NCBI GenBank assembly: GCA_938039675.1
Contig: CALHUI010000012.1
Coordinates: forward strand, 1 to 64,000
Origin: an uncultured Cytophagales bacterium
GTDB taxonomy: Bacteria; Bacteroidota; Bacteroidia; Cytophagales; Thermoflexibacteraceae
DNA length: 64,000 nucleotides
Direction of reading: 5' to 3'
Shown here: piece by piece, positions 1 to 64,000 of the stretch
How the letters are laid out: the number at the start of each line of letters is the position of its first letter
Numbering within the stretch: the stretch's first letter is position 1
Notes under the pieces: model-generated
Told to the model about the DNA's origin: nothing
What the model saw: only the letters and a program-made list of their open reading frames with translations
The model's database searches: none
Program-made: the position numbers and the translations under genes

Positions 1-1563
1 GAAAATGCCTTTGGGGTCCCAAGTTTGTTTGACCTCGCGGAACATTTCGTAGCAGCGCTGCCCGACCATTTGGGCGATGAACTCGCCGCGCAAGCGTCCG
101 TCGCCGTGTTCGCCCGAAAGCGAACCGTTGTATTTTTTGACCAATTGCACCGTATCAGCCAGCAATTCGCGGAACAGGCGTTGTCCTTCGGTGGTTTTGA
201 GGTTCATCAGGGGCAGGGGGTGCAGTTCGCCCGCACCCGCGTGTGCGCTGTATTCCAACTGTATGCCTTTGGAACGCGCCAGCGCGTCCAATTCGGCGAT
301 GTAGGCGGGCAGGTCTTCCACCGCTACGGCGCAATCCTCAATCAGGTTGACGGGCTTGGCATCGCCTGCAATGTTGTACATGATGCCCAAGCCCGCTTTG
401 CGCAAGTTCCATGCTTTTTTTGTGTCTTCACCGTGCAGCAGCGGAAAGGCATAACCCAAGTTATTTGCCTGAAAATCAGCAACTAATCGCATTGCTTTTG
501 CCTCTACTTCGGCGCGTGATTCGGCGGTAAATTCCACCATCAAAATAGCTTTTGGGCTGCCTTGCACGAAAAAGCGATTTTGTTGCTGTTCGGGGTTGGT
601 TTTGGTCAGTTCCAAAATATAGTCATCCACCAATTCGCTGGCTTCGGGGCGATGTTGCATGGCAATAACGTTTGCCCGCAAGGAATCGTTAATAGACTGA
701 AAATGAGCGCATAACAGCCCCACGTGCGGCAGCGGCACGGGCACAAGGTTCAATTTGGCTTCGGTAATCATTGCCAACGTGCCTTCCGAACCTGCCAGCA
801 GGCGGCAAAAGTTGAACGGCAAACCCTGCGGTTTGAACGGCTGGGCATCCAGCATGGCATCTAAGGCATAGCCCGTATTGCGGCGCGTTACGCGGGGATT
901 GGGAAACTGTCGGCGGATTTCGTCGCGGTTGACTTCATTGCTCAATAAGTCTTTGATTTGCAAATAAATGCGCTGTTCCAAGGGGCTGACTGTGCCAATG
1001 CCATTGCACTTGTCGGCAAATTCCTGTTCGGAAATTGCCTTGAAAACCGTTTCGTTGCCGTCGGCAAGCAGGGCGCGAACTTCCAATAAATGGTCGCGGG
1101 TGCTGCCGTAAACAACCGAATGCAGTCCGCAAGAGTTGTTGCCAATCATGCCGCCAATCATGGCGCGGTTGGCCGTAGAAGTTTCAGGACCAAAAAACAG
1201 CCCGTGTGGTTTGAGAAACAGGTTCAAATCGTCGCGGATAACGCCGGGCTGCACGCGTACCCACTGTTTCGATACATTAATTTCAAGAATTTTATCAAAA
1301 TATTTGGAAAAATCTACTACAATGCCATTGCCGACTACCTGCCCCGCCAGCGAAGTGCCTGCTGTGCGCGGAATGAGCGACATGCCGAAAATATCGGCAA
1401 ACCGAATCAGCTGTTTGAGGTCGTTAACGGTTTTGGGCAGAGCTACCGCCTGCGGCATTTCGCGGTAAGCGGAAGCATCGGTAGCGTAAAGGATGCGCAT
1501 GGCACGGTCGGTGTGCAGTTCGCCCTGTAACTGCTTTTTCAACTGCTCAAAGGCGTTTATCAT
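1..1563 (-). CDS. FAD-linked oxidase (D-lactate/glycolate oxidase type), partial at left edge
   Basis: The reverse strand is open for 521 codons from an ATG at 1563 to the window edge, so the C-terminus is missing. The N-terminal half carries the FAD-binding type-4 signature (PRTAGTSLAGQVVGNGIVVD, then GPETSTANRAMIGGMIGNNS). Further on, GSEGTLAMITEA and the late motif GSLSGEHGDGRLRGEF mark the FAD-oxidase C-terminal domain. The last visible residues, TWDPKGIF, match the usual end of that domain. In Bacteroidota this fold is often fused to a C-terminal Fe-S (CCG-domain) half in a protein of about 970 residues. Whether that half exists here lies outside the window. It probably oxidises a 2-hydroxy acid such as D-lactate or glycolate; the exact substrate cannot be read from the sequence. 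Confidence 0.9.
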   Translation of the reverse strand, partial: MINAFEQLKKQLQGELHTDRAMRILYATDASAYREMPQAVALPKTVNDLKQLIRFADIFGMSLIPRTAGTSLAGQVVGNGIVVDFSKYFDKILEINVSKQWVRVQPGVIRDDLNLFLKPHGLFFGPETSTANRAMIGGMIGNNSCGLHSVVYGSTRDHLLEVRALLADGNETVFKAISEQEFADKCNGIGTVSPLEQRIYLQIKDLLSNEVNRDEIRRQFPNPRVTRRNTGYALDAMLDAQPFKPQGLPFNFCRLLAGSEGTLAMITEAKLNLVPVPLPHVGLLCAHFQSINDSLRANVIAMQHRPEASELVDDYILELTKTNPEQQQNRFFVQGSPKAILMVEFTAESRAEVEAKAMRLVADFQANNLGYAFPLLHGEDTKKAWNLRKAGLGIMYNIAGDAKPVNLIEDCAVAVEDLPAYIAELDALARSKGIQLEYSAHAGAGELHPLPLMNLKTTEGQRLFRELLADTVQLVKKYNGSLSGEHGDGRLRGEFIAQMVGQRCYEMFREVKQTWDPKGIF

Positions 1564-1834
1564 GGGTGCTGATTTTATTGCAACTTATAATTTTTTTGTG
1601 TGAAGAGAAAGTGTTGGCAATGTTGCAACTTTGTGCTATTTTGACTTACTTACAGAGGCTGACGAGGGTTTTATGGCTTGTTATCGGCGAATACATAACT
1701 GAGCTGCTGAAGCACTCGAGTAACTACCCCAATCATTTGCAAATCGGCAGGCAAGCCGATAATTTTGTGGCGTCTGCCGAGCATTATCAACCGCACTTTT
1801 CTTCATCGTCATTAACGCCTGCATTTTCTTTTGC

Positions 1835-4054
1835 ATGAAAAAAACTTTTACTATTCTTCTGCTTTGCACGTTCGTGCATGATTATTCTATTGCCCAAGAA
1901 ATTTTCAAACCCGATTCGGTGCGGAAAAAGGTAACGGCTGTCCGCACGGATGTCCACTTGAAAATTGACGGACATTTGGATGAACCCGGATGGCAAATTG
2001 CCTTACCTGTAACCAATTTTACGCAAGTAGAACCCTTTCAGGGCGAAAAAGTCAATTTTGACACCGAAGTACGGGTGCTGTACAACCGCGATTATCTCTA
2101 TGTGGGTGCGTTTTGCCGCGACCCGCAAGGCAAAAAAGCCATTCGCGTGCCCGACCTGCGCCGCGATTTTGAGTTTCAGGCACACGATATTTTCGGCATT
2201 GCCATAGATGGCTTCAACGACAAGCGCAATGCCATGGCGTTTGTAACCAATCCCTACGGTTCGCAGCACGACCTACTGGGCTTTGACGACCGCCTCTTCG
2301 ATGTGGACTGGGACGGTCGTTGGATTGTGCGCACGCACCGTTTGGACAGCGGCTGGGTGGCAGAGTTTGCCATCCCTTGGCAGACCTTGCGCTACCCAAA
2401 AATGCCTGAAGGTCAGTATGTTTGGGGGATTAACTTCTTCCGCAACCGCCGCGCTACAAACGAATTGAGCGCATGGTCGCCGCACCCGCGTGCCTTTGGC
2501 GTGCTGCGCATGGAATACGCGGGCGAACTGACGGGCATACAACCGCCGCCGCCTTCGCCCAACGTGCAGGTGATTCCCTACGTGCTGCAAACCGTTGACC
2601 GCTATCCTTTTGCAGCCAACGGTAGCGAGCGCGTGCAGTCTTCTTCCAAAGTAGGCGGCGAAGTAAAGTGGGCGATTAATTCCAACAGCGTACTGGATTT
2701 GACCGTTAATACAGACTTTGCACAGGCAGATGCCGACCGACAAGTGAACAACCTGACGCGCTTTTCGGTATTTTTCCCTGAACGCAGGCAGTTTTTTCTG
2801 GAAAATGCCAGCCTTTTCGGGGCGGGACTTGCCCCCGAAGACAACCTCGTAGGCGGTGCCATGCGCATACAGCCCTTTTTCAGCCGTCGCATCGGTTTGG
2901 ATGAGGAAGGCAATCCGCTGCCGATTGTGGCAGGGGCGCGATATGTCTATCGTTCGGTGCAGCGCAACTATGGCGGCATCCTCATGCGGCAGGGCGGAGA
3001 TGCCACGCACGCACCCGTAACCTATGCCGTCGGGCGGTATTCGCACAACATTGGCAAGCAAAATCGCTCGGGAGCTATTGTCACCTATCGCGATGAAGAG
3101 GGTATGAACGGTCGGGCGGGCAGCCGCAACATGGTCGCCGCTGCCGATGCTTTTATCCGTTTCAGTCAGGAATTGAATTTGAGTACGATGGTGATTCAAA
3201 GTATTGACACAGACAGCGCAGGTAATGGTTTTGCAGGTTTTGCACAACTTCGCTACAATTCAAATAATCTCGTCGCGTGGCTTACGCAGTCGGTTGTAAC
3301 GGCTAATTTCAACCCGAAAACGGGCTTTGTTTCGCGCTCAAATGTCATTGCTACAACGCCGGGCTTCTTTTTCATTGTCCGCAAACCTTGGATTCCGAAA
3401 TTTATTCGCGGATTGGAGCCGGGCATGTTTTCCGAAGTGTATTTCAACGTGCAAACGGGAGCTTTGCAAGAGGCACGTATCGCATTCAATCCTTTGTGGG
3501 TAGCCTTGCAAAGCGGCGGATTTTTGGGTGTGTTCATAGACCCGACCTTCCAGCGGTTAGAGGAAACATTCAGCCCCGTAGGCATCAACATCAGCGCAGG
3601 TGACTACCACTATTTGCGCGGCAGCATCATGGCAGGCAGCGACCGCTCTAAAAAAGTATCCTATTTTGCCTCAACGACTTGGGGCGGCTACTACGACGGC
3701 AAACTTTGGACAATAGAAGGCAACATTCGCGTAGCGCCCGTTCCTCATTTTCAAATGAATTTCCGCTACGAAAATAACCGTTTTCGCAGCGTGGGGGTAA
3801 ATCGGGAAAATGCCGATGTACACTTGTGGAGTGTGGAGAGCCGCATGGCTTTTAATCCGCGCCTGCAACTGATTGGCTTCTATCAGTTCAACTCTTCGGC
3901 TAATCGCGATATTTGGAACGTGCGCCTTTCTTGGGAGTTCCGCCCGCTGTCTTTTGTGTATTTGGTGTTCAATCAACGCGGCTTTGACACCATCAATGAA
4001 CGCCAGCAAAGCCAACACCTGATTGGTAAGGTTACGTACTTGAGGCAGTTTTGA
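1835..4054 (+). CDS. DUF5916 / CBM9-like domain outer-membrane protein
   Basis: This 739-residue protein starts with a signal peptide (MKKTFTILLLCTFVHDYSIA, then Q). Residues about 35-230 look like the carbohydrate-binding family 9-like fold, with KIDGHLDEPGWQIA, a YLYVGAFCRDP strand and WVAEFAIPWQTLRY. The remaining two thirds contain FPERRQFFLENASLFG and many alternating aromatic strands, typical of the DUF5916 outer-membrane beta-barrel found throughout Bacteroidota. The likely location is the outer membrane. The substrate is unknown; the CBM9-like domain suggests sugar or glycan contact, but this is inference. It stands alone, 271 bp after the divergent oxidase, so it is probably monocistronic. 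Confidence 0.8.
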   Translation: MKKTFTILLLCTFVHDYSIAQEIFKPDSVRKKVTAVRTDVHLKIDGHLDEPGWQIALPVTNFTQVEPFQGEKVNFDTEVRVLYNRDYLYVGAFCRDPQGKKAIRVPDLRRDFEFQAHDIFGIAIDGFNDKRNAMAFVTNPYGSQHDLLGFDDRLFDVDWDGRWIVRTHRLDSGWVAEFAIPWQTLRYPKMPEGQYVWGINFFRNRRATNELSAWSPHPRAFGVLRMEYAGELTGIQPPPPSPNVQVIPYVLQTVDRYPFAANGSERVQSSSKVGGEVKWAINSNSVLDLTVNTDFAQADADRQVNNLTRFSVFFPERRQFFLENASLFGAGLAPEDNLVGGAMRIQPFFSRRIGLDEEGNPLPIVAGARYVYRSVQRNYGGILMRQGGDATHAPVTYAVGRYSHNIGKQNRSGAIVTYRDEEGMNGRAGSRNMVAAADAFIRFSQELNLSTMVIQSIDTDSAGNGFAGFAQLRYNSNNLVAWLTQSVVTANFNPKTGFVSRSNVIATTPGFFFIVRKPWIPKFIRGLEPGMFSEVYFNVQTGALQEARIAFNPLWVALQSGGFLGVFIDPTFQRLEETFSPVGINISAGDYHYLRGSIMAGSDRSKKVSYFASTTWGGYYDGKLWTIEGNIRVAPVPHFQMNFRYENNRFRSVGVNRENADVHLWSVESRMAFNPRLQLIGFYQFNSSANRDIWNVRLSWEFRPLSFVYLVFNQRGFDTINERQQSQHLIGKVTYLRQF

Positions 4055-4171
4055 AGAGCGCGAAATCAAAGTTTGAAGGCTCAACCGGTGGAGAACACAA
4101 AAAACATGCTTAGTGCGCTTTGCATAAAACTCAGCAGACTTTGCGATTAAAAATTTGAATTGCTCAATTGC

Positions 4172-4618
4172 TTAATATTCCCTGAGCAAATCTTTGGCAA
4201 AAAATATGGCGCCGGAAATGACAAACGCCCAAAAAAGCCCGGCAATGAGCATGGTAAACAGGATTTTGCTGCGTCGTTCGCCAAAACTGACGGCAATCAG
4301 CGTACCGCCAATGGGAGTAAACAACAGCGGTGTCAGCATGGCAACGCCCCACATGCCATATTTGCGCCATGTGCGCACTACCTGCCGGCTGCGTTTGGTA
4401 AACAATCGGCGATTGGGGGCAAAACGCTGAATGAAACGGGCGCGCATAGGTGCGCCTAAGCTACTGATAATCAATACGGAAGCCATCATGCCGCCTGCTG
4501 TCAGCAACGACGTTTCCACATAGCCGATGCCCAGCGGCAGCGCTGTTACGGGCCCGAAAATGAACTTTAACATGCTTAAACCGAAAACGGTGAGGTATTT
4601 TAATAGCTCCTCCCACAT
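4172..4618 (-). CDS. Small polytopic membrane protein
   Basis: This 148-residue protein has about four hydrophobic segments, at roughly residues 8-32, 38-58, 90-110 and 120-140. Between the second and third lies a basic loop (APMRARFIQRFAPNRR). It resembles the small multidrug-export-like and DedA-like membrane proteins of Bacteroidota, but I see no diagnostic motif and leave the function open. It is on the same strand as upp, 83 bp downstream of it, so the two could be co-transcribed. Confidence 0.6.
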   Translation of the reverse strand: MWEELLKYLTVFGLSMLKFIFGPVTALPLGIGYVETSLLTAGGMMASVLIISSLGAPMRARFIQRFAPNRRLFTKRSRQVVRTWRKYGMWGVAMLTPLLFTPIGGTLIAVSFGERRSKILFTMLIAGLFWAFVISGAIFFAKDLLREY

Positions 4619-4701
4619 GGTCAGATAGACAAGTACTTATTTGATTATCAGTAAATTATTATTATTTATCTGTGAGGACACAAACAATGGCATTTGTAGT
4701 A

Positions 4702-5352
4702 TCAGGTGGAAATTTTAGTACCGAATGCCAAGTCGCCCGCATCGCCCAAGCCGGGGACGATGTAGAATTTTTGGTTGAGTTCTTCGTCCAATGCACCCGT
4801 CCAAAGGAAACTTTGGGGCAGGTGTTGCCGCACATGGTTTATGCCTTCGCGGCTGGCAATTGCCGATACGATGTGGACTTTATCGGGTTTGCCATATTGC
4901 ATGAGCGCTTCAACAGCCAGCAAAACGGATTTGCCCGTAGCAAGCATCGGGTCAATCAGGATGAGTTCCCTGCCGCTCAAATTGGGGGCGGCAATGTAGT
5001 GCATCTCTATTTCAAAGGTAAAATCGGCGGCGTGTTGCCCCCGAAATGCACCGATAAAAGCACTTGGCGCTGCGTCAAACATATTGAGAAAGCCCTGATA
5101 GAAAGGAAGCCCTGCACGCAAAATCGGTACAAGAACAGGCTGTGCGGTCAGTTCCTGCATGTGCGCAAAGCCCAGCGGTGTTTCCACTACGCGCGGGCGA
5201 TATTGCATCGTTTTTGAGATTTCATAAGCCATCAGTTCACCCAAGCGCTCTAAGTTGCGGCGAAAACGCATACTGTCGCGCTGAATGTTGATGTCGCGCA
5301 GTTCGGCGATAAAATGATGGGCAATATTGCTGTGCTCAGTAAGGATGAACAT
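4702..5352 (-). CDS. upp: Uracil phosphoribosyltransferase
   Basis: The enzyme converts uracil and PRPP to UMP in pyrimidine salvage in the cytoplasm. The PRPP-binding loop LILIDPMLATGKSVLLAVEA is complete. The early region contains PVLVPILRAGLPFYQGFL, and the uracil-contact region near the C-terminus reads DAGDLAFGT. The length of 216 residues is normal for Upp. It lies 12 bp downstream of the Nudix gene on the same strand, and a shared transcript is likely. Confidence 0.95.
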   Translation of the reverse strand: MFILTEHSNIAHHFIAELRDINIQRDSMRFRRNLERLGELMAYEISKTMQYRPRVVETPLGFAHMQELTAQPVLVPILRAGLPFYQGFLNMFDAAPSAFIGAFRGQHAADFTFEIEMHYIAAPNLSGRELILIDPMLATGKSVLLAVEALMQYGKPDKVHIVSAIASREGINHVRQHLPQSFLWTGALDEELNQKFYIVPGLGDAGDLAFGTKIST

Positions 5353-5364
5353 GGGTGCGGTGCA

Positions 5365-6051
5365 TTAAATCTCAAACATAAATCCTTCGGCCTCTAATTG
5401 GCGGTATTTTGCCTTGTCAAATTTGTACAACTTGGCGGCGCGGTGCGATACGCCCTTTTGGCGTTCGGGCAGTTCTATAAGCAAGCCCATGCCCAGAATT
5501 TTTTTGCGGAAGTTCCGCTTGTCTAATTCCTTGTTCAAAATCAGTTCATAAACGCGCTGCAATTGGCTCAGAGCGAACTTTTCGGGCAAGAGTTCAAAGC
5601 CGATGGGCTGATAGCGCACCTTGCCTTTGAGTCGTTTGAGGGCAGTTTCAAAAATCAGGGCGTGGTCAAATGCCAGAGGCGGCAGTTGATTGACCTCGTG
5701 CCACTCGGCGCGGCGGGCATCAGAGCCGGGCTGCACGTTGTACTCCGAAAGGTTCACCAATGCATAGTAGGCAACACTTACTACACGCCCGCGGGGGTCG
5801 CGGTTTACATCGCCGAAGGTGTAGAGTTGCTCCATGAACATGCCTTTGATGCCCGTTTCTTCTTCCAGTTCGCGGCGAGCGGCATCGTCTATGGTTTCGT
5901 CCATATCCACAAAGCCGCCGGGCAGTGCCCACATACCCTTGAAAGGCTCATCGGCGCGTTCTATGAGCAAAACTTTCAGGCTGTTTTCCCCCAAGCCAAA
6001 AATAATACAATCAACGGTAAGCGCAGGGCGCGGGTATTCGTAGGTGTACAT
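5365..6051 (-). CDS. Nudix hydrolase-domain protein, NrtR-like
   Basis: Residues about 10-140 form a Nudix domain with a full Nudix box: [20 protein letters not shown] followed by ETGI. The C-terminal 80 residues read like the winged-helix half of NrtR-type proteins ([20 protein letters not shown]). NrtR-family members regulate NAD or sugar metabolism genes by sensing ADP-ribose-like ligands, and many keep no hydrolase activity. Here the box retains the metal-binding RELEEE residues, so catalysis is possible. It is 228 residues long and sits immediately upstream of upp. Confidence 0.85.
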
Positions 6052-6371
6052 GAGGGCAAGTTAGCAGTTTTTTGCCGCTTATGTGCTAAGGTTGGGCGAT
6101 TGCAGAAAAGCGGCAAATCGTTTGGCGATGAAATCGTAAGAATTTTGCAGGCAGCATGAAAAAATTGCTAAATAATTACCTAAGGCAAGCGATTGCATTT
6201 AAAATCCACTGACTATGGTTTTGCATGCTGTGAAGGATTGGATATATCCTATTAGCCATGGCAGATGATGCTACAGCGGTTCAATCAAAACAATTGCTCA
6301 TTTTGTAGAATCCATAAGCTGATTGCAGTCGGCTGATTCTGACAAATATTTCTCAAAAAAGCTCAAAAAGC
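6052..6371. other. Intergenic stretch with no recognised gene
   Basis: These 320 bp separate the Nudix gene from the CoA-transferase gene; both are on the minus strand. I see no convincing open reading frame, RNA or terminator. The reading frames that enter it are shadows of the CoA-transferase. It presumably holds the Nudix/upp promoter and the 3' end of the CoA-transferase transcript. Confidence 0.5.
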
Positions 6372-7073
6372 CTACGCTTTCGCTTTGCGCACGGTGCGTT
6401 GTTCGATGCGTTTTTCGTAGTGCTGCCCTTGGAAAATGCGCTTGACGTAAATGCCCGGCGTATGAATCTGGTTGGGGTCTAATGTGCCTGCGGGGACAAG
6501 TTCCTCCACTTCGGCTACGGTGATGGTGGCGGCGGTTGCCATCATGGGGTTGAAGTTGCGTGCCGTTCCGCGATAAATCAAGTTGCCGGCTGTATCGCCT
6601 CTCCACGCTTTGACAAAGGCAAAATCGGCACGCAGCCATTCTTCCAACAGATAGAGTTTTCCGTTAAACTCGCGGATTTCTTTGCCGCGGGCTACTTCCG
6701 TGCCTACTCCTGCGGGCGTGTAGAAAGCAGGAATGCCTGCACCTCCTGCGCGAATACGCTCGGCAAGCGTACCTTGCGGAATAAGTTCCACTTCCAATTC
6801 ACCGGCCAGCAGTTGGCGTTCAAACTCTGCATTTTCGCCCACGTAAGAGGAAATCATCTTTTTTATCTGACGAGTTTTGAGCAGCAAACCCAGCCCGAAA
6901 TCGTCCACGCCTGCGTTGTTGGAAATGCAGGTGAAGCCTTTTTTGCCGCTTTTTAGGATAGCCTGAATGCTGTTTTCGGGGATGCCGCACAGACCGAAAC
7001 CGCCCAGCATAAGGGTCATATTGTCTTGCAAACCTTCAATGGCAACTTCGGCGTTGGCTACTACTTTATTCAT
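6372..7073 (-). CDS. scoA: 3-oxoacid (succinyl) CoA-transferase subunit A
   Basis: The 233-residue protein has the CoA-transferase family I alpha-subunit signature [13 protein letters not shown] close to the N-terminus, followed by [16 protein letters not shown] and [20 protein letters not shown]. It would transfer CoA between succinyl-CoA and acetoacetate or related acids, as the partner of a beta subunit carrying the catalytic glutamate. I chose the ATG at 7073 ([15 protein letters not shown]). The frame stays open much further upstream, but that extension has no family resemblance and runs antisense into ansA. No subunit B gene lies beside it in this window, which is unusual. Confidence 0.9.
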
Positions 7074-7187
7074 AAGCGATGTATTCGAATAGGTTAAGGA
7101 AACAGGTAGGACAAACAAAAATGCTTTTCGGGGTGGAAAATTATTCAAAAACCTTGATACTTTCGCCTCCTTGACCAACTTACCTAC

Positions 7188-8267
7188 ATGCTCAACTACT
7201 ACCAAACGGTCAATATCAGCACGGCTGCCGGCTCTATTGCCGATACTTCCATTTTTGTCATCTACACCGGCGGCACTATCGGTATGGACTACGACAAGAA
7301 AGGTAAACATCTCAAACCTTTTGATTTTCAGCAAATTATAGATAAAGTTCCCGAACTGCGCCGCTTTGAGTTTGAACTGACCCTGCTTAGTTTTGACAAA
7401 CCGATTGACTCCTCGGACATTAAGGTGCACCAATGGCTCAACATTGCCCGCGTGGTGTACGACTTTTACAACGACTATGATGCCTTTGTTATTTTGCACG
7501 GCACCGATACAATGGCATACACCGCCTCGGCATTGAGCTTTTTGTTTGATAATTTGGCAAAGCCCGTCATTCTGACAGGTGCACAACTGCCCATAGGCGT
7601 GCCGCGCACCGATGCGCGCGAAAACTTCATTACAGCGCTTGAAATTGCGGCAACTAAACGAAAAAACGGGTTGCCAATGTTACCCGAAGTGGGTATTTTT
7701 TTCGATACACTCTTGTTGCGGGGCAATCGGGCGCGCAAAGTACAAAGCAATAATTTCACGGCTTTTGCTTCGGAAAATCTGCCGCCGCTGGCTGTCGCGG
7801 GCATTGAAATCAGCTACAACGAGTCGTTGATTTTGCCCTACCCCAAAGAACGATTTGATATTTTTTCAAAAATGGATGAAAACGTTGGGCTGCTGAAAAT
7901 TTTTCCGGGTATTTCGCAAAAATATTTAGAACATTTTCTGGCAACACCCAATTTGCGCGGCATCGTAATGGAAACTTACGGCTCGGGCAATACCCCGACC
8001 GACGATTGGTTCATCGGTGCGCTCAAAGAAGCCATAGGCAGCGGGATACATATTTTAAACGTGTCGCAATGCAACGGCGGGGCAGTTGTGCCGGGCATGT
8101 ACGAATCGGGGCGGCGGTTGCAGGAAATCGGTGTTATCAGCGGCGGAGATATTACGCCCGAAGCAGCTATAACCAAAATGATGTTTCTACTGGGCAATGA
8201 GCCCGACCCGCAACTCATCCGCGAACAGTTGGGCATCTCGCTGCGCGGCGAAATGAGTTTGCGTTAG
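7188..8267 (+). CDS. ansA: Type I asparaginase
   Basis: The enzyme hydrolyses L-asparagine to aspartate and ammonia. Both active-site signatures are visible: YTGGTIG with the nucleophilic threonine near residue 28, and [17 protein letters not shown] with the second threonine and the aspartate. [17 protein letters not shown] and [15 protein letters not shown] also match the cytoplasmic AnsA type. It has 359 residues and no signal peptide, consistent with the low-affinity cytoplasmic form. A divergent promoter region of 114 bp separates it from scoA. Confidence 0.93.
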
Positions 8268-8310
8268 CGTGCGTGCATGTGCGATAATGTTTTCAATTTG
8301 CTCAATATTA

Positions 8311-8676
8311 TTATTGACAGCACTTAGGTTGAGCGGGCATGTCTTTGGTGGTGCGCACAAGGCCTTCTTTTGCCAAAAAAAGATACAACTCCTGTCCGCT
8401 TACCAAAGACGTGTCGTATTTAATGGTCAGTTGTTTGGTTTGTTGCTGAAAACTAATCCAATATACGCCACGCTCTTTTTTGAGGCTGTCTTCAATCATG
8501 CGAATACATTTTTCGCAGTCAGTTATAAGTTTAATATTGCGTTCTTCCAATTTAATGCAAGCGCTCAATATAGCTGCACATAGCCACAGGCCGACCCTAC
8601 ATTTGCAGTGCTTTGCAGTATAAGAAATACAGCCTTTTACGGTGCTCCAAAAATTTAACATACGGTTTCCCGACAT
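8311..8676 (-). CDS. Small HMA-like (heavy-metal-associated fold) protein, possible lipoprotein
   Basis: The C-terminal 70 residues resemble a heavy-metal-associated domain, with a CxxC-type site (ITDCEKCIRMIEDSL), a beta strand (GVYWISFQQQ) and a second helix (SGQELYLFLAKEGL). The N-terminal part is hydrophobic and contains AAILSAC, which could be a lipobox, although the region before it is long. The family normally binds Cu(I) or similar ions in copper or mercury handling. The C-terminus ends QPKCCQ, adding two more cysteines. The start codon is uncertain. It is divergent from purQ. Confidence 0.55.
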   Translation of the reverse strand: MSGNRMLNFWSTVKGCISYTAKHCKCRVGLWLCAAILSACIKLEERNIKLITDCEKCIRMIEDSLKKERGVYWISFQQQTKQLTIKYDTSLVSGQELYLFLAKEGLVRTTKDMPAQPKCCQ

Positions 8677-8728
8677 CTTTTGCTAGGACAAATATTGGTT
8701 TTTTCGCTGGAAGTTAAACCCAAAGCTA

Positions 8729-8736
8729 TAAATTTG
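8729..8736 (+). promoter_or_regulatory. Promoter -7 box of purQ
   Basis: The bases TAAATTTG match the Bacteroidota -7 consensus TAnnTTTG exactly and end 23 bp before the purQ ATG. A TTTTCG run at 8701-8706 is the only candidate for the -33 element and is weak. Confidence 0.5.
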
Positions 8737-8759
8737 CTTCTGTACAAGCCGTATTACTT

Positions 8760-9455
8760 ATGAAATTTGGTGTAGTTGTATTCCCCGGTTCCAATTGTGA
8801 TGATGATATGATTTTTGCACTACGGGATGTTTTAGGGCAGCCTGCGGTCAAATTATGGCATAAGTCGCATGATTTGGAAGGCTGCGATTTCATCGTATTG
8901 CCGGGTGGATTCTCTTATGGCGATTATCTGCGTTCCGGAGCCATTGCACGCTTTTCTCCCATTATGAACGAGGTGATTGCTCATGCACAAAAGGGTGGCT
9001 ATGTAATGGGTATTTGCAACGGTTTTCAGATACTGACCGAATCGGGATTATTACCGGGCGCACTATTGCGCAACACCAACAGGCAATACATCTGCAAGAA
9101 CGTATATCTGAAACCCGTAACAGCTGATTCATTGCTAACGCGCGGGCTGGATGTGCACAAAGCTTACCAAATTCCAATAGCACACGGCGAGGGGCGCTAC
9201 TATGCCCCGCATCATCTGCTGGACGAAATTAAGGACAATGACCAAATTCTGTTCAAATATTGCGATCAGTCGGGTGCCGTTACGGAAGAAGCCAACCCCA
9301 ACGGAGCAGTTGAAAACATTGCAGGCATTTGTAATGCCCGGCGCAACGTATTCGGAATGATGCCGCACCCCGAGCGCGCCTGTCATCCGATGCTTGGTAA
9401 TACAGACGGCTACGAGCTGCTGGCATCTATTATTATTGAAAAAGTATTGTTATGA
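8760..9455 (+). CDS. purQ: Phosphoribosylformylglycinamidine synthase subunit PurQ
   Basis: This is the glutaminase subunit of FGAM synthase in de novo purine synthesis. It releases ammonia for PurL with the help of PurS. The class I amidotransferase features are complete: [11 protein letters not shown] at the start, the nucleophile in [27 protein letters not shown], and the catalytic His and Glu in [11 protein letters not shown]. Its 231 residues are normal for the small separate PurQ. Its stop codon overlaps the start of the next gene by 4 bp (ATGA), indicating translational coupling. Confidence 0.95.
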
Positions 9456-9856
9456 AATTAAATCAGCCCGATGAGTTTCAACAACTCATCAGAGGCGGCG
9501 AGTCCATAACGCTGGAATTTAAACAAACCGTTTCCCATCCCGAAAAAATAGCAAAAACGCTTGTTGCATTTGCTAATACGGAGGGTGGAAAACTGGTGAT
9601 AGGTGTGAGCGATAAAAAAGAAATTATAGGCATAGACCCGGAAGAAGAAAAATTTGCTTTGCAAATTGCAGCTTCCGAGTATTGCCGACCCGCTATCCAA
9701 CTAATTTACAGCGAAGCAGAGATAGACAATAAAATGGTTTTGATTGCGGAGGTGGCACAAGGTCATACCGCGCACTTTTATGTAAAAGGGCGCAATGAAC
9801 CGCAGCAATTTTATATGCGCCAAAACAATCAAAACAAGCTGATTGCAAAAGAATAA
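9452..9856 (+). CDS. AlbA_2 (Schlafen-like) domain protein
   Basis: The 134-residue protein consists almost only of an AlbA_2 / Schlafen core: ESITLEFKQT, then IAKTLVAFANTEGGKLVIGV and GIDPEEEKFALQIA. In larger proteins this domain is linked to nucleic-acid or ATP binding, and in Schlafens to RNA cleavage. The stand-alone form is common in Bacteroidota but has no clear assigned function. It is translationally coupled to purQ through a 4-bp overlap, so the two are made together. Confidence 0.8.
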   Translation: MKLNQPDEFQQLIRGGESITLEFKQTVSHPEKIAKTLVAFANTEGGKLVIGVSDKKEIIGIDPEEEKFALQIAASEYCRPAIQLIYSEAEIDNKMVLIAEVAQGHTAHFYVKGRNEPQQFYMRQNNQNKLIAKE

Positions 9857-9983
9857 AAACTATTTACGTATTTTTTCGGGGGCGGGTTACTTAAATTTTA
9901 GGGCAAAATTTGGACAAAGTTTTTTTTCTTGATTTATTTGCCTCAATTGATGGGTGTGCGCCACCCAAACAGTCAAAATAGAA

Positions 9984-10071
9984 GGAGAGATGGCCGAGTG
10001 GTTTAAGGCGCTCGCCTGGAAAGCGGGTATACCCCAAAAGGGTATCGGGGGTTCGAATCCCCCTCTCTCCG
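9984..10071 (+). tRNA. tRNA-Ser (anticodon GGA)
   Basis: The acceptor stem GGAGAGA (9984-9990) pairs with TCTCTCC (10064-10070), and the discriminator is G10071. The anticodon stem CTCGC/GCGGG encloses the loop CTGGAAA, so the anticodon GGA is at 10018-10020 and reads UCC/UCU. A long class II variable arm (around ATACCCCAAAAGGGTAT) and the T-loop TTCGAAT are both present. No CCA is encoded. Confidence 0.97.
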
Positions 10072-10162
10072 CAATCCAAAACCAAAAGTTGGTAAGGATT
10101 AGGCAACATCAATTTAATTTATTAACATTCAAAAATTCAAGACCGAAAAATTGTTTGCTTTT

Positions 10163-10966
10163 ATGAAAAACCTGTTCAAACACTTATTTATTACGCTTGC
10201 CGTAATATTCTCATGTACTTTTGGTGCCGTTGCACAAACTGAGGGTGATTCTACTCAGGTAACCGATTCAGCAGCTACTACTGCCACAGTTGAAGAAACA
10301 CCTGCTGTTACCGAAGAAGCAGCTCCGGCAGAAGAGCAGTCTTTTCACCAAGTTCTCAAACAAAAATTCATTGAAGGCGACCCTGCATGGATGACGCCGG
10401 TATTGATTTGTTTGATTATCGGTCTGGCTATCAGCATCGAGCGCGTAATTACACTGAATCTGGCGACTACAAACACCGACAAACTGCTGGCCGATGTTGA
10501 AAAAGCATTGCAAACCGGTGGTGTTGAAGCAGCTCGCAAAGTTACTGCCGCAACCAAAGGCCCTGTTGCTTCTATCTTTACACAAGGTTTGTTGCGTGCC
10601 GGTGAGGGCGTAGAAATGGTTGAAAAATCAGTAGTTGCTTATGGTTCAGTAGAAATGAGCCGTTTGGAAAGAGGTTTGGTTTGGATTTCTCTTTTCATTG
10701 CGCTTGCGCCAATGTTGGGCTTCTTGGGTACAGTAGTTGGTATGATTGGTGCATTCGACGCTATCGAGGCAGCAGGCGATATTTCTCCTTCACTGGTTGC
10801 GGGTGGTATCAAAGTGGCGCTTTTGACTACGGTAGCAGGTCTGATTGTTGCGATCATTCTCCAAGTATTATATAACTACTGTGTATCTAAAATTGACGCT
10901 ATTGTGGGTCAAATGGAAGATGCTTCGATTGCTCTTGTTGATACCTTAGTAAAGTATCAAAAGTAA
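10163..10966 (+). CDS. exbB: ExbB/TolQ-type proton channel protein
   Basis: This is the energy-transducing inner-membrane subunit that, with ExbD, uses the proton-motive force to drive TonB. The first 26 residues form a signal or signal-anchor segment ending at AVAQ, followed by a low-complexity T/E/A-rich linker (residues about 27-60). Hydrophobic segments follow at about 78-98, 175-195 and 215-240. The MotA/ExbB signature GFLGTVVGMIGAFDAIEAAG leads into SLVAGGIKVALLTTVAGL. I chose the ATG at 10163 over an upstream TTG because it directly precedes the basic n-region MKNLFKH. It is the first gene of a four-gene cluster closed by a terminator. Confidence 0.93.
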   Translation: MKNLFKHLFITLAVIFSCTFGAVAQTEGDSTQVTDSAATTATVEETPAVTEEAAPAEEQSFHQVLKQKFIEGDPAWMTPVLICLIIGLAISIERVITLNLATTNTDKLLADVEKALQTGGVEAARKVTAATKGPVASIFTQGLLRAGEGVEMVEKSVVAYGSVEMSRLERGLVWISLFIALAPMLGFLGTVVGMIGAFDAIEAAGDISPSLVAGGIKVALLTTVAGLIVAIILQVLYNYCVSKIDAIVGQMEDASIALVDTLVKYQK

Positions 10967-11023
10967 TCGGATAAACTCCCCTGCAAAATCATTTTCTCAA
11001 CACAAAACCACAGATACACTGTT

Positions 11024-11356
11024 ATGGAAGATTACGGATGGGTAGGCGGAGCATTATACATCATGTATATTCTGCTCTTTGTCGCTATTGCGTCAGCTGT
11101 TATTTTACCTATCATCAAGTCATTGAGCGAACCCAAAACTTTAATTCGCTCAGGCATTGGTGTGGGAATTATTTTGGTGCTGTTCGTTGTTTGCTATTTG
11201 ATAGCCGATGATACGGTGCTGAAAAACAAAGCCTATGAGGGCATCTCCGAAAATACGTCAAAAATGATTGGCGCAAGTTTATTAATGCTCTACGTAATGT
11301 TTTTCGGTGCAATTATCGCGGTAGTCTATTCAGAAGTGAGTAAGTTTTTCAAATAG
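11024..11356 (+). CDS. Small three-segment membrane protein of the exb cluster
   Basis: This 110-residue protein has three hydrophobic stretches (about residues 9-32, 43-62 and 82-104) and no enzyme motif. It sits 57 bp after exbB and 10 bp before exbD. A protein of this kind lies between exbB and exbD in many Bacteroidota genomes, so it probably belongs to the TonB motor complex, but I know of no assigned role. Confidence 0.75.
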   Translation: MEDYGWVGGALYIMYILLFVAIASAVILPIIKSLSEPKTLIRSGIGVGIILVLFVVCYLIADDTVLKNKAYEGISENTSKMIGASLLMLYVMFFGAIIAVVYSEVSKFFK

Positions 11357-11366
11357 GGATGTGCTT

Positions 11367-11921
11367 ATGAAGAAGAAATCAAGGTCAGCACCGGAAATTA
11401 ATGCAAGCTCTATGGCAGATATTGCCTTCTTGCTGCTAATCTTTTTTCTGGTAACTACTACCATTGCGTCCGATAAGGGTCTGTCTATTTTGCTGCCGCC
11501 TAAAAACGACCAGCAGTTAGACGTTAAAATGAAAGAAAGAAACATTTTCAAGGTTTTTATCAACTCCAATAACCAGTTACTGGTAGAAGAGCAACTGATG
11601 TCGGTTAATCAAGTAAAAGAGGCTGCCAAGAAATTTATCAGCAACAACGGGCGAGACCCCAAGTCCTCTGAAAGTCCTCAGGCAGCGGTTATTTCTCTGA
11701 AAACCGACCGCGGAACAAAGTATGAGATGTACATTGCTGTAATGGATGAATTGAAAAAGGCTTACAACGAACTGCGCGCTGCTTACATGGGCATTACTCT
11801 GGCTGAATATCTCGAGATTGAGAACGACTCCAAAAAGCAAAATGCCAAATTTGAGGAAGCCAAAAAAGCAATCCCTTACCAGCTTTCCGAGGCAGAACCT
11901 ACTAATGTAGGAGGAAATTAA
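11367..11921 (+). CDS. exbD: ExbD/TolR-type biopolymer transport protein (first copy)
   Basis: A single transmembrane anchor follows a short basic N-terminus. The ExbD signature is INASSMADIAFLLLIFFLVT, whose aspartate (D19 by the chosen start) is the proton-carrying residue of the family. The periplasmic domain is about 140 residues and ends in a charged region. I prefer the ATG at 11367 (MKKKSRSAPEIN) over the GTG two codons upstream. It works with ExbB to energise TonB-dependent transport. Confidence 0.9.
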   Translation: MKKKSRSAPEINASSMADIAFLLLIFFLVTTTIASDKGLSILLPPKNDQQLDVKMKERNIFKVFINSNNQLLVEEQLMSVNQVKEAAKKFISNNGRDPKSSESPQAAVISLKTDRGTKYEMYIAVMDELKKAYNELRAAYMGITLAEYLEIENDSKKQNAKFEEAKKAIPYQLSEAEPTNVGGN

Positions 11922-11958
11922 TTTGAAGGCCATTGTTTAACCGAAATAACTATTTGTT

Positions 11959-12423
11959 ATGTCTAAATTCAGCAAGAAAAAGAAAGGTACGCCGGCCATT
12001 TCAACTTCGTCTCTTCCCGATATTATCTTCATGCTGCTCTTTTTCTTCATGGTAACTACCGTACTCAGAGAAACAGAATTGAAGGTACAGAACAGGTTAC
12101 CGAAGGCTTCTCAGTTGCAAAAATTGGAGAAGAAATCATTGGTAAGTTACATCTATATTGGCAAGCCGAAGGATACAGAAAAATATGGCGTTGAACCTCG
12201 TATTCAGGTTAATGACGCATTGGTTACTCCTAAGGAAATCCCTAACTTCGTTTATGCGGAGAAGGACAAACTCGATGAGGTAGAGCGTGATAAAATCACC
12301 ATGTCTTTGAAAGTAGATATTGATGCAAAAATGGGTATCATCTCCGATGTGAAGCAACAACTGCGCGAGGCCGATGCCCGTAAGATTAATTATTCAAGTG
12401 TAAAGGCGGTTGAAAAAGAATAA
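11959..12423 (+). CDS. exbD: ExbD/TolR-type biopolymer transport protein (second copy)
   Basis: This second ExbD paralogue has 154 residues. Its signature ISTSSLPDIIFMLLFFFMVT keeps the key aspartate. The periplasmic region is rich in lysine and glutamate and differs from the first copy. Two ExbD paralogues in tandem are usual in Bacteroidota and may form heteromeric motor units. It is the last gene before the terminator at 12441. Confidence 0.9.
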   Translation: MSKFSKKKKGTPAISTSSLPDIIFMLLFFFMVTTVLRETELKVQNRLPKASQLQKLEKKSLVSYIYIGKPKDTEKYGVEPRIQVNDALVTPKEIPNFVYAEKDKLDEVERDKITMSLKVDIDAKMGIISDVKQQLREADARKINYSSVKAVEKE

Positions 12424-12440
12424 ATTTGCCTGAACAGCAA

Positions 12441-12476
12441 AAGACCCTTAGGAGTATTCCTGAGGGTCTTTTTTAT
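12441..12476 (+). terminator. Rho-independent terminator of the exb cluster
   Basis: The stem AAGACCCTTAGG (12441-12452) pairs with CCTGAGGGTCTT (12459-12470) with one G-U pair, and a T-run follows. It lies 17 bp after the second exbD. Confidence 0.88.
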
Positions 12477-12530
12477 TATACAACAGCGCAAGTAGTTTGC
12501 GAAAAATGTTTTTTGGATAGATTGCATTTT

Positions 12531-13640
12531 ATGATAATTGTCATTATTGCGGTACTTTATGCCGTACTAATAGGCTGCCTCTACAATGGGTGGCAGAAAA
12601 CGCCAATCGTTGACAGCGGAACCGGAACCCCATCATCCGAAGGTGTAAGCATCATTGTTGCCATGCGCAACGAACAGGGCAATGTAGGCAGGATGCTTAG
12701 CTGCCTGATGCGCCAGCAGATAAGTTGCCCGATGGAGGTAATAGTGGTGGATGACAGCTCTACGGACAAGTCCGTCGCAGAGGCGGAAACCTTTAAAGCC
12801 ATATTCCCTTGTCCGCTATACATTGTACAGGCAAGAGGGCAGGGAAAAAAAGCAGCCATCAGTACCGGTATCAGTATCGCACATTTTCCGTTGATTTTGA
12901 CTACGGATGCCGACTGTCTGCTTGGTGAAAATTGGGTGCAGACAATGTGTGCAGCGCTGCAAATGCCCGGTACAAAGTTGGTTACGGGTTTGGTTAGCAT
13001 TACCCCTGTCAATACATGGCTTGCGCGCTTTCAGGCAATTGAAGTGGCGGCTTTGATGGGCAGTACGGCAGCATTTATTCAATGGAAAATACCCAATATG
13101 GGCAACGGTGCAAATTTTGGCTATCGGCGGGAGGTATTTGAACAAACAGGAGGCTTTGAGTCATCGCAAGCCGTTGCTTCGGGAGATGACGAGTTTATGA
13201 TACAACAAGTACATGACCGTTTTCCGGGCAGTGTGCGCTTTGTCAAATCCGATGATGCAATAGTTACAACCGCTCCACAGCTCAATTGGCAAGCATTGTT
13301 TATGCAGCGCAGGCGCTGGGCTGCCAAATGGCGAAAGGGAAGGCCTTTCAGGGTTTGGGGAGTAGCATTACTTGTGGGGCTGTTTCATGTGTTTTGGTTA
13401 ATGCTGTTGCCCGCAGCTATTGCGTGGCCTCATTTGTTACCCAATATAATAACGGCAGTTAGCTTAAAATTAGCGGTTGAATATGTATTTTTGAATGCCA
13501 TATTGCGATTTGTTCGTCAAAAGGCGCTTGTACCCTATATTTTTCCTCTGCAACTGGTGTACAGTTTTTATTTGGTTTGGGTAGGGCTGCGGGCAACGCA
13601 AGGCGGCTATGAGTGGAAAGAGAGAGTATTTATCCGTTAA
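12531..13640 (+). CDS. Family 2 glycosyltransferase, membrane-bound
   Basis: The 369-residue protein begins with a membrane helix (residues about 2-22), followed by a GT-A domain: VSIIVAMRNEQGNVGRML, VIVVDDSSTDKS, the DxD-type TTDADCL, and the acceptor-side QRRRWAAKW. Three C-terminal hydrophobic segments follow. This is the layout of processive or lipid-sugar GT2 enzymes acting at the inner membrane. The donor and acceptor cannot be told. The frame is open further upstream, but that part overlaps the exb terminator, so I start at the ATG at 12531. It overlaps the next gene by 32 bp. Confidence 0.88.
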   Translation: MIIVIIAVLYAVLIGCLYNGWQKTPIVDSGTGTPSSEGVSIIVAMRNEQGNVGRMLSCLMRQQISCPMEVIVVDDSSTDKSVAEAETFKAIFPCPLYIVQARGQGKKAAISTGISIAHFPLILTTDADCLLGENWVQTMCAALQMPGTKLVTGLVSITPVNTWLARFQAIEVAALMGSTAAFIQWKIPNMGNGANFGYRREVFEQTGGFESSQAVASGDDEFMIQQVHDRFPGSVRFVKSDDAIVTTAPQLNWQALFMQRRRWAAKWRKGRPFRVWGVALLVGLFHVFWLMLLPAAIAWPHLLPNIITAVSLKLAVEYVFLNAILRFVRQKALVPYIFPLQLVYSFYLVWVGLRATQGGYEWKERVFIR

Positions 13641-14973
13641 TCAGACAAAGCCTTTGAAAGAAGAATTGCAAAATACGCCATCGTATTATGTGCGGCAAAA
13701 ACTAAAGGGCGATGTATTGGCCATGGCAAGCCTTTCATTTATCATATTTGTGGCTTTATTAGGCATATTTGCTTACTTCATCATGCCCGACCATACGCCC
13801 AATGCCAATGAAAGTATGTCGGAAATACGCAAACAATACCCGCTTTTTCGGGCTAAAATCGTCAAAATTGCAGTTAATAACCAACCTAAGGAAATCACTT
13901 TTTGGCAGCGCCTGATGGAAGGTGCAGAACTGCGACACAAAGCATATGCAGTCAGCGATTTTCGGTTAGCAAACGACTCTGTGTTTATCCGTTTATATGT
14001 GGCCAGTATAGAAAATATCCGCAATCGCTCATTGAGTATTACAGACAATACAGCCAATGATGAACCCGTCTTTTACAAGCCCGTTTATGACCATGTGTTT
14101 TCTTTGGTAGATGCTACCCGCGCTGTCTATCCGCTCCCCTCCGACAAATTGGGGGCTGTTTATCCGGGCAATTTTTACGTAGTCAATGACACAGTTACTT
14201 ATCTGGACATTAACGAAAGAATACAAAAGGAGAGTATCAGCCGCCTGCGCAGCGAATTTTTGCAAAAAAATGTGGAAGAACGCATCTTCTATTTAGGTAC
14301 AGACCGGCAGGGGAGGGATATGCTCAGCAAAGTGATACTGGGCACTCGCATTTCGTTGCTGATAGGCATTGCCTCTGTAATGATTTCTTTGTTCTTGGGT
14401 GTGGTTTTGGGGGCTTTAGCAGGCTATTTCGGCGGTATTACAGACCATCTGATTATGTGGTTGATGACGGTTGTCTGGTCTATACCGAGCATCATGCTGG
14501 TTATTGCCATTCGGATTGCGTTGGGCAGCAAGGGGCTTTGGGTGGTTTTTGTTGCCGTTGGCCTTACTACTTGGGTAGAAATTGCAAGAGTTGTGCGTGG
14601 TGAAATTTTAGCTATTAAAGAAAAACTTTACATTGAGGCGGCGCGTGCGTTTGGTTATTCGCATTGGCGGATTATTTATCATCACATTCTACCCAATATT
14701 TTTGGCTCTATTGTCGTGTTGGCCTCTTCCAATTTTGCTACAGCCATTATTTTAGAGGCAGGTATGAGTTTCCTTGGTATTGGCGTACAGATTCCCGCAC
14801 CATCGTGGGGCAATATGATTTATGAGGCTTATGCCACAATTAATTCGTTGCACTGTGAGCATCTGATTATCATACCCTGTATTGGTATGGGGTTGCTTGT
14901 GCTTGCATTCAACTTTTTGGGTAATGGACTTCGCGATGCTTATGACCCTAAGGTATTGGTTTCAAAAAAATAA
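13609..14973 (+). CDS. ABC transporter permease of the OppC/DppC type
   Basis: This 454-residue inner-membrane permease has an N-terminal membrane segment (about residues 38-58) and a roughly 180-residue extracytoplasmic insertion. The BPD transport domain follows: GTDRQGRDMLSKVILGTRIS, then SLLIGIASVMISLFLGVVLG. The EAA loop that contacts the ATPase is intact (EAARAFGYSHWRIIYHHILP). The family imports peptides, nickel or opines. The partner permease, ATPases and binding protein are not adjacent, which is common in Bacteroidota, so the substrate is unknown. The long insertion between helix 1 and the core is typical of the Bacteroidota version. Confidence 0.9.
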   Translation: MSGKREYLSVNQTKPLKEELQNTPSYYVRQKLKGDVLAMASLSFIIFVALLGIFAYFIMPDHTPNANESMSEIRKQYPLFRAKIVKIAVNNQPKEITFWQRLMEGAELRHKAYAVSDFRLANDSVFIRLYVASIENIRNRSLSITDNTANDEPVFYKPVYDHVFSLVDATRAVYPLPSDKLGAVYPGNFYVVNDTVTYLDINERIQKESISRLRSEFLQKNVEERIFYLGTDRQGRDMLSKVILGTRISLLIGIASVMISLFLGVVLGALAGYFGGITDHLIMWLMTVVWSIPSIMLVIAIRIALGSKGLWVVFVAVGLTTWVEIARVVRGEILAIKEKLYIEAARAFGYSHWRIIYHHILPNIFGSIVVLASSNFATAIILEAGMSFLGIGVQIPAPSWGNMIYEAYATINSLHCEHLIIIPCIGMGLLVLAFNFLGNGLRDAYDPKVLVSKK

Positions 14974-14981
14974 ACAGGAAC

Positions 14982-16202
14982 ATGGAGAACGCATCGGCTG
15001 AACTCAGGCTACAAATGAAAGAGATGCAACTCAATGCACTTTTTGAGACCATTCAGGCAATCAACGAGAATGCGTCGGAAGAGCAGTTGTTCCGTATCTA
15101 TAAACTTACGTTGCAAGCAAGTCACCATATTAAGAAACTGGCTTTGTATGTGCGCAACGAGGGGAAATGGGAATGTAAGGCGCAGTATGGCACCATGGCA
15201 GACTTTACGCAGCAGCAACTGCCCGATACCATCGGCAACATTCGCGATGCAGGCAATCTGCACACAGACAATGCGCCTTTTACAACATTTAACTATGTAT
15301 TGCCGGTTCGCCACAAAGATGTAGTATTGGCTTATGTGCTGATAGATATGACAAAAGACATTCAAGATTTGAATTTTTTGGCCACCCTGAGCAATATTAT
15401 CATCGTTGCTATTGAAAATAAAAAACTGGCTCGCAGGCAGGCTCAACAGGAGACATTTCAACGGCAACTGAACATAGCCAAAGACGTACAGAGTTTATTG
15501 TTTCCCAAAAAGTTGCCCTACAACGAACGCTTGCAGATTGTAGCGAGTTATCAGCCGCACCACAGCGTAGGCGGCGATTATTACGACTATATCCCGATGG
15601 GTGAGGATAAGTTTATGGTCTGTATTGCCGATGTTTCGGGAAAAGGTGTGCCTGCGGCTATTCTGATGTCTAATTTTCAGGCGGCGCTTCGTATTCTGGT
15701 GCGGGAGGGAAAACCATTGGCCTATGTAATTGATACGCTCAACCGTTTGATTCTGGAAAACTCGCAGGGAGAAAACTACATCACGGCCTTTTTTATGGAG
15801 TATGATTTTCGCAAACAGACTCTCACGTATGTTAATGCGGGGCATAACCCGCCCTTTCTTTTTTTGGAAAACGACCACGTTGAGCATCTGGAAGAAGGCA
15901 CGACCATTCTGGGCGGCTTCAAAAAACTACCATTTTTGAATATTGCTACCCGAAGCGGTTTGACAAATTTCCTGCTTTTTTGCTTTACAGATGGTTTTAT
16001 TGAAACTTACAATGACCAAGGCGAACCTTTTGGTGTAGAGCAGTTAGCGGATTTTGTTAAGGCAAACAAACATTTAGACCGCAAACAACTACACCATGAA
16101 CTGTTGAAACTTCTGAATCAGTTCAGGGGTGAGCAGGCTTACGTGGATGACATTACGTTGCTCTCTTGCTCAGTTGCCGGCGGGGCATCAGCAGGCCATT
16201 GA
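14982..16202 (+). CDS. PP2C/SpoIIE-type serine phosphatase with GAF-like N-terminus
   Basis: The C-terminal 200 residues form the RsbU/SpoIIE phosphatase domain: VGGDYYDYIPM, CIADVSGKGVPAAILMSNFQ, YVNAGHNPPFLFL, DGFIETYNDQGEPFG and the metal-binding YVDDITLL. The first 150 residues look like a GAF-type sensor followed by a helical linker (KKLARRQAQQETFQRQLNIA). Such enzymes dephosphorylate anti-sigma antagonists or response regulators. It starts 8 bp after the ABC permease stop and is probably co-transcribed with it. Confidence 0.9.
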   Translation: MENASAELRLQMKEMQLNALFETIQAINENASEEQLFRIYKLTLQASHHIKKLALYVRNEGKWECKAQYGTMADFTQQQLPDTIGNIRDAGNLHTDNAPFTTFNYVLPVRHKDVVLAYVLIDMTKDIQDLNFLATLSNIIIVAIENKKLARRQAQQETFQRQLNIAKDVQSLLFPKKLPYNERLQIVASYQPHHSVGGDYYDYIPMGEDKFMVCIADVSGKGVPAAILMSNFQAALRILVREGKPLAYVIDTLNRLILENSQGENYITAFFMEYDFRKQTLTYVNAGHNPPFLFLENDHVEHLEEGTTILGGFKKLPFLNIATRSGLTNFLLFCFTDGFIETYNDQGEPFGVEQLADFVKANKHLDRKQLHHELLKLLNQFRGEQAYVDDITLLSCSVAGGASAGH

Positions 16203-16256
16203 AATGCGCCTTTTGGGGGTATTTCCTGACTGTCGCCATCCGAAATAGTCATTTGC

Positions 16257-17564
16257 TTATTTGTTGACAGGAGCATCGGGGAGAGCGACGAATTGCTCTT
16301 GCCCGTCTTTGGTAACTTTGAACCCTCCTGTGCGCGGAGCATATTCCAGTGAATCGTATTCGCAAGGGATAATCGGGCGGCCTTTCGTATCAATAACGCC
16401 TGTTTTTCCGTTGCGTTCTATCTTGACCAACGATAGTACGTAATCGCTGTGGCGGTGCTTGCTTTCGGGCTGCACCAGAAACTCCATTTGGTCGGCTTGC
16501 GGGGCAAATACTTCTTTCTTATCTGCATTGATAATTCCCCATTTTCCGTTTTTGCGAACTGGTGCCCCTCCTTGCCGAAAACCTAAGGTAGCCTCATACT
16601 GACAACTGATTTTATTCTTTCCTTCTTCGTTGATAAAGCCCCATTTGTCACCTTTGCGAACGGCTGCCCAGCCATTACCAAAGGCAAGCAGTTCGTCCCA
16701 CTCCGACTCACTCCGAAATTTGGAGGAGATATTCAAAAATGAATACTTGCCATTGATTTTCAGGCGAATTAACAGCTCTTTTTCGGTTTTACCTTTGACT
16801 TCCTTTTCCAGATGTTGCAGAAATTCAATGCGCTCAAACTCGGTTTTCAGTACCTGACCGTTGCGCAGTTCCATCATGCCGTATTTATTTTGGCGGCGCA
16901 CCAGCACAATTTCAGGATTGGTGGCTTTGCCTTGCTCATCGGCAAGCATCAGCACGTCGTCATAGCTTGGGCGAATCAGCACCTCACCTTTGCCGTTAAT
17001 CAACCCGAATTTGCCTAACTGTTTTACTTTGGCAACCATAGAGGCCGGATGCGTACCGGAACAACTGGCAGGCAAAAGACTGATGTCCTGATAGTCAAGT
17101 ACGGTAATAGGTTTGCCGTTGTAGTGAATCAAACCGACGGCATCGCCTTTTTGCACTTTCAAAATACCCTCCCAGCGCGTGCAAGAAGAGTCTTTGTTGT
17201 TGAAAAAACTGATGCGGTCGTAGGCCGGTGCAAGTATTATCTTGCCTGTATCGTTAGCAATTCCTTCCAAATTGTTTTGCTTAATGATAATCAAGTGTCT
17301 GCCTGTGGCGCTGATAAATGCCGAATCGAGTTGCTCAAAAGCAGGTGCGGCCTGTACGACAGAGGCAGATGCAGCTGCACTGTCCACAGATTTTTTGGAT
17401 TCGGGAAATACGGGTGCATTGCGCCGCATGGGGTTATTGGGGGCAGGTTGCCGATTAACGCCCGAAGGCAGCTTTCCTGCATCTTTGGGCATTTTCTTTT
17501 GAGCCATTACCGGAGAAAAAACGCCTGACAGGCAGAGTATTATCAAAAAAACAAATAAGCGCAT
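16257..17564 (-). CDS. WG-repeat protein, exported
   Basis: The protein has a signal peptide (MRLFVFLIILCLSGVF, cleavage near VMAQ) and a proline-rich linker. From residue about 95 onward there are at least six WG-type repeats, for example KFGLINGKGEVLIRPSYDDV, KWGFINEEGKNKISCQYEAT, KWGIINADKKEVF and KTGVIDTKGRPIIPCEYDSL. WG repeats form beta structures in surface or periplasmic proteins of unknown role. I chose the ATG at 17564 because it directly starts the signal peptide; an in-frame start at 17591 is also possible. Confidence 0.85.
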   Translation of the reverse strand: MRLFVFLIILCLSGVFSPVMAQKKMPKDAGKLPSGVNRQPAPNNPMRRNAPVFPESKKSVDSAAASASVVQAAPAFEQLDSAFISATGRHLIIIKQNNLEGIANDTGKIILAPAYDRISFFNNKDSSCTRWEGILKVQKGDAVGLIHYNGKPITVLDYQDISLLPASCSGTHPASMVAKVKQLGKFGLINGKGEVLIRPSYDDVLMLADEQGKATNPEIVLVRRQNKYGMMELRNGQVLKTEFERIEFLQHLEKEVKGKTEKELLIRLKINGKYSFLNISSKFRSESEWDELLAFGNGWAAVRKGDKWGFINEEGKNKISCQYEATLGFRQGGAPVRKNGKWGIINADKKEVFAPQADQMEFLVQPESKHRHSDYVLSLVKIERNGKTGVIDTKGRPIIPCEYDSLEYAPRTGGFKVTKDGQEQFVALPDAPVNK

Positions 17565-17617
17565 GGCATCTGTAACAATTGGTTTAACCATAAAACGGTA
17601 AACCTGCTGCCAATATT

Positions 17618-18391
17618 TTACAAGCCGCTGATGCTCAGTCCCCCGTCGGCAATGATATTTTGTCCGGTGATGTAAGATGATTTGTCCATCGCTAAAAACG
17701 CTATGGCTGCCGCCATTTCTTCGGGCTGCGCAATGCGCCCCATTGGCGTGCGACTCAGGATATGTGCCATTCGCTCTTCATTTTGCAACACGGGTGCCGC
17801 CAGTGGCGTAGCAGTGTACCATGGCGAAACCACATTGGCACGGATGCCTTCTTTTGCCCATTCTACGGCAAGGCTGCGCGTTTGCTGAATGAGTGCTGCT
17901 TTGGACATTGCATAGGGCGAACCTGTGCCTATGTCCAGATTGCTCCCTGCCACAGATGCTACATTGACAATGGAAGCCTTGCCCGATTGCTTCAACAGTG
18001 GATACAACAAGCGTGCCCATTCATAAGGCGCTAACATATTGACTGACAGTATCTTTTCATATTCTTCGCGGCTGTATTCAGGTGTTTTTTTGCGGATGTT
18101 GATGCCTGCGTTATTAACCAGTACATCTAATTTTTGCCAATTCTCGGCAATCCAGTTATACACTTTTTGACGGTCGGCTTCGCTGCTGACATCGGCAACC
18201 ATACCTTTCACCTGTGCCTGTGGATAGCGGGCTTTCCATTCGGCTTCCATTGCCGCCACTTCGTCCGTATGGCGGGCAGTAAAGAGTACATCTGCGCCTA
18301 ATTGCAAAAACTCTTCCGCAACAGCTTTACCGATGCCCTTCGTTCCGCCTGTAATCAGTGCTTTTTTGTGTTGGAGTGTCCAGTTTGACAT
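17618..18391 (-). CDS. Short-chain dehydrogenase/reductase (tropinone-reductase-like)
   Basis: A classical SDR of 257 residues. It has the cofactor motif TGGTKGIGKAVAEEF, the NNAGI motif, a serine in VNVASVAGS and the catalytic Tyr and Lys in YAMSKAALIQQ. The C-terminal SSYITGQNIIADGGLSISGL is typical of the family. The TGGTKGIG variant and overall look are those of tropinone-reductase-like enzymes, whose bacterial substrates are mostly unknown. I used the ATG at 18391 (MSNWTLQHKKALITGG) rather than one nine codons upstream. Confidence 0.9.
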   Translation of the reverse strand: MSNWTLQHKKALITGGTKGIGKAVAEEFLQLGADVLFTARHTDEVAAMEAEWKARYPQAQVKGMVADVSSEADRQKVYNWIAENWQKLDVLVNNAGINIRKKTPEYSREEYEKILSVNMLAPYEWARLLYPLLKQSGKASIVNVASVAGSNLDIGTGSPYAMSKAALIQQTRSLAVEWAKEGIRANVVSPWYTATPLAAPVLQNEERMAHILSRTPMGRIAQPEEMAAAIAFLAMDKSSYITGQNIIADGGLSISGL

Positions 18392-18505
18392 AGACGGGTG
18401 AATTGATGAATGAGTCAATGAGGAAAAGTAAATAAATATAGAAAGTTGTACAAACCGCTTGGCCGAACATTTCCTGCCATGCAGATGTTTATTACAAAGT
18501 CAGCG

Positions 18506-18513
18506 TAATTTTG
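18506..18513 (+). promoter_or_regulatory. Promoter -7 box of mnmA
   Basis: TAATTTTG is an exact match to TAnnTTTG and lies 25 bp before the mnmA ATG. No good TTTG is found at the expected -33 distance. Confidence 0.5.
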
Positions 18514-18538
18514 CACTCCTTTTTTACAAATACATCAA

Positions 18539-19642
18539 ATGAGCACCAAAGGCAGAGTATTGGTAGCCATGAGCGGCGGTATCGACAGTTCGCTGGCAGC
18601 GGTTTTGTTGCATGAGCAAGGCTATGAAGTAGTTGGTATGACCATGAAAACATGGGATTATGCGTCTTCGGGCGGCAGCAAAAAAGAAACCGGCTGTTGC
18701 AGCCTCGACTCTATCAACGATGCCCGCCACGTAGCCGTGAATTTAGGCTTTCCGCACTACATTGTAGATATTCGCGAAGAGTTTGGCGATTATGTGATAG
18801 ACCATTTTACCAACGAATACTTGGAGGGGCGCACACCTAACCCTTGTGTGCTTTGCAATACACACATCAAATGGGATTCGCTGTTGCGTCGTGCCGATAA
18901 ATTGGGCTGCAACCTTATTGCCACCGGGCATTATGCCAACGTGCGCAAGGAAAACGGTCGCTTTATTGTTTCCAAAGGCATAGACCATGCCAAAGACCAG
19001 AGCTACGCACTTTGGGGCGTATCGCAAAAAAGCCTGAGCCGCACGATTTTCCCGCTGGGCAAGTTGCACAAATCGGAAATTTATGAAATGGCCACCGAGC
19101 GCGGTTTCATGGATTTGGTGAATAAGTCGGAAAGCTATGAAATATGCTTCATTCCGGACAATGACTACCGCAGCTTTTTGCGCAGACGCGTGCCAGATTT
19201 AGAACAAAAAGTTGCCGGCGGTGATTTTATCATGGAAGACGGCACTGTGGTAGGTAAACATCAGGGCTACCCGTTCTATACCATCGGGCAGCGCAAAGGG
19301 TTGGGTATTGCACTTGGTTATCCGGTGTTTGTTACCGAAATCAGGAAAGAAACCAATCAAGTAGTACTGGGAACAGACAAGGAACTTGCCCGCGACGGCA
19401 TGTGGGTCGGCCAGTTGAATATGATGAAATATGAAACCCTTACTCAGCCGTTGGAAACCGTTACGCGCATCCGCTATAACGACAAACAAGGCACTCCTGC
19501 ACAAATTATACAGGAAGGCAACCGCATGAAAGTGCTGTTTCATCAGCCGGTATATGCCATTGCCCCAGGCCAAGCTGCCGTATTCTACGAAGGCGATGAT
19601 GTGGTAGGCGGCGGCTGGATTCAGTCAAGTTTCAGGCAATAG
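18539..19642 (+). CDS. mnmA: tRNA-specific 2-thiouridylase MnmA
   Basis: MnmA puts the 2-thio group on U34 of tRNA-Lys, -Glu and -Gln using sulfur relayed to it. The PP-loop VAMSGGIDSSLAAVLL is at residues about 8-24. The two catalytic cysteines are in NPCVLCNTHIKWD (first Cys of the disulfide pair) and SYEICFIPDNDYRSFL. The GQRKGLGIALG motif in the central domain is present. The length of 367 residues is as expected, and it is monocistronic. Confidence 0.96.
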   Translation: MSTKGRVLVAMSGGIDSSLAAVLLHEQGYEVVGMTMKTWDYASSGGSKKETGCCSLDSINDARHVAVNLGFPHYIVDIREEFGDYVIDHFTNEYLEGRTPNPCVLCNTHIKWDSLLRRADKLGCNLIATGHYANVRKENGRFIVSKGIDHAKDQSYALWGVSQKSLSRTIFPLGKLHKSEIYEMATERGFMDLVNKSESYEICFIPDNDYRSFLRRRVPDLEQKVAGGDFIMEDGTVVGKHQGYPFYTIGQRKGLGIALGYPVFVTEIRKETNQVVLGTDKELARDGMWVGQLNMMKYETLTQPLETVTRIRYNDKQGTPAQIIQEGNRMKVLFHQPVYAIAPGQAAVFYEGDDVVGGGWIQSSFRQ

Positions 19643-19815
19643 TAAGGATAATTCCCTATTTGCAGCAATTGTATGCCCTATTGTTTGCAGAACGCAGGCA
19701 GATAGATAATCAAGTGAGCAGATTAAAATGCGCTTTCAAATCTTCTACCGTCAAGAGTGTTAAGGTTATGCAATGATTATTTGTTTGTGTACTTTAACGG
19801 AAAAATGACAGCGCA

Positions 19816-20409
19816 ATGATAACCGCCCTCACCGATTTAGACTTTGGCAAGCAATACAATTATGCCGATTATCTGACTTGGAAATTTACCGAGCGTGTGG
19901 AACTGTTGCGCGGATTTATTCGGCAGATGCCTGCACCAGAAGTGAAGCACCAAAAAGCTTCACGTCAATTGGCAGAGCACTTGCTGAATTTTTTTGACAA
20001 AAGCACCTGCGAGGTATTCATTGCCCCTTTTGATGTACCCCTGTACGACGGTCGCAAGCCAAAATTATTGGACAAGGATATTTACACAGTCGTACAGCCA
20101 GAATTATGCGTCATTTGCAATACCGATAAATTGGACGAATGCGGTTGCAACGGTGCGCCCGATTGGATAATTAAAATTCTTTCTCCAACTAATCCGCAAA
20201 CCGACCTGTGCGATAAATACGCCCTTTATCAGGAAAACGGCATAGCCGAATACCGGATTGTTTTTTCTAATGGGCAAATTGTAGAACAGTTTGTTCTGCA
20301 AAACGAGGCCTATCATCTGCGCGCCGCTTACGGCAAGGAAGACACCGCCGCCCCGCTGCTGTTTCCCCAACTGTCCGTTTCTTTGCAAGATGTTTTTGAA
20401 TACAAATGA
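19816..20409 (+). CDS. Uma2-family (DUF820) protein, probably catalytically altered
   Basis: The 197-residue protein has the Uma2 (PD-(D/E)XK-like) layout: ELLRGFIRQMPAPEVKHQKA, then QPELCVICNTDKLDECGCNG, APDWIIKILSPTNPQTD and the later KYALYQENGIAEYRIV. In most relatives the core strand reads DWIIEILSP, where the glutamate is part of the metal-binding site. Here it is a lysine, a change possible by a single G-to-A step. The protein may therefore be inactive as a nuclease. Its 3' end overlaps the chosen start of porZ by 20 bp. Confidence 0.8.
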   Translation: MITALTDLDFGKQYNYADYLTWKFTERVELLRGFIRQMPAPEVKHQKASRQLAEHLLNFFDKSTCEVFIAPFDVPLYDGRKPKLLDKDIYTVVQPELCVICNTDKLDECGCNGAPDWIIKILSPTNPQTDLCDKYALYQENGIAEYRIVFSNGQIVEQFVLQNEAYHLRAAYGKEDTAAPLLFPQLSVSLQDVFEYK

Positions 20410-22666
20410 TATACCCACACACGTAGCGACAAGGCATGCCTTATCCCTGCAATTATCCGTAATATTATGGATGCTCTTGGTACGCCTTGCCGCCGCGCAG
20501 GAAATTCCCGTCGGTGCGTGGCGGCTGCATCCTTCGTTTCGGCAAATGACCGCATTGGCAGATGTGGGCGAGTGGGTCTATGCCGCTTCTACAAACGGGC
20601 TGATGCGCTATAGCAAAACAGACGGCGAGGTTCAAACCATTGACAAAACTGACGGACTGACGGGCAACAATTTCAGTGCCTTAGCGTGGCACCAACCCTC
20701 AAAAACACTGGTCATTGGCTATACCGACGGTCAAATTGACCTGTTGAGCGATGAAACCGTTCTCAATATTCGCACGCTGGCAACTGCGCCGCTCATAGGC
20801 ATTCAGGCTGTGCGGCGCATCAATCACATATTGATACACAACAACTTCGCCTATTTGTCGCTGCCATTCGGCATTGCCGTAGTGGACATGAACGCCAAAC
20901 GCCTGCGCGAAAACTATCTCAATTTGGGCAGCAATGGCGAAACGGTAGCAATTTTTCAAACGGCTATCCTGCGCGACAGCCTCTTTGCCGCCACTTCGCA
21001 AGGGCTGCGGGCAACTTCCTTAACTGCTTCGGTCAATCGGTTAGACTTTCGCAATTGGCGCACCGCTTTTGCCTCAACCAACTTGCGCACCGTAGCTGCG
21101 GCGGGCAATCTGTTGCTGGCAGGCGTAGATTTTTCCGACGTATTCCGCTATGACAACGGCAGATGGGCGCGCTTGCAACTACCTGCCGCTCAATATAATC
21201 ACATCGCGCTGCAAGCCGATGGGGCAACCGTCTGCCTTGCCGACGGGCGACTGATTGAATGGGCAACTACGGGGCAAATGCAGGTTATTACTTATCCCGA
21301 ATTGCGGATGCCGCTTCAATCGCTGCGGACAGGCACTATTCGCTACGTTGCCGATTTTGAAAGCGGAATTCTGCAAATCAACGGTGCAACGGTGCGCAAC
21401 CTTTCGCCTGCGGGACTGTTTGCCCCTTTGGTGCGCCGAACTGCCTTTGTTAATGGGAATATCACGGCTTTCTACGGCGGCTTTACCGCCAACGGTCAGC
21501 CCGAAAATAACACCGATGGCTTTTCTGTTTTTTCGTCAGGCAAATGGATAAACTACAACCATGCGGCAGGCAACCCAAACGCTTTGCCGCCCGTCCGCGA
21601 TTGGCTCACGGCAGTTGCTGCCGATGCGGAACGGGTTTGGCTGGCTTCCTTTGCCGACGGCTTGTGGACGTGGCAACCTTCGGCAAATCGGCTGCAAAGA
21701 GCAACCGACGCGCCCAACGTGCGCATCAGCGGCATAGCCGACGACGGACGCGGGGGATTGTGGCTCACGGCTTTAGGTACGGGCAACAACCCTTCGGTAT
21801 TTCGCCGCGCACCTAACGGCACTTGGCGGGCATACCCCACGGGCGCATTCAACGGCGGCAATGCGCTTGCCCCCACAACCGACAATGCAGGCAACGCATG
21901 GATTCCATTCAATCCTGCTACGGGCGGCGGGCTTGCCATCGTAGCCGAAAACGGGCGTGTACGGCTCTTGGGTACGCAGCGCGGGCAGGGGGCTTTGCCT
22001 TCGCCCAATGTGCTGGCTCTTGCCAATGACCGACAGGGCGCCATGTGGGTCGGTACGGATAACGGCATCGCCGTATTTTTTGATGCAGCCTCAGCCGTAA
22101 GCAATAATGCCGATGCGCAGCGCATTGTGTTCAACTTGCGCGAACTTTTGCGCGGCGAAACCGTTTACGCCATCGCCATAGACGGCGGCAACCGCAAATG
22201 GATAGGTACGGCACGCGGTGTATGGCTCTTTTCCGCCGACGGCTCACGAGAAATTTACCACTTCACGGCAGCCAACAGCCCGCTGCTTTCCGATGAGGTG
22301 CGCCATATCAGCATTCATCCGCAAACGGGCGAAGTTTTTTTCACAACCGACAAAGGTTTGGTATCGTTTCGCGGCACAGCCACCGATGCAGGCAGAACAT
22401 TTGCCGAGGTGCGCATATTTCCCAATCCCGTGCCGCCCAATTTCAGCGGTTTGATTACCTTAGACGGGCTGGCAGCCAATGTTTCGGTCAAAATTACTGA
22501 TGCGGCAGGGCGTTTGGTCTATGAAACCCGCGCCGAAGGTGGCACCGCCGTTTGGAATGGACTGGACTATCGGGGGCGAACTACCCGTGGCGGTGTTTAC
22601 TTTGTCTATGCCGCCGATGCCAACGGCGAAGAACGCATGGTTACAAAGTTTGTGAAAGTGGAATAG
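20390..22666 (+). CDS. porZ: PorZ-like beta-propeller protein of the type IX secretion system
   Basis: A signal peptide (LSVILWMLLVRLAAAQ) leads into IPVGAWRLHPSFRQMTALAD. Propeller blades follow with repeats such as VYAASTNGLMRYSKTDGE and MWVGTDNGIAVFFD. PorZ belongs to the surface attachment complex that anchors type IX cargo to lipopolysaccharide. The last 90 residues form a type A sorting domain: FPNPVPPNFSGLITLDGL, ITDAAGRLVYETRAEGG and GVYFVYAADANGEERMVTKF. The PorZ call rests on the combination of the N-terminal propeller pattern, the length of about 758 residues and the sorting domain. The start is uncertain; the ATG at 20390 overlaps the previous gene. Confidence 0.82.
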   Translation: MFLNTNDIPTHVATRHALSLQLSVILWMLLVRLAAAQEIPVGAWRLHPSFRQMTALADVGEWVYAASTNGLMRYSKTDGEVQTIDKTDGLTGNNFSALAWHQPSKTLVIGYTDGQIDLLSDETVLNIRTLATAPLIGIQAVRRINHILIHNNFAYLSLPFGIAVVDMNAKRLRENYLNLGSNGETVAIFQTAILRDSLFAATSQGLRATSLTASVNRLDFRNWRTAFASTNLRTVAAAGNLLLAGVDFSDVFRYDNGRWARLQLPAAQYNHIALQADGATVCLADGRLIEWATTGQMQVITYPELRMPLQSLRTGTIRYVADFESGILQINGATVRNLSPAGLFAPLVRRTAFVNGNITAFYGGFTANGQPENNTDGFSVFSSGKWINYNHAAGNPNALPPVRDWLTAVAADAERVWLASFADGLWTWQPSANRLQRATDAPNVRISGIADDGRGGLWLTALGTGNNPSVFRRAPNGTWRAYPTGAFNGGNALAPTTDNAGNAWIPFNPATGGGLAIVAENGRVRLLGTQRGQGALPSPNVLALANDRQGAMWVGTDNGIAVFFDAASAVSNNADAQRIVFNLRELLRGETVYAIAIDGGNRKWIGTARGVWLFSADGSREIYHFTAANSPLLSDEVRHISIHPQTGEVFFTTDKGLVSFRGTATDAGRTFAEVRIFPNPVPPNFSGLITLDGLAANVSVKITDAAGRLVYETRAEGGTAVWNGLDYRGRTTRGGVYFVYAADANGEERMVTKFVKVE

Positions 22667-22667
22667 G

Positions 22668-23540
22668 GTGCGCGGCGTTTTCTACGGTAGCTATTTCTAC
22701 GGCGTTTGTGCCGCCGCGCTAAGTGCCGAAATAACCGTTCAGGCAGTCGGTGGGTTGCCCCCTGTGGCGTGGCTTTTGGCAACAGGCATGGCGACCGTTT
22801 GGTTCTACACCCGTGCTTTCCTGCAAGGTGCGATGCCCGCCTCCGATGCCCGAACGATATGGCTGCAAAGCAATCGGCAAGCGATACGCCTGCAACAAGC
22901 TGCTACACCCTTCGTATTATCTCTTCTGGGCCTGTGGTTGGTTAATGAAAATTTTGAGGGGCTGTCAGACCATATTTGCCTGCCGGAACTGTTGCTTGCC
23001 GCCGCCTTCCCGATAATCGCGTTTTTGTACGATGCCCGCCGATTGCCTTTTCGGCTGCGCAAATGGGGCCTTTTCAAGCCTTTTGTTATTTCGCTGGTCT
23101 GGACGGGCTGCACGGGTGTTGTGCCGCTGCTTTGGCTGCAATGGACATCGGGCAAAGGCATGTTTACGGCACACATAACGGTGCTATTGCTGCATCGGTG
23201 GATGTTTTTGGCAGTCATTGCCGCCGCCTTTGACATTAAAGACTACGCGGAAGATTCGCAGGCTGCCCTTCATACGTGGGTGGTCAGAAGCGGATTGCGG
23301 CAGTTGCTGTTTGGGCAATTGCTGCCTTTGGCATGGGTCGGCTGCATCGGGTTGCTGCTGTTTTCGCAGTATCTGCATTGGCAAAGTGCATACACGGCTT
23401 GGATGCTGCTGCCGATGGTTTTGTTATTGACGGTTTTGTACATGCTGCGCCGCCGTCGGTCGCTGATATATTATCTGTCGGTTGTGGACGGGCTGATGAT
23501 TATACAAGCATTCTGCGGCATGGCGGCCGTATTACTATAA
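22668..23540 (+). CDS. UbiA-like polytopic membrane protein
   Basis: The 290-residue protein has seven to eight hydrophobic segments. The loop AAAFDIKDYAEDSQAALHTW resembles the second Asp-rich loop of UbiA prenyltransferases (DxxDxxxD). The usual first loop NxxxDxxxD is not visible: ARTIWLQSNRQAIRLQ stands in a comparable place. It could be a divergent UbiA-type enzyme or a non-catalytic relative. It starts with GTG one base after the porZ stop, so it is probably translated from the same message. Confidence 0.6.
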   Translation: MRGVFYGSYFYGVCAAALSAEITVQAVGGLPPVAWLLATGMATVWFYTRAFLQGAMPASDARTIWLQSNRQAIRLQQAATPFVLSLLGLWLVNENFEGLSDHICLPELLLAAAFPIIAFLYDARRLPFRLRKWGLFKPFVISLVWTGCTGVVPLLWLQWTSGKGMFTAHITVLLLHRWMFLAVIAAAFDIKDYAEDSQAALHTWVVRSGLRQLLFGQLLPLAWVGCIGLLLFSQYLHWQSAYTAWMLLPMVLLLTVLYMLRRRRSLIYYLSVVDGLMIIQAFCGMAAVLL

Positions 23541-23884
23541 TCTCATGCGGTACACCAACCATCATTAGGCATCGCATATCTGTTAATATAAAACAGTTAC
23601 GCTTTCGTGTTTATATGTATTTGTAAACTATTGAGAAATATTTTAAACTGCCCTTTTCAATCAACAAGCAATCCGCTAAATTTCAGTAGCTGTTTTTAGA
23701 TTTTAAAAGTCTGATTTTCAATAATTTAAACTGATAATTTGGCATGTTTTAACTTTAACTATTTATTTTATTTAATATTTAACTAATAGTTTAATGATTT
23801 GACCAGTATTTATTTTTTTGAATATTGGTCAATTGTAGTCATATTAGCTCCAATAAATTAATTCATATCAAAATTTTACCTAGT
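23541..23884. other. AT-rich intergenic region upstream of the susC pseudogene
   Basis: These 344 bp are much more AT-rich than the surroundings, with long T and A runs, and have no reading frame of note. They hold one copy of a short direct repeat (23649-23679). The region presumably contained the susC promoter. I find no exact TAnnTTTG box at a convincing distance. Confidence 0.5.
23649..23679 (+). repeat. Direct repeat, left copy, flanking the sus locus
   Basis: TGCCCTTTTCAA (23649-23660), a 5-bp spacer, and AAGCAATCCGCTAA (23666-23679) recur at 28989-29025. The second copy has the same first block, an 11-bp spacer and one mismatch in the second block. Confidence 0.55.
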
Positions 23885-26800
23885 ATGAAAAAGGAAACTC
23901 CACTCTTCTTACTTCTATGCTGTTTGATGGTCATAAGCGGGGTGTTATGTCCCATGCAGTCCTACGGTCAGGAGCGAATCATTAGCGGAACGGTTACCTC
24001 AGCAAGTGATAGGACTCCTCTTCCGGGAACAAATATTTTGGTGAAAGGTACTTCTATTGGGACAACATCAGGGGCAGATGGTCGCTATGAACTAAAAGTA
24101 CCGCCCGAAGCACGTTTTTTGGTGTTCTCTTTTACCGGTTTTGTATCACAGGAGATAGAGCTCGGAACACAAAGTGTGATAGATGTGGCGCTGAGTGAAA
24201 ATTTCCAACAACTCTCAGAAGTAGTTGTAATCGGCTACGGTTCACAGGAAAAGAAGGAAATTGGCAAGTTCGGTAGGCGTTGCTTCACGGAAAGATTTTG
24301 GCGAGGTCAATGTTAGCAATGTCGGACAACTGGTACAAGGTAAGATAGCCGGTGTACAAGTCATCAACCAAAGCGGTTTGCCGGGCGCTAGTGTGCGCAT
24401 TGCAGTGCGCGGAGCGGGTACTTTCACTAACATGAACCCTCTATATGTAATTGACGGTATCCAAGGAGGTGATATAAATTCGGTCAGCCCTTACGACATT
24501 GAGGAAATTACTGTTTTAAAAGATGCCTCCGCCGTGGCCATTTACGGCTCCAGCGGTGCCAATGGTGTTGTTATCATTACGACTAAAAGAGGCAAAACCG
24601 GCAAACTGCGTATTTCTTACGAAGGCTATACAGGAGTAGCTGCTCCTTGGCGCAAGTTAGACATGCTCAATGCTCAACAATACATTGAGTTAGTCAAAGA
24701 TATTGCTGCCGTCCAAGGCTCCGCATTACCCGAAAAGCTAAAAACCCCCGATGTATTAGTGGATCGCACCAACTGGCAAAACGAGATATTCCGCAGTGCT
24801 CCGCTTTCTGAACATTTTCTTAACATGAATGGCGGCACCGATAAATCCACTTATTCGGTTTCTTTAGGTTACACTAACCAAGATGGTATCATGATTGGCT
24901 ACAATTTCCAGCGCTATACGTTTCGCACGGCACTGGAACAGAAAGTAGGCAGTCGCATAAAATTAGGGCAAACACTCAATATGCGTCACACACTCATCAA
25001 CGGACAACCACCCAGCTTTATTGATGCACTGCGAATGCCTCCATATGCTCCTACCCGCGACCCGGAAGATTTGGGAGGATTTTCAAAAGTAACCACCATT
25101 CAAGACCTCAACGATGCGTTCAACCCACTGACAGGAGTGTTTTTGCGCGAGCGCAAAGACCGTAGTTTCAGCTCGTTGCTGCAAATGTACGGCGAAATAG
25201 ATATCTTAGAAGGACTGCACTTCCGAACACAGGGTGCTTTGCAAATTGGTGTAGAACATTCCTACAACTATACACAGGCAAACCAAAATGGCAACCTGAC
25301 CAATCCTCGAAGCCTGACAGAGAGATATTCTTGGGGATACAACCCAATTATAGAAAACATTCTCACCTATGACAAGCGACTTGGGCAACACAAAATCACT
25401 GCACTGATAGGTAATACTTATGCCAGTGGCGGACGCTTTCGTAATGTGGAACTGGAAGGGGCGGGTTTCCCTAACGACGAATTGCGCCATATTGCTATAG
25501 CTCCTGAAAATCGTGTTGTAGGCGGCGGTTCGGGGGTAAATACTACTAGGCTGTCGTACTTTACCAGACTGAATTATATGTATAAAGACCGTTACATCTT
25601 CACTTTTAGTGGTCGGCGCGACGGCTCTTCTGTATTCGGACCTAATAATCGCATTGGTTATTTCCCCTCCTTTGCTGCTGCATAGCGTGCAAGCGAAGAA
25701 GAATTCCTCAAAAGCATTTCCTTTATTTCAGACCTGAAGTTGCGTGCTTCGTGGGGTATTTTAGGCAATGACTTTATTCCCCCGTTTATTGACAGACCCT
25801 TTATTTGGCGCGGCAACGGCGGTAACAATACCGTTGTTTACACCATAGGGCAAAATGAGGCAATTAATCTGGGGGCTACAGTCGTAAGTGTGCCGAACCC
25901 TAACCTGAAATGGTAAGAAACCGTTCAAACCGACATTGGTTTTGACTTATCTATGTTCAATAACCGTCTGAATATCAATTTTGACTACTACAACCGAAAC
26001 AGTAAAGACTTGTTGGTATTTGTTCCTTTGCCTCTTTCTACCGGTCTGGGAGCACCATTTGACAATCAGCCTTCCATACTGACCAATGCAGGCAGCGTAG
26101 TGAACAAAGGTTTTGAACTTATGGTGGGCTATCAGAACCGCATTGGCGACTTCAGTTATTCTATCAATGCCAATGCCGCACGGAATATCAACCGTGTAGA
26201 ATCAGTAGGGGTAGAGGGCGGCTCTATCAGTGGTGGCGGGTTTGATGCTGTTGCCACTATGACGCGCACGCAAGCCGGGCATCCGTTGGGTGCTTTCTAC
26301 GGTTATCGGATGGATAGAGTAGTTTCTACCGCAGCCGAAGCGACTGCCTTAGCCGACCGCCAGCAAGGCATCCGTGCCGGTGACATCCTGTTCCAAGACC
26401 TGAATGGCGATGGCAAAGTAACCGATGCAGACCAAACGTTTATAGGGAGTCCTATTCCCGGCTGGAACTACGGCAGCAACATCAATCTTACCTATAAAAG
26501 ATTTGACCTGATGCTCTCTTTTGTAGGAGTAGCAGATGTTCAGGTGGTTAATGCACTCAAATTTTGGACAGAAGGTATGAGCCGCCCGTTTAACTCAAGT
26601 ACGGCTGTGCTTTCGCGCTGGCGGCAAGACGGCGATGTTACTAATATTCCGCGCGCCGGCCAGAATGCAAATGGCAACCAAAACCTGCGCCCTTCAGACC
26701 GTTTTGTAGAAAACGGTGCTTTCACACGCCTGCGCAACCTAACGCTGGGCTATAATATCCCTGCCAATGCTTTGGAAAAAACCAAAATAATTAATACGCT

Positions 26801-26978
26801 CCGCATTTATTTAACCGCTCAAAACTTGCTGACCTTTACCAAATATTCCGGTTACGACCCGGAGATAAGTGCCAACAGCAACGATGAAAGAGATTTCTTG
26901 TTTAACCGTGGTATTGACCGAGGACAGTTTCCATAACTGCGTTGATTCATGCTCGGTTTTAGAATAGACTTTAAATAA
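23885..26978 (+). pseudogene. susC-like TonB-linked outer-membrane transporter, broken
   Basis: The intact order would be a signal peptide (MKKETPLFLLLCCLMVISG), a carboxypeptidase-D-like regulatory domain (ISGTVTSASDRTPLPGTNIL), a TonB plug (SNVGQLVQGKIAGVQVINQ, NPLYVIDGIQGG) and a SusC beta-barrel ending near MLGFRIDFK. Several lesions break it. A +1 frameshift near 24261 has an extra G in TTGG, after EKKEI. In-frame stops are TAG at 25683 (expected Trp in FAAAWRASEEE), TAA at 25914 (expected Glu in LKWEETVQTD), TAA at 26934 and TGA at 26943 (expected Gln and Ser in QFPQLRSFMLG). The mixture of all three stop codons and an indel points to decay. The protein would have imported an oligosaccharide or peptide together with the SusD partner. 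Confidence 0.93.
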
Positions 26979-27020
26979 TCTCCCGATTGGTTCTATCAAC
27001 TTCAAAAACAATCATATCCC

Positions 27021-28642
27021 ATGAAAAAACTTGTCATATTTATGCTCTCCTTAGTTACAATGCTGACTTGGAGCTGCAAAGAAGATGTGCTTAATTTAAA
27101 GAATGAAAATCAATACGATTTTGAAACCTATTTTGCCAGTGCTCCTCAATTCAATGAGGCAGTAATTGCGACCTATTCCATGCTGCTCAAAAGGGGCATG
27201 TTTGCACGTGATTGGTTCTTTATTTTTGACCTAATGGGCAACGATGCAGAGCGAGATGCACCACTTTTGGGCGATTTGTTAGAACTGCATAATTTTTCGT
27301 TTGGTCCTGCTAATCAACCCATCACTGACCTATGGCGCTCTCTCTATCAAATGGTCTTTCGGGCAAATGTGGTCATAGAGCGCGCTGAATTTTGGCAACC
27401 GACGCTTCCGGCAGACCGCGCACTCAAAGCACAGTACGTAGCCGAAGCCCGTTTCTTGCGCGGATTTGCTTATTTTTACTTAGCAAATCTTTTGGGGGAT
27501 GTACCGCTTCAAAAAAACTCTACCTTCGAACAAGGTAACTTCCAAATCGGGCGTACTCCTCAGGCAGAAGTATATGCTTTTGTAGAAGCAGACTTCCGGG
27601 CTGCTGCCAACGACTTACCGATTTCTTACGATGCTGCCAACATCGGGCGTGCTACTCAAGGTGCTGCCATCGCTATGCTGGGCAAGCTCTATCTTTATCA
27701 AAGGCGCTGGGCACAAGCCGAAACAGAGTTCGCAAAACTTACCACTGCTCCTTTCAGCTATCGCTTGCTAAATAAATATGACGATAATTTTTCAACTAAT
27801 AACGTCGGCTCTGCCGAAGCTATCTTTGATATACAACACAAATGGACTGGCTGGGGCAACGGTAACGCATTTTATATGTTCAACGGGCAAGAATTTTGGG
27901 GCGGGCGCACTACACATACCGGCCGTAACATGGAATACGGCTGGAATGATTGGCGAAATGTATTCGTGTCTAATGCTGCAGTAGCTGCTTTCAGATATGA
28001 CCATCCGCAAGGAGGCGGCATTTACACCGACCCGCGTGCCCGCTTTACCTTCTACGGCGATGAAGCCAGCGGCGGCGATACGGGTTTCTGTCATGATTGT
28101 CCCGAAACTCCTGCCGATGCGAACCGAGGCTATACAGCTCAACGCGATGCATCCGGCAAAATTTTCTATAACTACCCGTTCAATGCCGCCAACGGCTATC
28201 GCTTCCGAAAGTATAATAACTATGAAACCCGCGAACAAGAAGGCCTGCCCTCAAGCGACATTAACACGCAAGTTATTCGGTATGCCGATGTATTGTTGAT
28301 GCTGGCAGAGGCGCAGATAGAGCAAAACAAATTGGGGCAAGCACTGCAACACATCAACACGGTTCGGGCACGAGTAGGAGCCGTGCCATATACTGCCTTA
28401 GGCTCTCAAGATAATGCACGAACCATCTTGCGACGGAACGCACCTTAGAACTTTGTGGCGAACAATCACGCTTCTTCGATTTACGCCGCTGGGGTATTGC
28501 ACGGCAAGTTATCAATCAGGAAAAACAGGCTGCCATCGGACAACAGCCTTTCCAACCTCGCCATATGTTGCTGCCTATCCCACAACTTGAGCGTGATAAC
28601 AATCAGGTGTTAGCTGCTCAGGTAAGCAACAACTGGAACTAA
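27021..28642 (+). pseudogene. susD-like (RagB/SusD) surface lipoprotein, frameshifted
   Basis: The SusD family start is clear: MKKLVIFMLSLVTMLTWSC with a lipobox cysteine at residue 19. Then come the SusD-like domain (YVAEARFLRGFAYFYLANLL) and the C-terminal RagB part (QVIRYADVLLMLAEAQIEQN). Near 28430 the frame changes. The conserved C-terminus ERTLELCGEQSRFFDLRRWG and the ending LLPIPQLERDNNQ lie in another frame and stop at 28642. In the original frame translation ends at 28448 after RRNAP. Without the C-terminus the protein probably fails to fold. It is 42 bp downstream of the equally broken susC. Confidence 0.92.
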
Positions 28643-28686
28643 TTTAACCATACACACGCCGGTTATTAGCCGGCAGCCGGAGAAAG

Positions 28687-28727
28687 AAAAGCGAATCCTT
28701 GCAGATTATCTGTCAAGATTCGCTTTT
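28687..28727 (+). terminator. Terminator after susD
   Basis: AAAAGCGAATCCTTG (28687-28701) pairs with CAAGATTCGCTTTT (28714-28727) with one bulged C. The A/T-rich ends could serve both directions. Confidence 0.75.
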
Positions 28728-28988
28728 GTGTTTAGTACGACAGATTCTTCTCAGCTACCTTTCCGAATGCCTCATTCCCTGTTCTAAGACAAGCAAACTC
28801 CACAGGTTCATTCGCTGATTTGATGCTTATGTTATGCGAATTATTATGTGGTTTTTGGTTAGCAAACTAATATTTTGATTCAACTGCTATTAAGGTTTTA
28901 CTGACTGCCGACATCTTAACAACAGCTGGAAGCCCCGTCAGAAAATAGCCAAACACCGATTGACGCTTTGAAAACTTTAATTTTTGCA

Positions 28989-29025
28989 TGCCCTTTTCAA
29001 AGAATTCAAAAAAGCAACCCGCTAA
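28989..29025 (+). repeat. Direct repeat, right copy, flanking the sus locus
   Basis: TGCCCTTTTCAA (28989-29000) and AAGCAACCCGCTAA (29012-29025) repeat the two blocks seen at 23649-23679, 5.3 kb to the left and in the same orientation. Confidence 0.55.
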
Positions 29026-29157
29026 TGGGTACACGGCTACCAAACACTGCAAAAAAATTTGCTTTGTATTCTTCTTTCTCTATTGGCAACTTTTAGTCTT
29101 CTCTGCAAAAAAATCTTAGCGATTTTTGCGATAGAAAATCAAAAAAACGACAATCCG

Positions 29158-29985
29158 ATGCAAACCATTAGCATATTGAGTTGCGGCTGGCTGGGAATGC
29201 CGCTGGCAGGCAGGTTAGTGCAGGAAGGCTATCGCGTCAAAGGGGCAACCCGAACCCCCGAAAAATTGGCGCAGATTGAGGCGCAGGGCGCAGCCGCTTA
29301 TTTGGTCAATCTGCCCGCGCAAGATGCCAACGACCCAATCAACGAGTTGCTGGACTGCGACCTGCTGATTATCAACATACCGCCGCAACGCCGCAGCGGT
29401 TTGCCTTCGGCACACGGCGAACACATAGACTATCTGGCGGAAAAAATGCGGCAAAAAGCTCGCACACCGCAAGTGATTTATGTAAGTTCCACATCGGTCT
29501 ATCGCGATACGAACGGCGAAGTAACCGAAACATCCGCACTAAACAGCCCCGAAGAAGACGTGATTGTTTATGCCGAACAACTGTTGCAACGCGAATTTGG
29601 CGCGGCAATCCTTCGTTGTGGCGGCTTGATGGGACAAGACCGCATCCCGGGCAAATATTTCATCGGGCGCACGGTGGACACGGGCGAAATTCCCGTCAAT
29701 TTCATTCATCAGGCGGATGTTATCGGCTTGCTGCTGGCAATGGTTCGCAAGGGTATTACCCGTGAGGTTTACAACGCCGTAGCACCGCTGCATCCTACCC
29801 GCCGCGAAATCTATCTTGCCAATGCGGCAAAATTCGGTTGGCAACCGCCTGTTTTCACATCACCCGCACAACCGATTCCTTTTAAAATTGTCAGCAGTGA
29901 CAAAGCCATCCGCGAGTTGGGATATGAGTTTATCTTCCCCGACCCGATGCAGTTTACCTACGTCTCTAACCCACTGAAACGTTAA
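29158..29985 (+). CDS. NAD-dependent epimerase/dehydratase-family protein (YeeZ-like)
   Basis: The 275-residue protein opens with an NAD-binding Rossmann motif (ISILSCGWLGMPLAGRLVQE). It has VIYVSSTSVYRDTNGEVTET in place of the usual catalytic serine region and EEDVIVYAEQLLQREFGAAI where classical enzymes carry YxxxK. The catalytic Lys of YxxxK is therefore replaced, as in other YeeZ-like members with no assigned reaction. The frame is open upstream, but the ATG at 29158 directly precedes the Rossmann strand and I use it. Confidence 0.8.
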   Translation: MQTISILSCGWLGMPLAGRLVQEGYRVKGATRTPEKLAQIEAQGAAAYLVNLPAQDANDPINELLDCDLLIINIPPQRRSGLPSAHGEHIDYLAEKMRQKARTPQVIYVSSTSVYRDTNGEVTETSALNSPEEDVIVYAEQLLQREFGAAILRCGGLMGQDRIPGKYFIGRTVDTGEIPVNFIHQADVIGLLLAMVRKGITREVYNAVAPLHPTRREIYLANAAKFGWQPPVFTSPAQPIPFKIVSSDKAIRELGYEFIFPDPMQFTYVSNPLKR

Positions 29986-30012
29986 TTGGGTAACTTTGCA
30001 TAAATTGATGCC

Positions 30013-31528
30013 ATGATGGAACATTTGCCCGTCCTTTCCACAGGCCGAACAGGATTTTGAAGAACTGCGCCGCAAAGCGTGTATTTATGTGGACAAAACC
30101 CACTTCATACACAGGTTGGTGTATGTTGTCAAAAGTAAATTCAACTTCCTTTCCCCGTCTGCGTCGTTTTGGCAAGTCGCTGTTGGTGAGCACGTTGAAG
30201 AGCATTTTTGAGGGGAAAAAGACACTTTTTGAGGGTTTGTACATCTACGACAAAGTAGATTGGAACGAAACCAATCCCGTTATTCATCCGGGTTTCAGTC
30301 GGATAGATTTCAAAGGTAAAGGTTTGCGCAATGCCATCAACTACCGATTGGATGCCATTGCCGCCGCTAACGATGTGCAGTTCAAAGAAGCTACGATTGC
30401 CGCTAAGTTTGAAGAGTTGATGAAAGCACTGCACGAAAAAACGGGCAGGCTTCTGATAGACGAATACGACAAACCGATTACCGATGTATTGGAAGTCGGC
30501 AAAAACGAAAAGGCACACGAACACTGCGAAGTCTTGCGCGAATTGTACAGCGTAGTCAAGGGCAGTTCGGAACACATCCGCTTTTTCTTCATGGCAGGCA
30601 TTGCGCGTTTTTCCAAAGCGTCGCTTTTTTCGGATTTGAACAACCTGCCGGGCTATACGCAAGCCGAGTTGGAAAGCAACTTTACGGCACATCTGGATTT
30701 TATTTCCCATGAACGGGGCATCAGCCGCGATGAGTTGCCGGGACAAATCCGCTATTGGTACAACGGCTTTTCGTGGAACGGCAAAGACACAGTTTACAAT
30801 CCGTATTCTATTTTGCGCTTTTTTGAGGAGCAAAAATTTATGAACTTTTGGTTTGACAGCGGCACGCCCAAGTTTTTGGTAGAATTGCTCAAAAAACAGA
30901 TGATTTATGATATTTCGCGCAAGGCAGTATCGCCGCTGATGACCGAAAATTTTGACATAGACAACATCAATCTTTACACGCTGCTGTTCCAAACGGGTTA
31001 TCTGACTGTTGCCGAGCAAGACGAATTCGGCTTATTCGTACTGGATTATCCGAACAAGGAAGTGGAGCAGGCACTGTTGGAGTACATCATGGCAGCCTTT
31101 GCCAACAGCACCGAGGGGCAGTATTGGCCAAACGAATCACGCTTGCCGTTCGCAACCATAACATGGGCGAACTCATGGAAAGTATCAACACCTTGCTTGC
31201 CTCAATTCCGCATCAGATTTTTGACCAACATCAGGAAAAGTATTTCCATGCCGTGTTGTTTTTGGCTTTCAAGTTGTGCGGATTTTTTGTGCAGGCAGAA
31301 GTTGCTGTTTCCACCGGCAGGATAGATGCCGTGATGAGCTATGGCGACCGCGTTTATATTTTTGAGTTCAAGTTGAACGACACGGCAGAAAACGCATTCA
31401 AACAAATCAGAGAACGGGGGTATTACAAGGCTTTTGCGGGTCAAAGCGACAAAGAAATTTACCTTTTGGGCATCGGCTTTTCGGGACAAACCAAAGAAGT
31501 GGCAGATTGGAAGATGGAAAAGCCGTAA
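30013..31528 (+). pseudogene. AAA-ATPase-like / PD-(D/E)XK nuclease (DUF1703) gene, three frameshifts
   Basis: Relatives have an N-terminal AAA-ATPase-like domain and a C-terminal PD-(D/E)XK domain. The pieces here read MMEHLPVLSTG (frame 1), then QDFEELRRKACIYVDKTHFI (frame 2), then LRRFGKSLLVSTLKSIFEGK (frame 3, with the GKS Walker-like loop) through EQALLEYIMAAFAN. The last piece is HNMGELMESINTLLASIPHQ to the end, with the nuclease core GRIDAVM and YIFEFKLN. Extra C residues at about 30046 (GGCC for GGC) and 30157 (TCCCC for TCCC), and a one-base loss near 31124, explain the shifts. The family is abundant in Bacteroidota; its role is unproven and may involve mobile elements or defence. 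Confidence 0.88.
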
Positions 31529-31531
31529 CAA

Positions 31532-31568
31532 AAAGACCTGACAAAGGTGTGCACCTTATCAGGGTTTG
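31532..31568 (-). terminator. Terminator after tRNA-Ala
   Basis: On the minus strand CCTGATAAGGTG pairs with CACCTTTGTCAGG across a two-base loop, with small mismatches, and a run of five T follows. It directly follows the tRNA-Ala gene. Confidence 0.7.
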
Positions 31569-31575
31569 AAATTTG

Positions 31576-31649
<74 letters not shown>

Positions 31650-31752
31650 ATGTGACACAAAATTAAAGGCTTCTTCCGATTCTGCAAAGCCTTTCTGCAA
31701 ATTTGCTTATTTTTGAGTTAAGCTGTTTGAAAATCCTGCCGATTAGTACCCG

Positions 31753-34700
31753 TTGAAAAAGCTGTTTTGTGCGATTGGAACGCTCTTCATGTGCTGTTTA
31801 CTGCTGTGCAGCCCAAGGTCATTATTCGCACAACATAATGCTAATTCTGTTTCCGAAATCTGTAAAACCTTTCCGCTGTCTTTCCAAAAATCGGCAGATG
31901 GCAGCCGTGCGGTGGCAATGATTCAACCCGACAGCCTGAGTCTGATACCTTCCTCTGTTCGCATAGCAGAGGTGTTTCCTGCGCTACAACTGACGTATTA
32001 TTATGATTTACAGGCCAATCAACTGATTTTCCAAACAGAGAATGCGCAAAGTCTGCCTGATTCAGTGCGAATTTGCTATCGCCTGCTGCCGCTGCTTTTG
32101 AGCAAACCGCAATCCCGACGCAGCCAGATGCAGTATGATTCGGGGGCGTACGGACAAGTTACTTCCGAAATGACCAAACCTGTTTCCATTGGCGCACCGC
32201 CTCGTGAGCAGCTTTTCAGCGTGCAGGGCTTACAGAAAAACGGCAGCCTGACACGAGGCATTGCGTTTGGTAATCGGCAGGATGTGTTTGTGCAATCTGT
32301 GCTCAATTTGCAATTAGAAGGCAATATTTCCGAAGACCTGCACCTTACGGCAGTATTGACTGACCAAAACGTGCCTTTTCAGCCCGAAGGCAATACCCTG
32401 CAAGTCAGGCAGTTTGACCGTGTGCTGATGAAGCTGCGCCACAAAATGGCTACCCTGACCGCTGGCGATGTTGTGCTGCAAAATCAGCAGCAATCGCCTT
32501 CACATTTCCTCAAATTTTACAAAAATGTACTGGGCGGCATGGTAGAAAGCGACTACGCTACCCGCGACAGCACGGGTAACGTGCGTGCGCAATCCAAAGC
32601 TGCCGTAGGTGTTGCCAAAGGGCGCTTTGTTTCGCAAACCATTGACGTTCAGGAAGGTGTGTTAGGCCCTTATCGCCTGCGCGGCCCCGATGGCGAGCGA
32701 TTTGTTGTCATTTTAGCCAATTCGGAACGGATTTTTCTGGATAATCGTCTGTTAGTCAGAGGTTTTAATTACGACTATGTGATTGATTACAACACGGGCG
32801 AAATCACTTTTACCAATCGCGTTATCATTACGCGTTTTTCACGGGTGCGGGCAGATGTGGAATTTGTATCGCAAAACTATGCGCGCAGCATTTTACAGTT
32901 CGAACATCGGCAGCAAATAGGCGCACGGACTGCCGTTTTCGGTCAGTTTTACCGCGAGCGCGACAATCCGCGCAATCCCCTGCTGGCACAACTCAGCAAC
33001 GAAGACCGCCTGTTGTTGAGTCAGATAGGAGACAGCCTCAATAATGCGCTGGCGCCCGCTATTTTTCCCGTAGAAAACTGGGATGTCAACCGCATCCTGT
33101 ACCGCGCCCGCGATACTGTTTTGCAAGGTCGCCTGTATCGCTACTATGAACGGGCACGACAACCCGGCGGAGAACTGTTCAGCATCACCTTTTCAGAAGT
33201 AGGCCCCGGGCGCGGCGATTATATTGGGGGTAGCCCTGCTGCCAACGGACGCGAGTATATCTGGGCAGGAATCGGGCGCGGCAATTTTGCCCCTGTGCGC
33301 CTGCTGGCAGCACCTAATGAGCGGCAAATGGCAACGCTGGGAGCATCTTACCGCCTGCACGGCAATGGTAAAGTTTTCGCCGAAGCAGCTTTTAGTAAGT
33401 CAGATGTCAATCTATTTTCAAAGGAAGGCAATGCAGATAACAACGGAAGTGCCTTGCAAATCGGCTACCGCAATGGCGGCGAAAAAATCAAACGGGGAAC
33501 TTTGCAGGATGCCGAATGGAACGCCGAACTGTCGCTGACCCGCACCGATGCCAACTTTCGCCCGATAGACCGCTTCCGCTATATTGAATTTGACCGCGAT
33601 TGGTCGGTAGAAGATGTATCGCTGGGTATTGTTTCCATCCCTGCCGATGATTATCTCTGGCAGGCTTCGAGCGGCTTGCGCAAAGGCGGGTGCTATGTGC
33701 AGGCAAAACACTTGCGCCGTCTGCGAGGCAATCAGGCCAACGGCTTTCAGCAATGGGCGGAAGCAGGCTATCTCTGGCGCAAATGGCAGCTGCAAACAAC
33801 GAGCTTCCTCATGCAAAACCACTTTGAGCGCAATGGCAGCGCTTTCCGCTCTGAATGGCAGCGCTTTACTGCCGACGTATCGCATCTGGGCAATCAAATT
33901 GTGCTCGGTTATCAGTTCAGCACCGACCGCAACGCTGTGCGCAATGCAGCACGCGACAGCATTGTTTCCACAGCAATGAATTTTTACGAACACAAAGCCT
34001 ATGTACGCAATGCCGACAGCGCCAAATTTCAACTCAACGGCTCTTATGCGTTTCGTGAAGATTTTTTACCACTGGCAGGTATGCTGCAACGTGGCACGCG
34101 AGCACATACCGCCAACCTGAACTGGCAAAAACGCACAGATTTACAATGGTTTCATGTACTGCTGACCTATCGCAATCTGGAAAATCTGACCAATGGCGGC
34201 AATCTTCCCCAAAATGAAGAAACCCTGATGGGGCGTTTGGACTGGCACACCAACCTGTGGCAGCGGGCTATTCGCAGCGAGCTAACCCTTGCCAATAACA
34301 GCGGGCGCGAACTGCGGCGCGAATTTGTTTTTTTGCAAGTTAATAACGGGTTGGGCACACACACATGGCGCGATGATAACGGGGACGGTGTTCAGCAACT
34401 CAATGAGTTTTACCTTGCCATCAATCCCGACGAACGAAACTATATCAAATTTTTTACACCTACCGACGAATACATTCCTGCTTATGCCAACAGTTTGAGT
34501 TGGCGGCTAAATGCGGGCTTTCCCAAAGCATGGAGTAAAGCCAAAGGCATCCGCCAATGGCTGGCAAAATTCAGCAATGTGAGTGCGTGGACTATCAACC
34601 GCCGCCTGACTGACCGCCGCCTGACTGACCGATGGTTGCCTTTTGCATCAGTGGCAGACAGTGCGCTGCTTTCTACGCAAGAAGCCCTGCGCAGCACGCT

Positions 34701-35316
34701 GTTTTTCAACCGCACCGACCCCACATGGGGCAGCGACCTTGCTTTGGTGAAAATGCGTCAGAAGCAATTGCTGACCAATGGCTTCGAAGGTCGCAACCTG
34801 ACTGAGTGGCAGTTGAGGCTGCGCCGCAATTTTGGCTCAGGTTTCAATGTGCGGATTCAATTGGGCAGTAGCCGGAACGCCAACGCTTCCGACTTTATGC
34901 CCAACCGCAACTATACCATTGCTACGCGGCAGTTCAAACCTGAAATTGCTTGGCAGACATCACCCAAAGTGCGGCTTTCGGGCGCATATGTTTATCAGCA
35001 AAAAGATGCAGGCAGCGAACAAGACAATGCACGATTCAACGAAGTGTTGGCAGAAATGCGCTGGGCACAGGAAAGTAAGCGCAACATTCAGGTACGAATC
35101 AGGCTGGCAAACATTCGCTACGGCGGTGAAATCAACACTCCGCTGGGTTATGAACTGCTGGAAGCCCTGCAACCCGGCACTAATCTGAACTGGTCGGTGA
35201 ACTGGCAACAGCGGCTGGGCAATGGCCTGCAACTCTCCATGCAATACGAAGGGCGCAGTTCACCAGGGCAAACTGTCGTCCACATCGGACGAGTGCAGGT
35301 TACGGCGCTGTTTTAA
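31753..35316 (+). CDS. Large conserved Bacteroidota outer-membrane/surface protein, function unknown
   Basis: This protein of about 1187 residues has a signal peptide (MKKLFCAIGTLFMCCLLLCS, cleavage near SLFAQ). The middle carries a pattern I recognise as conserved in Bacteroidota: GSLTRGIAFGNRQDVFVQS, LGPYRLRGPDGERFVVILAN, FNYDYVIDYNTGEITFTNRV and DVEFVSQNYARS. The C-terminal 600 residues are alternating strands ending in VHIGRVQVTALF, consistent with an outer-membrane beta-barrel. The start codon is TTG at 31753; an internal ATG 12 codons later would shorten the signal peptide. No enzymatic motif is visible. Confidence 0.75.
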   Translation: MKKLFCAIGTLFMCCLLLCSPRSLFAQHNANSVSEICKTFPLSFQKSADGSRAVAMIQPDSLSLIPSSVRIAEVFPALQLTYYYDLQANQLIFQTENAQSLPDSVRICYRLLPLLLSKPQSRRSQMQYDSGAYGQVTSEMTKPVSIGAPPREQLFSVQGLQKNGSLTRGIAFGNRQDVFVQSVLNLQLEGNISEDLHLTAVLTDQNVPFQPEGNTLQVRQFDRVLMKLRHKMATLTAGDVVLQNQQQSPSHFLKFYKNVLGGMVESDYATRDSTGNVRAQSKAAVGVAKGRFVSQTIDVQEGVLGPYRLRGPDGERFVVILANSERIFLDNRLLVRGFNYDYVIDYNTGEITFTNRVIITRFSRVRADVEFVSQNYARSILQFEHRQQIGARTAVFGQFYRERDNPRNPLLAQLSNEDRLLLSQIGDSLNNALAPAIFPVENWDVNRILYRARDTVLQGRLYRYYERARQPGGELFSITFSEVGPGRGDYIGGSPAANGREYIWAGIGRGNFAPVRLLAAPNERQMATLGASYRLHGNGKVFAEAAFSKSDVNLFSKEGNADNNGSALQIGYRNGGEKIKRGTLQDAEWNAELSLTRTDANFRPIDRFRYIEFDRDWSVEDVSLGIVSIPADDYLWQASSGLRKGGCYVQAKHLRRLRGNQANGFQQWAEAGYLWRKWQLQTTSFLMQNHFERNGSAFRSEWQRFTADVSHLGNQIVLGYQFSTDRNAVRNAARDSIVSTAMNFYEHKAYVRNADSAKFQLNGSYAFREDFLPLAGMLQRGTRAHTANLNWQKRTDLQWFHVLLTYRNLENLTNGGNLPQNEETLMGRLDWHTNLWQRAIRSELTLANNSGRELRREFVFLQVNNGLGTHTWRDDNGDGVQQLNEFYLAINPDERNYIKFFTPTDEYIPAYANSLSWRLNAGFPKAWSKAKGIRQWLAKFSNVSAWTINRRLTDRRLTDRWLPFASVADSALLSTQEALRSTLFFNRTDPTWGSDLALVKMRQKQLLTNGFEGRNLTEWQLRLRRNFGSGFNVRIQLGSSRNANASDFMPNRNYTIATRQFKPEIAWQTSPKVRLSGAYVYQQKDAGSEQDNARFNEVLAEMRWAQESKRNIQVRIRLANIRYGGEINTPLGYELLEALQPGTNLNWSVNWQQRLGNGLQLSMQYEGRSSPGQTVVHIGRVQVTALF

Positions 35317-35342
35317 AAAAACAGGGATAGGGCAGCCCCTAT
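35317..35342 (-). terminator. Terminator-like hairpin after the M14 peptidase gene
   Basis: ATAGGG (35327-35332) and CCCTAT (35337-35342) form a short stem. On the minus strand it is followed by CCCTG and a run of T. It lies between two convergent genes. Confidence 0.55.
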
Positions 35343-35353
35343 TCTGCAAAATG

Positions 35354-37921
35354 TCATTCTTCTTCCTGATTGCCCGCTATGGTCGGTACGGTAATATTAC
35401 TGCCAAAGGTAATAGCATTGATGAACAGGCGGTTAGAGCCGTACCAAATGCCTCTGAAATTCGGGTTGTCGGTGAAGAGTACCACGCGCCCCGCTCCTTC
35501 GCTGCTTACGATAATGGCAGGTGCATTTTGCATTTTTTTCAGATTTGAGGCTGACAAATAGCCGCCAATCAGTGGATTAGCCGTGTACTGCCCTACAATT
35601 GAATAAGGATTCTCCGAAGGTTTGAGGAAGGTCATCCCATTGCGGAAAACCGATACCTTGCGGCTGTGGAAGCCAAAACCGATGGGGTGGGTAGTATCCA
35701 CGTCCATTTCCAGAATAATGCCACCTATGGATTTTGCCCCTTCTATGTACACCGCGTTGTCAAAATCATAGCGAACGGATTTGGGATTTTTCACTGTATC
35801 GGCAGGCATGAGTTTTTCTTTGGTCAAACCGTTTTTAACCGCCCACTCAACGGCTGATTTTTGCGCAATGAGCGTTCCGCCGTTTTGTATCCACATTTTC
35901 AGTCGGTCGGTGAAGCTCTTGTCAAGGTTGTAAGTACCGTTTACCATGATGACAGTGTTATAGCGGTTCAGGTTCACGCGGTTCAGGTTGCTGATTTCTA
36001 CTTTGCTGACGGGCATCTCTAGGCGCCTGTCAAGCAAGTGCCAAACTTCGCCCGCTTCGTAGGGACTTACGCCTTGCCCGACAATCATCAGCACTTCGGG
36101 TTTTTTCAGGGTGCGAATGTAGTTGCTGCCCAAGTCTATGCCCTCGATGCTTCTGCCGCTGCTGATGCCCTGAATGGCGATTTTTGCCTTTGCCTGTACT
36201 TTTTTGAGCAAGTTAAACAGCGAATCGGCACCGATTTTTTGCTGCTGAACGGGTAGGAAAACAGTTCCGTAGCCGAAGTTTTCGGTTTTTCCGTTGATGT
36301 TCATGCTGAACGGACGGAAGGCAGATTGCACCACCGCGCCACCGTTTAACAGATGATAAACCGCTTGCGCCGCGTTGTAGTCCGTCCAACGGATGAGATA
36401 GCCGTAAGGTGCTTTTTCAACGGCAGGCGGTGCGGCAACTTTCGGGGCGGTTACTCTTGCGCCTTTGGCAACCGCCGTTCTGATTTCGCCATAGGGCAGA
36501 TTAAATGCGTGTACCATTGACCAAGACGAAGCGTCGTAAAACAAACTGTCGGCATAAGGAATGGATTTTTCAAACAGCGAACGCACCATGATGTAGTTTA
36601 CCTGCTCGGTCGGGACGATGTAGGCACTGCCTTTCTCAAAGCGATTGCCGCCCAGATTGAGCGGAGTTTCCACTTCGTACACCTCTACTTGGTGTTGCAA
36701 ACACAAATTGACAAAGGCATTGGTGCGCGTCGGGTCGCCTGCATCGCCGAATACGTAGCCTTTAATCGGGCTGCGGGCTGCCTGCTCGCGGCTGACGCGG
36801 AAAAAGTCGCGGCGCATGTTGAGCAATTCGCTGCGCTCGGCTTGTGCTGCCCGCAAAGTCGCCAAAGCGGAAAGGAACTGATTGCGAATGGTGAAAGCGA
36901 AGGTGATTTCGCCGGTCGGGGTTTCCTGCACGTGCCCGCGTGAACTTGCCTGCTCAAAGAGGAAGCCCGCGCCGCCATAGAAGTTGATGTAACTGGAACC
37001 ATAGCCCGGGTAGAGTTTGTCAAACACTTCGCGGGTAAAATACTGCGACCCGATGCCGTTCATGGCTTGCTCAAAATACTTGCTGAATTTGGGGTAAACT
37101 TGTTTGTAAAGGCGGTCGGGAACGATGGGGTTGTCGCTGCTCGGTTTGCCCGGGTCGAAGTAGAAGGTGCTGTTTGTGCCCATTTCATGGTGGTCAACAA
37201 ATACATAAGGTCGCCATTTGTGGATGAATCGGGCGCGTGCCTGTGCCTCGGGGTGCACCAGCAAGAACCAATCGCGGTTGGGGTCAAACCAATAGTGGTT
37301 CATCCTGCCGCCGGGCCATACTTCGGTATGCTCTCTGTCTAACGGGTCGGCTACGGGGGGGCTTGCCTTGTGCATGTTCACCCATGTATTGAATCGGTCG
37401 CGCCCGTCGGGGTTTTGCACCGGCTCAATAATGATGACCATGTTATCGAGCCAATTTTTCACTTCCTCGCTTTCCGAAGCCAGCAGGTAGTAGGCAGTAA
37501 GCAAGGTGCTTTCGCCGCCCGATGCTTCGTTGCCGTGTACGTTGGCAGCCATTTGCACCACTAAGGGCTCGTTGTCATAGTCGGTAGAGGTGTTGCGCTG
37601 CAAGTGCTTTTGGCGGATGTCTTCCAAACGGCTGTGGTTGGCAGGCGAAGTAATTATCAAAGCTACCAGCGGGCGGTGCTCGTAGGTTTGCCCGAATACC
37701 TCAAAAGTTGCCTTGTCGGAAAGCCGCGCCAGTTCCTGAAAATAGGCAACAATGCGGTCGTAGCGCGTGTGATGGCTGCCTATGGGGTAGCCCAAAAATT
37801 GCTCGGGCGTAGGGATGGCGGGGTTCATCTGCCCGCTGTTGGGGTAGTAGTAATTGGCTTGTGCCCGTGCGCCTGCTGCAAACATGAGCAGGCTTAAAAA
37901 CATGAGAAGAAATCGTTTCAT
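35354..37921 (-). CDS. M14-family zinc carboxypeptidase, exported
   Basis: The protein of 855 residues has a signal peptide (MKRFLLMFLSLLMFAAGARA) and then an M14 catalytic domain. The first two zinc ligands are in MAANVHGNEASGGES and the third is in VFVDHHEMGTNSTFYFDPG. The catalytic Glu is probably that of FLFEQASSRGHVQETPTGE. The C-terminal 300 residues look like a glutamine-amidotransferase-like fold (VLMIVGQGVSPYEAGEVWHL, TLIAQKSAVEWAV), as in many Bacteroidota M14 proteins. It probably trims peptides in the periplasm or outside the cell. A TTG two codons upstream is an alternative start. Confidence 0.9.
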   Translation of the reverse strand: MKRFLLMFLSLLMFAAGARAQANYYYPNSGQMNPAIPTPEQFLGYPIGSHHTRYDRIVAYFQELARLSDKATFEVFGQTYEHRPLVALIITSPANHSRLEDIRQKHLQRNTSTDYDNEPLVVQMAANVHGNEASGGESTLLTAYYLLASESEEVKNWLDNMVIIIEPVQNPDGRDRFNTWVNMHKASPPVADPLDREHTEVWPGGRMNHYWFDPNRDWFLLVHPEAQARARFIHKWRPYVFVDHHEMGTNSTFYFDPGKPSSDNPIVPDRLYKQVYPKFSKYFEQAMNGIGSQYFTREVFDKLYPGYGSSYINFYGGAGFLFEQASSRGHVQETPTGEITFAFTIRNQFLSALATLRAAQAERSELLNMRRDFFRVSREQAARSPIKGYVFGDAGDPTRTNAFVNLCLQHQVEVYEVETPLNLGGNRFEKGSAYIVPTEQVNYIMVRSLFEKSIPYADSLFYDASSWSMVHAFNLPYGEIRTAVAKGARVTAPKVAAPPAVEKAPYGYLIRWTDYNAAQAVYHLLNGGAVVQSAFRPFSMNINGKTENFGYGTVFLPVQQQKIGADSLFNLLKKVQAKAKIAIQGISSGRSIEGIDLGSNYIRTLKKPEVLMIVGQGVSPYEAGEVWHLLDRRLEMPVSKVEISNLNRVNLNRYNTVIMVNGTYNLDKSFTDRLKMWIQNGGTLIAQKSAVEWAVKNGLTKEKLMPADTVKNPKSVRYDFDNAVYIEGAKSIGGIILEMDVDTTHPIGFGFHSRKVSVFRNGMTFLKPSENPYSIVGQYTANPLIGGYLSASNLKKMQNAPAIIVSSEGAGRVVLFTDNPNFRGIWYGSNRLFINAITFGSNITVPTIAGNQEEE

Positions 37922-37999
37922 ATGCAAACAAAATCAAAATCGGTTAGCGACAAGCAATATCGGAAAAAGCCGTTAATTTCGGCTGCCGCTTAGCTGTAC

Positions 38000-39301
38000 A
38001 TGTTGCCTTTTATCTTCCATTTGCTTGCAGTGCCGCCGCTGCTTTATTGGCTGACGAAAAAGTTGCGTTCGCAGCCGTTGGGCGGCATTTTTTTGCCGGG
38101 GCTGCTGCTCAAAATAGCGGCAGGGTGGGCAGTGATTGTTGTGTTTGAGTGCTATTACGGCGGCGGCGATGTGGTGCATACTTTCAGGCAAAGCTTGTTG
38201 CTGCGCGAAATCCTGAATGATTCGCCGTTGCGATTTTGGCAATTCCCCTACGATATGCCGCAGGGCGATTTTTACTACCTCTACGGCTTCCCTGACCTTA
38301 CCCCGTCTTTTATTTTCATCTGTAAAACAACGGCATTGGTAAGTTTGGCGGCAGGCGAAAATATTTGGCTCATCAGCGCTTGGTTTTCGGCTTTTGCCTT
38401 TGCAGGCTTCTGGCTGCTTGGTAATGAACTGTGCCGCCGCAACGAAAATCTGAAAGTCCCTGTCATAATTGCCTTTTTTCTTGTGCCTTCGGTGGTTTTT
38501 TGGTCGGCGGGGCTGCTGAAAGAAACGCTTCTCTGGGGGGCTATGGGGCTGCTCTTTTGGGCGGTGCTGCGGTTGGCAGCGTTTCTTCGCAATGCTGCTA
38601 AACCTGCTCAATCCACAAAACCCGACAGATTTGGAAAACCTGTCGGGTTGGGTATGCTATGCTTATTCCTCATACTTGCCGCATGGATTCTCTTTGAGGT
38701 CAAATATTACATTTTCGCCGCTGCCATGCTTGCCGTTGCGGTTTATGGGCTGCTTCAATGGCAAAAACGGCTTTGGCTTACACTAATTGCCGCTATCATT
38801 ATCCTGCCGCTGCTACTGTGGGCTATCGGGCAGTTGCACCCTAACCTTTCGCCCGATGCGCTGGCAACGGCGGTACATCGCAACTATGAGCGCATGGTGG
38901 CCATCAGCGATGCGGACAATCTGATTTGGTTAGACTTGCAGCCCGATTTCATCAGCCTTATCGGGCAATTGCCTTTTGCGCTGAAAGCCGCTTTGTTTGC
39001 GCCCATGCCTTGGGACGGCGGAAATTTGCTGCGCAAACTGACAGGTATGGAAAATTTGTTGCTGCTGTTGCTGATACCGGGTATTCGTTTGCACCTTCGC
39101 GGCAATCAGCATATTGCCGAACTCATTGCAGTAGCCGTTTTTACGGCGACTTTGGCAGCCATGCTAGCGCTCAGCTCGCCCAATATCGGTGCATTGGCGC
39201 GCTACAAAGTCAGCTATCTGCCCTTGTTCTGGCTAATAGTTTGTTCGGGCAACCGTTTTTTGCGAACTTTGTTCTTTCAAAAACTTAAAGCACCTTTTTA
39301 A
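38000..39301 (+). CDS. Polytopic membrane protein (glycosyltransferase-39-like), function unknown
   Basis: The 433-residue protein has about ten hydrophobic segments. The soluble loop after the first pair contains CYYGGGDVVHTFRQSLLLRE, and a central VPSVVFWSAGLLKETLLWGA resembles the motif PSxVFWSxxxxKE seen in membrane glycosyltransferases and polymerases of Bacteroidota. The catalytic type is not proven. Between two membrane segments (residues about 205-220, KPAQSTKPDRFGKPVGLG) the gene contains a perfect 10-bp inverted repeat, described separately. Confidence 0.6.
   Translation: MLPFIFHLLAVPPLLYWLTKKLRSQPLGGIFLPGLLLKIAAGWAVIVVFECYYGGGDVVHTFRQSLLLREILNDSPLRFWQFPYDMPQGDFYYLYGFPDLTPSFIFICKTTALVSLAAGENIWLISAWFSAFAFAGFWLLGNELCRRNENLKVPVIIAFFLVPSVVFWSAGLLKETLLWGAMGLLFWAVLRLAAFLRNAAKPAQSTKPDRFGKPVGLGMLCLFLILAAWILFEVKYYIFAAAMLAVAVYGLLQWQKRLWLTLIAAIIILPLLLWAIGQLHPNLSPDALATAVHRNYERMVAISDADNLIWLDLQPDFISLIGQLPFALKAALFAPMPWDGGNLLRKLTGMENLLLLLLIPGIRLHLRGNQHIAELIAVAVFTATLAAMLALSSPNIGALARYKVSYLPLFWLIVCSGNRFLRTLFFQKLKAPF
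38619..38649. repeat. Palindrome inside a reading frame
   Basis: AACCCGACAG (38619-38628) and CTGTCGGGTT (38640-38649) form a perfect 10-bp stem with an 11-bp loop. The terminator-like hairpin at 62213-62252 has the related core CTGTCAGG, suggesting a repeated family of palindromes. Here it lies in frame and is translated as a hydrophilic linker. Confidence 0.7.
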
Positions 39302-39346
39302 GGTTTATTTACTAACCTTTGCAGGAATGCAGGCAAAAACATTGTC

Positions 39347-40573
39347 ATGAACGCAACTCCGAACGATTCTATCCGCTTGGATTCTATTGAAGAGGCCATT
39401 GAGGCCATCCGCCATGGCGAAGTCATCATTGTGGTAGATGATGAAGACCGCGAAAATGAAGGCGACTTGGTTTGTGCCGCCGAGCTGATTACCCCCGAAA
39501 CGGTCAATTTTATGCTTTCCTCGCGAGGGATGCTTTGTTGTACACTTACCGAAGAACGCTGCGAGCAATTGGGTTTAGACCTGATGGTCGGCAAAAATAC
39601 TGACATGCACCAGACGGCTTTTACCGTTACGGTGGACTTGAAAGGACACGGCGTAACAACGGGCATTTCGGCAACCGACCGTGCTAAAACGATAAAAGCA
39701 CTCACCGATAGCGAATCTAAACCGTCAGATTTTCGTCGTCCGGGGCATATTTTCCCGCTGAAAGCCCTCAACGGCGGGGTGCTGCGTCGTGCAGGGCATA
39801 CCGAAGCAAGCGTTGATTTGGCGCGCTTGGCCGGGCTGTATCCTGCCGGAGCAATTATTGAAGTGCTGAATGAAGACGGCGAACCTGCTCGCTTGCCCGA
39901 ATTGCGTCGCTTTGCTGATGAAAAAGGGCTCAAATTAGTAGCCATTAAAGACCTGATTTCGTATCGCTTGAAAAAGGAATCGCTGATTGTGATGGAGGAG
40001 CGCGTGCACATGCCTACCGAATACGGCGATTTTGAGTTGGCTGCCTACCGCCAAACCAATACAGGCGATATTCACATGGCACTTGTGAAAGGCACTTGGG
40101 ACAAAGACGAGCCTATACTGGTGCGAGTACATTCTTCCTGTGTTACGGGTGATATTTTCGGCTCTTGCCGTTGCGACTGCGGCAAACAGCTGCAAGGTGC
40201 TATGCAGATGGTAGAACAGGCCGGCAAAGGCGTAGTGCTCTACATGAATCAGGAAGGGCGCGGCATCGGATTAGTGAATAAGTTGAGAGCCTACAAATTG
40301 CAGGAACAGGGAAGAGATACCGTAGAAGCCAACTTAGAGCTTGGCTTTCCGATGGATGCCCGCGACTATGGCGTAGGTGCACAAATTCTCCGCGATTTAG
40401 GCGTAAGTAAAATTAGGCTCATTTCCAACAATCCGAAAAAACGTGCGGGATTGTTGGGCTACGGGCTGGAAATTGTAGAAAGCGTGCCTATTCAATTTCC
40501 GCCTAATCCGCACAATGCTAAGTACTTACGCACGAAGCGCGACAAAATGGGGCACAAAATTTCTATCGACTAA
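39347..40573 (+). CDS. ribBA: Bifunctional DHBP synthase / GTP cyclohydrolase II
   Basis: This bifunctional riboflavin enzyme has 408 residues. The N-terminal RibB half shows [31 protein letters not shown] and HVFPL-type [20 protein letters not shown]. The C-terminal RibA half has the zinc site [19 protein letters not shown] and the catalytic [20 protein letters not shown]. It makes 3,4-dihydroxy-2-butanone 4-phosphate from ribulose 5-phosphate and opens GTP, the two first steps of riboflavin synthesis. Its end is 3 bp from the convergent end of the Lrp gene. Confidence 0.96.
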
Positions 40574-40576
40574 ATT

Positions 40577-41059
40577 TTATTTATACAAATTCTGGTCTAT
40601 TTGCAGCGGACGATTGATGCGCTCTTCGAGCGAAATGAATGTCTCCGTCCGCTCTATTCCTCTGACTTTCTGAATTTTTTCGTACAGCACCTCGCGCAGG
40701 TGGTTTGTATCGCGGCAAGTGAGCTTGGCAAAAATGCTGTACGCACCTGTGGTATAATTCAAGGTCAGAATTTCGGGGATTTTTGCCAATTCATTACAAA
40801 CGGTTTCATACATCGAGCTTTTTTGCAGATAAATCCCCAGAAAAGCGGTGATGTCATACCCCAGTTTGCTGAAATCGATAATGAGCGATGCCCCCCGAAC
40901 AATACCCATCTTTTCCAACTTTTTCATCCGGACGTGTACTGTGCCGCCGGACACACAAACTTTATCGGCAATTTCGGTGTATGGTGTTTTGGCATCCTTC
41001 ATTAACTCAGATAATATCTTGATGTCGATATTATCAATTTCTAAATTTTTGTCGTTCAT
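40577..41059 (-). CDS. Lrp/AsnC-family transcriptional regulator
   Basis: The 160-residue protein has an N-terminal winged helix (IDNIDIKILSELMKDAKTPY, TEIADKVCVSGGTVHVRMKK) and a C-terminal RAM ligand-binding domain (LTLNYTTGAYSIFAKLTCRD, GIERTETFISLEERINRPL). Lrp proteins sense amino acids. I use the ATG at 41059 (MNDKNLEIDN). It reads away from the tRNA-like unit at 41.1-41.7 kb, and a 19-bp palindrome lies between them. Control of its neighbour by this regulator is inference. Confidence 0.9.
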   Translation of the reverse strand: MNDKNLEIDNIDIKILSELMKDAKTPYTEIADKVCVSGGTVHVRMKKLEKMGIVRGASLIIDFSKLGYDITAFLGIYLQKSSMYETVCNELAKIPEILTLNYTTGAYSIFAKLTCRDTNHLREVLYEKIQKVRGIERTETFISLEERINRPLQIDQNLYK

Positions 41060-41125
41060 AGCGCACCTAAAAAACGATTTTTTCAATAAAACATATTAAA
41101 TATTACGATTTCACGAAATTTAAAG

Positions 41126-41144
41126 AAACTTTGTTACAAAGTTT
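41126..41144. promoter_or_regulatory. Operator-like palindrome between the Lrp gene and the tRNA-like unit
   Basis: AAACTTTGTTACAAAGTTT is a 19-bp inverted repeat, perfect but for its central base. It overlaps the TTTG (-33) of the promoter that reads toward the tRNA-like RNAs, and lies 67 bp upstream of the Lrp start codon. It is well placed for repression of one or both. Confidence 0.5.
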
Positions 41145-41174
41145 GCAATATTAAGATTGTTTATTGTAATTTTG
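41142..41174 (+). promoter_or_regulatory. Promoter of the tRNA-like RNA unit
   Basis: TTTG at 41142-41145 and TAATTTTG at 41167-41174 are 21 bp apart. This is the layout of the Bacteroidota housekeeping promoter (TTTG, about 19-21 bp, TAnnTTTG). Transcription would start near 41180, about 15 nt before the first tRNA-like RNA, leaving a short leader for RNase P. Confidence 0.7.
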
Positions 41175-41194
41175 CTACATCAAAACAATCACAA

Positions 41195-41339
41195 TGTAGG
41201 GTGATGAAACTGGCAGCCATGCCCTCCTGTCTCGGGGGTGGGGATTTCAGGATAAAGCCTCAAGAGTGTGAAACAAGCATTTGCTTCACTTTCTTATGTG
41301 CCTAACAGCCCCGTGAAGGTTCGACTCCTTCCCCTACAG
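41195..41339 (+). ncRNA. tRNA-like RNA with giant variable arm, copy 1
   Basis: The acceptor stem TGTAGGG (41195-41201) pairs perfectly with CCCTACA (41332-41338), and G41339 follows. The D-arm ATG/CAT has loop AAACTGGCAGC with the tRNA GG. The anticodon stem CCCTC/GGGGG (41222-41226, 41234-41238) has loop CTGTCTC, giving GTC at 41229-41231. The T-arm GAAGG/CCTTC has loop TTCGACT. Between anticodon and T-arms lies a variable arm of 76 nt (41239-41314) with GGGG/CCCC, AGG/CCT and a long hairpin at 41262-41295. Asp identity bases G34, U35, C36, C38 and G73 are present, but U37 and the U1-A72 pair are odd. No known family comes to mind. Function is unknown: an unusual tRNA, or an RNA that mimics one. 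Confidence 0.8.
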
Positions 41340-41388
41340 CAAAATAAAAGTGCTTTAAAATCCCGATAACTCGGGGCAAAATAATTCA

Positions 41389-41425
41389 AAAGTTTTTAAT
41401 GTAAATGCTTTTCATTAAAAACTTT
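41389..41425 (+). repeat. Hairpin between the two tRNA-like RNAs
   Basis: AAAGTTTTTAATG (41389-41401) and CATTAAAAACTTT (41413-41425) form a perfect 13-bp stem with an 11-nt loop, ending 4 bp before copy 2. It has no T-run and is more likely a processing signal than a terminator. A small CCCGA/TCGGG hairpin (41362-41375) precedes it. Confidence 0.65.
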
Positions 41426-41429
41426 ACAA

Positions 41430-41586
41430 TGTAGGGTGATGAAACCGGCAGCCATGCCCTCCTGTCTCGGGGGTGGGGATTTCAGGATAAAGCCTACAGA
41501 GAGAATGAATCAATCAATCGCTTGCTTCATTCTCTTTGTAGATGCCTAACAACCCCGTGAAGGTTCGACTCCTTCCCCTACAGCCA
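41430..41586 (+). ncRNA. tRNA-like RNA with giant variable arm, copy 2
   Basis: This is a second copy of the tRNA-like RNA. The first 66 nt and the last 41 nt differ from copy 1 by one base each (C at 41446 in the D-loop, A at 41552). The acceptor TGTAGGG (41430-41436) pairs with CCCTACA (41576-41582). G41583 is followed by an encoded CCA at 41584-41586. The anticodon loop CTGTCTC is at 41462-41468. The variable arm is longer, 85 nt (41474-41558). Its hairpin is CTACAGAGAGAATGAA (41494-41509) with TTCATTCTCTTTGTAG (41526-41541), 16 pairs with one G-U, unlike copy 1 in sequence but paired at the same place. No promoter lies between the copies, so they share a transcript. Confidence 0.8.
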
Positions 41587-41630
41587 AGCATGTGTTTATT
41601 TTATGTGTTGTTTATTGGTTAAGGTTTAAA

Positions 41631-41661
41631 GGAGACGCGCTATGCGCGTCTTCTTTATTTT
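41631..41661 (+). terminator. Terminator of the tRNA-like unit
   Basis: AGACGCGC (41633-41640) and GCGCGTCT (41644-41651) form a tight stem with a three-base loop, followed by a T-rich run. It closes the transcription unit and separates it from the fasciclin gene. Confidence 0.88.
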
Positions 41662-41757
41662 AATAGTTAATCAGGTGAATGATTATTTGATGCGTTTTTT
41701 TCTGTCAGAACGTTCCAAGCAATTAACTTTGACAGTGTAAACTAAACCTTTTTAACC

Positions 41758-42363
41758 ATGATACTACATAGATTCTTCGGTTGTACATCAGTACTGCTGA
41801 TAGCCTCCGCGCTGTTGGGTGCTTGCGGCGATGGCGGTAAAGCTGCCCGCGAAAAAGCCCGTCAAGATTCTGCCCGGATTGCCGATTCTATTGCTCGCTT
41901 GGAAGCAGAAGCTAAACGCGTGCAGGATTCTGTCAATGCGCTGCCTAAAACCATTGCCCAAACCGCACAACTCCGCTCGGAACTGAACAAGTTGGTAGCT
42001 GCTCTCCAAATGGCAGAGTTGGCTGGTATGCTGGAAGTAGAAAGCAGCACGAATTATACTGTTTTTGCCCCTACCGATTCGGCGCTGACAGTTGCTAAAA
42101 TTGATGAGTTGATGCAGCCTGCCAATAAAGCTCGTTTGCAAAATTTATTAAAGCTGCATATTGTAGAAAATGCACTCCCGCTCGCAAACTTGAAAGATGG
42201 CCAAAAACTGAAAACAATGGCAGGTTACGATGTTGTCGTATCGGTTAAAAACGGTAAAGTAATGATAGATAAGGCAACAGTTGTACAACCTGATATTAAA
42301 GCGAGCAACGGCGTCATACATATCATCAACGGCACGCTGAAGCCTAAGATGGTATTGCAGTAA
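41758..42363 (+). CDS. Fasciclin-domain lipoprotein
   Basis: The 201-residue protein has a lipoprotein signal with lipobox LLGAC (Cys 23) and a charged coiled-coil-like stretch (residues about 28-60). A FAS1 domain follows with YTVFAPTDSALTVAKIDELM, LLKLHIVENALP and the terminal GVIHIINGTLKP. Fasciclin domains mediate adhesion or matrix contact. The FAS1 unit is at the short end for the family. Confidence 0.88.
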   Translation: MILHRFFGCTSVLLIASALLGACGDGGKAAREKARQDSARIADSIARLEAEAKRVQDSVNALPKTIAQTAQLRSELNKLVAALQMAELAGMLEVESSTNYTVFAPTDSALTVAKIDELMQPANKARLQNLLKLHIVENALPLANLKDGQKLKTMAGYDVVVSVKNGKVMIDKATVVQPDIKASNGVIHIINGTLKPKMVLQ

Positions 42364-42381
42364 GTTGCACATACCTACTCG

Positions 42382-42413
42382 GCCGATACAGGCAATTACA
42401 GACTTGTATCGGC
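42382..42413. terminator. Hairpin between convergent fasciclin and pyrD genes
   Basis: GCCGATACAGG (42382-42392) and CTTGTATCGGC (42403-42413) form an 11-bp stem with one G-U pair. No strong T-run follows on either strand, so termination is only likely. Confidence 0.55.
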
Positions 42414-42415
42414 TG

Positions 42416-43441
42416 TTACAATTGCGCACAAATTTTTTTAATCATTGCGGGCCCTTCATAAACAAAGCCTGTATAGACCTGCACAAGGTCGGCACCCGCA
42501 GCGAGTTTCTCCCGCACATCTTCGGCAGTAAAAATGCCGCCTACCCCTATGATAACAAAGCGTTTATTGCTTTTTTGTGCCAAATAGCGAATAACCTCCG
42601 TTGAACGGCTGCGAACAGGTTTGCCGCTCAATCCGCCGTTGCCAATGGCTGCCAAGGTATCTGCGGAGGTTTGCAGTCCTTCTCGGCTAATGGTAGTATT
42701 GGTAGCAATGACACCTGCCAATCGGGTGGCTGTAACAATTGCTACAATATCGTCTAATTGCTGTTTGGTTAGGTCGGGTGCTATTTTGAGCAGAATGGGT
42801 TTGGGCTGGGGCTTTTGTTGGTTGCGAGCCTGCAAAGTCTGCAAAAGTGCAGTAAGCGGCTCTTTTTCTTGCAATTGCCGCAATCCGGGCGTATTAGGCG
42901 AGCTCACATTGACTACGAAATAATTTACGTAGTCGAAGAGTGCCTCAAAGCAGACAAGGTAATCGTTAAGTGCCTCTTCGTTGGGCGTATTCTTGTTTTT
43001 GCCTATGTTACCTCCGATAATTAAGTTGGTTTGCCGCTTTCTGAGCCGTTCTACAGCAGCAGCCACGCCTTCATTATTAAATCCCATGCGATTAATCAAA
43101 CCGCTGTCCTGCGGCAAACGAAACAGGCGGGGCTGTGGGTTACCACTTTGCGGGCGCGGGGTCAGTGTACCGATTTCAATAAACCCGAACCCAAAACATG
43201 CCAACTCATCAATCAGGCGAGCATCTTTGTCAAAACCGGCGGCCAGCCCTATCGGATTGGGGAAAGTAAGCCCCATCAGTTCTTTTTGTAAACCCTTCTG
43301 TTGCGGTGCAAACAATAAGCGCGTGATAACCTTTGCCCATGGCAACGACAACAGCAACTTTATTATGCCGAATGTGAAATGATGCGCTTTTTCGGCATCC
43401 ATCAGAAAAAGCAGGGGGCGGATGAAAGAACGATACAGCAA
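42416..43441 (-). CDS. pyrD: Quinone-dependent dihydroorotate dehydrogenase (class 2)
   Basis: PyrD oxidises dihydroorotate to orotate with quinone as acceptor, the fourth step of pyrimidine synthesis, at the inner membrane. Motifs include [40 protein letters not shown], the catalytic serine region [14 protein letters not shown], and [20 protein letters not shown]. The N-terminal amphipathic extension ([20 protein letters not shown]) is the membrane-associating part of class 2 enzymes. It has 341 residues, which is normal. Confidence 0.95.
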
Positions 43442-43542
43442 GGCAATCAGATTTAGTTTGCCAAAATTACCGCAAACCGGAGGATTTCGGCACGATTTTA
43501 TTACTTTCGGGCTTCCGAAAATTTGTCATAACTATTGAACCC

Positions 43543-44184
43543 ATGCAAAAGTATTTGTGGATATTATTCATCGGTATCTTATCGCTTGGCGGTACTACTT
43601 CGTGTAAAAGCAAGAAAAAATTAGCCGATCAACAGGCAAAAGAGGCAAAATCAAAGCAGATAGCACAAGCAAAAGCCGATTTGCAAGCCTTGCTGAACGA
43701 CGATGGTAAGTCTATAGAAGAACGTGAGCAGGCACTGAACCGCATCAAAGCGCAAAATATAGATGACACCGAGGTGCAGGCGCTAATTCGTCAGCTGGAA
43801 CAAAAGTTAGCCAATGAGAAAGCCGAGCGTACCCGCCGTACAGAGGAAGAACGCCGCATGCGCGAAGAAGAAGAGCAACGCAAAAATGAAATTGCCAAAG
43901 TTGCACCCACTATTCAGGAATATTTCCGCGATATTGTAGGCTCCGGCAACACGGCCGCTGCCAATAATCGCATTCAGGAAGCATTAAATATGTTTGTTTC
44001 GCCCGATGCGCCCGTACTGATTATCATTGGCACATTCAACGGCGAAAAAGACTATGACCGCCCGACTACTATCAGCAAGTACCTGAATTACTTGAAAGAC
44101 CAGAAAAAAGCACCGCATAAAATTGTCAATGTAAAAAGAAATGCGGCAGGTAAAATTGAGGAAATGGAGCTTGAAAAGCAGTGA
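43543..44184 (+). CDS. Lipoprotein with long charged coiled coil, function unknown
   Basis: The 213-residue protein has a signal with a cysteine at residue 21 (GGTTSCKSKKK). A long Lys/Glu/Gln-rich coiled-coil region follows (residues about 25-125, with EEERRMREEEEQRKNEIAK). A compact C-terminal domain of about 85 residues contains VLIIIGTFNGEKDYDRPTTI and KYLNYLKDQK. No family is recognised. Its location is probably the periplasmic side of a membrane. It is followed by a strong two-way terminator. Confidence 0.75.
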   Translation: MQKYLWILFIGILSLGGTTSCKSKKKLADQQAKEAKSKQIAQAKADLQALLNDDGKSIEEREQALNRIKAQNIDDTEVQALIRQLEQKLANEKAERTRRTEEERRMREEEEQRKNEIAKVAPTIQEYFRDIVGSGNTAAANNRIQEALNMFVSPDAPVLIIIGTFNGEKDYDRPTTISKYLNYLKDQKKAPHKIVNVKRNAAGKIEEMELEKQ

Positions 44185-44324
44185 GCAAATGATTGTCAGG
44201 CAAATTAGCAAGAAAAGCGGCATTTCGTAATTCGGGATTTAGAGTGAAAAATCAGAGAAAAGTTGTATTGTCCGCAATAGTCTGCGTGCCTTTTTAGTAA
44301 AAAATCGTCTGTTTACTTATTCAA

Positions 44325-44364
44325 CAAGAAAGCCACCCCTAAGTTCGGCAGGGTGGCTTTCTTG
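44325..44364. terminator. Bidirectional terminator between convergent genes
   Basis: CAAGAAAGCCACCC (44325-44338) and GGGTGGCTTTCTTG (44351-44364) form a perfect 14-bp stem. It lies between the lipoprotein gene and the outer-membrane protein gene, which converge. Confidence 0.85.
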
Positions 44365-44381
44365 TATTGTTTTCAGCAAGG

Positions 44382-44954
44382 CTATTGACCGAAAGCAAAG
44401 CCCAAGGCAACACCAAATCGGAAGGAGAAATACCCAAAGTTGGTCAGGAAAAAATCATCTTCGGTAGCACCATTTTTGCCCGCAAATGAGGTTGCATTAA
44501 AAGAAGGGCCGCCAAACAGCTCGAGGCTAACCTGATTTTTGAATAACCACTGGTTGCCCACGCATACACCGCCGCCGAAAGAACTGTAAGTAGCCGAAAT
44601 GCTGGTATCGTCTTTATCGGACAGGTTGAGATTCTGGTAGCGTACGAAAGGAGCTATAAAAAATCCGGCAGGCGCTTGTTTGCTTTCGGAAAGGTAAAAG
44701 CGATATTCGGGCGTAATGCCTATCCCGCGAAACTGTGTGCCTGCAAAGGAAGCACCTGTATAGAAAAAGCCTAATTGGAGACTGCTTTTGTCGTTGAGTA
44801 TGCGCTCGTAGAAGAATGAGCCGGTGCGCACCACAGGGCTTAATAAATTGACCTTAATGAGGTTTTTGGGTGTTTCGGCAGTGTCGCTTTGCGCTACTGC
44901 CTGCATGGTGATGCCCGCAAAAAGCAGGCAGAAGAAAAGTTTGCAGTTTTTCAT
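44382..44954 (-). CDS. Small outer-membrane beta-barrel protein
   Basis: The 190-residue protein begins with a signal peptide (MKNCKLFFCLLFAGITMQAV, then AQ). Alternating strands follow, including IKVNLLSPVVRTGSFFYERI, GIGITPEYRFYLSE, FIAPFVRYQNLNL and the terminal FRFGVALGFAFGQ. This pattern fits the DUF3575-like or general OmpA-barrel-like proteins of Bacteroidota. No function can be assigned. I chose the ATG at 44954, six codons inside the longest frame. Confidence 0.7.
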   Translation of the reverse strand: MKNCKLFFCLLFAGITMQAVAQSDTAETPKNLIKVNLLSPVVRTGSFFYERILNDKSSLQLGFFYTGASFAGTQFRGIGITPEYRFYLSESKQAPAGFFIAPFVRYQNLNLSDKDDTSISATYSSFGGGVCVGNQWLFKNQVSLELFGGPSFNATSFAGKNGATEDDFFLTNFGYFSFRFGVALGFAFGQ

Positions 44955-45002
44955 GGAAGTAAAGTTTAACATCAGATAGTTTGCTTAACGTATAATTTAT
45001 AA

Positions 45003-46826
45003 TTATGGTTGTTGGGTTGCATCTGTCTTTTGCCAAAGTTCCCGCAGACGGGCTGTGATATGGGCTGCGTCAATGCCGCAGTAATCGTACTGCTGAGCAG
45101 GCTCTCCGTGCGGAATAAACTCATCGGGAAGCCCCAGCCTGATAACAGGTAGGTTCAGTTGATGGCCGGCCAGCCACTCCAACACTGCCGAGCCGAAACC
45201 GCCAGCGAGGATGCCGTCTTCTACTGTCAGAATGGCGCAATGTGTGGCTGCCATCGCAAGCAGTTCTTCGTCTAAGGGTTTAACAAAGCGCATATCGTAA
45301 TGGCTGATGCGGATGCCTTCTTCGGCAAGTGCAATTGCTGCCTGTTGTACGAAGTTTCCCGTATGGCCAATGCTCAGTACGGCTATTCGTTCGCCACGCA
45401 TCAATATTCTTCCTTTACCGACAGGAATTTTTTGGAAAGGTTGCCGCCACTCTTGCAAAACACCGTGCCCGCGCGGATAGCGAATGGCAAAAGGTTGTTG
45501 TATATCGGAAAGTTGTGCGGTGTAGAGCAGTTGGCGCAGTTCTGCCTCATCCATCGGGGCGGCTATTAGCAGCTCAGGAATGCAGCGCAGAGAGGCTATA
45601 TCAAATGCGCCCTGATGAGTGGCACCGTCTGCCCCTACCAAGCCGGCGCGGTCGAGGCAAAAAATTACTTTCAGTTTTTGCAAACAAACATCGTGAATGA
45701 TTTGGTCGTAGGCACGCTGGGCAAAAGTTGCGTAGAGGTTGCAATAAGGAATCATGCCTTGTGCAGCCATACCTGCAGCAAAAGTAACAGCGTGCTGTTC
45801 GGCAATACCCACATCGAACGTCCGTTCCGGAAAAACATCCATTAGCCGCCGCATGGATGAGCCGGAAAGCATGGCAGGTGTAATGCCGACTATGCGCGGA
45901 TTGCAGGCAGCCAGTTCTGTAAGCGTTTCCCCGAAAACATCCTGATATTTGGCAGGTTGAAAACTTGGTTTTATGCTGATAATTTCACCTGTATGCTTAT
46001 CGAATTTGCCGGGCGAGTGCCAAAAGGTTTGGTTTTGCTCGGCCTGCTCCAGCCCCTTGCCTTTGATGGTTCGGCAATGAAGCAAGCGAAGCCCCTGTTG
46101 TGCTTTTAGCGCTGTTAATTGGTGTACCAATGCAATTACATCGTGGCCGTCGGCAATGCCGTAATAAGGAATGTTGAGCGATTGGAAAAAATTAGTCAGT
46201 GCTGTCGGGCGTTGTTTAGGCCATTGCTGCATTTGCTCGTGCAGTGCGCCTATGTTTGGGTCAATCGAGATGCCGTTGTCATTGACAATCACCAACAGAT
46301 TTACTTGCCGTTGGCTACTGCTTGCGGCGTGATTGAGTGCTTCAAAGGCCATTCCGGCAGTCAGCCCTCCGTCGCCGATAACGGCTACATGGGTGCGGGT
46401 ATAGTTGCCGGCCAGCCGCGAAGCATTGGCCATGCCCAAGGCTGCCGAAACCGATGTAGAGGAATGACCTGTTCCGAAGGCATCAAACACGCTTTCTGCG
46501 CGAACGGGGAAGCCTGCAATGCCGCCCCATTTCCGATTGGTGGCAAATGCCTTGCGTCTGCCGGTCAGAATTTTATGACCGTAAGCCTGATGCCCTACGT
46601 CCCAAATGAGCACCTCATCGGGTGTTTGGAGCACATAGTGGAGCGCCACGGTCAGTTCCACCGTACCCAGACTTGCTCCCAGATGCCCTCCCGAACGCGA
46701 AACATGGTCTATGATAAACTGCCGCAGTTCGTGGCATATTTGTGGCAATTGCTCAACGGGGAGTTGGCGCAAATCGGCAGGGGTTTCTATACGTGCGAGC
46801 AACGGGAATTCTGTGGCAGTTTGCAT
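45003..46826 (-). CDS. dxs: 1-deoxy-D-xylulose-5-phosphate synthase
   Basis: Dxs condenses pyruvate and glyceraldehyde 3-phosphate, the entry step of the MEP isoprenoid pathway, using thiamine diphosphate. The 607-residue protein shows WDVGHQAYGHKILTGRRKAF, the TPP site GDGGLTAGMAFEALNHAASS, VIVNDNGISIDPNIGAL, and the transketolase-like pyrimidine domain FDVGIAEQHAVTFAAGMAAQ with DRAGLVGADGATHQGAFDI. Length and order are normal. Its promoter box sits only 4 bp before the ATG, so the transcript may be leaderless. Confidence 0.96.
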   Translation of the reverse strand: MQTATEFPLLARIETPADLRQLPVEQLPQICHELRQFIIDHVSRSGGHLGASLGTVELTVALHYVLQTPDEVLIWDVGHQAYGHKILTGRRKAFATNRKWGGIAGFPVRAESVFDAFGTGHSSTSVSAALGMANASRLAGNYTRTHVAVIGDGGLTAGMAFEALNHAASSSQRQVNLLVIVNDNGISIDPNIGALHEQMQQWPKQRPTALTNFFQSLNIPYYGIADGHDVIALVHQLTALKAQQGLRLLHCRTIKGKGLEQAEQNQTFWHSPGKFDKHTGEIISIKPSFQPAKYQDVFGETLTELAACNPRIVGITPAMLSGSSMRRLMDVFPERTFDVGIAEQHAVTFAAGMAAQGMIPYCNLYATFAQRAYDQIIHDVCLQKLKVIFCLDRAGLVGADGATHQGAFDIASLRCIPELLIAAPMDEAELRQLLYTAQLSDIQQPFAIRYPRGHGVLQEWRQPFQKIPVGKGRILMRGERIAVLSIGHTGNFVQQAAIALAEEGIRISHYDMRFVKPLDEELLAMAATHCAILTVEDGILAGGFGSAVLEWLAGHQLNLPVIRLGLPDEFIPHGEPAQQYDYCGIDAAHITARLRELWQKTDATQQP

Positions 46827-46830
46827 CGGG

Positions 46831-46838
46831 CAAAGTTA
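46831..46838 (-). promoter_or_regulatory. Promoter -7 box of dxs
   Basis: On the minus strand TAACTTTG matches TAnnTTTG exactly, and only CCCG separates it from the ATG. Transcription would start at or inside the start codon. No good -33 TTTG is visible. Confidence 0.5.
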
Positions 46839-46895
46839 CTCGGATTTGACCATTTTAGTGAACACGGCAGACACTGGAAGGCGCATTACTGCTGC

Positions 46896-48980
46896 TTACA
46901 ACAGAGTCAGCATAATGCGGAAAACTGTTCCTACGCCGAGTTGGCTTTCTACGCCAATGGTCCCCCCGAGCGATTCTACCTGAGTTTTAACCAAATACAA
47001 GCCAAGTCCTTTGCCTTCGGTGTGGGTGTGCATCCGTTGGTACAGACCGAATATTTTGTAGGTATCGGTGTTGGCAAGGTCTATTCCCAGTCCGTTGTCT
47101 GCAACGGTCAGGCAGCAAAAATCGCCTACTTGGTCAGATGAAACCACAATATGCGGGGTGCGGTTTTCGGCGTGGTATTTAATCGCATTGGATACCAAGT
47201 TGTGCAAAATACTGTGCATGTAGCCTCTGACCGTGTAGAGTATGGGATGTAAGGTAAAATCGTACTGAATACTTGCCTGTGTAGCCGCAATATTGGCTTC
47301 CAAACCAATTAGTACCTGCCGCATGATTTCCTCCAAATCAACTTTTTCTTTTAATGCATCTAGGCTTTGGCGGGTAGAAATAATCATGTTCAGGTCTTTG
47401 ATGACTTGGTCGAGATTGGCTGCCGATTTTTGCAGGTTCTTCAATATCTCCATATTGAACCGGTCATCTAACCGATTGACATTAAAAATGCTAATCAGCC
47501 CCAGTATTTGGGTAATAGGCGAGCGGATATTGTGAGAAACGATGTAGGAAAATTGTTGAAGGTCTTTGTTGTGGCTGTTGAGGCCTTTAATGGTAGCTTG
47601 AAGGTCGCGGGTGCGCTCTTTGACCATCTGTTCTAAATTGGCGGCTTGGGCGGCTATTTGTTTGTTCTGTTCTTGCAACAACCTGTTTTTCAAATCAATT
47701 TTATATTGGCTGCGTTTCAAGTCAAGGTTTGCGCGCCTGCGCTTCCGATTAAGGCGTATCAGGAAGAACAATAGTGGTATGACCACCGCCGCAAACAACA
47801 GGCTGCCCATAAGCAAATAGTTGCGCTCCTTTTCCACTGCCTCGGCTTTTTTCTGCATCAATTTCTCATGTACTTGCTGAATAGCCTGTGCATTTATGAT
47901 GCGCACTTGTTCTAATTTCTTTTGCGAACCGTAAGTGTTGAGCGAATCTCCTAAGTATTTGTAGGTTTCCAAAAATTGTAGTGCGGTTGAGGCATTGCCC
48001 AATGATTTGGCATACAGATACCGAAAACGCAAGTAGGCAAGTTGAGCTTCGGCACTTATAGCAGTAGCATCGGTCAGTTTTGCTGCTTGTTGCAGCAGTT
48101 CCGCCGCTTTTTGCTTGTTGCCTATGCTAAGATAGGTTTCGGCAGCGTGCAGTTATCAATAACGGCACGGCTGGTATCCCGATATTCTAAGGCAGAAAGA
48201 TAGCTTGCTTCTAACAGGGGAATGGCTTCGCGGTATTTCTGTTGTTTAAAATACACCTTCCCGATATTTCCCTTAGCCGTTACTGCCCACTGCGACATGT
48301 TATAACGGGCGGCAAGCGTGGCAGCATGTTCAAAATAGCCCACAGCCACATCGTCGTAGTGTTCCTGAAAGTGATAAATATGCCCTATTCGGTTATAGGC
48401 ATGCAGGGTATGGGTGATATTATAGCGCGTATCTTTTTGCAAAAAGTCGTCTAAAAAAAACTCTTGCTCGGTCGTAGTCGTTTACATTAAAATACAAATT
48501 GCCAATCTGATAATTCATTACATTGGCAAGCGTATGATTTCTTAGCTGCCGGTAGATGATAAGTGCCTTGGTTTTACAGTGCAGCGCCGAGTCGTAGCGA
48601 TTCTGTTTGTTGTAAATGTCGGACAGTATGCGAAATGATGATGCTTTACGGTTATCATCCCCTATTTTTGCAGCCCATCGGAGGGCAAGATGTGCATAGA
48701 GGATAGCTTCCGAAAACTCTTGCTGCCGATAGGCACACATGGCCAATAAATGGCTCTTGGCAAAATTTTCAACTACCAACTTAGAGCCGTAATAGCTGGC
48801 ATTGGCTTTGTACGGCAAGCGTTCAAGCGTTGGGGCAGAGAGGGTATCATAGTCGCCGCCGGAAGCAATCAGTTTTTGATAGCCTGCTATCGGATATATT
48901 GTATTATCCTCTTGCCCCATCAAGGGGTGAGCAAAAAGCCAACTTGCTATCAGTAAAAAAGATGTAAAAAGCCTATACAT
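46896..48980 (-). pseudogene. TPR sensor histidine kinase gene with two frameshifts
   Basis: The N-terminal part has a signal peptide (MYRLFTSFLLIASWLFAHPL) and TPR repeats. One membrane segment follows (LLMGSLLFAAVVIPLLFFLI), then a coiled coil and the kinase core: H-box FSYIVSHNIRSPITQIL, N-box HNLVSNAIKYHAEN, G1 VADNGLGIDLA and G2 GKGLGLYLVKTQVESLGGTI. The frame shifts at an A8 run (48453-48460; seven would restore LDDFLQKDTRYNI). It shifts back near 48150 through a missing base before AETYLSIGNKQKAAELL. The kinase half (from about 48120) is intact. The two indels cancel downstream but leave about 100 residues out of frame. Decay, slippage switching or sequencing error are all possible. 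Confidence 0.85.
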
Positions 48981-49037
48981 GCCTCAAAAAATGTGCCTTA
49001 TACAAAAATAAGACTAATAAGGAAACCGTAAAGGGAT

Positions 49038-49964
49038 ATGATTAAAATACAGGTGAAAAAACTTGCCACAATGACAGGCCATGCTGATAGCCTCTATGCG
49101 CTTGCTCCTGCCGCTGCTCCCGATTGTTTTTACTCGGCAGGTAATGACGGTTTGGTTGTACTATGGGATAAAAACAAGCCTGAACAGGGGCAACTCATCG
49201 CCAGGGTATCCGGAACAGTATATGCCCTTTGCCCCCTTCTCAAGGAGCAAGCACTTGTGGTAGGGCAAAACAATCAAGGGGTGTACCGCATCCAAACAGA
49301 CACGCGACGGGTTTCAGCCTCAGCCGCCGTTACTTCGGCTGCCATCTTTGATATAGCCTCCCAAAACAATTGGCTGTATGTCGCCGCAGGCAGTGGCGAG
49401 TTAATTGTGCTGACTGCCGACTGTCTGCAAACAATTGGCAAATGGCAAATTTGCGACAAAAGCCTGCGTTGTTTAGCCCTACATGCCTCCTTGCCGCATT
49501 TGGCAATTGGTACAAGCAACCACCATATCTACATTATCGACCACCGAACCATGCAGCCCATAGCAAAGTTAGCAGGGCACACCAACTCCGTTTTTTCGCT
49601 TACCTACTCGCCTTGTGGGCGTTACTTGCTCAGCGGCAGCCGCGATGCACATTTGCGCATATGGGACACAGCAGCTGGCTATGCACTGCAACAAAGCATT
49701 GTTGCGCATATGTACACCATTAATCATATAGCATACAGTCCCAACGGCAAGTGGTTTATTACTTGCAGCAAAGACAAATCCATTAAACTTTGGGAGGCCG
49801 CCACCTTTACCTTACGGAAGGTGATTGACCGCGCCCGACATGCCGGCCACGGCACTTCAGTAAATAAATTGCTTTGGCTCAACAACAACCAATTTGTGGC
49901 TGCTTCCGACGACCGAACGCTGTCTATTTGGGAGTTTACTATGGAAAACTCAATCAATTTTTAA
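49038..49964 (+). CDS. WD40-repeat protein
   Basis: The 308-residue protein is nearly all WD40 blades. Clear ones are LAGHTNSVFSLTYSPCGRYL with HLRIWDT, and AHMYTINHIAYSPNGKWFIT with SIKLWE, ending in DDRTLSIWEF. There is no signal peptide, so it is probably a cytoplasmic scaffold. It starts 57 bp from the divergent histidine kinase gene; a partner role is only a guess. Confidence 0.85.
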   Translation: MIKIQVKKLATMTGHADSLYALAPAAAPDCFYSAGNDGLVVLWDKNKPEQGQLIARVSGTVYALCPLLKEQALVVGQNNQGVYRIQTDTRRVSASAAVTSAAIFDIASQNNWLYVAAGSGELIVLTADCLQTIGKWQICDKSLRCLALHASLPHLAIGTSNHHIYIIDHRTMQPIAKLAGHTNSVFSLTYSPCGRYLLSGSRDAHLRIWDTAAGYALQQSIVAHMYTINHIAYSPNGKWFITCSKDKSIKLWEAATFTLRKVIDRARHAGHGTSVNKLLWLNNNQFVAASDDRTLSIWEFTMENSINF

Positions 49965-50087
49965 CAAAAATAAGACTGTTGTTGGATTTTTATTGGTTTT
50001 CTCTAATTTGCAACTGCTATATTGTGTCATCATGTAAAATATTAGTTGTTCAAGTACATTACAGGCTGACGGCAGGCAGCCCCTTTT

Positions 50088-50828
50088 ATGAAAGTTACAT
50101 CGTTAGACATTCGCAAAAAATCCTTTGAAAAAGTAGCCTTTGGCGGTTACAGTAAAGAGGAAGTTCATTCTTTTCTGAATGCGCTGTCGCAGGCATGGGA
50201 GGAAATCGGCTATCGCAATCAGGATTTGGAAGCCAAGCTTGCCAATGCTATGTCAGAACTGAACCGCCTCAAAGATATAGAGGCTTCACTTTTCAGGCAT
50301 CTGAACAAGTTGGAAGACAGTAACAATGCGCTGCGGGAGAATGCTAAGCGCGAAGCAGACCTATTGATGTATGAAACCCGCATCAAAGCCAATCAGATAT
50401 TAGAAGAGGCCCGTTTGAAAGCCCGCGCCATGATTAAAGAGGCAAACCAGCGCACCCATCAGTCCCTTTCGGAAATGCGCGAGGAACTCCGCAAGTTAGA
50501 CTACACCTGTCGCTTGTTGGAAAAACAACGCGATACATTACTCCACGAAATGCGGCAACTGATTACCGACACTCAACACAGAATAGACCAAGTGGAAGCC
50601 TTCAAGCGAACGGTCATCTACGAAGAAGAAATCTGCAAGGCTAACGAGCTGATGCGACAACAAAACATGCAGGCGCGGCAGGATTTAAAGGAAATAGACG
50701 ACTATCTGCAACAAAAGAAACCATCTGCATCAACCGCAATGCCGCCGCCCGTACATCAGGGGTCGGAAAAACAAGTCGTATCTTCTAACAATGAAGATGC
50801 GGAATGGTCGTTTTTTGATTCGCTGTAA
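50088..50828 (+). CDS. DivIVA-domain protein
   Basis: The first 40 residues are a DivIVA domain: SLDIRKKSFEKVAFGGYSKE, then EVHSFLNALSQAWEE. Long coiled coils follow (residues about 40-200), with a typical ALRENAKREADLLMYETRIK region. The C-terminal tail is disordered and ends WSFFDSL. DivIVA proteins sense curved membranes and organise division or polar growth in Gram-positives; in Bacteroidota their role is poorly known. It probably precedes folB and coaD in the same transcription direction. Confidence 0.88.
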   Translation: MKVTSLDIRKKSFEKVAFGGYSKEEVHSFLNALSQAWEEIGYRNQDLEAKLANAMSELNRLKDIEASLFRHLNKLEDSNNALRENAKREADLLMYETRIKANQILEEARLKARAMIKEANQRTHQSLSEMREELRKLDYTCRLLEKQRDTLLHEMRQLITDTQHRIDQVEAFKRTVIYEEEICKANELMRQQNMQARQDLKEIDDYLQQKKPSASTAMPPPVHQGSEKQVVSSNNEDAEWSFFDSL

Positions 50829-51033
50829 TTACAGGATGTATTGATGCAGCAATTTGGGTGTGCGAGCCAAATCAATCAGTATTTCGGATTTCACAGTTTC
50901 AAAAAAATCGGCGAAAAACCATTCATTTGCAGCAATTTATGTTGCTTACTTGATTACGCTTAAAATTTGCCGAATCACTTACCGAAGAAACAACTCATCA
51001 TTTCATCATTTAACCAAACTTACCGACATTTCC

Positions 51034-51423
51034 ATGCCTTCTGTTGATACTATATCTCTCAAAGGGCTTGTTTTTTTTGCTTACCACGGCTACTATCCCG
51101 AAGAGCGCAAAATTGGCAATCGGTACGGGGTAGATATTGTTGTGCGCACCGATTTAAGCCGTGCCGCCATCAACGACCGTTTGGCCGATACCATTAACTA
51201 CGAAACCCTCTACGCCATCGCGAAAGAGGAAATGGGAAAACCTGCGCAGTTGCTGGAAAACTTAGGCGAGCGCATCGTACAACAGATTTTTAGCCGATTC
51301 GGTACAGCTTCCCATGTAAAAATCGTTATTCGCAAATACAATCCGCCAATCGGCGGCATTTGCCATGCCGCCGAAATAGTTCTGCGGAGAAAGCGTAAGG
51401 AATCAATACCGGGCGTATCTTAG
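51034..51423 (+). CDS. folB: Dihydroneopterin aldolase
   Basis: FolB cleaves dihydroneopterin to 6-hydroxymethyl-dihydropterin in folate synthesis. The 129-residue protein shows LKGLVFFAYHGYYPEERKIG, RLADTINYETLYAI and the late IRKYNPPIGGICHAAEIVLR with the conserved Lys and Pro. The frame is open 180 bp further upstream, but homology begins at the ATG at 51034. Confidence 0.93.
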   Translation: MPSVDTISLKGLVFFAYHGYYPEERKIGNRYGVDIVVRTDLSRAAINDRLADTINYETLYAIAKEEMGKPAQLLENLGERIVQQIFSRFGTASHVKIVIRKYNPPIGGICHAAEIVLRRKRKESIPGVS

Positions 51424-51450
51424 TGCGTACTAAAACTATAATCTACATCC

Positions 51451-51933
51451 ATGGCAGCCCGAATTGCTATTTTCCCCGGCTCATTTGACCCTTTTACCCG
51501 AGGGCATGAAGATATTGTGCGTCGCGGCAGTCACTTTTTTGACCACATCATCATCGGCATTGGTCATAACAGCCAAAAGCAACGCTTTTTCCCCTTAGAA
51601 TTGATGATGGATTGCATCCGCGAAACTTTCGCTGATACGCCGAATGTTTCAGTGGAATCCTTTCAAGGGCTTACTGCCCTGTTTGCCCGGCAAAAAGGCG
51701 CACAGTTTCTTCTCCGCGGATTGCGCAACACCACCGACTTTGAGTATGAAAACTCCATTGCACAAGTCAATAAGCAGGTCGTAACAGGTTTGGAAACCGT
51801 ATTGCTCATTACTTCGCCGCATCTGGCTTATATCAGCTCTACCATCGTGCGCGATATCTACCGCTATGGACAGAATGTAGATGCCTACCTCCCTTATTCA
51901 TTGGAGGCCGTAAAGGCTAAGTATGGGCATTGA
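51451..51933 (+). CDS. coaD: Pantetheine-phosphate adenylyltransferase
   Basis: CoaD adenylates 4'-phosphopantetheine to dephospho-CoA. The 160-residue protein shows the nucleotidyltransferase start ARIAIFPGSFDPFTRGHEDI with the TxGH-type motif, QFLLRGLRNTTDFEYENSIA and SPHLAYISSTIVRDIYRYG. It is 27 bp after folB, and co-transcription of these two cofactor genes is likely. Confidence 0.95.
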   Translation: MAARIAIFPGSFDPFTRGHEDIVRRGSHFFDHIIIGIGHNSQKQRFFPLELMMDCIRETFADTPNVSVESFQGLTALFARQKGAQFLLRGLRNTTDFEYENSIAQVNKQVVTGLETVLLITSPHLAYISSTIVRDIYRYGQNVDAYLPYSLEAVKAKYGH

Positions 51934-52089
51934 TTACAATTTCGGAGTTCGGATTGGGGATTTCGGATGTAACAAGTCAGCCCAAAAACATGTCATCCAT
52001 CCGCCCGAAATACTTACTCTGCAAAAGCCTGCTGTAAACTCAACCACTGAAAAGATAACTCGCAGATATTCAGGATTTTGACCGATAAA

Positions 52090-52123
52090 AAAAGCGCCGA
52101 CAGGCATTTGCTTGTCGGTGCTT
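52090..52123 (-). terminator. Terminator of hppD
   Basis: AAGCGCCGACA and TGTCGGTGCTT (within 52092-52122) form an 11-bp stem with one G-U pair. On the minus strand a run of seven T follows. It lies downstream of hppD. Confidence 0.85.
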
Positions 52124-52155
52124 CAAACATACAGCCATCACTTCTAAGAGGTTCC

Positions 52156-53286
52156 TTACAGCGTTCCGCGGAGCATCTGCTCGCGCTCGATGGCCTCAAA
52201 CAAGGCTTTGAAATTGCCTTTGCCGAACGATTTAGCCCCTTTGCGCTGAATAATTTCAAAAAACATGGTGGGGCGCGGCTCTACCGGACGGGTGAAAATC
52301 TGCAACAAGTAGCCCTCTTCGTCGCGGTCAATCAGGATACCCAACTCTTTCAATGGCAGCAGGTCTTCGTCTATTTCGCCCACGCGCTCCAAAACAGTGT
52401 CGTAGTAAGTGGCCGGCACACGCAAGAACTCAACACCGCGGTTGCGCAACTGTGTAACCGTTTCAATAATGTTATCAGTTGCTACGGCTATGTGTTGTAC
52501 GCCCGCTCCGCCGTAAAAATCCAAGTATTCTTCTACCTGTGATTTCTTCTTGCCTTCCGCAGGTTCATTAATCGGGAATTTGATGCGGCCATTGCCATTG
52601 CTCATCACCTTGCTCATCAGGGCGGTATATTCCGTAGAAATGTCCTTGTCGTCAAAAGACACCAGTTGCGAAAAACCCATTACGCGGGCGTAAAAATCAA
52701 CCCACTTGTTCATTTCGTTCCAGCCTACGTTGCCTACCATGTGGTCAACATATTTCAAACCCACGTCCGCAGGGCGGTAAGCAGGGTTCCACGCGCGGAA
52801 GCCGGGCAGGAAGGAGCCGTTGTAGCGGTTGCGCTCTACGAATATGTGAACAGTTTCGCCGTAGGTGTAAATACCCGAACGAACTACTTTGCCAAATTCA
52901 TCCTCTTCGGTTGTAGGCTTCATGTAAGGCTTAGCACCGCGGCTCACGGTTTCGTTGAAAGCAGAAACCGCATCGTCCACCCAGAGGGCAACTACTTTTA
53001 CGCCGTCGCCGTGCAGGTCAATGTGGCGACCGATTTCAGTGCCCCCTTTCAGCGGCGAGGTGAGCACAAGGCGAATTTTGCCTTGCTGCAATACATAGCT
53101 CTCGCGGTCTTTCAGGCCGGTTTCCAAACCGGCATAGGCAAGCGGTTGAAAACCGAAAGCACTTTGATAGTAATGAGCAGCCTGTTTGCAGTTGCCAACA
53201 TACAATTCTACATAGTCTGTGCCATTAATGGGCAGAAAGTCGGTAGTTTGGGCTACTTCCGGTGCTTGCATCTCGAGTGTTTTCAT
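52156..53286 (-). CDS. hppD: 4-hydroxyphenylpyruvate dioxygenase
   Basis: HppD converts 4-hydroxyphenylpyruvate to homogentisate, a step of tyrosine degradation, using Fe(II). The iron ligands are all visible: VDHMVGNVGWNEMNKWVDFY (first His), GVQHIAVATDNIIETV (second His) and MFFEIIQRKGAKSFGKGNF (Glu). It has 376 residues, the usual bacterial length. It is divergent from phhA, so phenylalanine hydroxylation and homogentisate formation are neighbours. Tyrosine transaminase and homogentisate dioxygenase are not in the window. Confidence 0.96.
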   Translation of the reverse strand: MKTLEMQAPEVAQTTDFLPINGTDYVELYVGNCKQAAHYYQSAFGFQPLAYAGLETGLKDRESYVLQQGKIRLVLTSPLKGGTEIGRHIDLHGDGVKVVALWVDDAVSAFNETVSRGAKPYMKPTTEEDEFGKVVRSGIYTYGETVHIFVERNRYNGSFLPGFRAWNPAYRPADVGLKYVDHMVGNVGWNEMNKWVDFYARVMGFSQLVSFDDKDISTEYTALMSKVMSNGNGRIKFPINEPAEGKKKSQVEEYLDFYGGAGVQHIAVATDNIIETVTQLRNRGVEFLRVPATYYDTVLERVGEIDEDLLPLKELGILIDRDEEGYLLQIFTRPVEPRPTMFFEIIQRKGAKSFGKGNFKALFEAIEREQMLRGTL

Positions 53287-53327
53287 ATTATTATTCCTGT
53301 TAGGTGAGTAAAATCTGATTAATGAAA

Positions 53328-53335
53328 CAAAGCTA
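53328..53335 (-). promoter_or_regulatory. Promoter -7 box of hppD
   Basis: On the minus strand TAGCTTTG matches TAnnTTTG exactly, about 42 bp before the ATG. No clear -33 TTTG is seen at the usual distance. Confidence 0.5.
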
Positions 53336-53478
53336 CGAAAAAAAAGTTGCTTTACTAATTATTATCATGCAAAAGATTCAAAATATAGCTCGAATGAACT
53401 CAAATAGTTTCGGCAGGGTTTTAGGAACATAGTGTGGTAAGAGCAGGTGCGCAGCAAGCACGATAGTTTAGCCTTTAT

Positions 53479-53510
53479 TTTGCCCTATTGCAAGAAAAAG
53501 TGTATCTTCG
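53479..53510 (+). promoter_or_regulatory. Likely promoter of phhA
   Basis: TTTG at 53479-53482 and TATCTTCG at 53503-53510 are 20 bp apart; the second matches TAnnTTTG in all but one base. Transcription would start near 53516, about 185 bp before the chosen phhA start, which leaves a long leader. Confidence 0.5.
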
Positions 53511-53511
53511 C

Positions 53512-53580
53512 ATGGCTGAAGCACATTCTTTTGCAAAAAGCGATGTGATAAAGTTTAAGTTTTTATACAAATTAATTTGA
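53512..53580 (+). CDS. Possible short leader reading frame upstream of phhA
   Basis: A 22-codon frame (MAEAHSFAKSDVIKFKFLYK, then LI) has three Phe and one Tyr and ends 8 bp before a terminator-type hairpin. A second 22-codon frame starts at 53583 and contains LFIFF inside the hairpin region. The expected transcription start falls near the first ATG, so translation of the first frame is doubtful. Confidence 0.25.
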   Translation: MAEAHSFAKSDVIKFKFLYKLI

Positions 53581-53588
53581 CGATGAAG

Positions 53589-53626
53589 AAAGGCCGTTCT
53601 CCTTGGGAACGGCTTTTTATTTTTTT
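53589..53626 (+). terminator. Terminator-type hairpin in the phhA leader
   Basis: GCCGTTC and GAACGGC pair with a seven-base loop, flanked by A and T runs ending in TTTTTATTTTTTT. It lies between the likely phhA promoter and the phhA start, so it could end the leader transcript early. Confidence 0.75.
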
Positions 53627-53701
53627 CTGTGCCAAAACATGGATTTTTTGAAACAATTAATTAACTTGCCAATAATTGCTTTACTAAATAATAACACTAC
53701 A

Positions 53702-54439
53702 ATGATAGAGAAGCAGGACTATAGCCGCTATACCGATGAAGACAGACAGGTGTGGCAATTATTGTTTGACCGACAAATGGCATTGTTGCCGGGGCTTGCT
53801 TCGAGTGCCTATATGGAAGGGATTACCAAAGTAGGTTTCCGACGCGACAGAATCCCTCATTTTGATGAAGTAAACGAAGCACTCGCCAAACACACAGGCT
53901 GGCAATTGGTAGTAGTTCCCGGCCTGATTGATAACAAACCGTTTTTCGAGCTGTTGCTGAACAAAAAGTTTCCGGCAACTACTTGGTTTCGCAAACTTGC
54001 CGAGTTGGATTATTTGGAAGAGCCTGACATGTTTCACGATGTATTCGGGCATGTGCCGTTGCTTACCAATCAGGACTTTTGCAACTTTTTGAGTGGCCTG
54101 AGCAACATCGCACTGGAATACATTGACAACGAGTGGGCGATAGAACTCATATCAAGGTTGTATTGGTACACAGTAGAGTTTGGCCTGATTAACGATGCCG
54201 AAGAAGGATTGCGTATCTATGGAGCAGGTATTTTGTCTTCCGGCGGCGAGTCTGTTTATTGCCTTGGCGAGCAACCGCAGCGCGTACCGTTCAATGTGGA
54301 AGATATTATCAACACACCTTACATTAAAGACAAGTTTCAGGAAAAATATTTTGTGATTGACTCTTACCGCCAACTCTACGACTCATTAGCCGAAGTGGCA
54401 AGAGTTATCAAAAAGTATATAAGTGTAAGCATGGCATAA
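53702..54439 (+). CDS. phhA: Phenylalanine-4-hydroxylase
   Basis: PhhA hydroxylates phenylalanine to tyrosine with a pterin cofactor and Fe(II). The iron ligands are in DMFHDVFGHVPLLTNQDF (two His in HxxxxH) and YWYTVEFGLINDAEEG (Glu). GAGILSSGGESVYCLG is also typical of the family. It has 245 residues, the length of the short bacterial enzyme. I chose the ATG at 53702 (MIEKQDYSRYTDED); an in-frame ATG at 53639 would add a non-conserved extension. It follows a hairpin-containing leader. Confidence 0.95.
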   Translation: MIEKQDYSRYTDEDRQVWQLLFDRQMALLPGLASSAYMEGITKVGFRRDRIPHFDEVNEALAKHTGWQLVVVPGLIDNKPFFELLLNKKFPATTWFRKLAELDYLEEPDMFHDVFGHVPLLTNQDFCNFLSGLSNIALEYIDNEWAIELISRLYWYTVEFGLINDAEEGLRIYGAGILSSGGESVYCLGEQPQRVPFNVEDIINTPYIKDKFQEKYFVIDSYRQLYDSLAEVARVIKKYISVSMA

Positions 54440-54484
54440 TTGCCGCATAAAAAAAGCTACTGATGAAGCGTTTATGACTTGCTC

Positions 54485-54520
54485 AACCCGTTGGTACATT
54501 ATTCGCCGACGGGTTTTTTA
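54485..54520 (+). terminator. Terminator of phhA
   Basis: AACCCGTTGG (54485-54494) pairs with CCGACGGGTT (54506-54515) with one G-U pair, and a run of six T follows. It lies between the convergent phhA and WecA-like genes. Confidence 0.88.
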
Positions 54521-54562
54521 TACGCTCTCACCCACTTTCTTTTTACTGGTACTTCTGGTTTT

Positions 54563-55648
54563 CTATGTGGTTTTACGCACATCGTGAAGCAAATTCCCCT
54601 TTTTGTCGTTGGATTGGGCGGTTCTTGATTTTAGAAAACGGGTCAGTATGATGGCAGAGATAATGCCGCCGGTTACAAGCAGGTTGTCATTATACCCTTG
54701 AAGCAACAGCGCAGCAATGATAAATGCAAGATTGAAGGCTAAAATTATAGTAGTAGCTACGGCATGAGAGAAGTTCATACCAATGAGCAGATGGTGAATG
54801 TGGTTGCGGTCGGGGGTAAAGGGCGAAACCCCCGATGCTACTCGTAGGGTAAATACGCGGATGGTATCGAACAGCGGAAAGGCCAACAGGCAGGAAGCAA
54901 ACATAATCGGGCTGGTAAAATAGTGTGCAGCCGTTTCCGGAAGACGGGCATTATCTCCCAAGAATTTAATGGTTACGGCAGCAGCCATAAAACCAAGTAG
55001 CAGCGAGCCGCAGTCGCCCATAAATATTTTGGATTGATAATTAAAAATCAGAAAGGCAAGCGTGCTGCCAATAATGCTGAAGCAAAGAGCCGCAGTGGAC
55101 ATATCGCCGTTGATGTAGAACCAAGACCCGTACGTGCCGAATACCAAAATTGCAATAGAACCCGCCAATCCGTTGATGCCGTCAATCAGATTGAAAGCAT
55201 TGGTAATAACCACGATGGTAAAAATACTTATCGGATAACTGATGTAAATCGGCAGTTCGCCGATGCCCAGCAGTCCATGCAAGGAGTTGAGGCGAATATC
55301 ACCAAAGAAAATAATGATGAAAGCGCCTACAATTTCTGCTAATAGTTTGATGCTTGGCCGCAAAGGCAGGAAATCATCGCGGAAGCCGATAATCAAGATG
55401 CCTGTGGTGGCAGCGAGCAACGGCAGATTGAATAATTCGCTGCGCCAGAAAGACCAAAGCAACAGGGTGATAATCAGGCCAATAAAAATAGCCAATCCGC
55501 CAAAGCGGGGAATTTGCTGCGAGTGTACTTTGCGCTCGTTGGGCAGGTCGTGGATTTTATAGCTGTGCGCTACCTTGATTATCTCAGGCATCAATACCAG
55601 CGAAATGGTAAATGCAAGTAGGGCACAGCAGACAAGTTCTTCTATCAT
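54563..55648 (-). CDS. Undecaprenyl-phosphate sugar-1-phosphate transferase (WecA/TagO/MraY family)
   Basis: This 361-residue polytopic membrane enzyme has about eleven membrane segments. Family motifs are PNERKVHSQQIPRFGGLAIF, the catalytic NAFNLIDGINGLAGSIA, FNYQSKIFMGDCGSLLLG, and the His-rich cytoplasmic loop FTPDRNHIHHLLIG. It would put a sugar-1-phosphate (often GlcNAc) on undecaprenyl phosphate, the first step of O-antigen or other surface polysaccharides. The exact sugar cannot be read from the sequence. The HIHHLL loop fits the WecA/TagO rather than the MraY type. Confidence 0.92.
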   Translation of the reverse strand: MIEELVCCALLAFTISLVLMPEIIKVAHSYKIHDLPNERKVHSQQIPRFGGLAIFIGLIITLLLWSFWRSELFNLPLLAATTGILIIGFRDDFLPLRPSIKLLAEIVGAFIIIFFGDIRLNSLHGLLGIGELPIYISYPISIFTIVVITNAFNLIDGINGLAGSIAILVFGTYGSWFYINGDMSTAALCFSIIGSTLAFLIFNYQSKIFMGDCGSLLLGFMAAAVTIKFLGDNARLPETAAHYFTSPIMFASCLLAFPLFDTIRVFTLRVASGVSPFTPDRNHIHHLLIGMNFSHAVATTIILAFNLAFIIAALLLQGYNDNLLVTGGIISAIILTRFLKSRTAQSNDKKGNLLHDVRKTT

Positions 55649-55681
55649 AGTGGAAAGGTAGCCAAAACATAAACAGCAATT

Positions 55682-56137
55682 TTATTGCCGTTTATTAAAT
55701 GCTTCATAAACAGAACGGGGAATCGGGCTGTTTTGTATGAGTGTTTGCGAATAATTCATTTTACCCCAATTGAAGTAACCTTTTCGCCACACATAGCCCA
55801 GCCCAACTGCCAGAATAAATATGAACAAAAAAATTTCAATACTCACAAAAGTTGCCCATGCGGTTGAAGCGGCAGCCTGTGACCGAAAGGCTGCCACTGC
55901 CCATGGAAAAAGGAACAATAGTTCGGCCTCGAACAATAAGAAAACAAGTGCAATAATGTAAAAACGGCTGTTAAAAAGCCCGTGTGCGCTGCCGACAGGC
56001 TCCTCGCCACACTCATAGGCGGTCAGTTTATTGGCATCGGGGCGATGGGGGCGCAGCAAACGCCATACGCCAAAAGTGATTGATATAAAAACCAAACTGC
56101 CGACAATAAAGAACAGCGTCGGAACGAGCAAATCCAT
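55682..56137 (-). CDS. nuoA: NADH-quinone oxidoreductase subunit A
   Basis: NuoA is a small membrane subunit of complex I with three helices; here there are three (residues about 5-28, 64-85, 93-117). The family motif KLTAYECGEEPVGSAHGLFN lies in the loop after helix 1, and RFYIIALVFLLFEAELLFLF in helix 2. It has 151 residues, longer than many NuoA because of a C-terminal tail. No other nuo gene is adjacent; it is upstream of the WecA-like gene on the same strand. Confidence 0.92.
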   Translation of the reverse strand: MDLLVPTLFFIVGSLVFISITFGVWRLLRPHRPDANKLTAYECGEEPVGSAHGLFNSRFYIIALVFLLFEAELLFLFPWAVAAFRSQAAASTAWATFVSIEIFLFIFILAVGLGYVWRKGYFNWGKMNYSQTLIQNSPIPRSVYEAFNKRQ

Positions 56138-56203
56138 GTGCAAAGATAGGTAAAGAAGTAGATTTGCACTGTAAGGATAGGAAACAAAGCCTAAATTTGT
56201 GGT

Positions 56204-57667
56204 ATGGGAAGGACGAAAAAAGTTGACCTACTGTTGGAGCGGGTGCATATCGAAGAAATGACTAGCGAGGGCAAAGGGCTTGCCCGCCATAATGGGGTTG
56301 TGGTTTTTGTGGAGGGGGCTGTCATAGGCGATGTAGCTGACGTTCAGGTATATCTGCAAAAGAAAAACTTTATGGAAGCCCGCCTTGCCAACTTGGTTGT
56401 ACCTTCTCCGAAACGTCGCGAGCCGCACTGTGCACATTTTGGTTATTGCGGCGGATGTCGCTTCCAGCACCTGACCTACGAGGCGCAATTGCAGTGGAAG
56501 CAAAAACATGTGCATGATTGCATCGAGCGGATAGGTAAGGTATTTATACCCGAGCATCGCACGATTCTGCCTTCGACACAAATTACGCACTATCGGAACA
56601 AATTGCAGTTTTCTTTTTCCAATAAGCGCTGGTTTCCGCGTGAGATGCTGGCAGAAGCCCCACACATGGAGCAAAATGCGGTCGGGTTTCATGTGCCCAA
56701 TCACTTTGACAAGGTTATTGACATTGAGACCTGTTACCATCAGGCCGAGCCTTCTAATGCTATTCGCAACGAGCTAAAAGCCTTTGCTCTAAAAAATGGC
56801 TATACTTTTTTTGACATTTGGCTGCAAAAGGGCTTTTTGCGAAACTTAACCGTGCGCAATACAACGCTGGGGCAATGGATGGTTATTTTGCAGTTCTACG
56901 ACAATCTGCCCGAACAGATTGAGGCTACCATGCAGTTTATTGCCAACCGATTTCCGGAAATTACTTCCCTGTTCTACGTGGTCAATCAGAAAGGAAATGA
57001 TACATTTGACGACCTTGAACTCACCTTATATAAGGGTGTCCCTTACATAGAGGAGCAAATGGAGCATATGCGTTTCCGAATTGGCCCCAAGTCGTTTTTT
57101 CAGACCAATAGCCGTCAAGCGATAGAACTCTATAAGGCAACCCGTGCTCTTGCTGGGCTGACAGGTGAGGAAATAGTGTATGACCTCTACACTGGCACCG
57201 GAACAATCGCTTGCTTTGTTGCCAATCGGGCCAAAAAAGTAGTTGGTATTGAATATGTAGAAGCAGCCGTTCAGGATGCTTGGTTGAATGCTTCGTTGAA
57301 TCAGGTAGATAATGCCTCGTTCTTTGCAGGCGATATGGCACAAGTGTTCAACGATGTCTTTATGGCGCAGCATGGTGTTCCTGATGTTATCATTACAGAC
57401 CCGCCCCGTGCGGGCATGCACGAGTTAGTGGTGCAGGCCATTAACAACAGCAATGCCAAAAGGGTGGTTTACGTAAGTTGCAACCCCTCTACGCAGGCAC
57501 GCGATTTGGCACTGATGGCAGAAAAATACGTACCTTTAATTTCTCAGCCTGTTGATATGTTTCCGCAAACTACACATGTAGAAAATATTGTTTTATTAGA
57601 GCGTCGCGACCTTGTAGAACAGCGGCTACAAATCGAATATAGTACCAACAACAACCACTACCTATGA
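56204..57667 (+). CDS. rlmD: 23S rRNA (uracil-5-)-methyltransferase RlmD/RumA family
   Basis: The 487-residue protein begins with a TRAM RNA-binding domain (VHIEEMTSEGKGLARHNGVV). The Fe-S cysteine cluster is in HCAHFGYCGGCRFQHL. The methyltransferase core has YDLYTGTGTIACFVANRA, DPPRAGMHELV and the catalytic cysteine in VYVSCNPSTQARDLALM. FFQTNSRQAIELY is the usual family motif. It methylates a uracil in 23S rRNA (U1939 or U747 type). Its stop overlaps the next ATG (ATGA). Confidence 0.93.
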   Translation: MGRTKKVDLLLERVHIEEMTSEGKGLARHNGVVVFVEGAVIGDVADVQVYLQKKNFMEARLANLVVPSPKRREPHCAHFGYCGGCRFQHLTYEAQLQWKQKHVHDCIERIGKVFIPEHRTILPSTQITHYRNKLQFSFSNKRWFPREMLAEAPHMEQNAVGFHVPNHFDKVIDIETCYHQAEPSNAIRNELKAFALKNGYTFFDIWLQKGFLRNLTVRNTTLGQWMVILQFYDNLPEQIEATMQFIANRFPEITSLFYVVNQKGNDTFDDLELTLYKGVPYIEEQMEHMRFRIGPKSFFQTNSRQAIELYKATRALAGLTGEEIVYDLYTGTGTIACFVANRAKKVVGIEYVEAAVQDAWLNASLNQVDNASFFAGDMAQVFNDVFMAQHGVPDVIITDPPRAGMHELVVQAINNSNAKRVVYVSCNPSTQARDLALMAEKYVPLISQPVDMFPQTTHVENIVLLERRDLVEQRLQIEYSTNNNHYL

Positions 57668-59004
57668 AGTTTTTCTTTCGTTTAGGAGTTATCATCATTA
57701 TCCTGTGGCAAGTTGCGGGTTGTCAATCAACCGCTGACTATAACAAAAAACTTTCAAATCCGGAGTTCTTACATCGTTCGGTGCAAGAACTGAGCGAAGT
57801 AATCGTGCACGATATTTTTTCGCCGCCTGTTGCTTCCCGCATTTATGCGTATGCGTCTATCGCAGCCTATGAAACAATGGCGTTGAGCAACCCCGAATAT
57901 CGCAGCATGGTCGGACAACTCAACGATTTGCGACCCATTGCAAGGATAGATACTTCCCGTTCATACTCTGTGCCTTTGGCAACTGTGCATGCTTTCTTGA
58001 CCGTAGGGAAAAAGCTCATCTTTTCTGAAAAAAAAATAGAAGATTTTCAGGAAAAGCTGTATGCCGAGATGAAAGCGACAGGTATTCCCAATGAAGATTT
58101 CCAGCAATCCATGGCAGTTGGGCAAACTGTGGCCGACCACATTATGGCATGGGCAGCCAAAGACCGCTATCAAGAGACACGCAGCGCACCCAAATTTACT
58201 GTTACGGCCTCTCCCGGTCGTTGGATTCCTACACCGCCTGCCTACATGGATGCCATAGAACCTCATTGGAATCAGATTCGCCCTTTTACACTGACAAGCG
58301 CCGACCAGTTTGCTCCGCCTCCTGCAACACCTTTCAGCACAGACACTGCAAGTCTTTTTTATAAAGAGGCTTATGAAGTTTATCAAATAAGTAAAAATAT
58401 CACCGACGAAGAGAAAGAAATTGCCGACTTTTGGGATTGTAACCCTTACAAAGTCAATTTACAGGGGCACGTAATGTATGCTACCAAAAAAATTACTCCC
58501 GGTGGGCACTGGATGAGCATTACAGGTATTGTCAGCCGCACGGCAAAAGATGATTTTAACAAAGCTGTCGAAACTTATGCTTGGGTGGCTATCGGACTGG
58601 CCGATGGGTTTATCAGTTGTTGGGATGAGAAATTCCGCAGTAATGTTGTTCGCCCCGAAACTTATATCAATGAGTACATTGACAAAGCATGGATTCCACT
58701 GCTGCAAACACCCCCTTTCCCCGAATATACCAGTGGCCATAGTGTAGTTTCGGGTGTTGCAGGCGAAATTCTCACTCACTTGTATGGAGAGCCTTTTTCC
58801 TATCAAGACAGCACCGAGGTGCGTTATGGCCTGCCTATACGCAGTTATACATCCTTTCGTCAGGCTGCCAACGAAGCATCCGTTAGTCGGATATATGGAG
58901 GTATTCATTATGCACCCGCTGTCAGAAATGGCTTGGAGCAAGGTAAACAAATTGCCGCACATATTATCAAAACTCTGAAAACGCGGGAGAAGCCCCAACC
59001 TTAG
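57664..59004 (+). CDS. Vanadium-dependent haloperoxidase / PAP2-like lipoprotein
   Basis: The 446-residue protein has a lipoprotein-like signal (IIIILWQVAGC, Cys 20). The vanadate or phosphate site of the PAP2/haloperoxidase fold is present: RPETYINEYIDKAWIPLL, FPEYTSGHSVVSGVAGEILT and VSRIYGGIHYAPAVRNGLEQ, with the SGH and R...H residues. This group either oxidises halides or acts as a phosphatase; the sequence does not decide. It is translationally coupled to rlmD and 2 bp upstream of the methyltransferase gene, so the three form an operon. Confidence 0.88.
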   Translation: MKFFFRLGVIIIILWQVAGCQSTADYNKKLSNPEFLHRSVQELSEVIVHDIFSPPVASRIYAYASIAAYETMALSNPEYRSMVGQLNDLRPIARIDTSRSYSVPLATVHAFLTVGKKLIFSEKKIEDFQEKLYAEMKATGIPNEDFQQSMAVGQTVADHIMAWAAKDRYQETRSAPKFTVTASPGRWIPTPPAYMDAIEPHWNQIRPFTLTSADQFAPPPATPFSTDTASLFYKEAYEVYQISKNITDEEKEIADFWDCNPYKVNLQGHVMYATKKITPGGHWMSITGIVSRTAKDDFNKAVETYAWVAIGLADGFISCWDEKFRSNVVRPETYINEYIDKAWIPLLQTPPFPEYTSGHSVVSGVAGEILTHLYGEPFSYQDSTEVRYGLPIRSYTSFRQAANEASVSRIYGGIHYAPAVRNGLEQGKQIAAHIIKTLKTREKPQP

Positions 59005-59006
59005 CG

Positions 59007-59774
59007 ATGGAAAGAAAGTATTATGAGGAGTATTATACCCTTGAGCGCACCAACTGGTGGTTCAAGGTGCGTAACCACATTTTGATGGAGCAGGTGGCAA
59101 CCATAGCCAATGGCAGAACTGATTTGAAGATTCTCAACATTGGTGCAGGAACGGGGCGCACAACCGAGCTTTTACAGGCTTTTGGTCAGGTTACTTCTGT
59201 TGAATACGATGCTTACTGCGTGGCTTTTACCCGCGATAAGTTGCCGTTTGAGATACAGGAAGGCTCTATTTTGGAACTGCAATTCCCCGACCATTCATTT
59301 GATTTGGTATGTGCCTTTGATGTGATAGAGCACGTGGAAGATGATGGGCTGGCAGTGCGCGAAATGAAGCGCGTATGCCGCAAGGGGGGTAGTGTGATTG
59401 TCAGTGTGCCGGCTTTTCAGTTTTTGTGGAGTCATCACGATGTCATTAATCATCACCATCGCCGCTACACTATGACCGGTTTAAAGCAATTGTTTAGTAG
59501 CAATCATGCGAACGGGAAGCCCCATGGAGGTATTGTTTACACAACCTATTTTAACTCCCTACTCTTTCTGCCCATTGCTACTTTTCGTCTGATAGCCAAA
59601 TGGTTGCCCAAAAAACTCATTCGCAAAGGTACGGGAGCCGACAATCACGTAGTTCCCGAAGGCAGCCCCGTCAATCGGCTTTTGGAATCCCTCTTTGGTA
59701 TTGAACGCCCCTTGCTGCGCGGCGGCCTGCGTTTTCCTTTCGGTGTTTCTGCAATGCTGGTGTATCGGATGTGA
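59007..59774 (+). CDS. Class I SAM-dependent methyltransferase
   Basis: The 255-residue protein has the SAM-binding motif ILNIGAGTGRTTELLQAFGQ and the acidic VTSVEYDAYC, followed by LVCAFDVIEHVEDDGLAVRE and GGSVIVSVPAFQFLWSHHDV. The C-terminal third is hydrophobic (LLFLPIATFRLIAK) and may touch the membrane or a lipid substrate. Relatives in Bacteroidota often sit in polysaccharide or lipid loci. The substrate is unknown. It is the third gene of the rlmD operon. Confidence 0.9.
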   Translation: MERKYYEEYYTLERTNWWFKVRNHILMEQVATIANGRTDLKILNIGAGTGRTTELLQAFGQVTSVEYDAYCVAFTRDKLPFEIQEGSILELQFPDHSFDLVCAFDVIEHVEDDGLAVREMKRVCRKGGSVIVSVPAFQFLWSHHDVINHHHRRYTMTGLKQLFSSNHANGKPHGGIVYTTYFNSLLFLPIATFRLIAKWLPKKLIRKGTGADNHVVPEGSPVNRLLESLFGIERPLLRGGLRFPFGVSAMLVYRM

Positions 59775-60030
59775 TGAAGTGAGTGGCAAATCAATAAATA
59801 AGCCATATCAATAGGTTGCACACGATACCTAACTTTAACTAAATTTTATAGACAACGGCTGATTTTTTTCAGCTTATTTCTGCATGAATCTGTGTTTTTA
59901 CCAAAGTGTATTTGTGTGCTTGAGTATAATTGGTCAAATTAACTGCACATTAGGTAAAAGCTACCACAAGCGTACAAACACAGAAAAATATCAAGTTATC
60001 TTATAGTGCCATTCCCAACTTTTAAAAACC

Positions 60031-61032
60031 ATGCTGCGCCCCCGACTGAGTACAGCCGATTACATCAACGGCATCCGAGAAGGCAATCGATTTGTATTGA
60101 GCCGTGCCATCACACTAATAGAAAGCCGACTGCCCGCCGACCGCGAACAAGCCGATGCCGTCATCCAAACACTGCTTCCAGAAAGTGGGAAGTCTATCCG
60201 CATAGGAATTACCGGCGTGCCGGGGGTTGGCAAAAGCACGTTTATTGAACGATTCGGCATGTTAGTTACAGATTATGGCAAAAAATTGGCAGTGTTGGCA
60301 ATAGACCCCAGCAGCCCCGTAACGGGGGGCAGCATCATGGGCGATAAAACCCGCATGGAACAGCTCAGCCACAACCCGATGGCATACATTCGTCCTTCGC
60401 CTGCAGGTACTTCATTGGGAGGGGTAAGTCGCAAAACCCGCGAAACCATGCTGCTTTGTGAGGCAGCAGGTTTTGAAGTGATTTTTGTAGAAACTGTCGG
60501 CGTAGGGCAGTCCGAAACTGCCGTACACAGCATGACTGATTTTTTCCTGCTTCTCATGCTGGCAGGAGCAGGCGATGAATTGCAGGGTATCAAAAAAGGC
60601 ATCATGGAAATGGCCGATGCGGTTGCCATCAATAAAGCCGACGGCGACAATATTAAACGGGCTAAGATGGCACAGGCAGAGTACCGCAATGCTATGCATT
60701 TTTTTCCACCCAAACCTTATGGCTGGCAACCCAAAGTACTGACCTGTTCCGCATTAGAAGGCATCGGATTGGAAGAAATCTGGCAAATGATACAAGACTA
60801 TCGCCGTCTAACAGAAAGCAATGGCTGGTGGGAGCGCAAGCGGATGCAGCAACAAGAAGCATGGCTCAAAGAATTGATTGCCGAACAATTACTGGAAAAT
60901 TTTTATGGGAATACGATGGTAAAAACGGCTTTGCAAGATAAATTAGCTGCTATTCAGGCAGGCAAGCAGCACGTACCGCATGCAGTTTCCGATTTGATGA
61001 ATTTGTACAGCGAAGCACAAAAACATTCCTAA
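60031..61032 (+). CDS. meaB: Methylmalonyl-CoA mutase-associated GTPase MeaB
   Basis: MeaB protects and reloads the B12-dependent methylmalonyl-CoA mutase. The 333-residue protein has the P-loop IGITGVPGVGKSTFIERFG, the MeaB switch region DPSSPVTGGSIMGDKTRMEQ, VETVGVGQSE and the base motif NKADGDN. It ends with a dimerisation helix pair. The mutase genes are not adjacent. Confidence 0.95.
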   Translation: MLRPRLSTADYINGIREGNRFVLSRAITLIESRLPADREQADAVIQTLLPESGKSIRIGITGVPGVGKSTFIERFGMLVTDYGKKLAVLAIDPSSPVTGGSIMGDKTRMEQLSHNPMAYIRPSPAGTSLGGVSRKTRETMLLCEAAGFEVIFVETVGVGQSETAVHSMTDFFLLLMLAGAGDELQGIKKGIMEMADAVAINKADGDNIKRAKMAQAEYRNAMHFFPPKPYGWQPKVLTCSALEGIGLEEIWQMIQDYRRLTESNGWWERKRMQQQEAWLKELIAEQLLENFYGNTMVKTALQDKLAAIQAGKQHVPHAVSDLMNLYSEAQKHS

Positions 61033-61113
61033 ATTTGTGCATCTTACTCTTTGTGAACATCAACCTTTTACGCTCTTTTTAATCCGTCCTTTTACCGATG
61101 TTTATTCCCTTTT

Positions 61114-62199
61114 ATGAAAATTTCTGTACGCACAATTGTTCTTATTCTTTTTCTTGCTGCTATCGCTATGGGCATTGCTTGGCGCTTAGAGTGGTTTAGT
61201 TCTGACGAAAAAAAGGCAAATAGGGCAGTGGGCAGCCCCGCAGGTAATAAAGAAGCCCCTCCGCAAGTCATTAAGGCATATGTAGTCAAAGGCGAAGTAC
61301 TGGAAGAAAAAATCAGTTCGGTTGGCTCTATCATTGCCAACGAAGAAGTGGATTTGAAGTGCGAAACATCAGGTAAAATCACGAACGTGCAATTTCAGGA
61401 AGGCAGTATGGTCAGCAAAGGGCAATTGCTTTTGCAACTGAACGATGACGAATTGCAAGCCGAGTTGAAACGCGCTATGATTCAAAAAGATTTGCTTGAG
61501 AAGAAAAAAGCACGCGATGAAAAATTATTACAACGACAAGGTATCAGCCAAGAAGAGTTTGAGTCGCTGACTGCACAACTGGATGCACAAAACGCAACTA
61601 TTGAAGCCATTAAATCGCAAATTGCCAAAACACGTTTGCTTGCACCTTTCAGCGGACAAATCGGTTTGCGTTATGTCAGCGAAGGTACTTATGTTACGCC
61701 TACGGTACGCATTGCCAACCTGATAGACCTCAGTAGTGTGAAGGTGGACTTCGCCATCCCCGAGAAATACATGGGAGTGGTGAAAAAAGGTATGAAAATT
61801 ATATTTACTGTTGCAGGCGGCACCAAAGAATACACAGGCATGGTGTATGCCATTGAGCCAAAAGTAGAGGCTGCCACCCGCACCATTCAAATTCGCGCCG
61901 TTTGCGACAACCGCGACCGCGAAATTCTGCCCGGTGCTTTTGCTTCGGTCAAAATTGTGTTGAACAGGATAGAAAATGCGCTTTTAGTACCCACACAAGC
62001 CATTATTCCTGAAATGGATGCCAAAAAAGTTTTCCTTGTAAAAGACGGCAAAGCCACCCTTACAATGGTTAAAACAGGCATCCGCACCGAATCCAAAATA
62101 CAGATATTGGAAGGCCTTTCTGTGGGTGATACCGTTATCACAGCCGGTTTGCTGCAAATCAAACCAGGGGTAGCCGTGAAGCCTACGGAGGTAGAGTAA
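61114..62199 (+). CDS. RND efflux periplasmic adaptor subunit (MFP/HlyD family)
   Basis: The 361-residue protein has an N-terminal membrane anchor (residues about 7-22). A biotinyl-lipoyl domain is split around a coiled-coil hairpin: VDLKCETSGKITNVQFQEGS, then AELKRAMIQKDLLEKKK and LLAPFSGQIGLRYVSEGTYV. A beta-barrel region (VDFAIPEKYMGVVKKG) and a membrane-proximal domain follow. It links an RND pump to an outer-membrane channel. A terminator and a convergent gene follow directly, so the pump gene is elsewhere. Confidence 0.92.
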   Translation: MKISVRTIVLILFLAAIAMGIAWRLEWFSSDEKKANRAVGSPAGNKEAPPQVIKAYVVKGEVLEEKISSVGSIIANEEVDLKCETSGKITNVQFQEGSMVSKGQLLLQLNDDELQAELKRAMIQKDLLEKKKARDEKLLQRQGISQEEFESLTAQLDAQNATIEAIKSQIAKTRLLAPFSGQIGLRYVSEGTYVTPTVRIANLIDLSSVKVDFAIPEKYMGVVKKGMKIIFTVAGGTKEYTGMVYAIEPKVEAATRTIQIRAVCDNRDREILPGAFASVKIVLNRIENALLVPTQAIIPEMDAKKVFLVKDGKATLTMVKTGIRTESKIQILEGLSVGDTVITAGLLQIKPGVAVKPTEVE

Positions 62200-62212
62200 G
62201 TGTACTGGCAAC

Positions 62213-62252
62213 AAAAAAATCCTGACAGACTTCAACCTGTCAGGATTTTTTT
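62213..62252. terminator. Bidirectional terminator after the adaptor gene
   Basis: A perfect 16-bp stem (62213-62228 with 62237-62252) has the core ATCCTGACAG/CTGTCAGGAT and A and T runs on both sides, with an 8-base loop. It lies between the adaptor and prolyl-oligopeptidase genes, which converge. Confidence 0.92.
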
Positions 62253-62269
62253 GTTATAACTTAGCCGTT

Positions 62270-64000
62270 TTATTGCATCCCTAACTCATTCATAATGAAA
62301 CGCCAGAAATGGTCTTGCCGGGCAATGGCTTGTTCGGTGCTTTTGCCGCTGCCGTGTCCGCTGTCGTAGTCCATGTAGAGCATGAAAGGACTTACCTGTC
62401 CGACGTTATTCTGCACGGCTGCCACAAACTTTTTAGCGTGCAGCGGGTCAACGCGGGTGTCGTTTTCGCCTGCCGTTACCATCGTTGTGGGCATATTTAC
62501 CCCCGTGCGGATGTTGTGGTAAGGCGAATATTGCAAGATGTTGTAAAAATCGTCTGCCTTGTCGGGGTCGCCGTACTCAGGAATCCAGTAGCGGGCAATC
62601 AGGAACTTGTGGAAACGCACCATGTCCAGCAGCGGAACGGCACAAACTGCCGCTTTGAAAAGGTCAGGACGCTGCGTGAGCATCGCGCCAATCAGTAAGC
62701 CGCCGTTGCTGCCGCCGTAAACCGCTAATTTTTCGCGCTGTGTATATTTTTCGGCAATCAGATATTCGGCTGCGGCAATAAAATCGTCAAAGCAGTTTTG
62801 CTTTTTGTTTAACATCCCGTCTAAATGCCACTGTTCGCCGTACTCATCGCCCCCGCGGATGCCTGCAATGGCATAGACCCCGCCGCGATTGATAAAGGAA
62901 GCATTCAAGCCCACAAAACTTGGCGAAATACCGATTTGGAAGCCGCCGTAGCCGTAGAGCAGCGTCGGATTTTGTCCGTTCAACTCAATGCCTTTCTTGT
63001 GGATAACGAACAGGGGAACTTTTGTGCCGTCTTTGGATGGATAGAATACAATTTTGCCTTCAATCTGTTCGGTATTCACGGGCACTTTCGCCTGAAAGAA
63101 CAGTTCCCACTTTTGCAGGTCTTTGACGTTGCTTTTGAAAATTTTGGTCGTGCCGGTGAAGGTGCTGAGTGTCATAAACACCGTGCCGCTTTCGCGGTGC
63201 ATGTAGAGCGAAGAAACGTTGCCAAATTCGGGCGTTTCAATTTTTCGGATGAAATTGCCCTGCATGTCGTACAGCATGGCAGAGGTGATGACATCCTTCT
63301 TTTCCAAGACGGCAATTTTATCATCCAGCACTTCAAAACCACTGATAACTACGTCTTTGCGCTCAGGAATGAGTGGTTTCCATTGCTCAAATTTCGGGTT
63401 GGCTTTGTCCGCCACCATGATTTTGCGGTTGGGTGCTTCGTGGTTGGTGTAAAAGTAAATTTTATCGCCAATTGCGTCGGGTCTTGCCTGATACTTGCGG
63501 CTGCTGTAAATCTCTACGGCAGCATCTTCCGTTCCTGCCTTGCGCATTTTGAGTGAGTGCGTAGCATAAAAATCACCTTCGGAAATGAAGGTTTGGTCAG
63601 AGTAGCGCGTGTCGTAAACGCCGGCAAAGTTTTTGGCATCGGCAGGCGCAATGAGGAACTTATCGGTGCTGCGGTCTGCGCCAAGTTTGTGCAGGTAGGT
63701 TTTCAGCGGGATTTGCTTTTCCAGCATTTCCTTTGTTCCTACGGTGATGTAGGCGTGCTTGCCGTCTTTGGTGAAGCTGAACCCGCGCAGCCCTTCAATC
63801 GGTTTGTAGAGTTGCTTGCCCGTTTTGGTGTCAATGATGTAATAGGTGCTGATTTCCGCACCTTTGCTTTGCAAACCGACGCCCGCAATGGCGGCATTTT
63901 CGGTATAGGCGATGCCCGTAATGGAAGATTTGCCCGAAGGGTCAATCTTTTCGGGGTCAAAAAGTAAAATATTTTTACCATTGATGCGTGTGTAAAACTT
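62270..64000 (-). CDS. Prolyl oligopeptidase family serine peptidase (S9), partial at right edge
   Basis: The frame is open to the window edge (577 codons), so the N-terminus is missing. The visible part has most of the beta-propeller (ending near VFYPSKDGTKVPLFVIHKKG) and the whole alpha/beta-hydrolase domain. The catalytic triad is Ser in VYGGSNGGLLIGAM, Asp in AGENDTRVDPLHAKKF and His in MDYDSGHGSGKSTEQA. The oxyanion region LYGYGGFQIG and RGGDEYGEQWHLDGMLNKKQ fit true prolyl oligopeptidases. It would cut short peptides after proline; in Bacteroidota it is often periplasmic, but the signal region is outside the window. Confidence 0.94.
   Translation of the reverse strand, partial: KFYTRINGKNILLFDPEKIDPSGKSSITGIAYTENAAIAGVGLQSKGAEISTYYIIDTKTGKQLYKPIEGLRGFSFTKDGKHAYITVGTKEMLEKQIPLKTYLHKLGADRSTDKFLIAPADAKNFAGVYDTRYSDQTFISEGDFYATHSLKMRKAGTEDAAVEIYSSRKYQARPDAIGDKIYFYTNHEAPNRKIMVADKANPKFEQWKPLIPERKDVVISGFEVLDDKIAVLEKKDVITSAMLYDMQGNFIRKIETPEFGNVSSLYMHRESGTVFMTLSTFTGTTKIFKSNVKDLQKWELFFQAKVPVNTEQIEGKIVFYPSKDGTKVPLFVIHKKGIELNGQNPTLLYGYGGFQIGISPSFVGLNASFINRGGVYAIAGIRGGDEYGEQWHLDGMLNKKQNCFDDFIAAAEYLIAEKYTQREKLAVYGGSNGGLLIGAMLTQRPDLFKAAVCAVPLLDMVRFHKFLIARYWIPEYGDPDKADDFYNILQYSPYHNIRTGVNMPTTMVTAGENDTRVDPLHAKKFVAAVQNNVGQVSPFMLYMDYDSGHGSGKSTEQAIARQDHFWRFIMNELGMQ

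Follow-up and report, generated by a model that had tools for sequence, protein, structure and literature searches.

A family of tRNA-like RNAs in Bacteroidota and some of their phages, with a proposed role in asparagine synthesis

A tandem RNA pair beside an AsnC-type gene

The window, i.e. the whole 64,000-nucleotide stretch of DNA analysed here (G000:C12, from a genome of 3.28 Mb in 34 contigs), holds two tRNA-like RNAs that sit between a divergent AsnC-type gene and the gene for a lipoprotein-like protein. The features of the locus are given below; bit scores are those of R1, a covariance model built from relatives of these RNAs.

40577..41059, minus strand: AsnC-type transcription regulator gene, divergent from the RNAs (PDB, NCBIfam, TBLASTN, neighbour clustering)
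41142..41174, plus strand: promoter-like pair, TTTG at 41142-41145 and TAATTTTG at 41167-41174
41195..41340, plus strand: tRNA-like RNA copy 1, from U1 to G73-C74 (sequence, BLASTN, covariation; 150.8 bits)
41227..41233, plus strand: anticodon loop CUGUCUC of copy 1, GUC at 41229-41231
41239..41314, plus strand: variable region of copy 1, 76 nt, with a 4-bp stem, a conserved GGAUAAA/CUAAC internal loop and a distal hairpin
41430..41586, plus strand: tRNA-like RNA copy 2, from U1 to an encoded CCA (sequence, BLASTN, covariation; 151.3 bits)
41462..41468, plus strand: anticodon loop CUGUCUC of copy 2, GUC at 41464-41466
41474..41558, plus strand: variable region of copy 2, 85 nt, on the plan of copy 1 with a different distal hairpin
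41627..41657, plus strand: terminator-like hairpin 3' of copy 2 (one found, 0.6 expected from shuffles)

A sequence-only reading had proposed two tandem tRNA-like RNAs with variable arms of 76 and 85 nt, and direct reading of the coordinates bears this out; the 7-bp acceptor (UGUAGGG/CCCUACA), the CTGTCTC loop and the GAAGG/CCUUC T-arm were found again in the same letters. U1, A72 and G73-C74 of copy 1 fall at 41195, 41338 and 41339-41340, and U1, A72 and G73-CCA of copy 2 at 41430, 41582 and 41583-41586, CCA being encoded in copy 2 only. By eye, most tRNA genes of the host also stop at C74 and do not encode CCA; the RNA would then be expected to undergo the usual 3' processing of tRNAs. The anticodon loop of the host tRNA-Asp is that of copy 1 apart from position 37, and a BLASTN search of the genome returns these two copies only.

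Folded singly, the copies reach minimum energies of -44.6 and -59.5 kcal/mol, in structures that contain the acceptor, anticodon, variable-base and T helices; the D-stem is absent from these folds, a GGCA/UGCC hairpin being preferred instead. We accept the D-stem on covariation and not on the single-copy energy folds: in an alignment of 40 copies it is 98.3% paired, with two of its three pairs changed on both sides. Between the two copies lies a perfect inverted repeat (AAAGTTTTTAATG...CATTAAAAACTTT, 41391-41424) without a T-run, possibly a processing hairpin.

Standard tools pass over the pair. ARAGORN calls a tRNA-Ser and a tRNA-Ala in the window and neither tRNA-like copy, and Rfam 15 gives no match at either copy at its gathering score; at E<=10 there are eight sub-threshold matches, none of them to tRNA. 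Nor is there an Rfam match of the RNAs to bacterial Y RNA (YrlA) or to the other tRNA-like families of that database. The initial impression that no RNA class fits is thus upheld by Rfam 15, and ARAGORN is equally blind. With no Rfam 15 match the family goes unannotated, widespread though it is, and it is apparently undescribed: within the accessible text of the literature searched on long-arm tRNA-like RNAs and tRNA-dependent asparagine synthesis, a body in which subscription journals are thinly covered, the RNA does not appear.

The closest protein to the window's regulator in the PDB is E. coli AsnC (111.8 bits, against 48.4 for E. coli Lrp), and AsnC is likewise its best NCBIfam model, at 155.5 bits and below the cut-off of 227 (Lrp, 55.5). 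An AsnC-type gene is found by TBLASTN in 65 of 119 host loci, and in all 61 of these where it could be placed it is divergent from the RNA, 113-348 nt away; neighbour clustering, which took in 111 of the 119 loci, gives a single divergent regulator family as the nearest upstream ORF in 60 of them. Several RNA-bearing genomes have the AsnC-type gene elsewhere (e.g. G058 and G044). The E. coli asnC and asnA genes are themselves a divergent pair, and AsnC tunes asnA to asparagine. The likeness here is an AsnC-type gene divergent from a proposed asparagine-making gene; the difference is that the partner is an RNA gene.

The pair at 41142-41174 resembles the Bacteroidota-type promoter consensus, and TAnnTTTG is commoner in upstream stretches (60 of 110) than in random ones (58 of 2380). 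Conserved stretches also lie downstream of the arrays, such as TTGTTTATTGGTTAAGGTT at 41600-41625 in the window, and at L309 and L310 (7-mer enrichment computed), and two genomes without the RNA, G036 and G051, retain a downstream TTGGGTTAATGTTG together with a terminator-like hairpin. Upstream of the AsnC-type gene at L287 (G007) the RNA was not found and a short CTGTAAG...CTTGCAGC stretch is present, which could be a remnant made up of acceptor plus T-arm.

A structured family with invariant bases

Almost certainly, the two RNAs belong to a large tRNA-like family that is found in Bacteroidota and in part of their phages. By BLASTN, members turn up in 42 of the 59 related genomes searched, the window genome included, with one to six matches each, often in tandem. 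All 42 were checked by alignment or model, and the weak partial matches among them are full copies (R1 of at least 104 bits), except in G025, where the copy is broken off at a contig end (87.9 bits). From 48 extracted copies, 45 of them distinct, 40 were aligned for R1 and five near-duplicates left out. The aligned copies have a cloverleaf with a 7-bp acceptor, 5-bp anticodon and T stems and a T-loop, a Leu-type D-arm, the 4-bp variable-arm stem, the GGAUAAA/CUAAC internal loop and a free distal part. The 26 pairs are 98.7% paired over the 40 sequences and 14 are changed on both sides, with strong covariation in both cloverleaf and variable-arm stem; none of 500 shuffles matches the observed covariation, and slid structures are 50-60% paired. 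The cloverleaf once drawn by eye is thus beyond chance, and the homologues that the sequence-only reading had proposed to search for in Bacteroidota exist, recovered by BLASTN and R1 with acceptor and T pairing conserved. An anti-Shine-Dalgarno mimic (CCUCC in the anticodon stem) was considered and dropped, as these bases belong to a helix that shows compensatory changes. Likenesses of the GGAUAAA/CUAAC loop to known motifs were set aside.

Across the phylum, R1 members of at least 80 bits occur in at least 31 of 296 genomes, a lower bound given the strict filters and the ten candidates scored per genome. A raw R1 count of 268 of 296 was discarded, its 45-63-bit matches of 85-90 nt being class II tRNA-Leu-like genes. 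A pattern scan of named-genome contigs yields at least 119 stretches with the RNA, and the 80 titles listed among these include Hymenobacter, Pontibacter, Dyadobacter, Spirosoma, Cyclobacterium, Algoriphagus, Fulvivirga, Saprospiraceae and Chitinophaga. Since the pattern scans of named-genome and viral contigs demanded C32, U35, C36 and C38, conservation is claimed instead from an unbiased set of 82 distinct copies, which BLAST or the model recovered without any anticodon pattern.

The giant variable arm holds for the window and less strictly beyond it: the variable region spans 39-123 nt across host copies, arms diverge between tandem copies, and in one genome the long arm is gone altogether. 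This short form (G023:C23:55337-55415; L302/L383) is 79 nt long, scores 72.5 bits with R1 and is called tRNA-Asp(atc) by ARAGORN. A subset of copies (L015, L019, L024, L025, L031, L040 and others) has GGGTTGACCAC in common inside the arm, which suggests a conserved sub-hairpin.

All 82 unbiased copies have U1-A72, G2-C71, U35, C36, C38, G73 and C74, while acceptor pairs 4-7 vary with compensation. In the larger set of 197 distinct host copies, partly found by pattern, one has A1, one is without its 5' end and the others are U1-A72. U33, a base conserved in decoding tRNAs, is kept in 61 of the 82 and lost in 21, and it is missing from every sampled copy of G001 (two), G327, G335 and G032 (three each). 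G34 is found in 73, with A or C in its place in Hymenobacter and Pontibacter copies; G10 is usually replaced by A or U. In the D-loop, GG is followed by CAGC, CAGA or TAGC in 82 of 82, with A at the 20a place when aligned to tRNA-Leu.

The accessible text of PMC9976931 gives the bacterial Asp identity set as G73, G34, U35, C36 and C38, with G10 and G2-C71 as minor elements, and names U1-A72 as the amidation signal of Asp-tRNA(Asn), with G1-C72 and U20a blocking amidation. Judged by its bases, the RNA combines the main AspRS charging bases, of which G73, U35, C36, C38 and G2-C71 are each invariant, with the GatCAB amidation signal, U1-A72 and no U20a, in one molecule. Of the Asp identity bases first singled out, U35, C36, C38 and G73 are indeed invariant in the 82 copies, and G34 stands in 73 of them; U1-A72 and U37, set down at first as unlike tRNA-Asp, prove informative, as the former is invariant and is the GatCAB determinant of the same source. 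The missing G34 in 9 of 82 copies and the mostly replaced G10 would count against an AspRS/GatCAB reading, as would the absence of G1-C72, which with G2-C71 is described there as crucial for tRNA-Asp; the latter absence is, however, necessary if the RNA is to be amidated.

The RNA resembles tRNA-Asp(GUC) in its anticodon loop, bar position 37, and in G73, G2-C71 and C38, but differs in having U1-A72 and not G1-C72, no U20a, an unconserved U33, and a class II, Leu-like core with its long variable region. With class II tRNA-Leu it has in common the 3-bp D-stem, the GGNAG D-loop and the A15-U48 combination, whereas G73 in place of A73, the Asp-type anticodon loop and the long structured arm set it apart. 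Indeed, R1 gives ordinary tRNA-Leu-like genes about 45-60 bits, which points to tRNA-Leu as the likely ancestor.

Allo-tRNAs and tRNA-Sec-like RNAs also have a long variable arm, G73 and sometimes GUC (PMC7609411, accessible text), and one could picture a serine-type RNA of this kind, i.e. a class II tRNA with G73 that is charged by SerRS. G2-C71 would fit, as would a tRNA-Ser lying within 10 nt of the RNA in 21 of 90 viral loci. We regard this as extremely unlikely, however: the acceptor/T-stem is 7/5 and not 8/4 or 9/3, the arm is much larger than in allo-tRNAs, the AspRS and GatCAB bases are present, A72 stands where the Ser set has C72 (PMC9976931, accessible text), the invariant U35, C36 and C38 would go unexplained, and the G023 form without a long arm keeps U1-A72, G2-C71, U35, C36, C38 and G73 (position 34 is A).

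Association with gatB across genomes

We compared 80 genomes, 55 with the RNA and 25 without (status by BLASTN and R1), taking gatB alone as the marker for GatCAB. Where GlnRS and AsnRS are present, GatCAB is unneeded for tRNA charging. AsnRS is found in 78 of the 80, both misses being 89% complete, and a GlnRS match in 43, of which 42 exceed the family cut-off and one (G009) is a contig-end fragment. Among GlnRS-positive genomes, 31/31 with the RNA and 0/12 lacking it have gatB (Fisher 6.5e-11, kinship ignored); among the 37 without GlnRS the figures are 23/24 and 11/13. The one miss with the RNA, G005, is 89% complete, and overall 54 of 55 RNA-bearing genomes have gatB. Families f23 and f24 each hold both states (G135, G154 and G313 versus G060; G065, G091 and G146 versus G075). 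For 14 further RNA-bearing genomes gatB was predicted beforehand and found in all 14, and in the phylum sample it is present in 31 of 31 with the RNA. Of the 33 gatB-positive genomes of the same order or class in that sample, 29 have the RNA, one is G023, and three (G099, G209 and G255) have a gatB match without the RNA. Outside the class, where gatB and not GlnRS was scored, the RNA is missing from 218 of the 220 gatB-positive genomes, which counts against the route proposed below.

Dedicated asparagine synthetases show the reverse tendency: AsnA or an AsnB of E. coli size, as judged from match length, appears among the matches listed in 5/55 genomes with the RNA versus 14/25 without (kinship ignored). 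In both groups, long AsnB-like proteins are common among the matches listed. The window genome has two, one beside a glycosyltransferase; the best model for the second is an exopolysaccharide-type amidotransferase, below that model's cut-off, and it passes the general asparagine-synthase cut-off, so asparagine may be made by a protein route in RNA-bearing genomes. In genus g18, AsnA is present in G040 (C34) and G023 (A34) and not in G055; perhaps the RNA decays where AsnA was gained.

Asparagine is made on tRNA-Asn by AspRS and GatCAB in Deinococcus, Thermus and Bdellovibrio, and 18 genera, some of them Bacteroidetes, have AsnRS, GlnRS and GatCAB without an asparagine synthetase, for which a relaxed AspRS was proposed (PMC4206432, accessible text). 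GatCAB could be kept in our genomes too for a relaxed AspRS that makes Asp-tRNA(Asn), as in Bdellovibrio, with the RNA otherwise employed; the host's own tRNA-Asn, likewise U1-A72, fits this classical route and counts against ours. We hold it to be very unlikely, as it leaves the AspRS and GatCAB bases of the RNA, and the 31/31 versus 0/12 split, unexplained. Each of 30 genomes has a single bacterial AspRS match, and a loop His, a candidate marker of relaxed AspRS, is absent from all 26 of these 30 sequences that were read, with or without the RNA.

Proposed function and phage carriage

We propose, as fairly probable, that AspRS charges a non-decoding RNA, on which GatCAB turns Asp into Asn, and that this Asn is then set free, with AsnC probably in control. 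In this scheme AspRS would recognise GUC, C38, G73 and G2-C71 and attach aspartate; GatCAB would recognise U1-A72 and amidate it on the RNA; asparagine would then leave as a free supply for AsnRS, and the AsnC-type protein would set transcription of the RNA, probably tuned to asparagine. The AspRS/GatCAB part is likely; free asparagine as the product we infer. As Asn-RNA with a GUC anticodon would place Asn at Asp codons, a drift from decoding would be explained, and the long arm and loss of U33 may keep this misreading RNA off the ribosome. The presence of the AsnC-type gene near only 65 of 119 host loci weighs against this route. The first guess of an extra tRNA with a special job came close; GatCAB, the adjoining AsnC-type gene, the phages and the loss of U33 were not foreseen.

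The same charging and amidation could serve another end. In staphylococci, a non-proteinogenic tRNA-Gly is a donor for peptidoglycan, and the RNA might similarly pass its aminoacyl group to a cell wall, a lipid or a peptide. That would account just as well for the identity bases and for the link with gatB, and loss of U33 suits any non-decoding use. Such a donor is nevertheless unlikely, since it does not by itself predict an AsnC-type neighbour, fewer dedicated asparagine synthetases or carriage in phage tRNA arrays, and the neighbour clusters listed hold no recurrent transferase gene.

Asparagine synthesis on the RNA would have U1-A72 and G73, the expected order of Asp charging and GatCAB amidation, and the presence of GatCAB despite AsnRS and GlnRS in common with the tRNA-Asn route. 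The carrier here is a separate RNA with the Asp anticodon GUC that appears not to decode, so no relaxed AspRS would be needed, and for Bacteroidota the RNA offers an alternative to the one proposed in the accessible text of PMC4206432. In transamidation the RNA would take the part of tRNA-Asn while reading no codons, which would be a new form of tRNA-dependent amino acid synthesis. If true, this would explain why many Bacteroidota keep GatCAB despite GlnRS and AsnRS, and the RNA would plainly exemplify a tRNA that has moved out of translation and now serves metabolism as a cofactor with a regulator of its own. To the fuller statement, that an RNA gene and not a protein gene is the dedicated asparagine-synthesis component of a large clade, a tRNA-derived cofactor released from decoding on which the general enzymes AspRS and GatCAB make free asparagine, with AsnC-type control in asnA's place, and copied into phages with their tRNA sets, we give an even chance.

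As for the phages, 90 viral contigs match the family, 89 of them with R1 at E<=1e-20, while INPHARED phages and PLSDB plasmids give no BLASTN match to the RNA. Phage-type proteins such as RNA ligase are found at two array-bearing loci, and the viral nature of the others is the IMG/VR assignment. At least three ARAGORN genes (up to 26) accompany the RNA in 37 of the 90 stretches and none in 35; this count is used because a run on 27 loci picked for extra tRNA matches overstates arrays. A tmRNA is found in 13 of 90 and a tRNA-Asp in 10, and in some contigs the RNA lies beside the phage's own tRNA-Asp, which argues that it is not simply an Asp decoder. An AsnC-type gene is found in 0 of the 90 loci. 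U1-A72 is present in 63 of the 67 distinct viral copies, and one copy is cut; the three with A1-U72 count against the proposed route.

Tandem copies with divergent arms, phage carriage and loss of U33 would also suit a regulatory or decoy RNA, i.e. one that mimics a tRNA and so titrates out AspRS, GatCAB or some nuclease, or that takes part in phage-host conflict. We consider this quite unlikely: the RNA is widely conserved by vertical descent at a fixed locus beside a regulator, which together with the gatB pattern points to a substrate, and the strict keeping of charging and amidation signals exceeds what a decoy needs. For asparagine synthesis on the RNA, phages with large tRNA sets may carry it for supply during infection.

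Some viral copies have a hairpin inserted in the D-loop, and L210, L237, L221 and other viral loci carry sets of 20-26 ARAGORN tRNA genes, some with a tmRNA.
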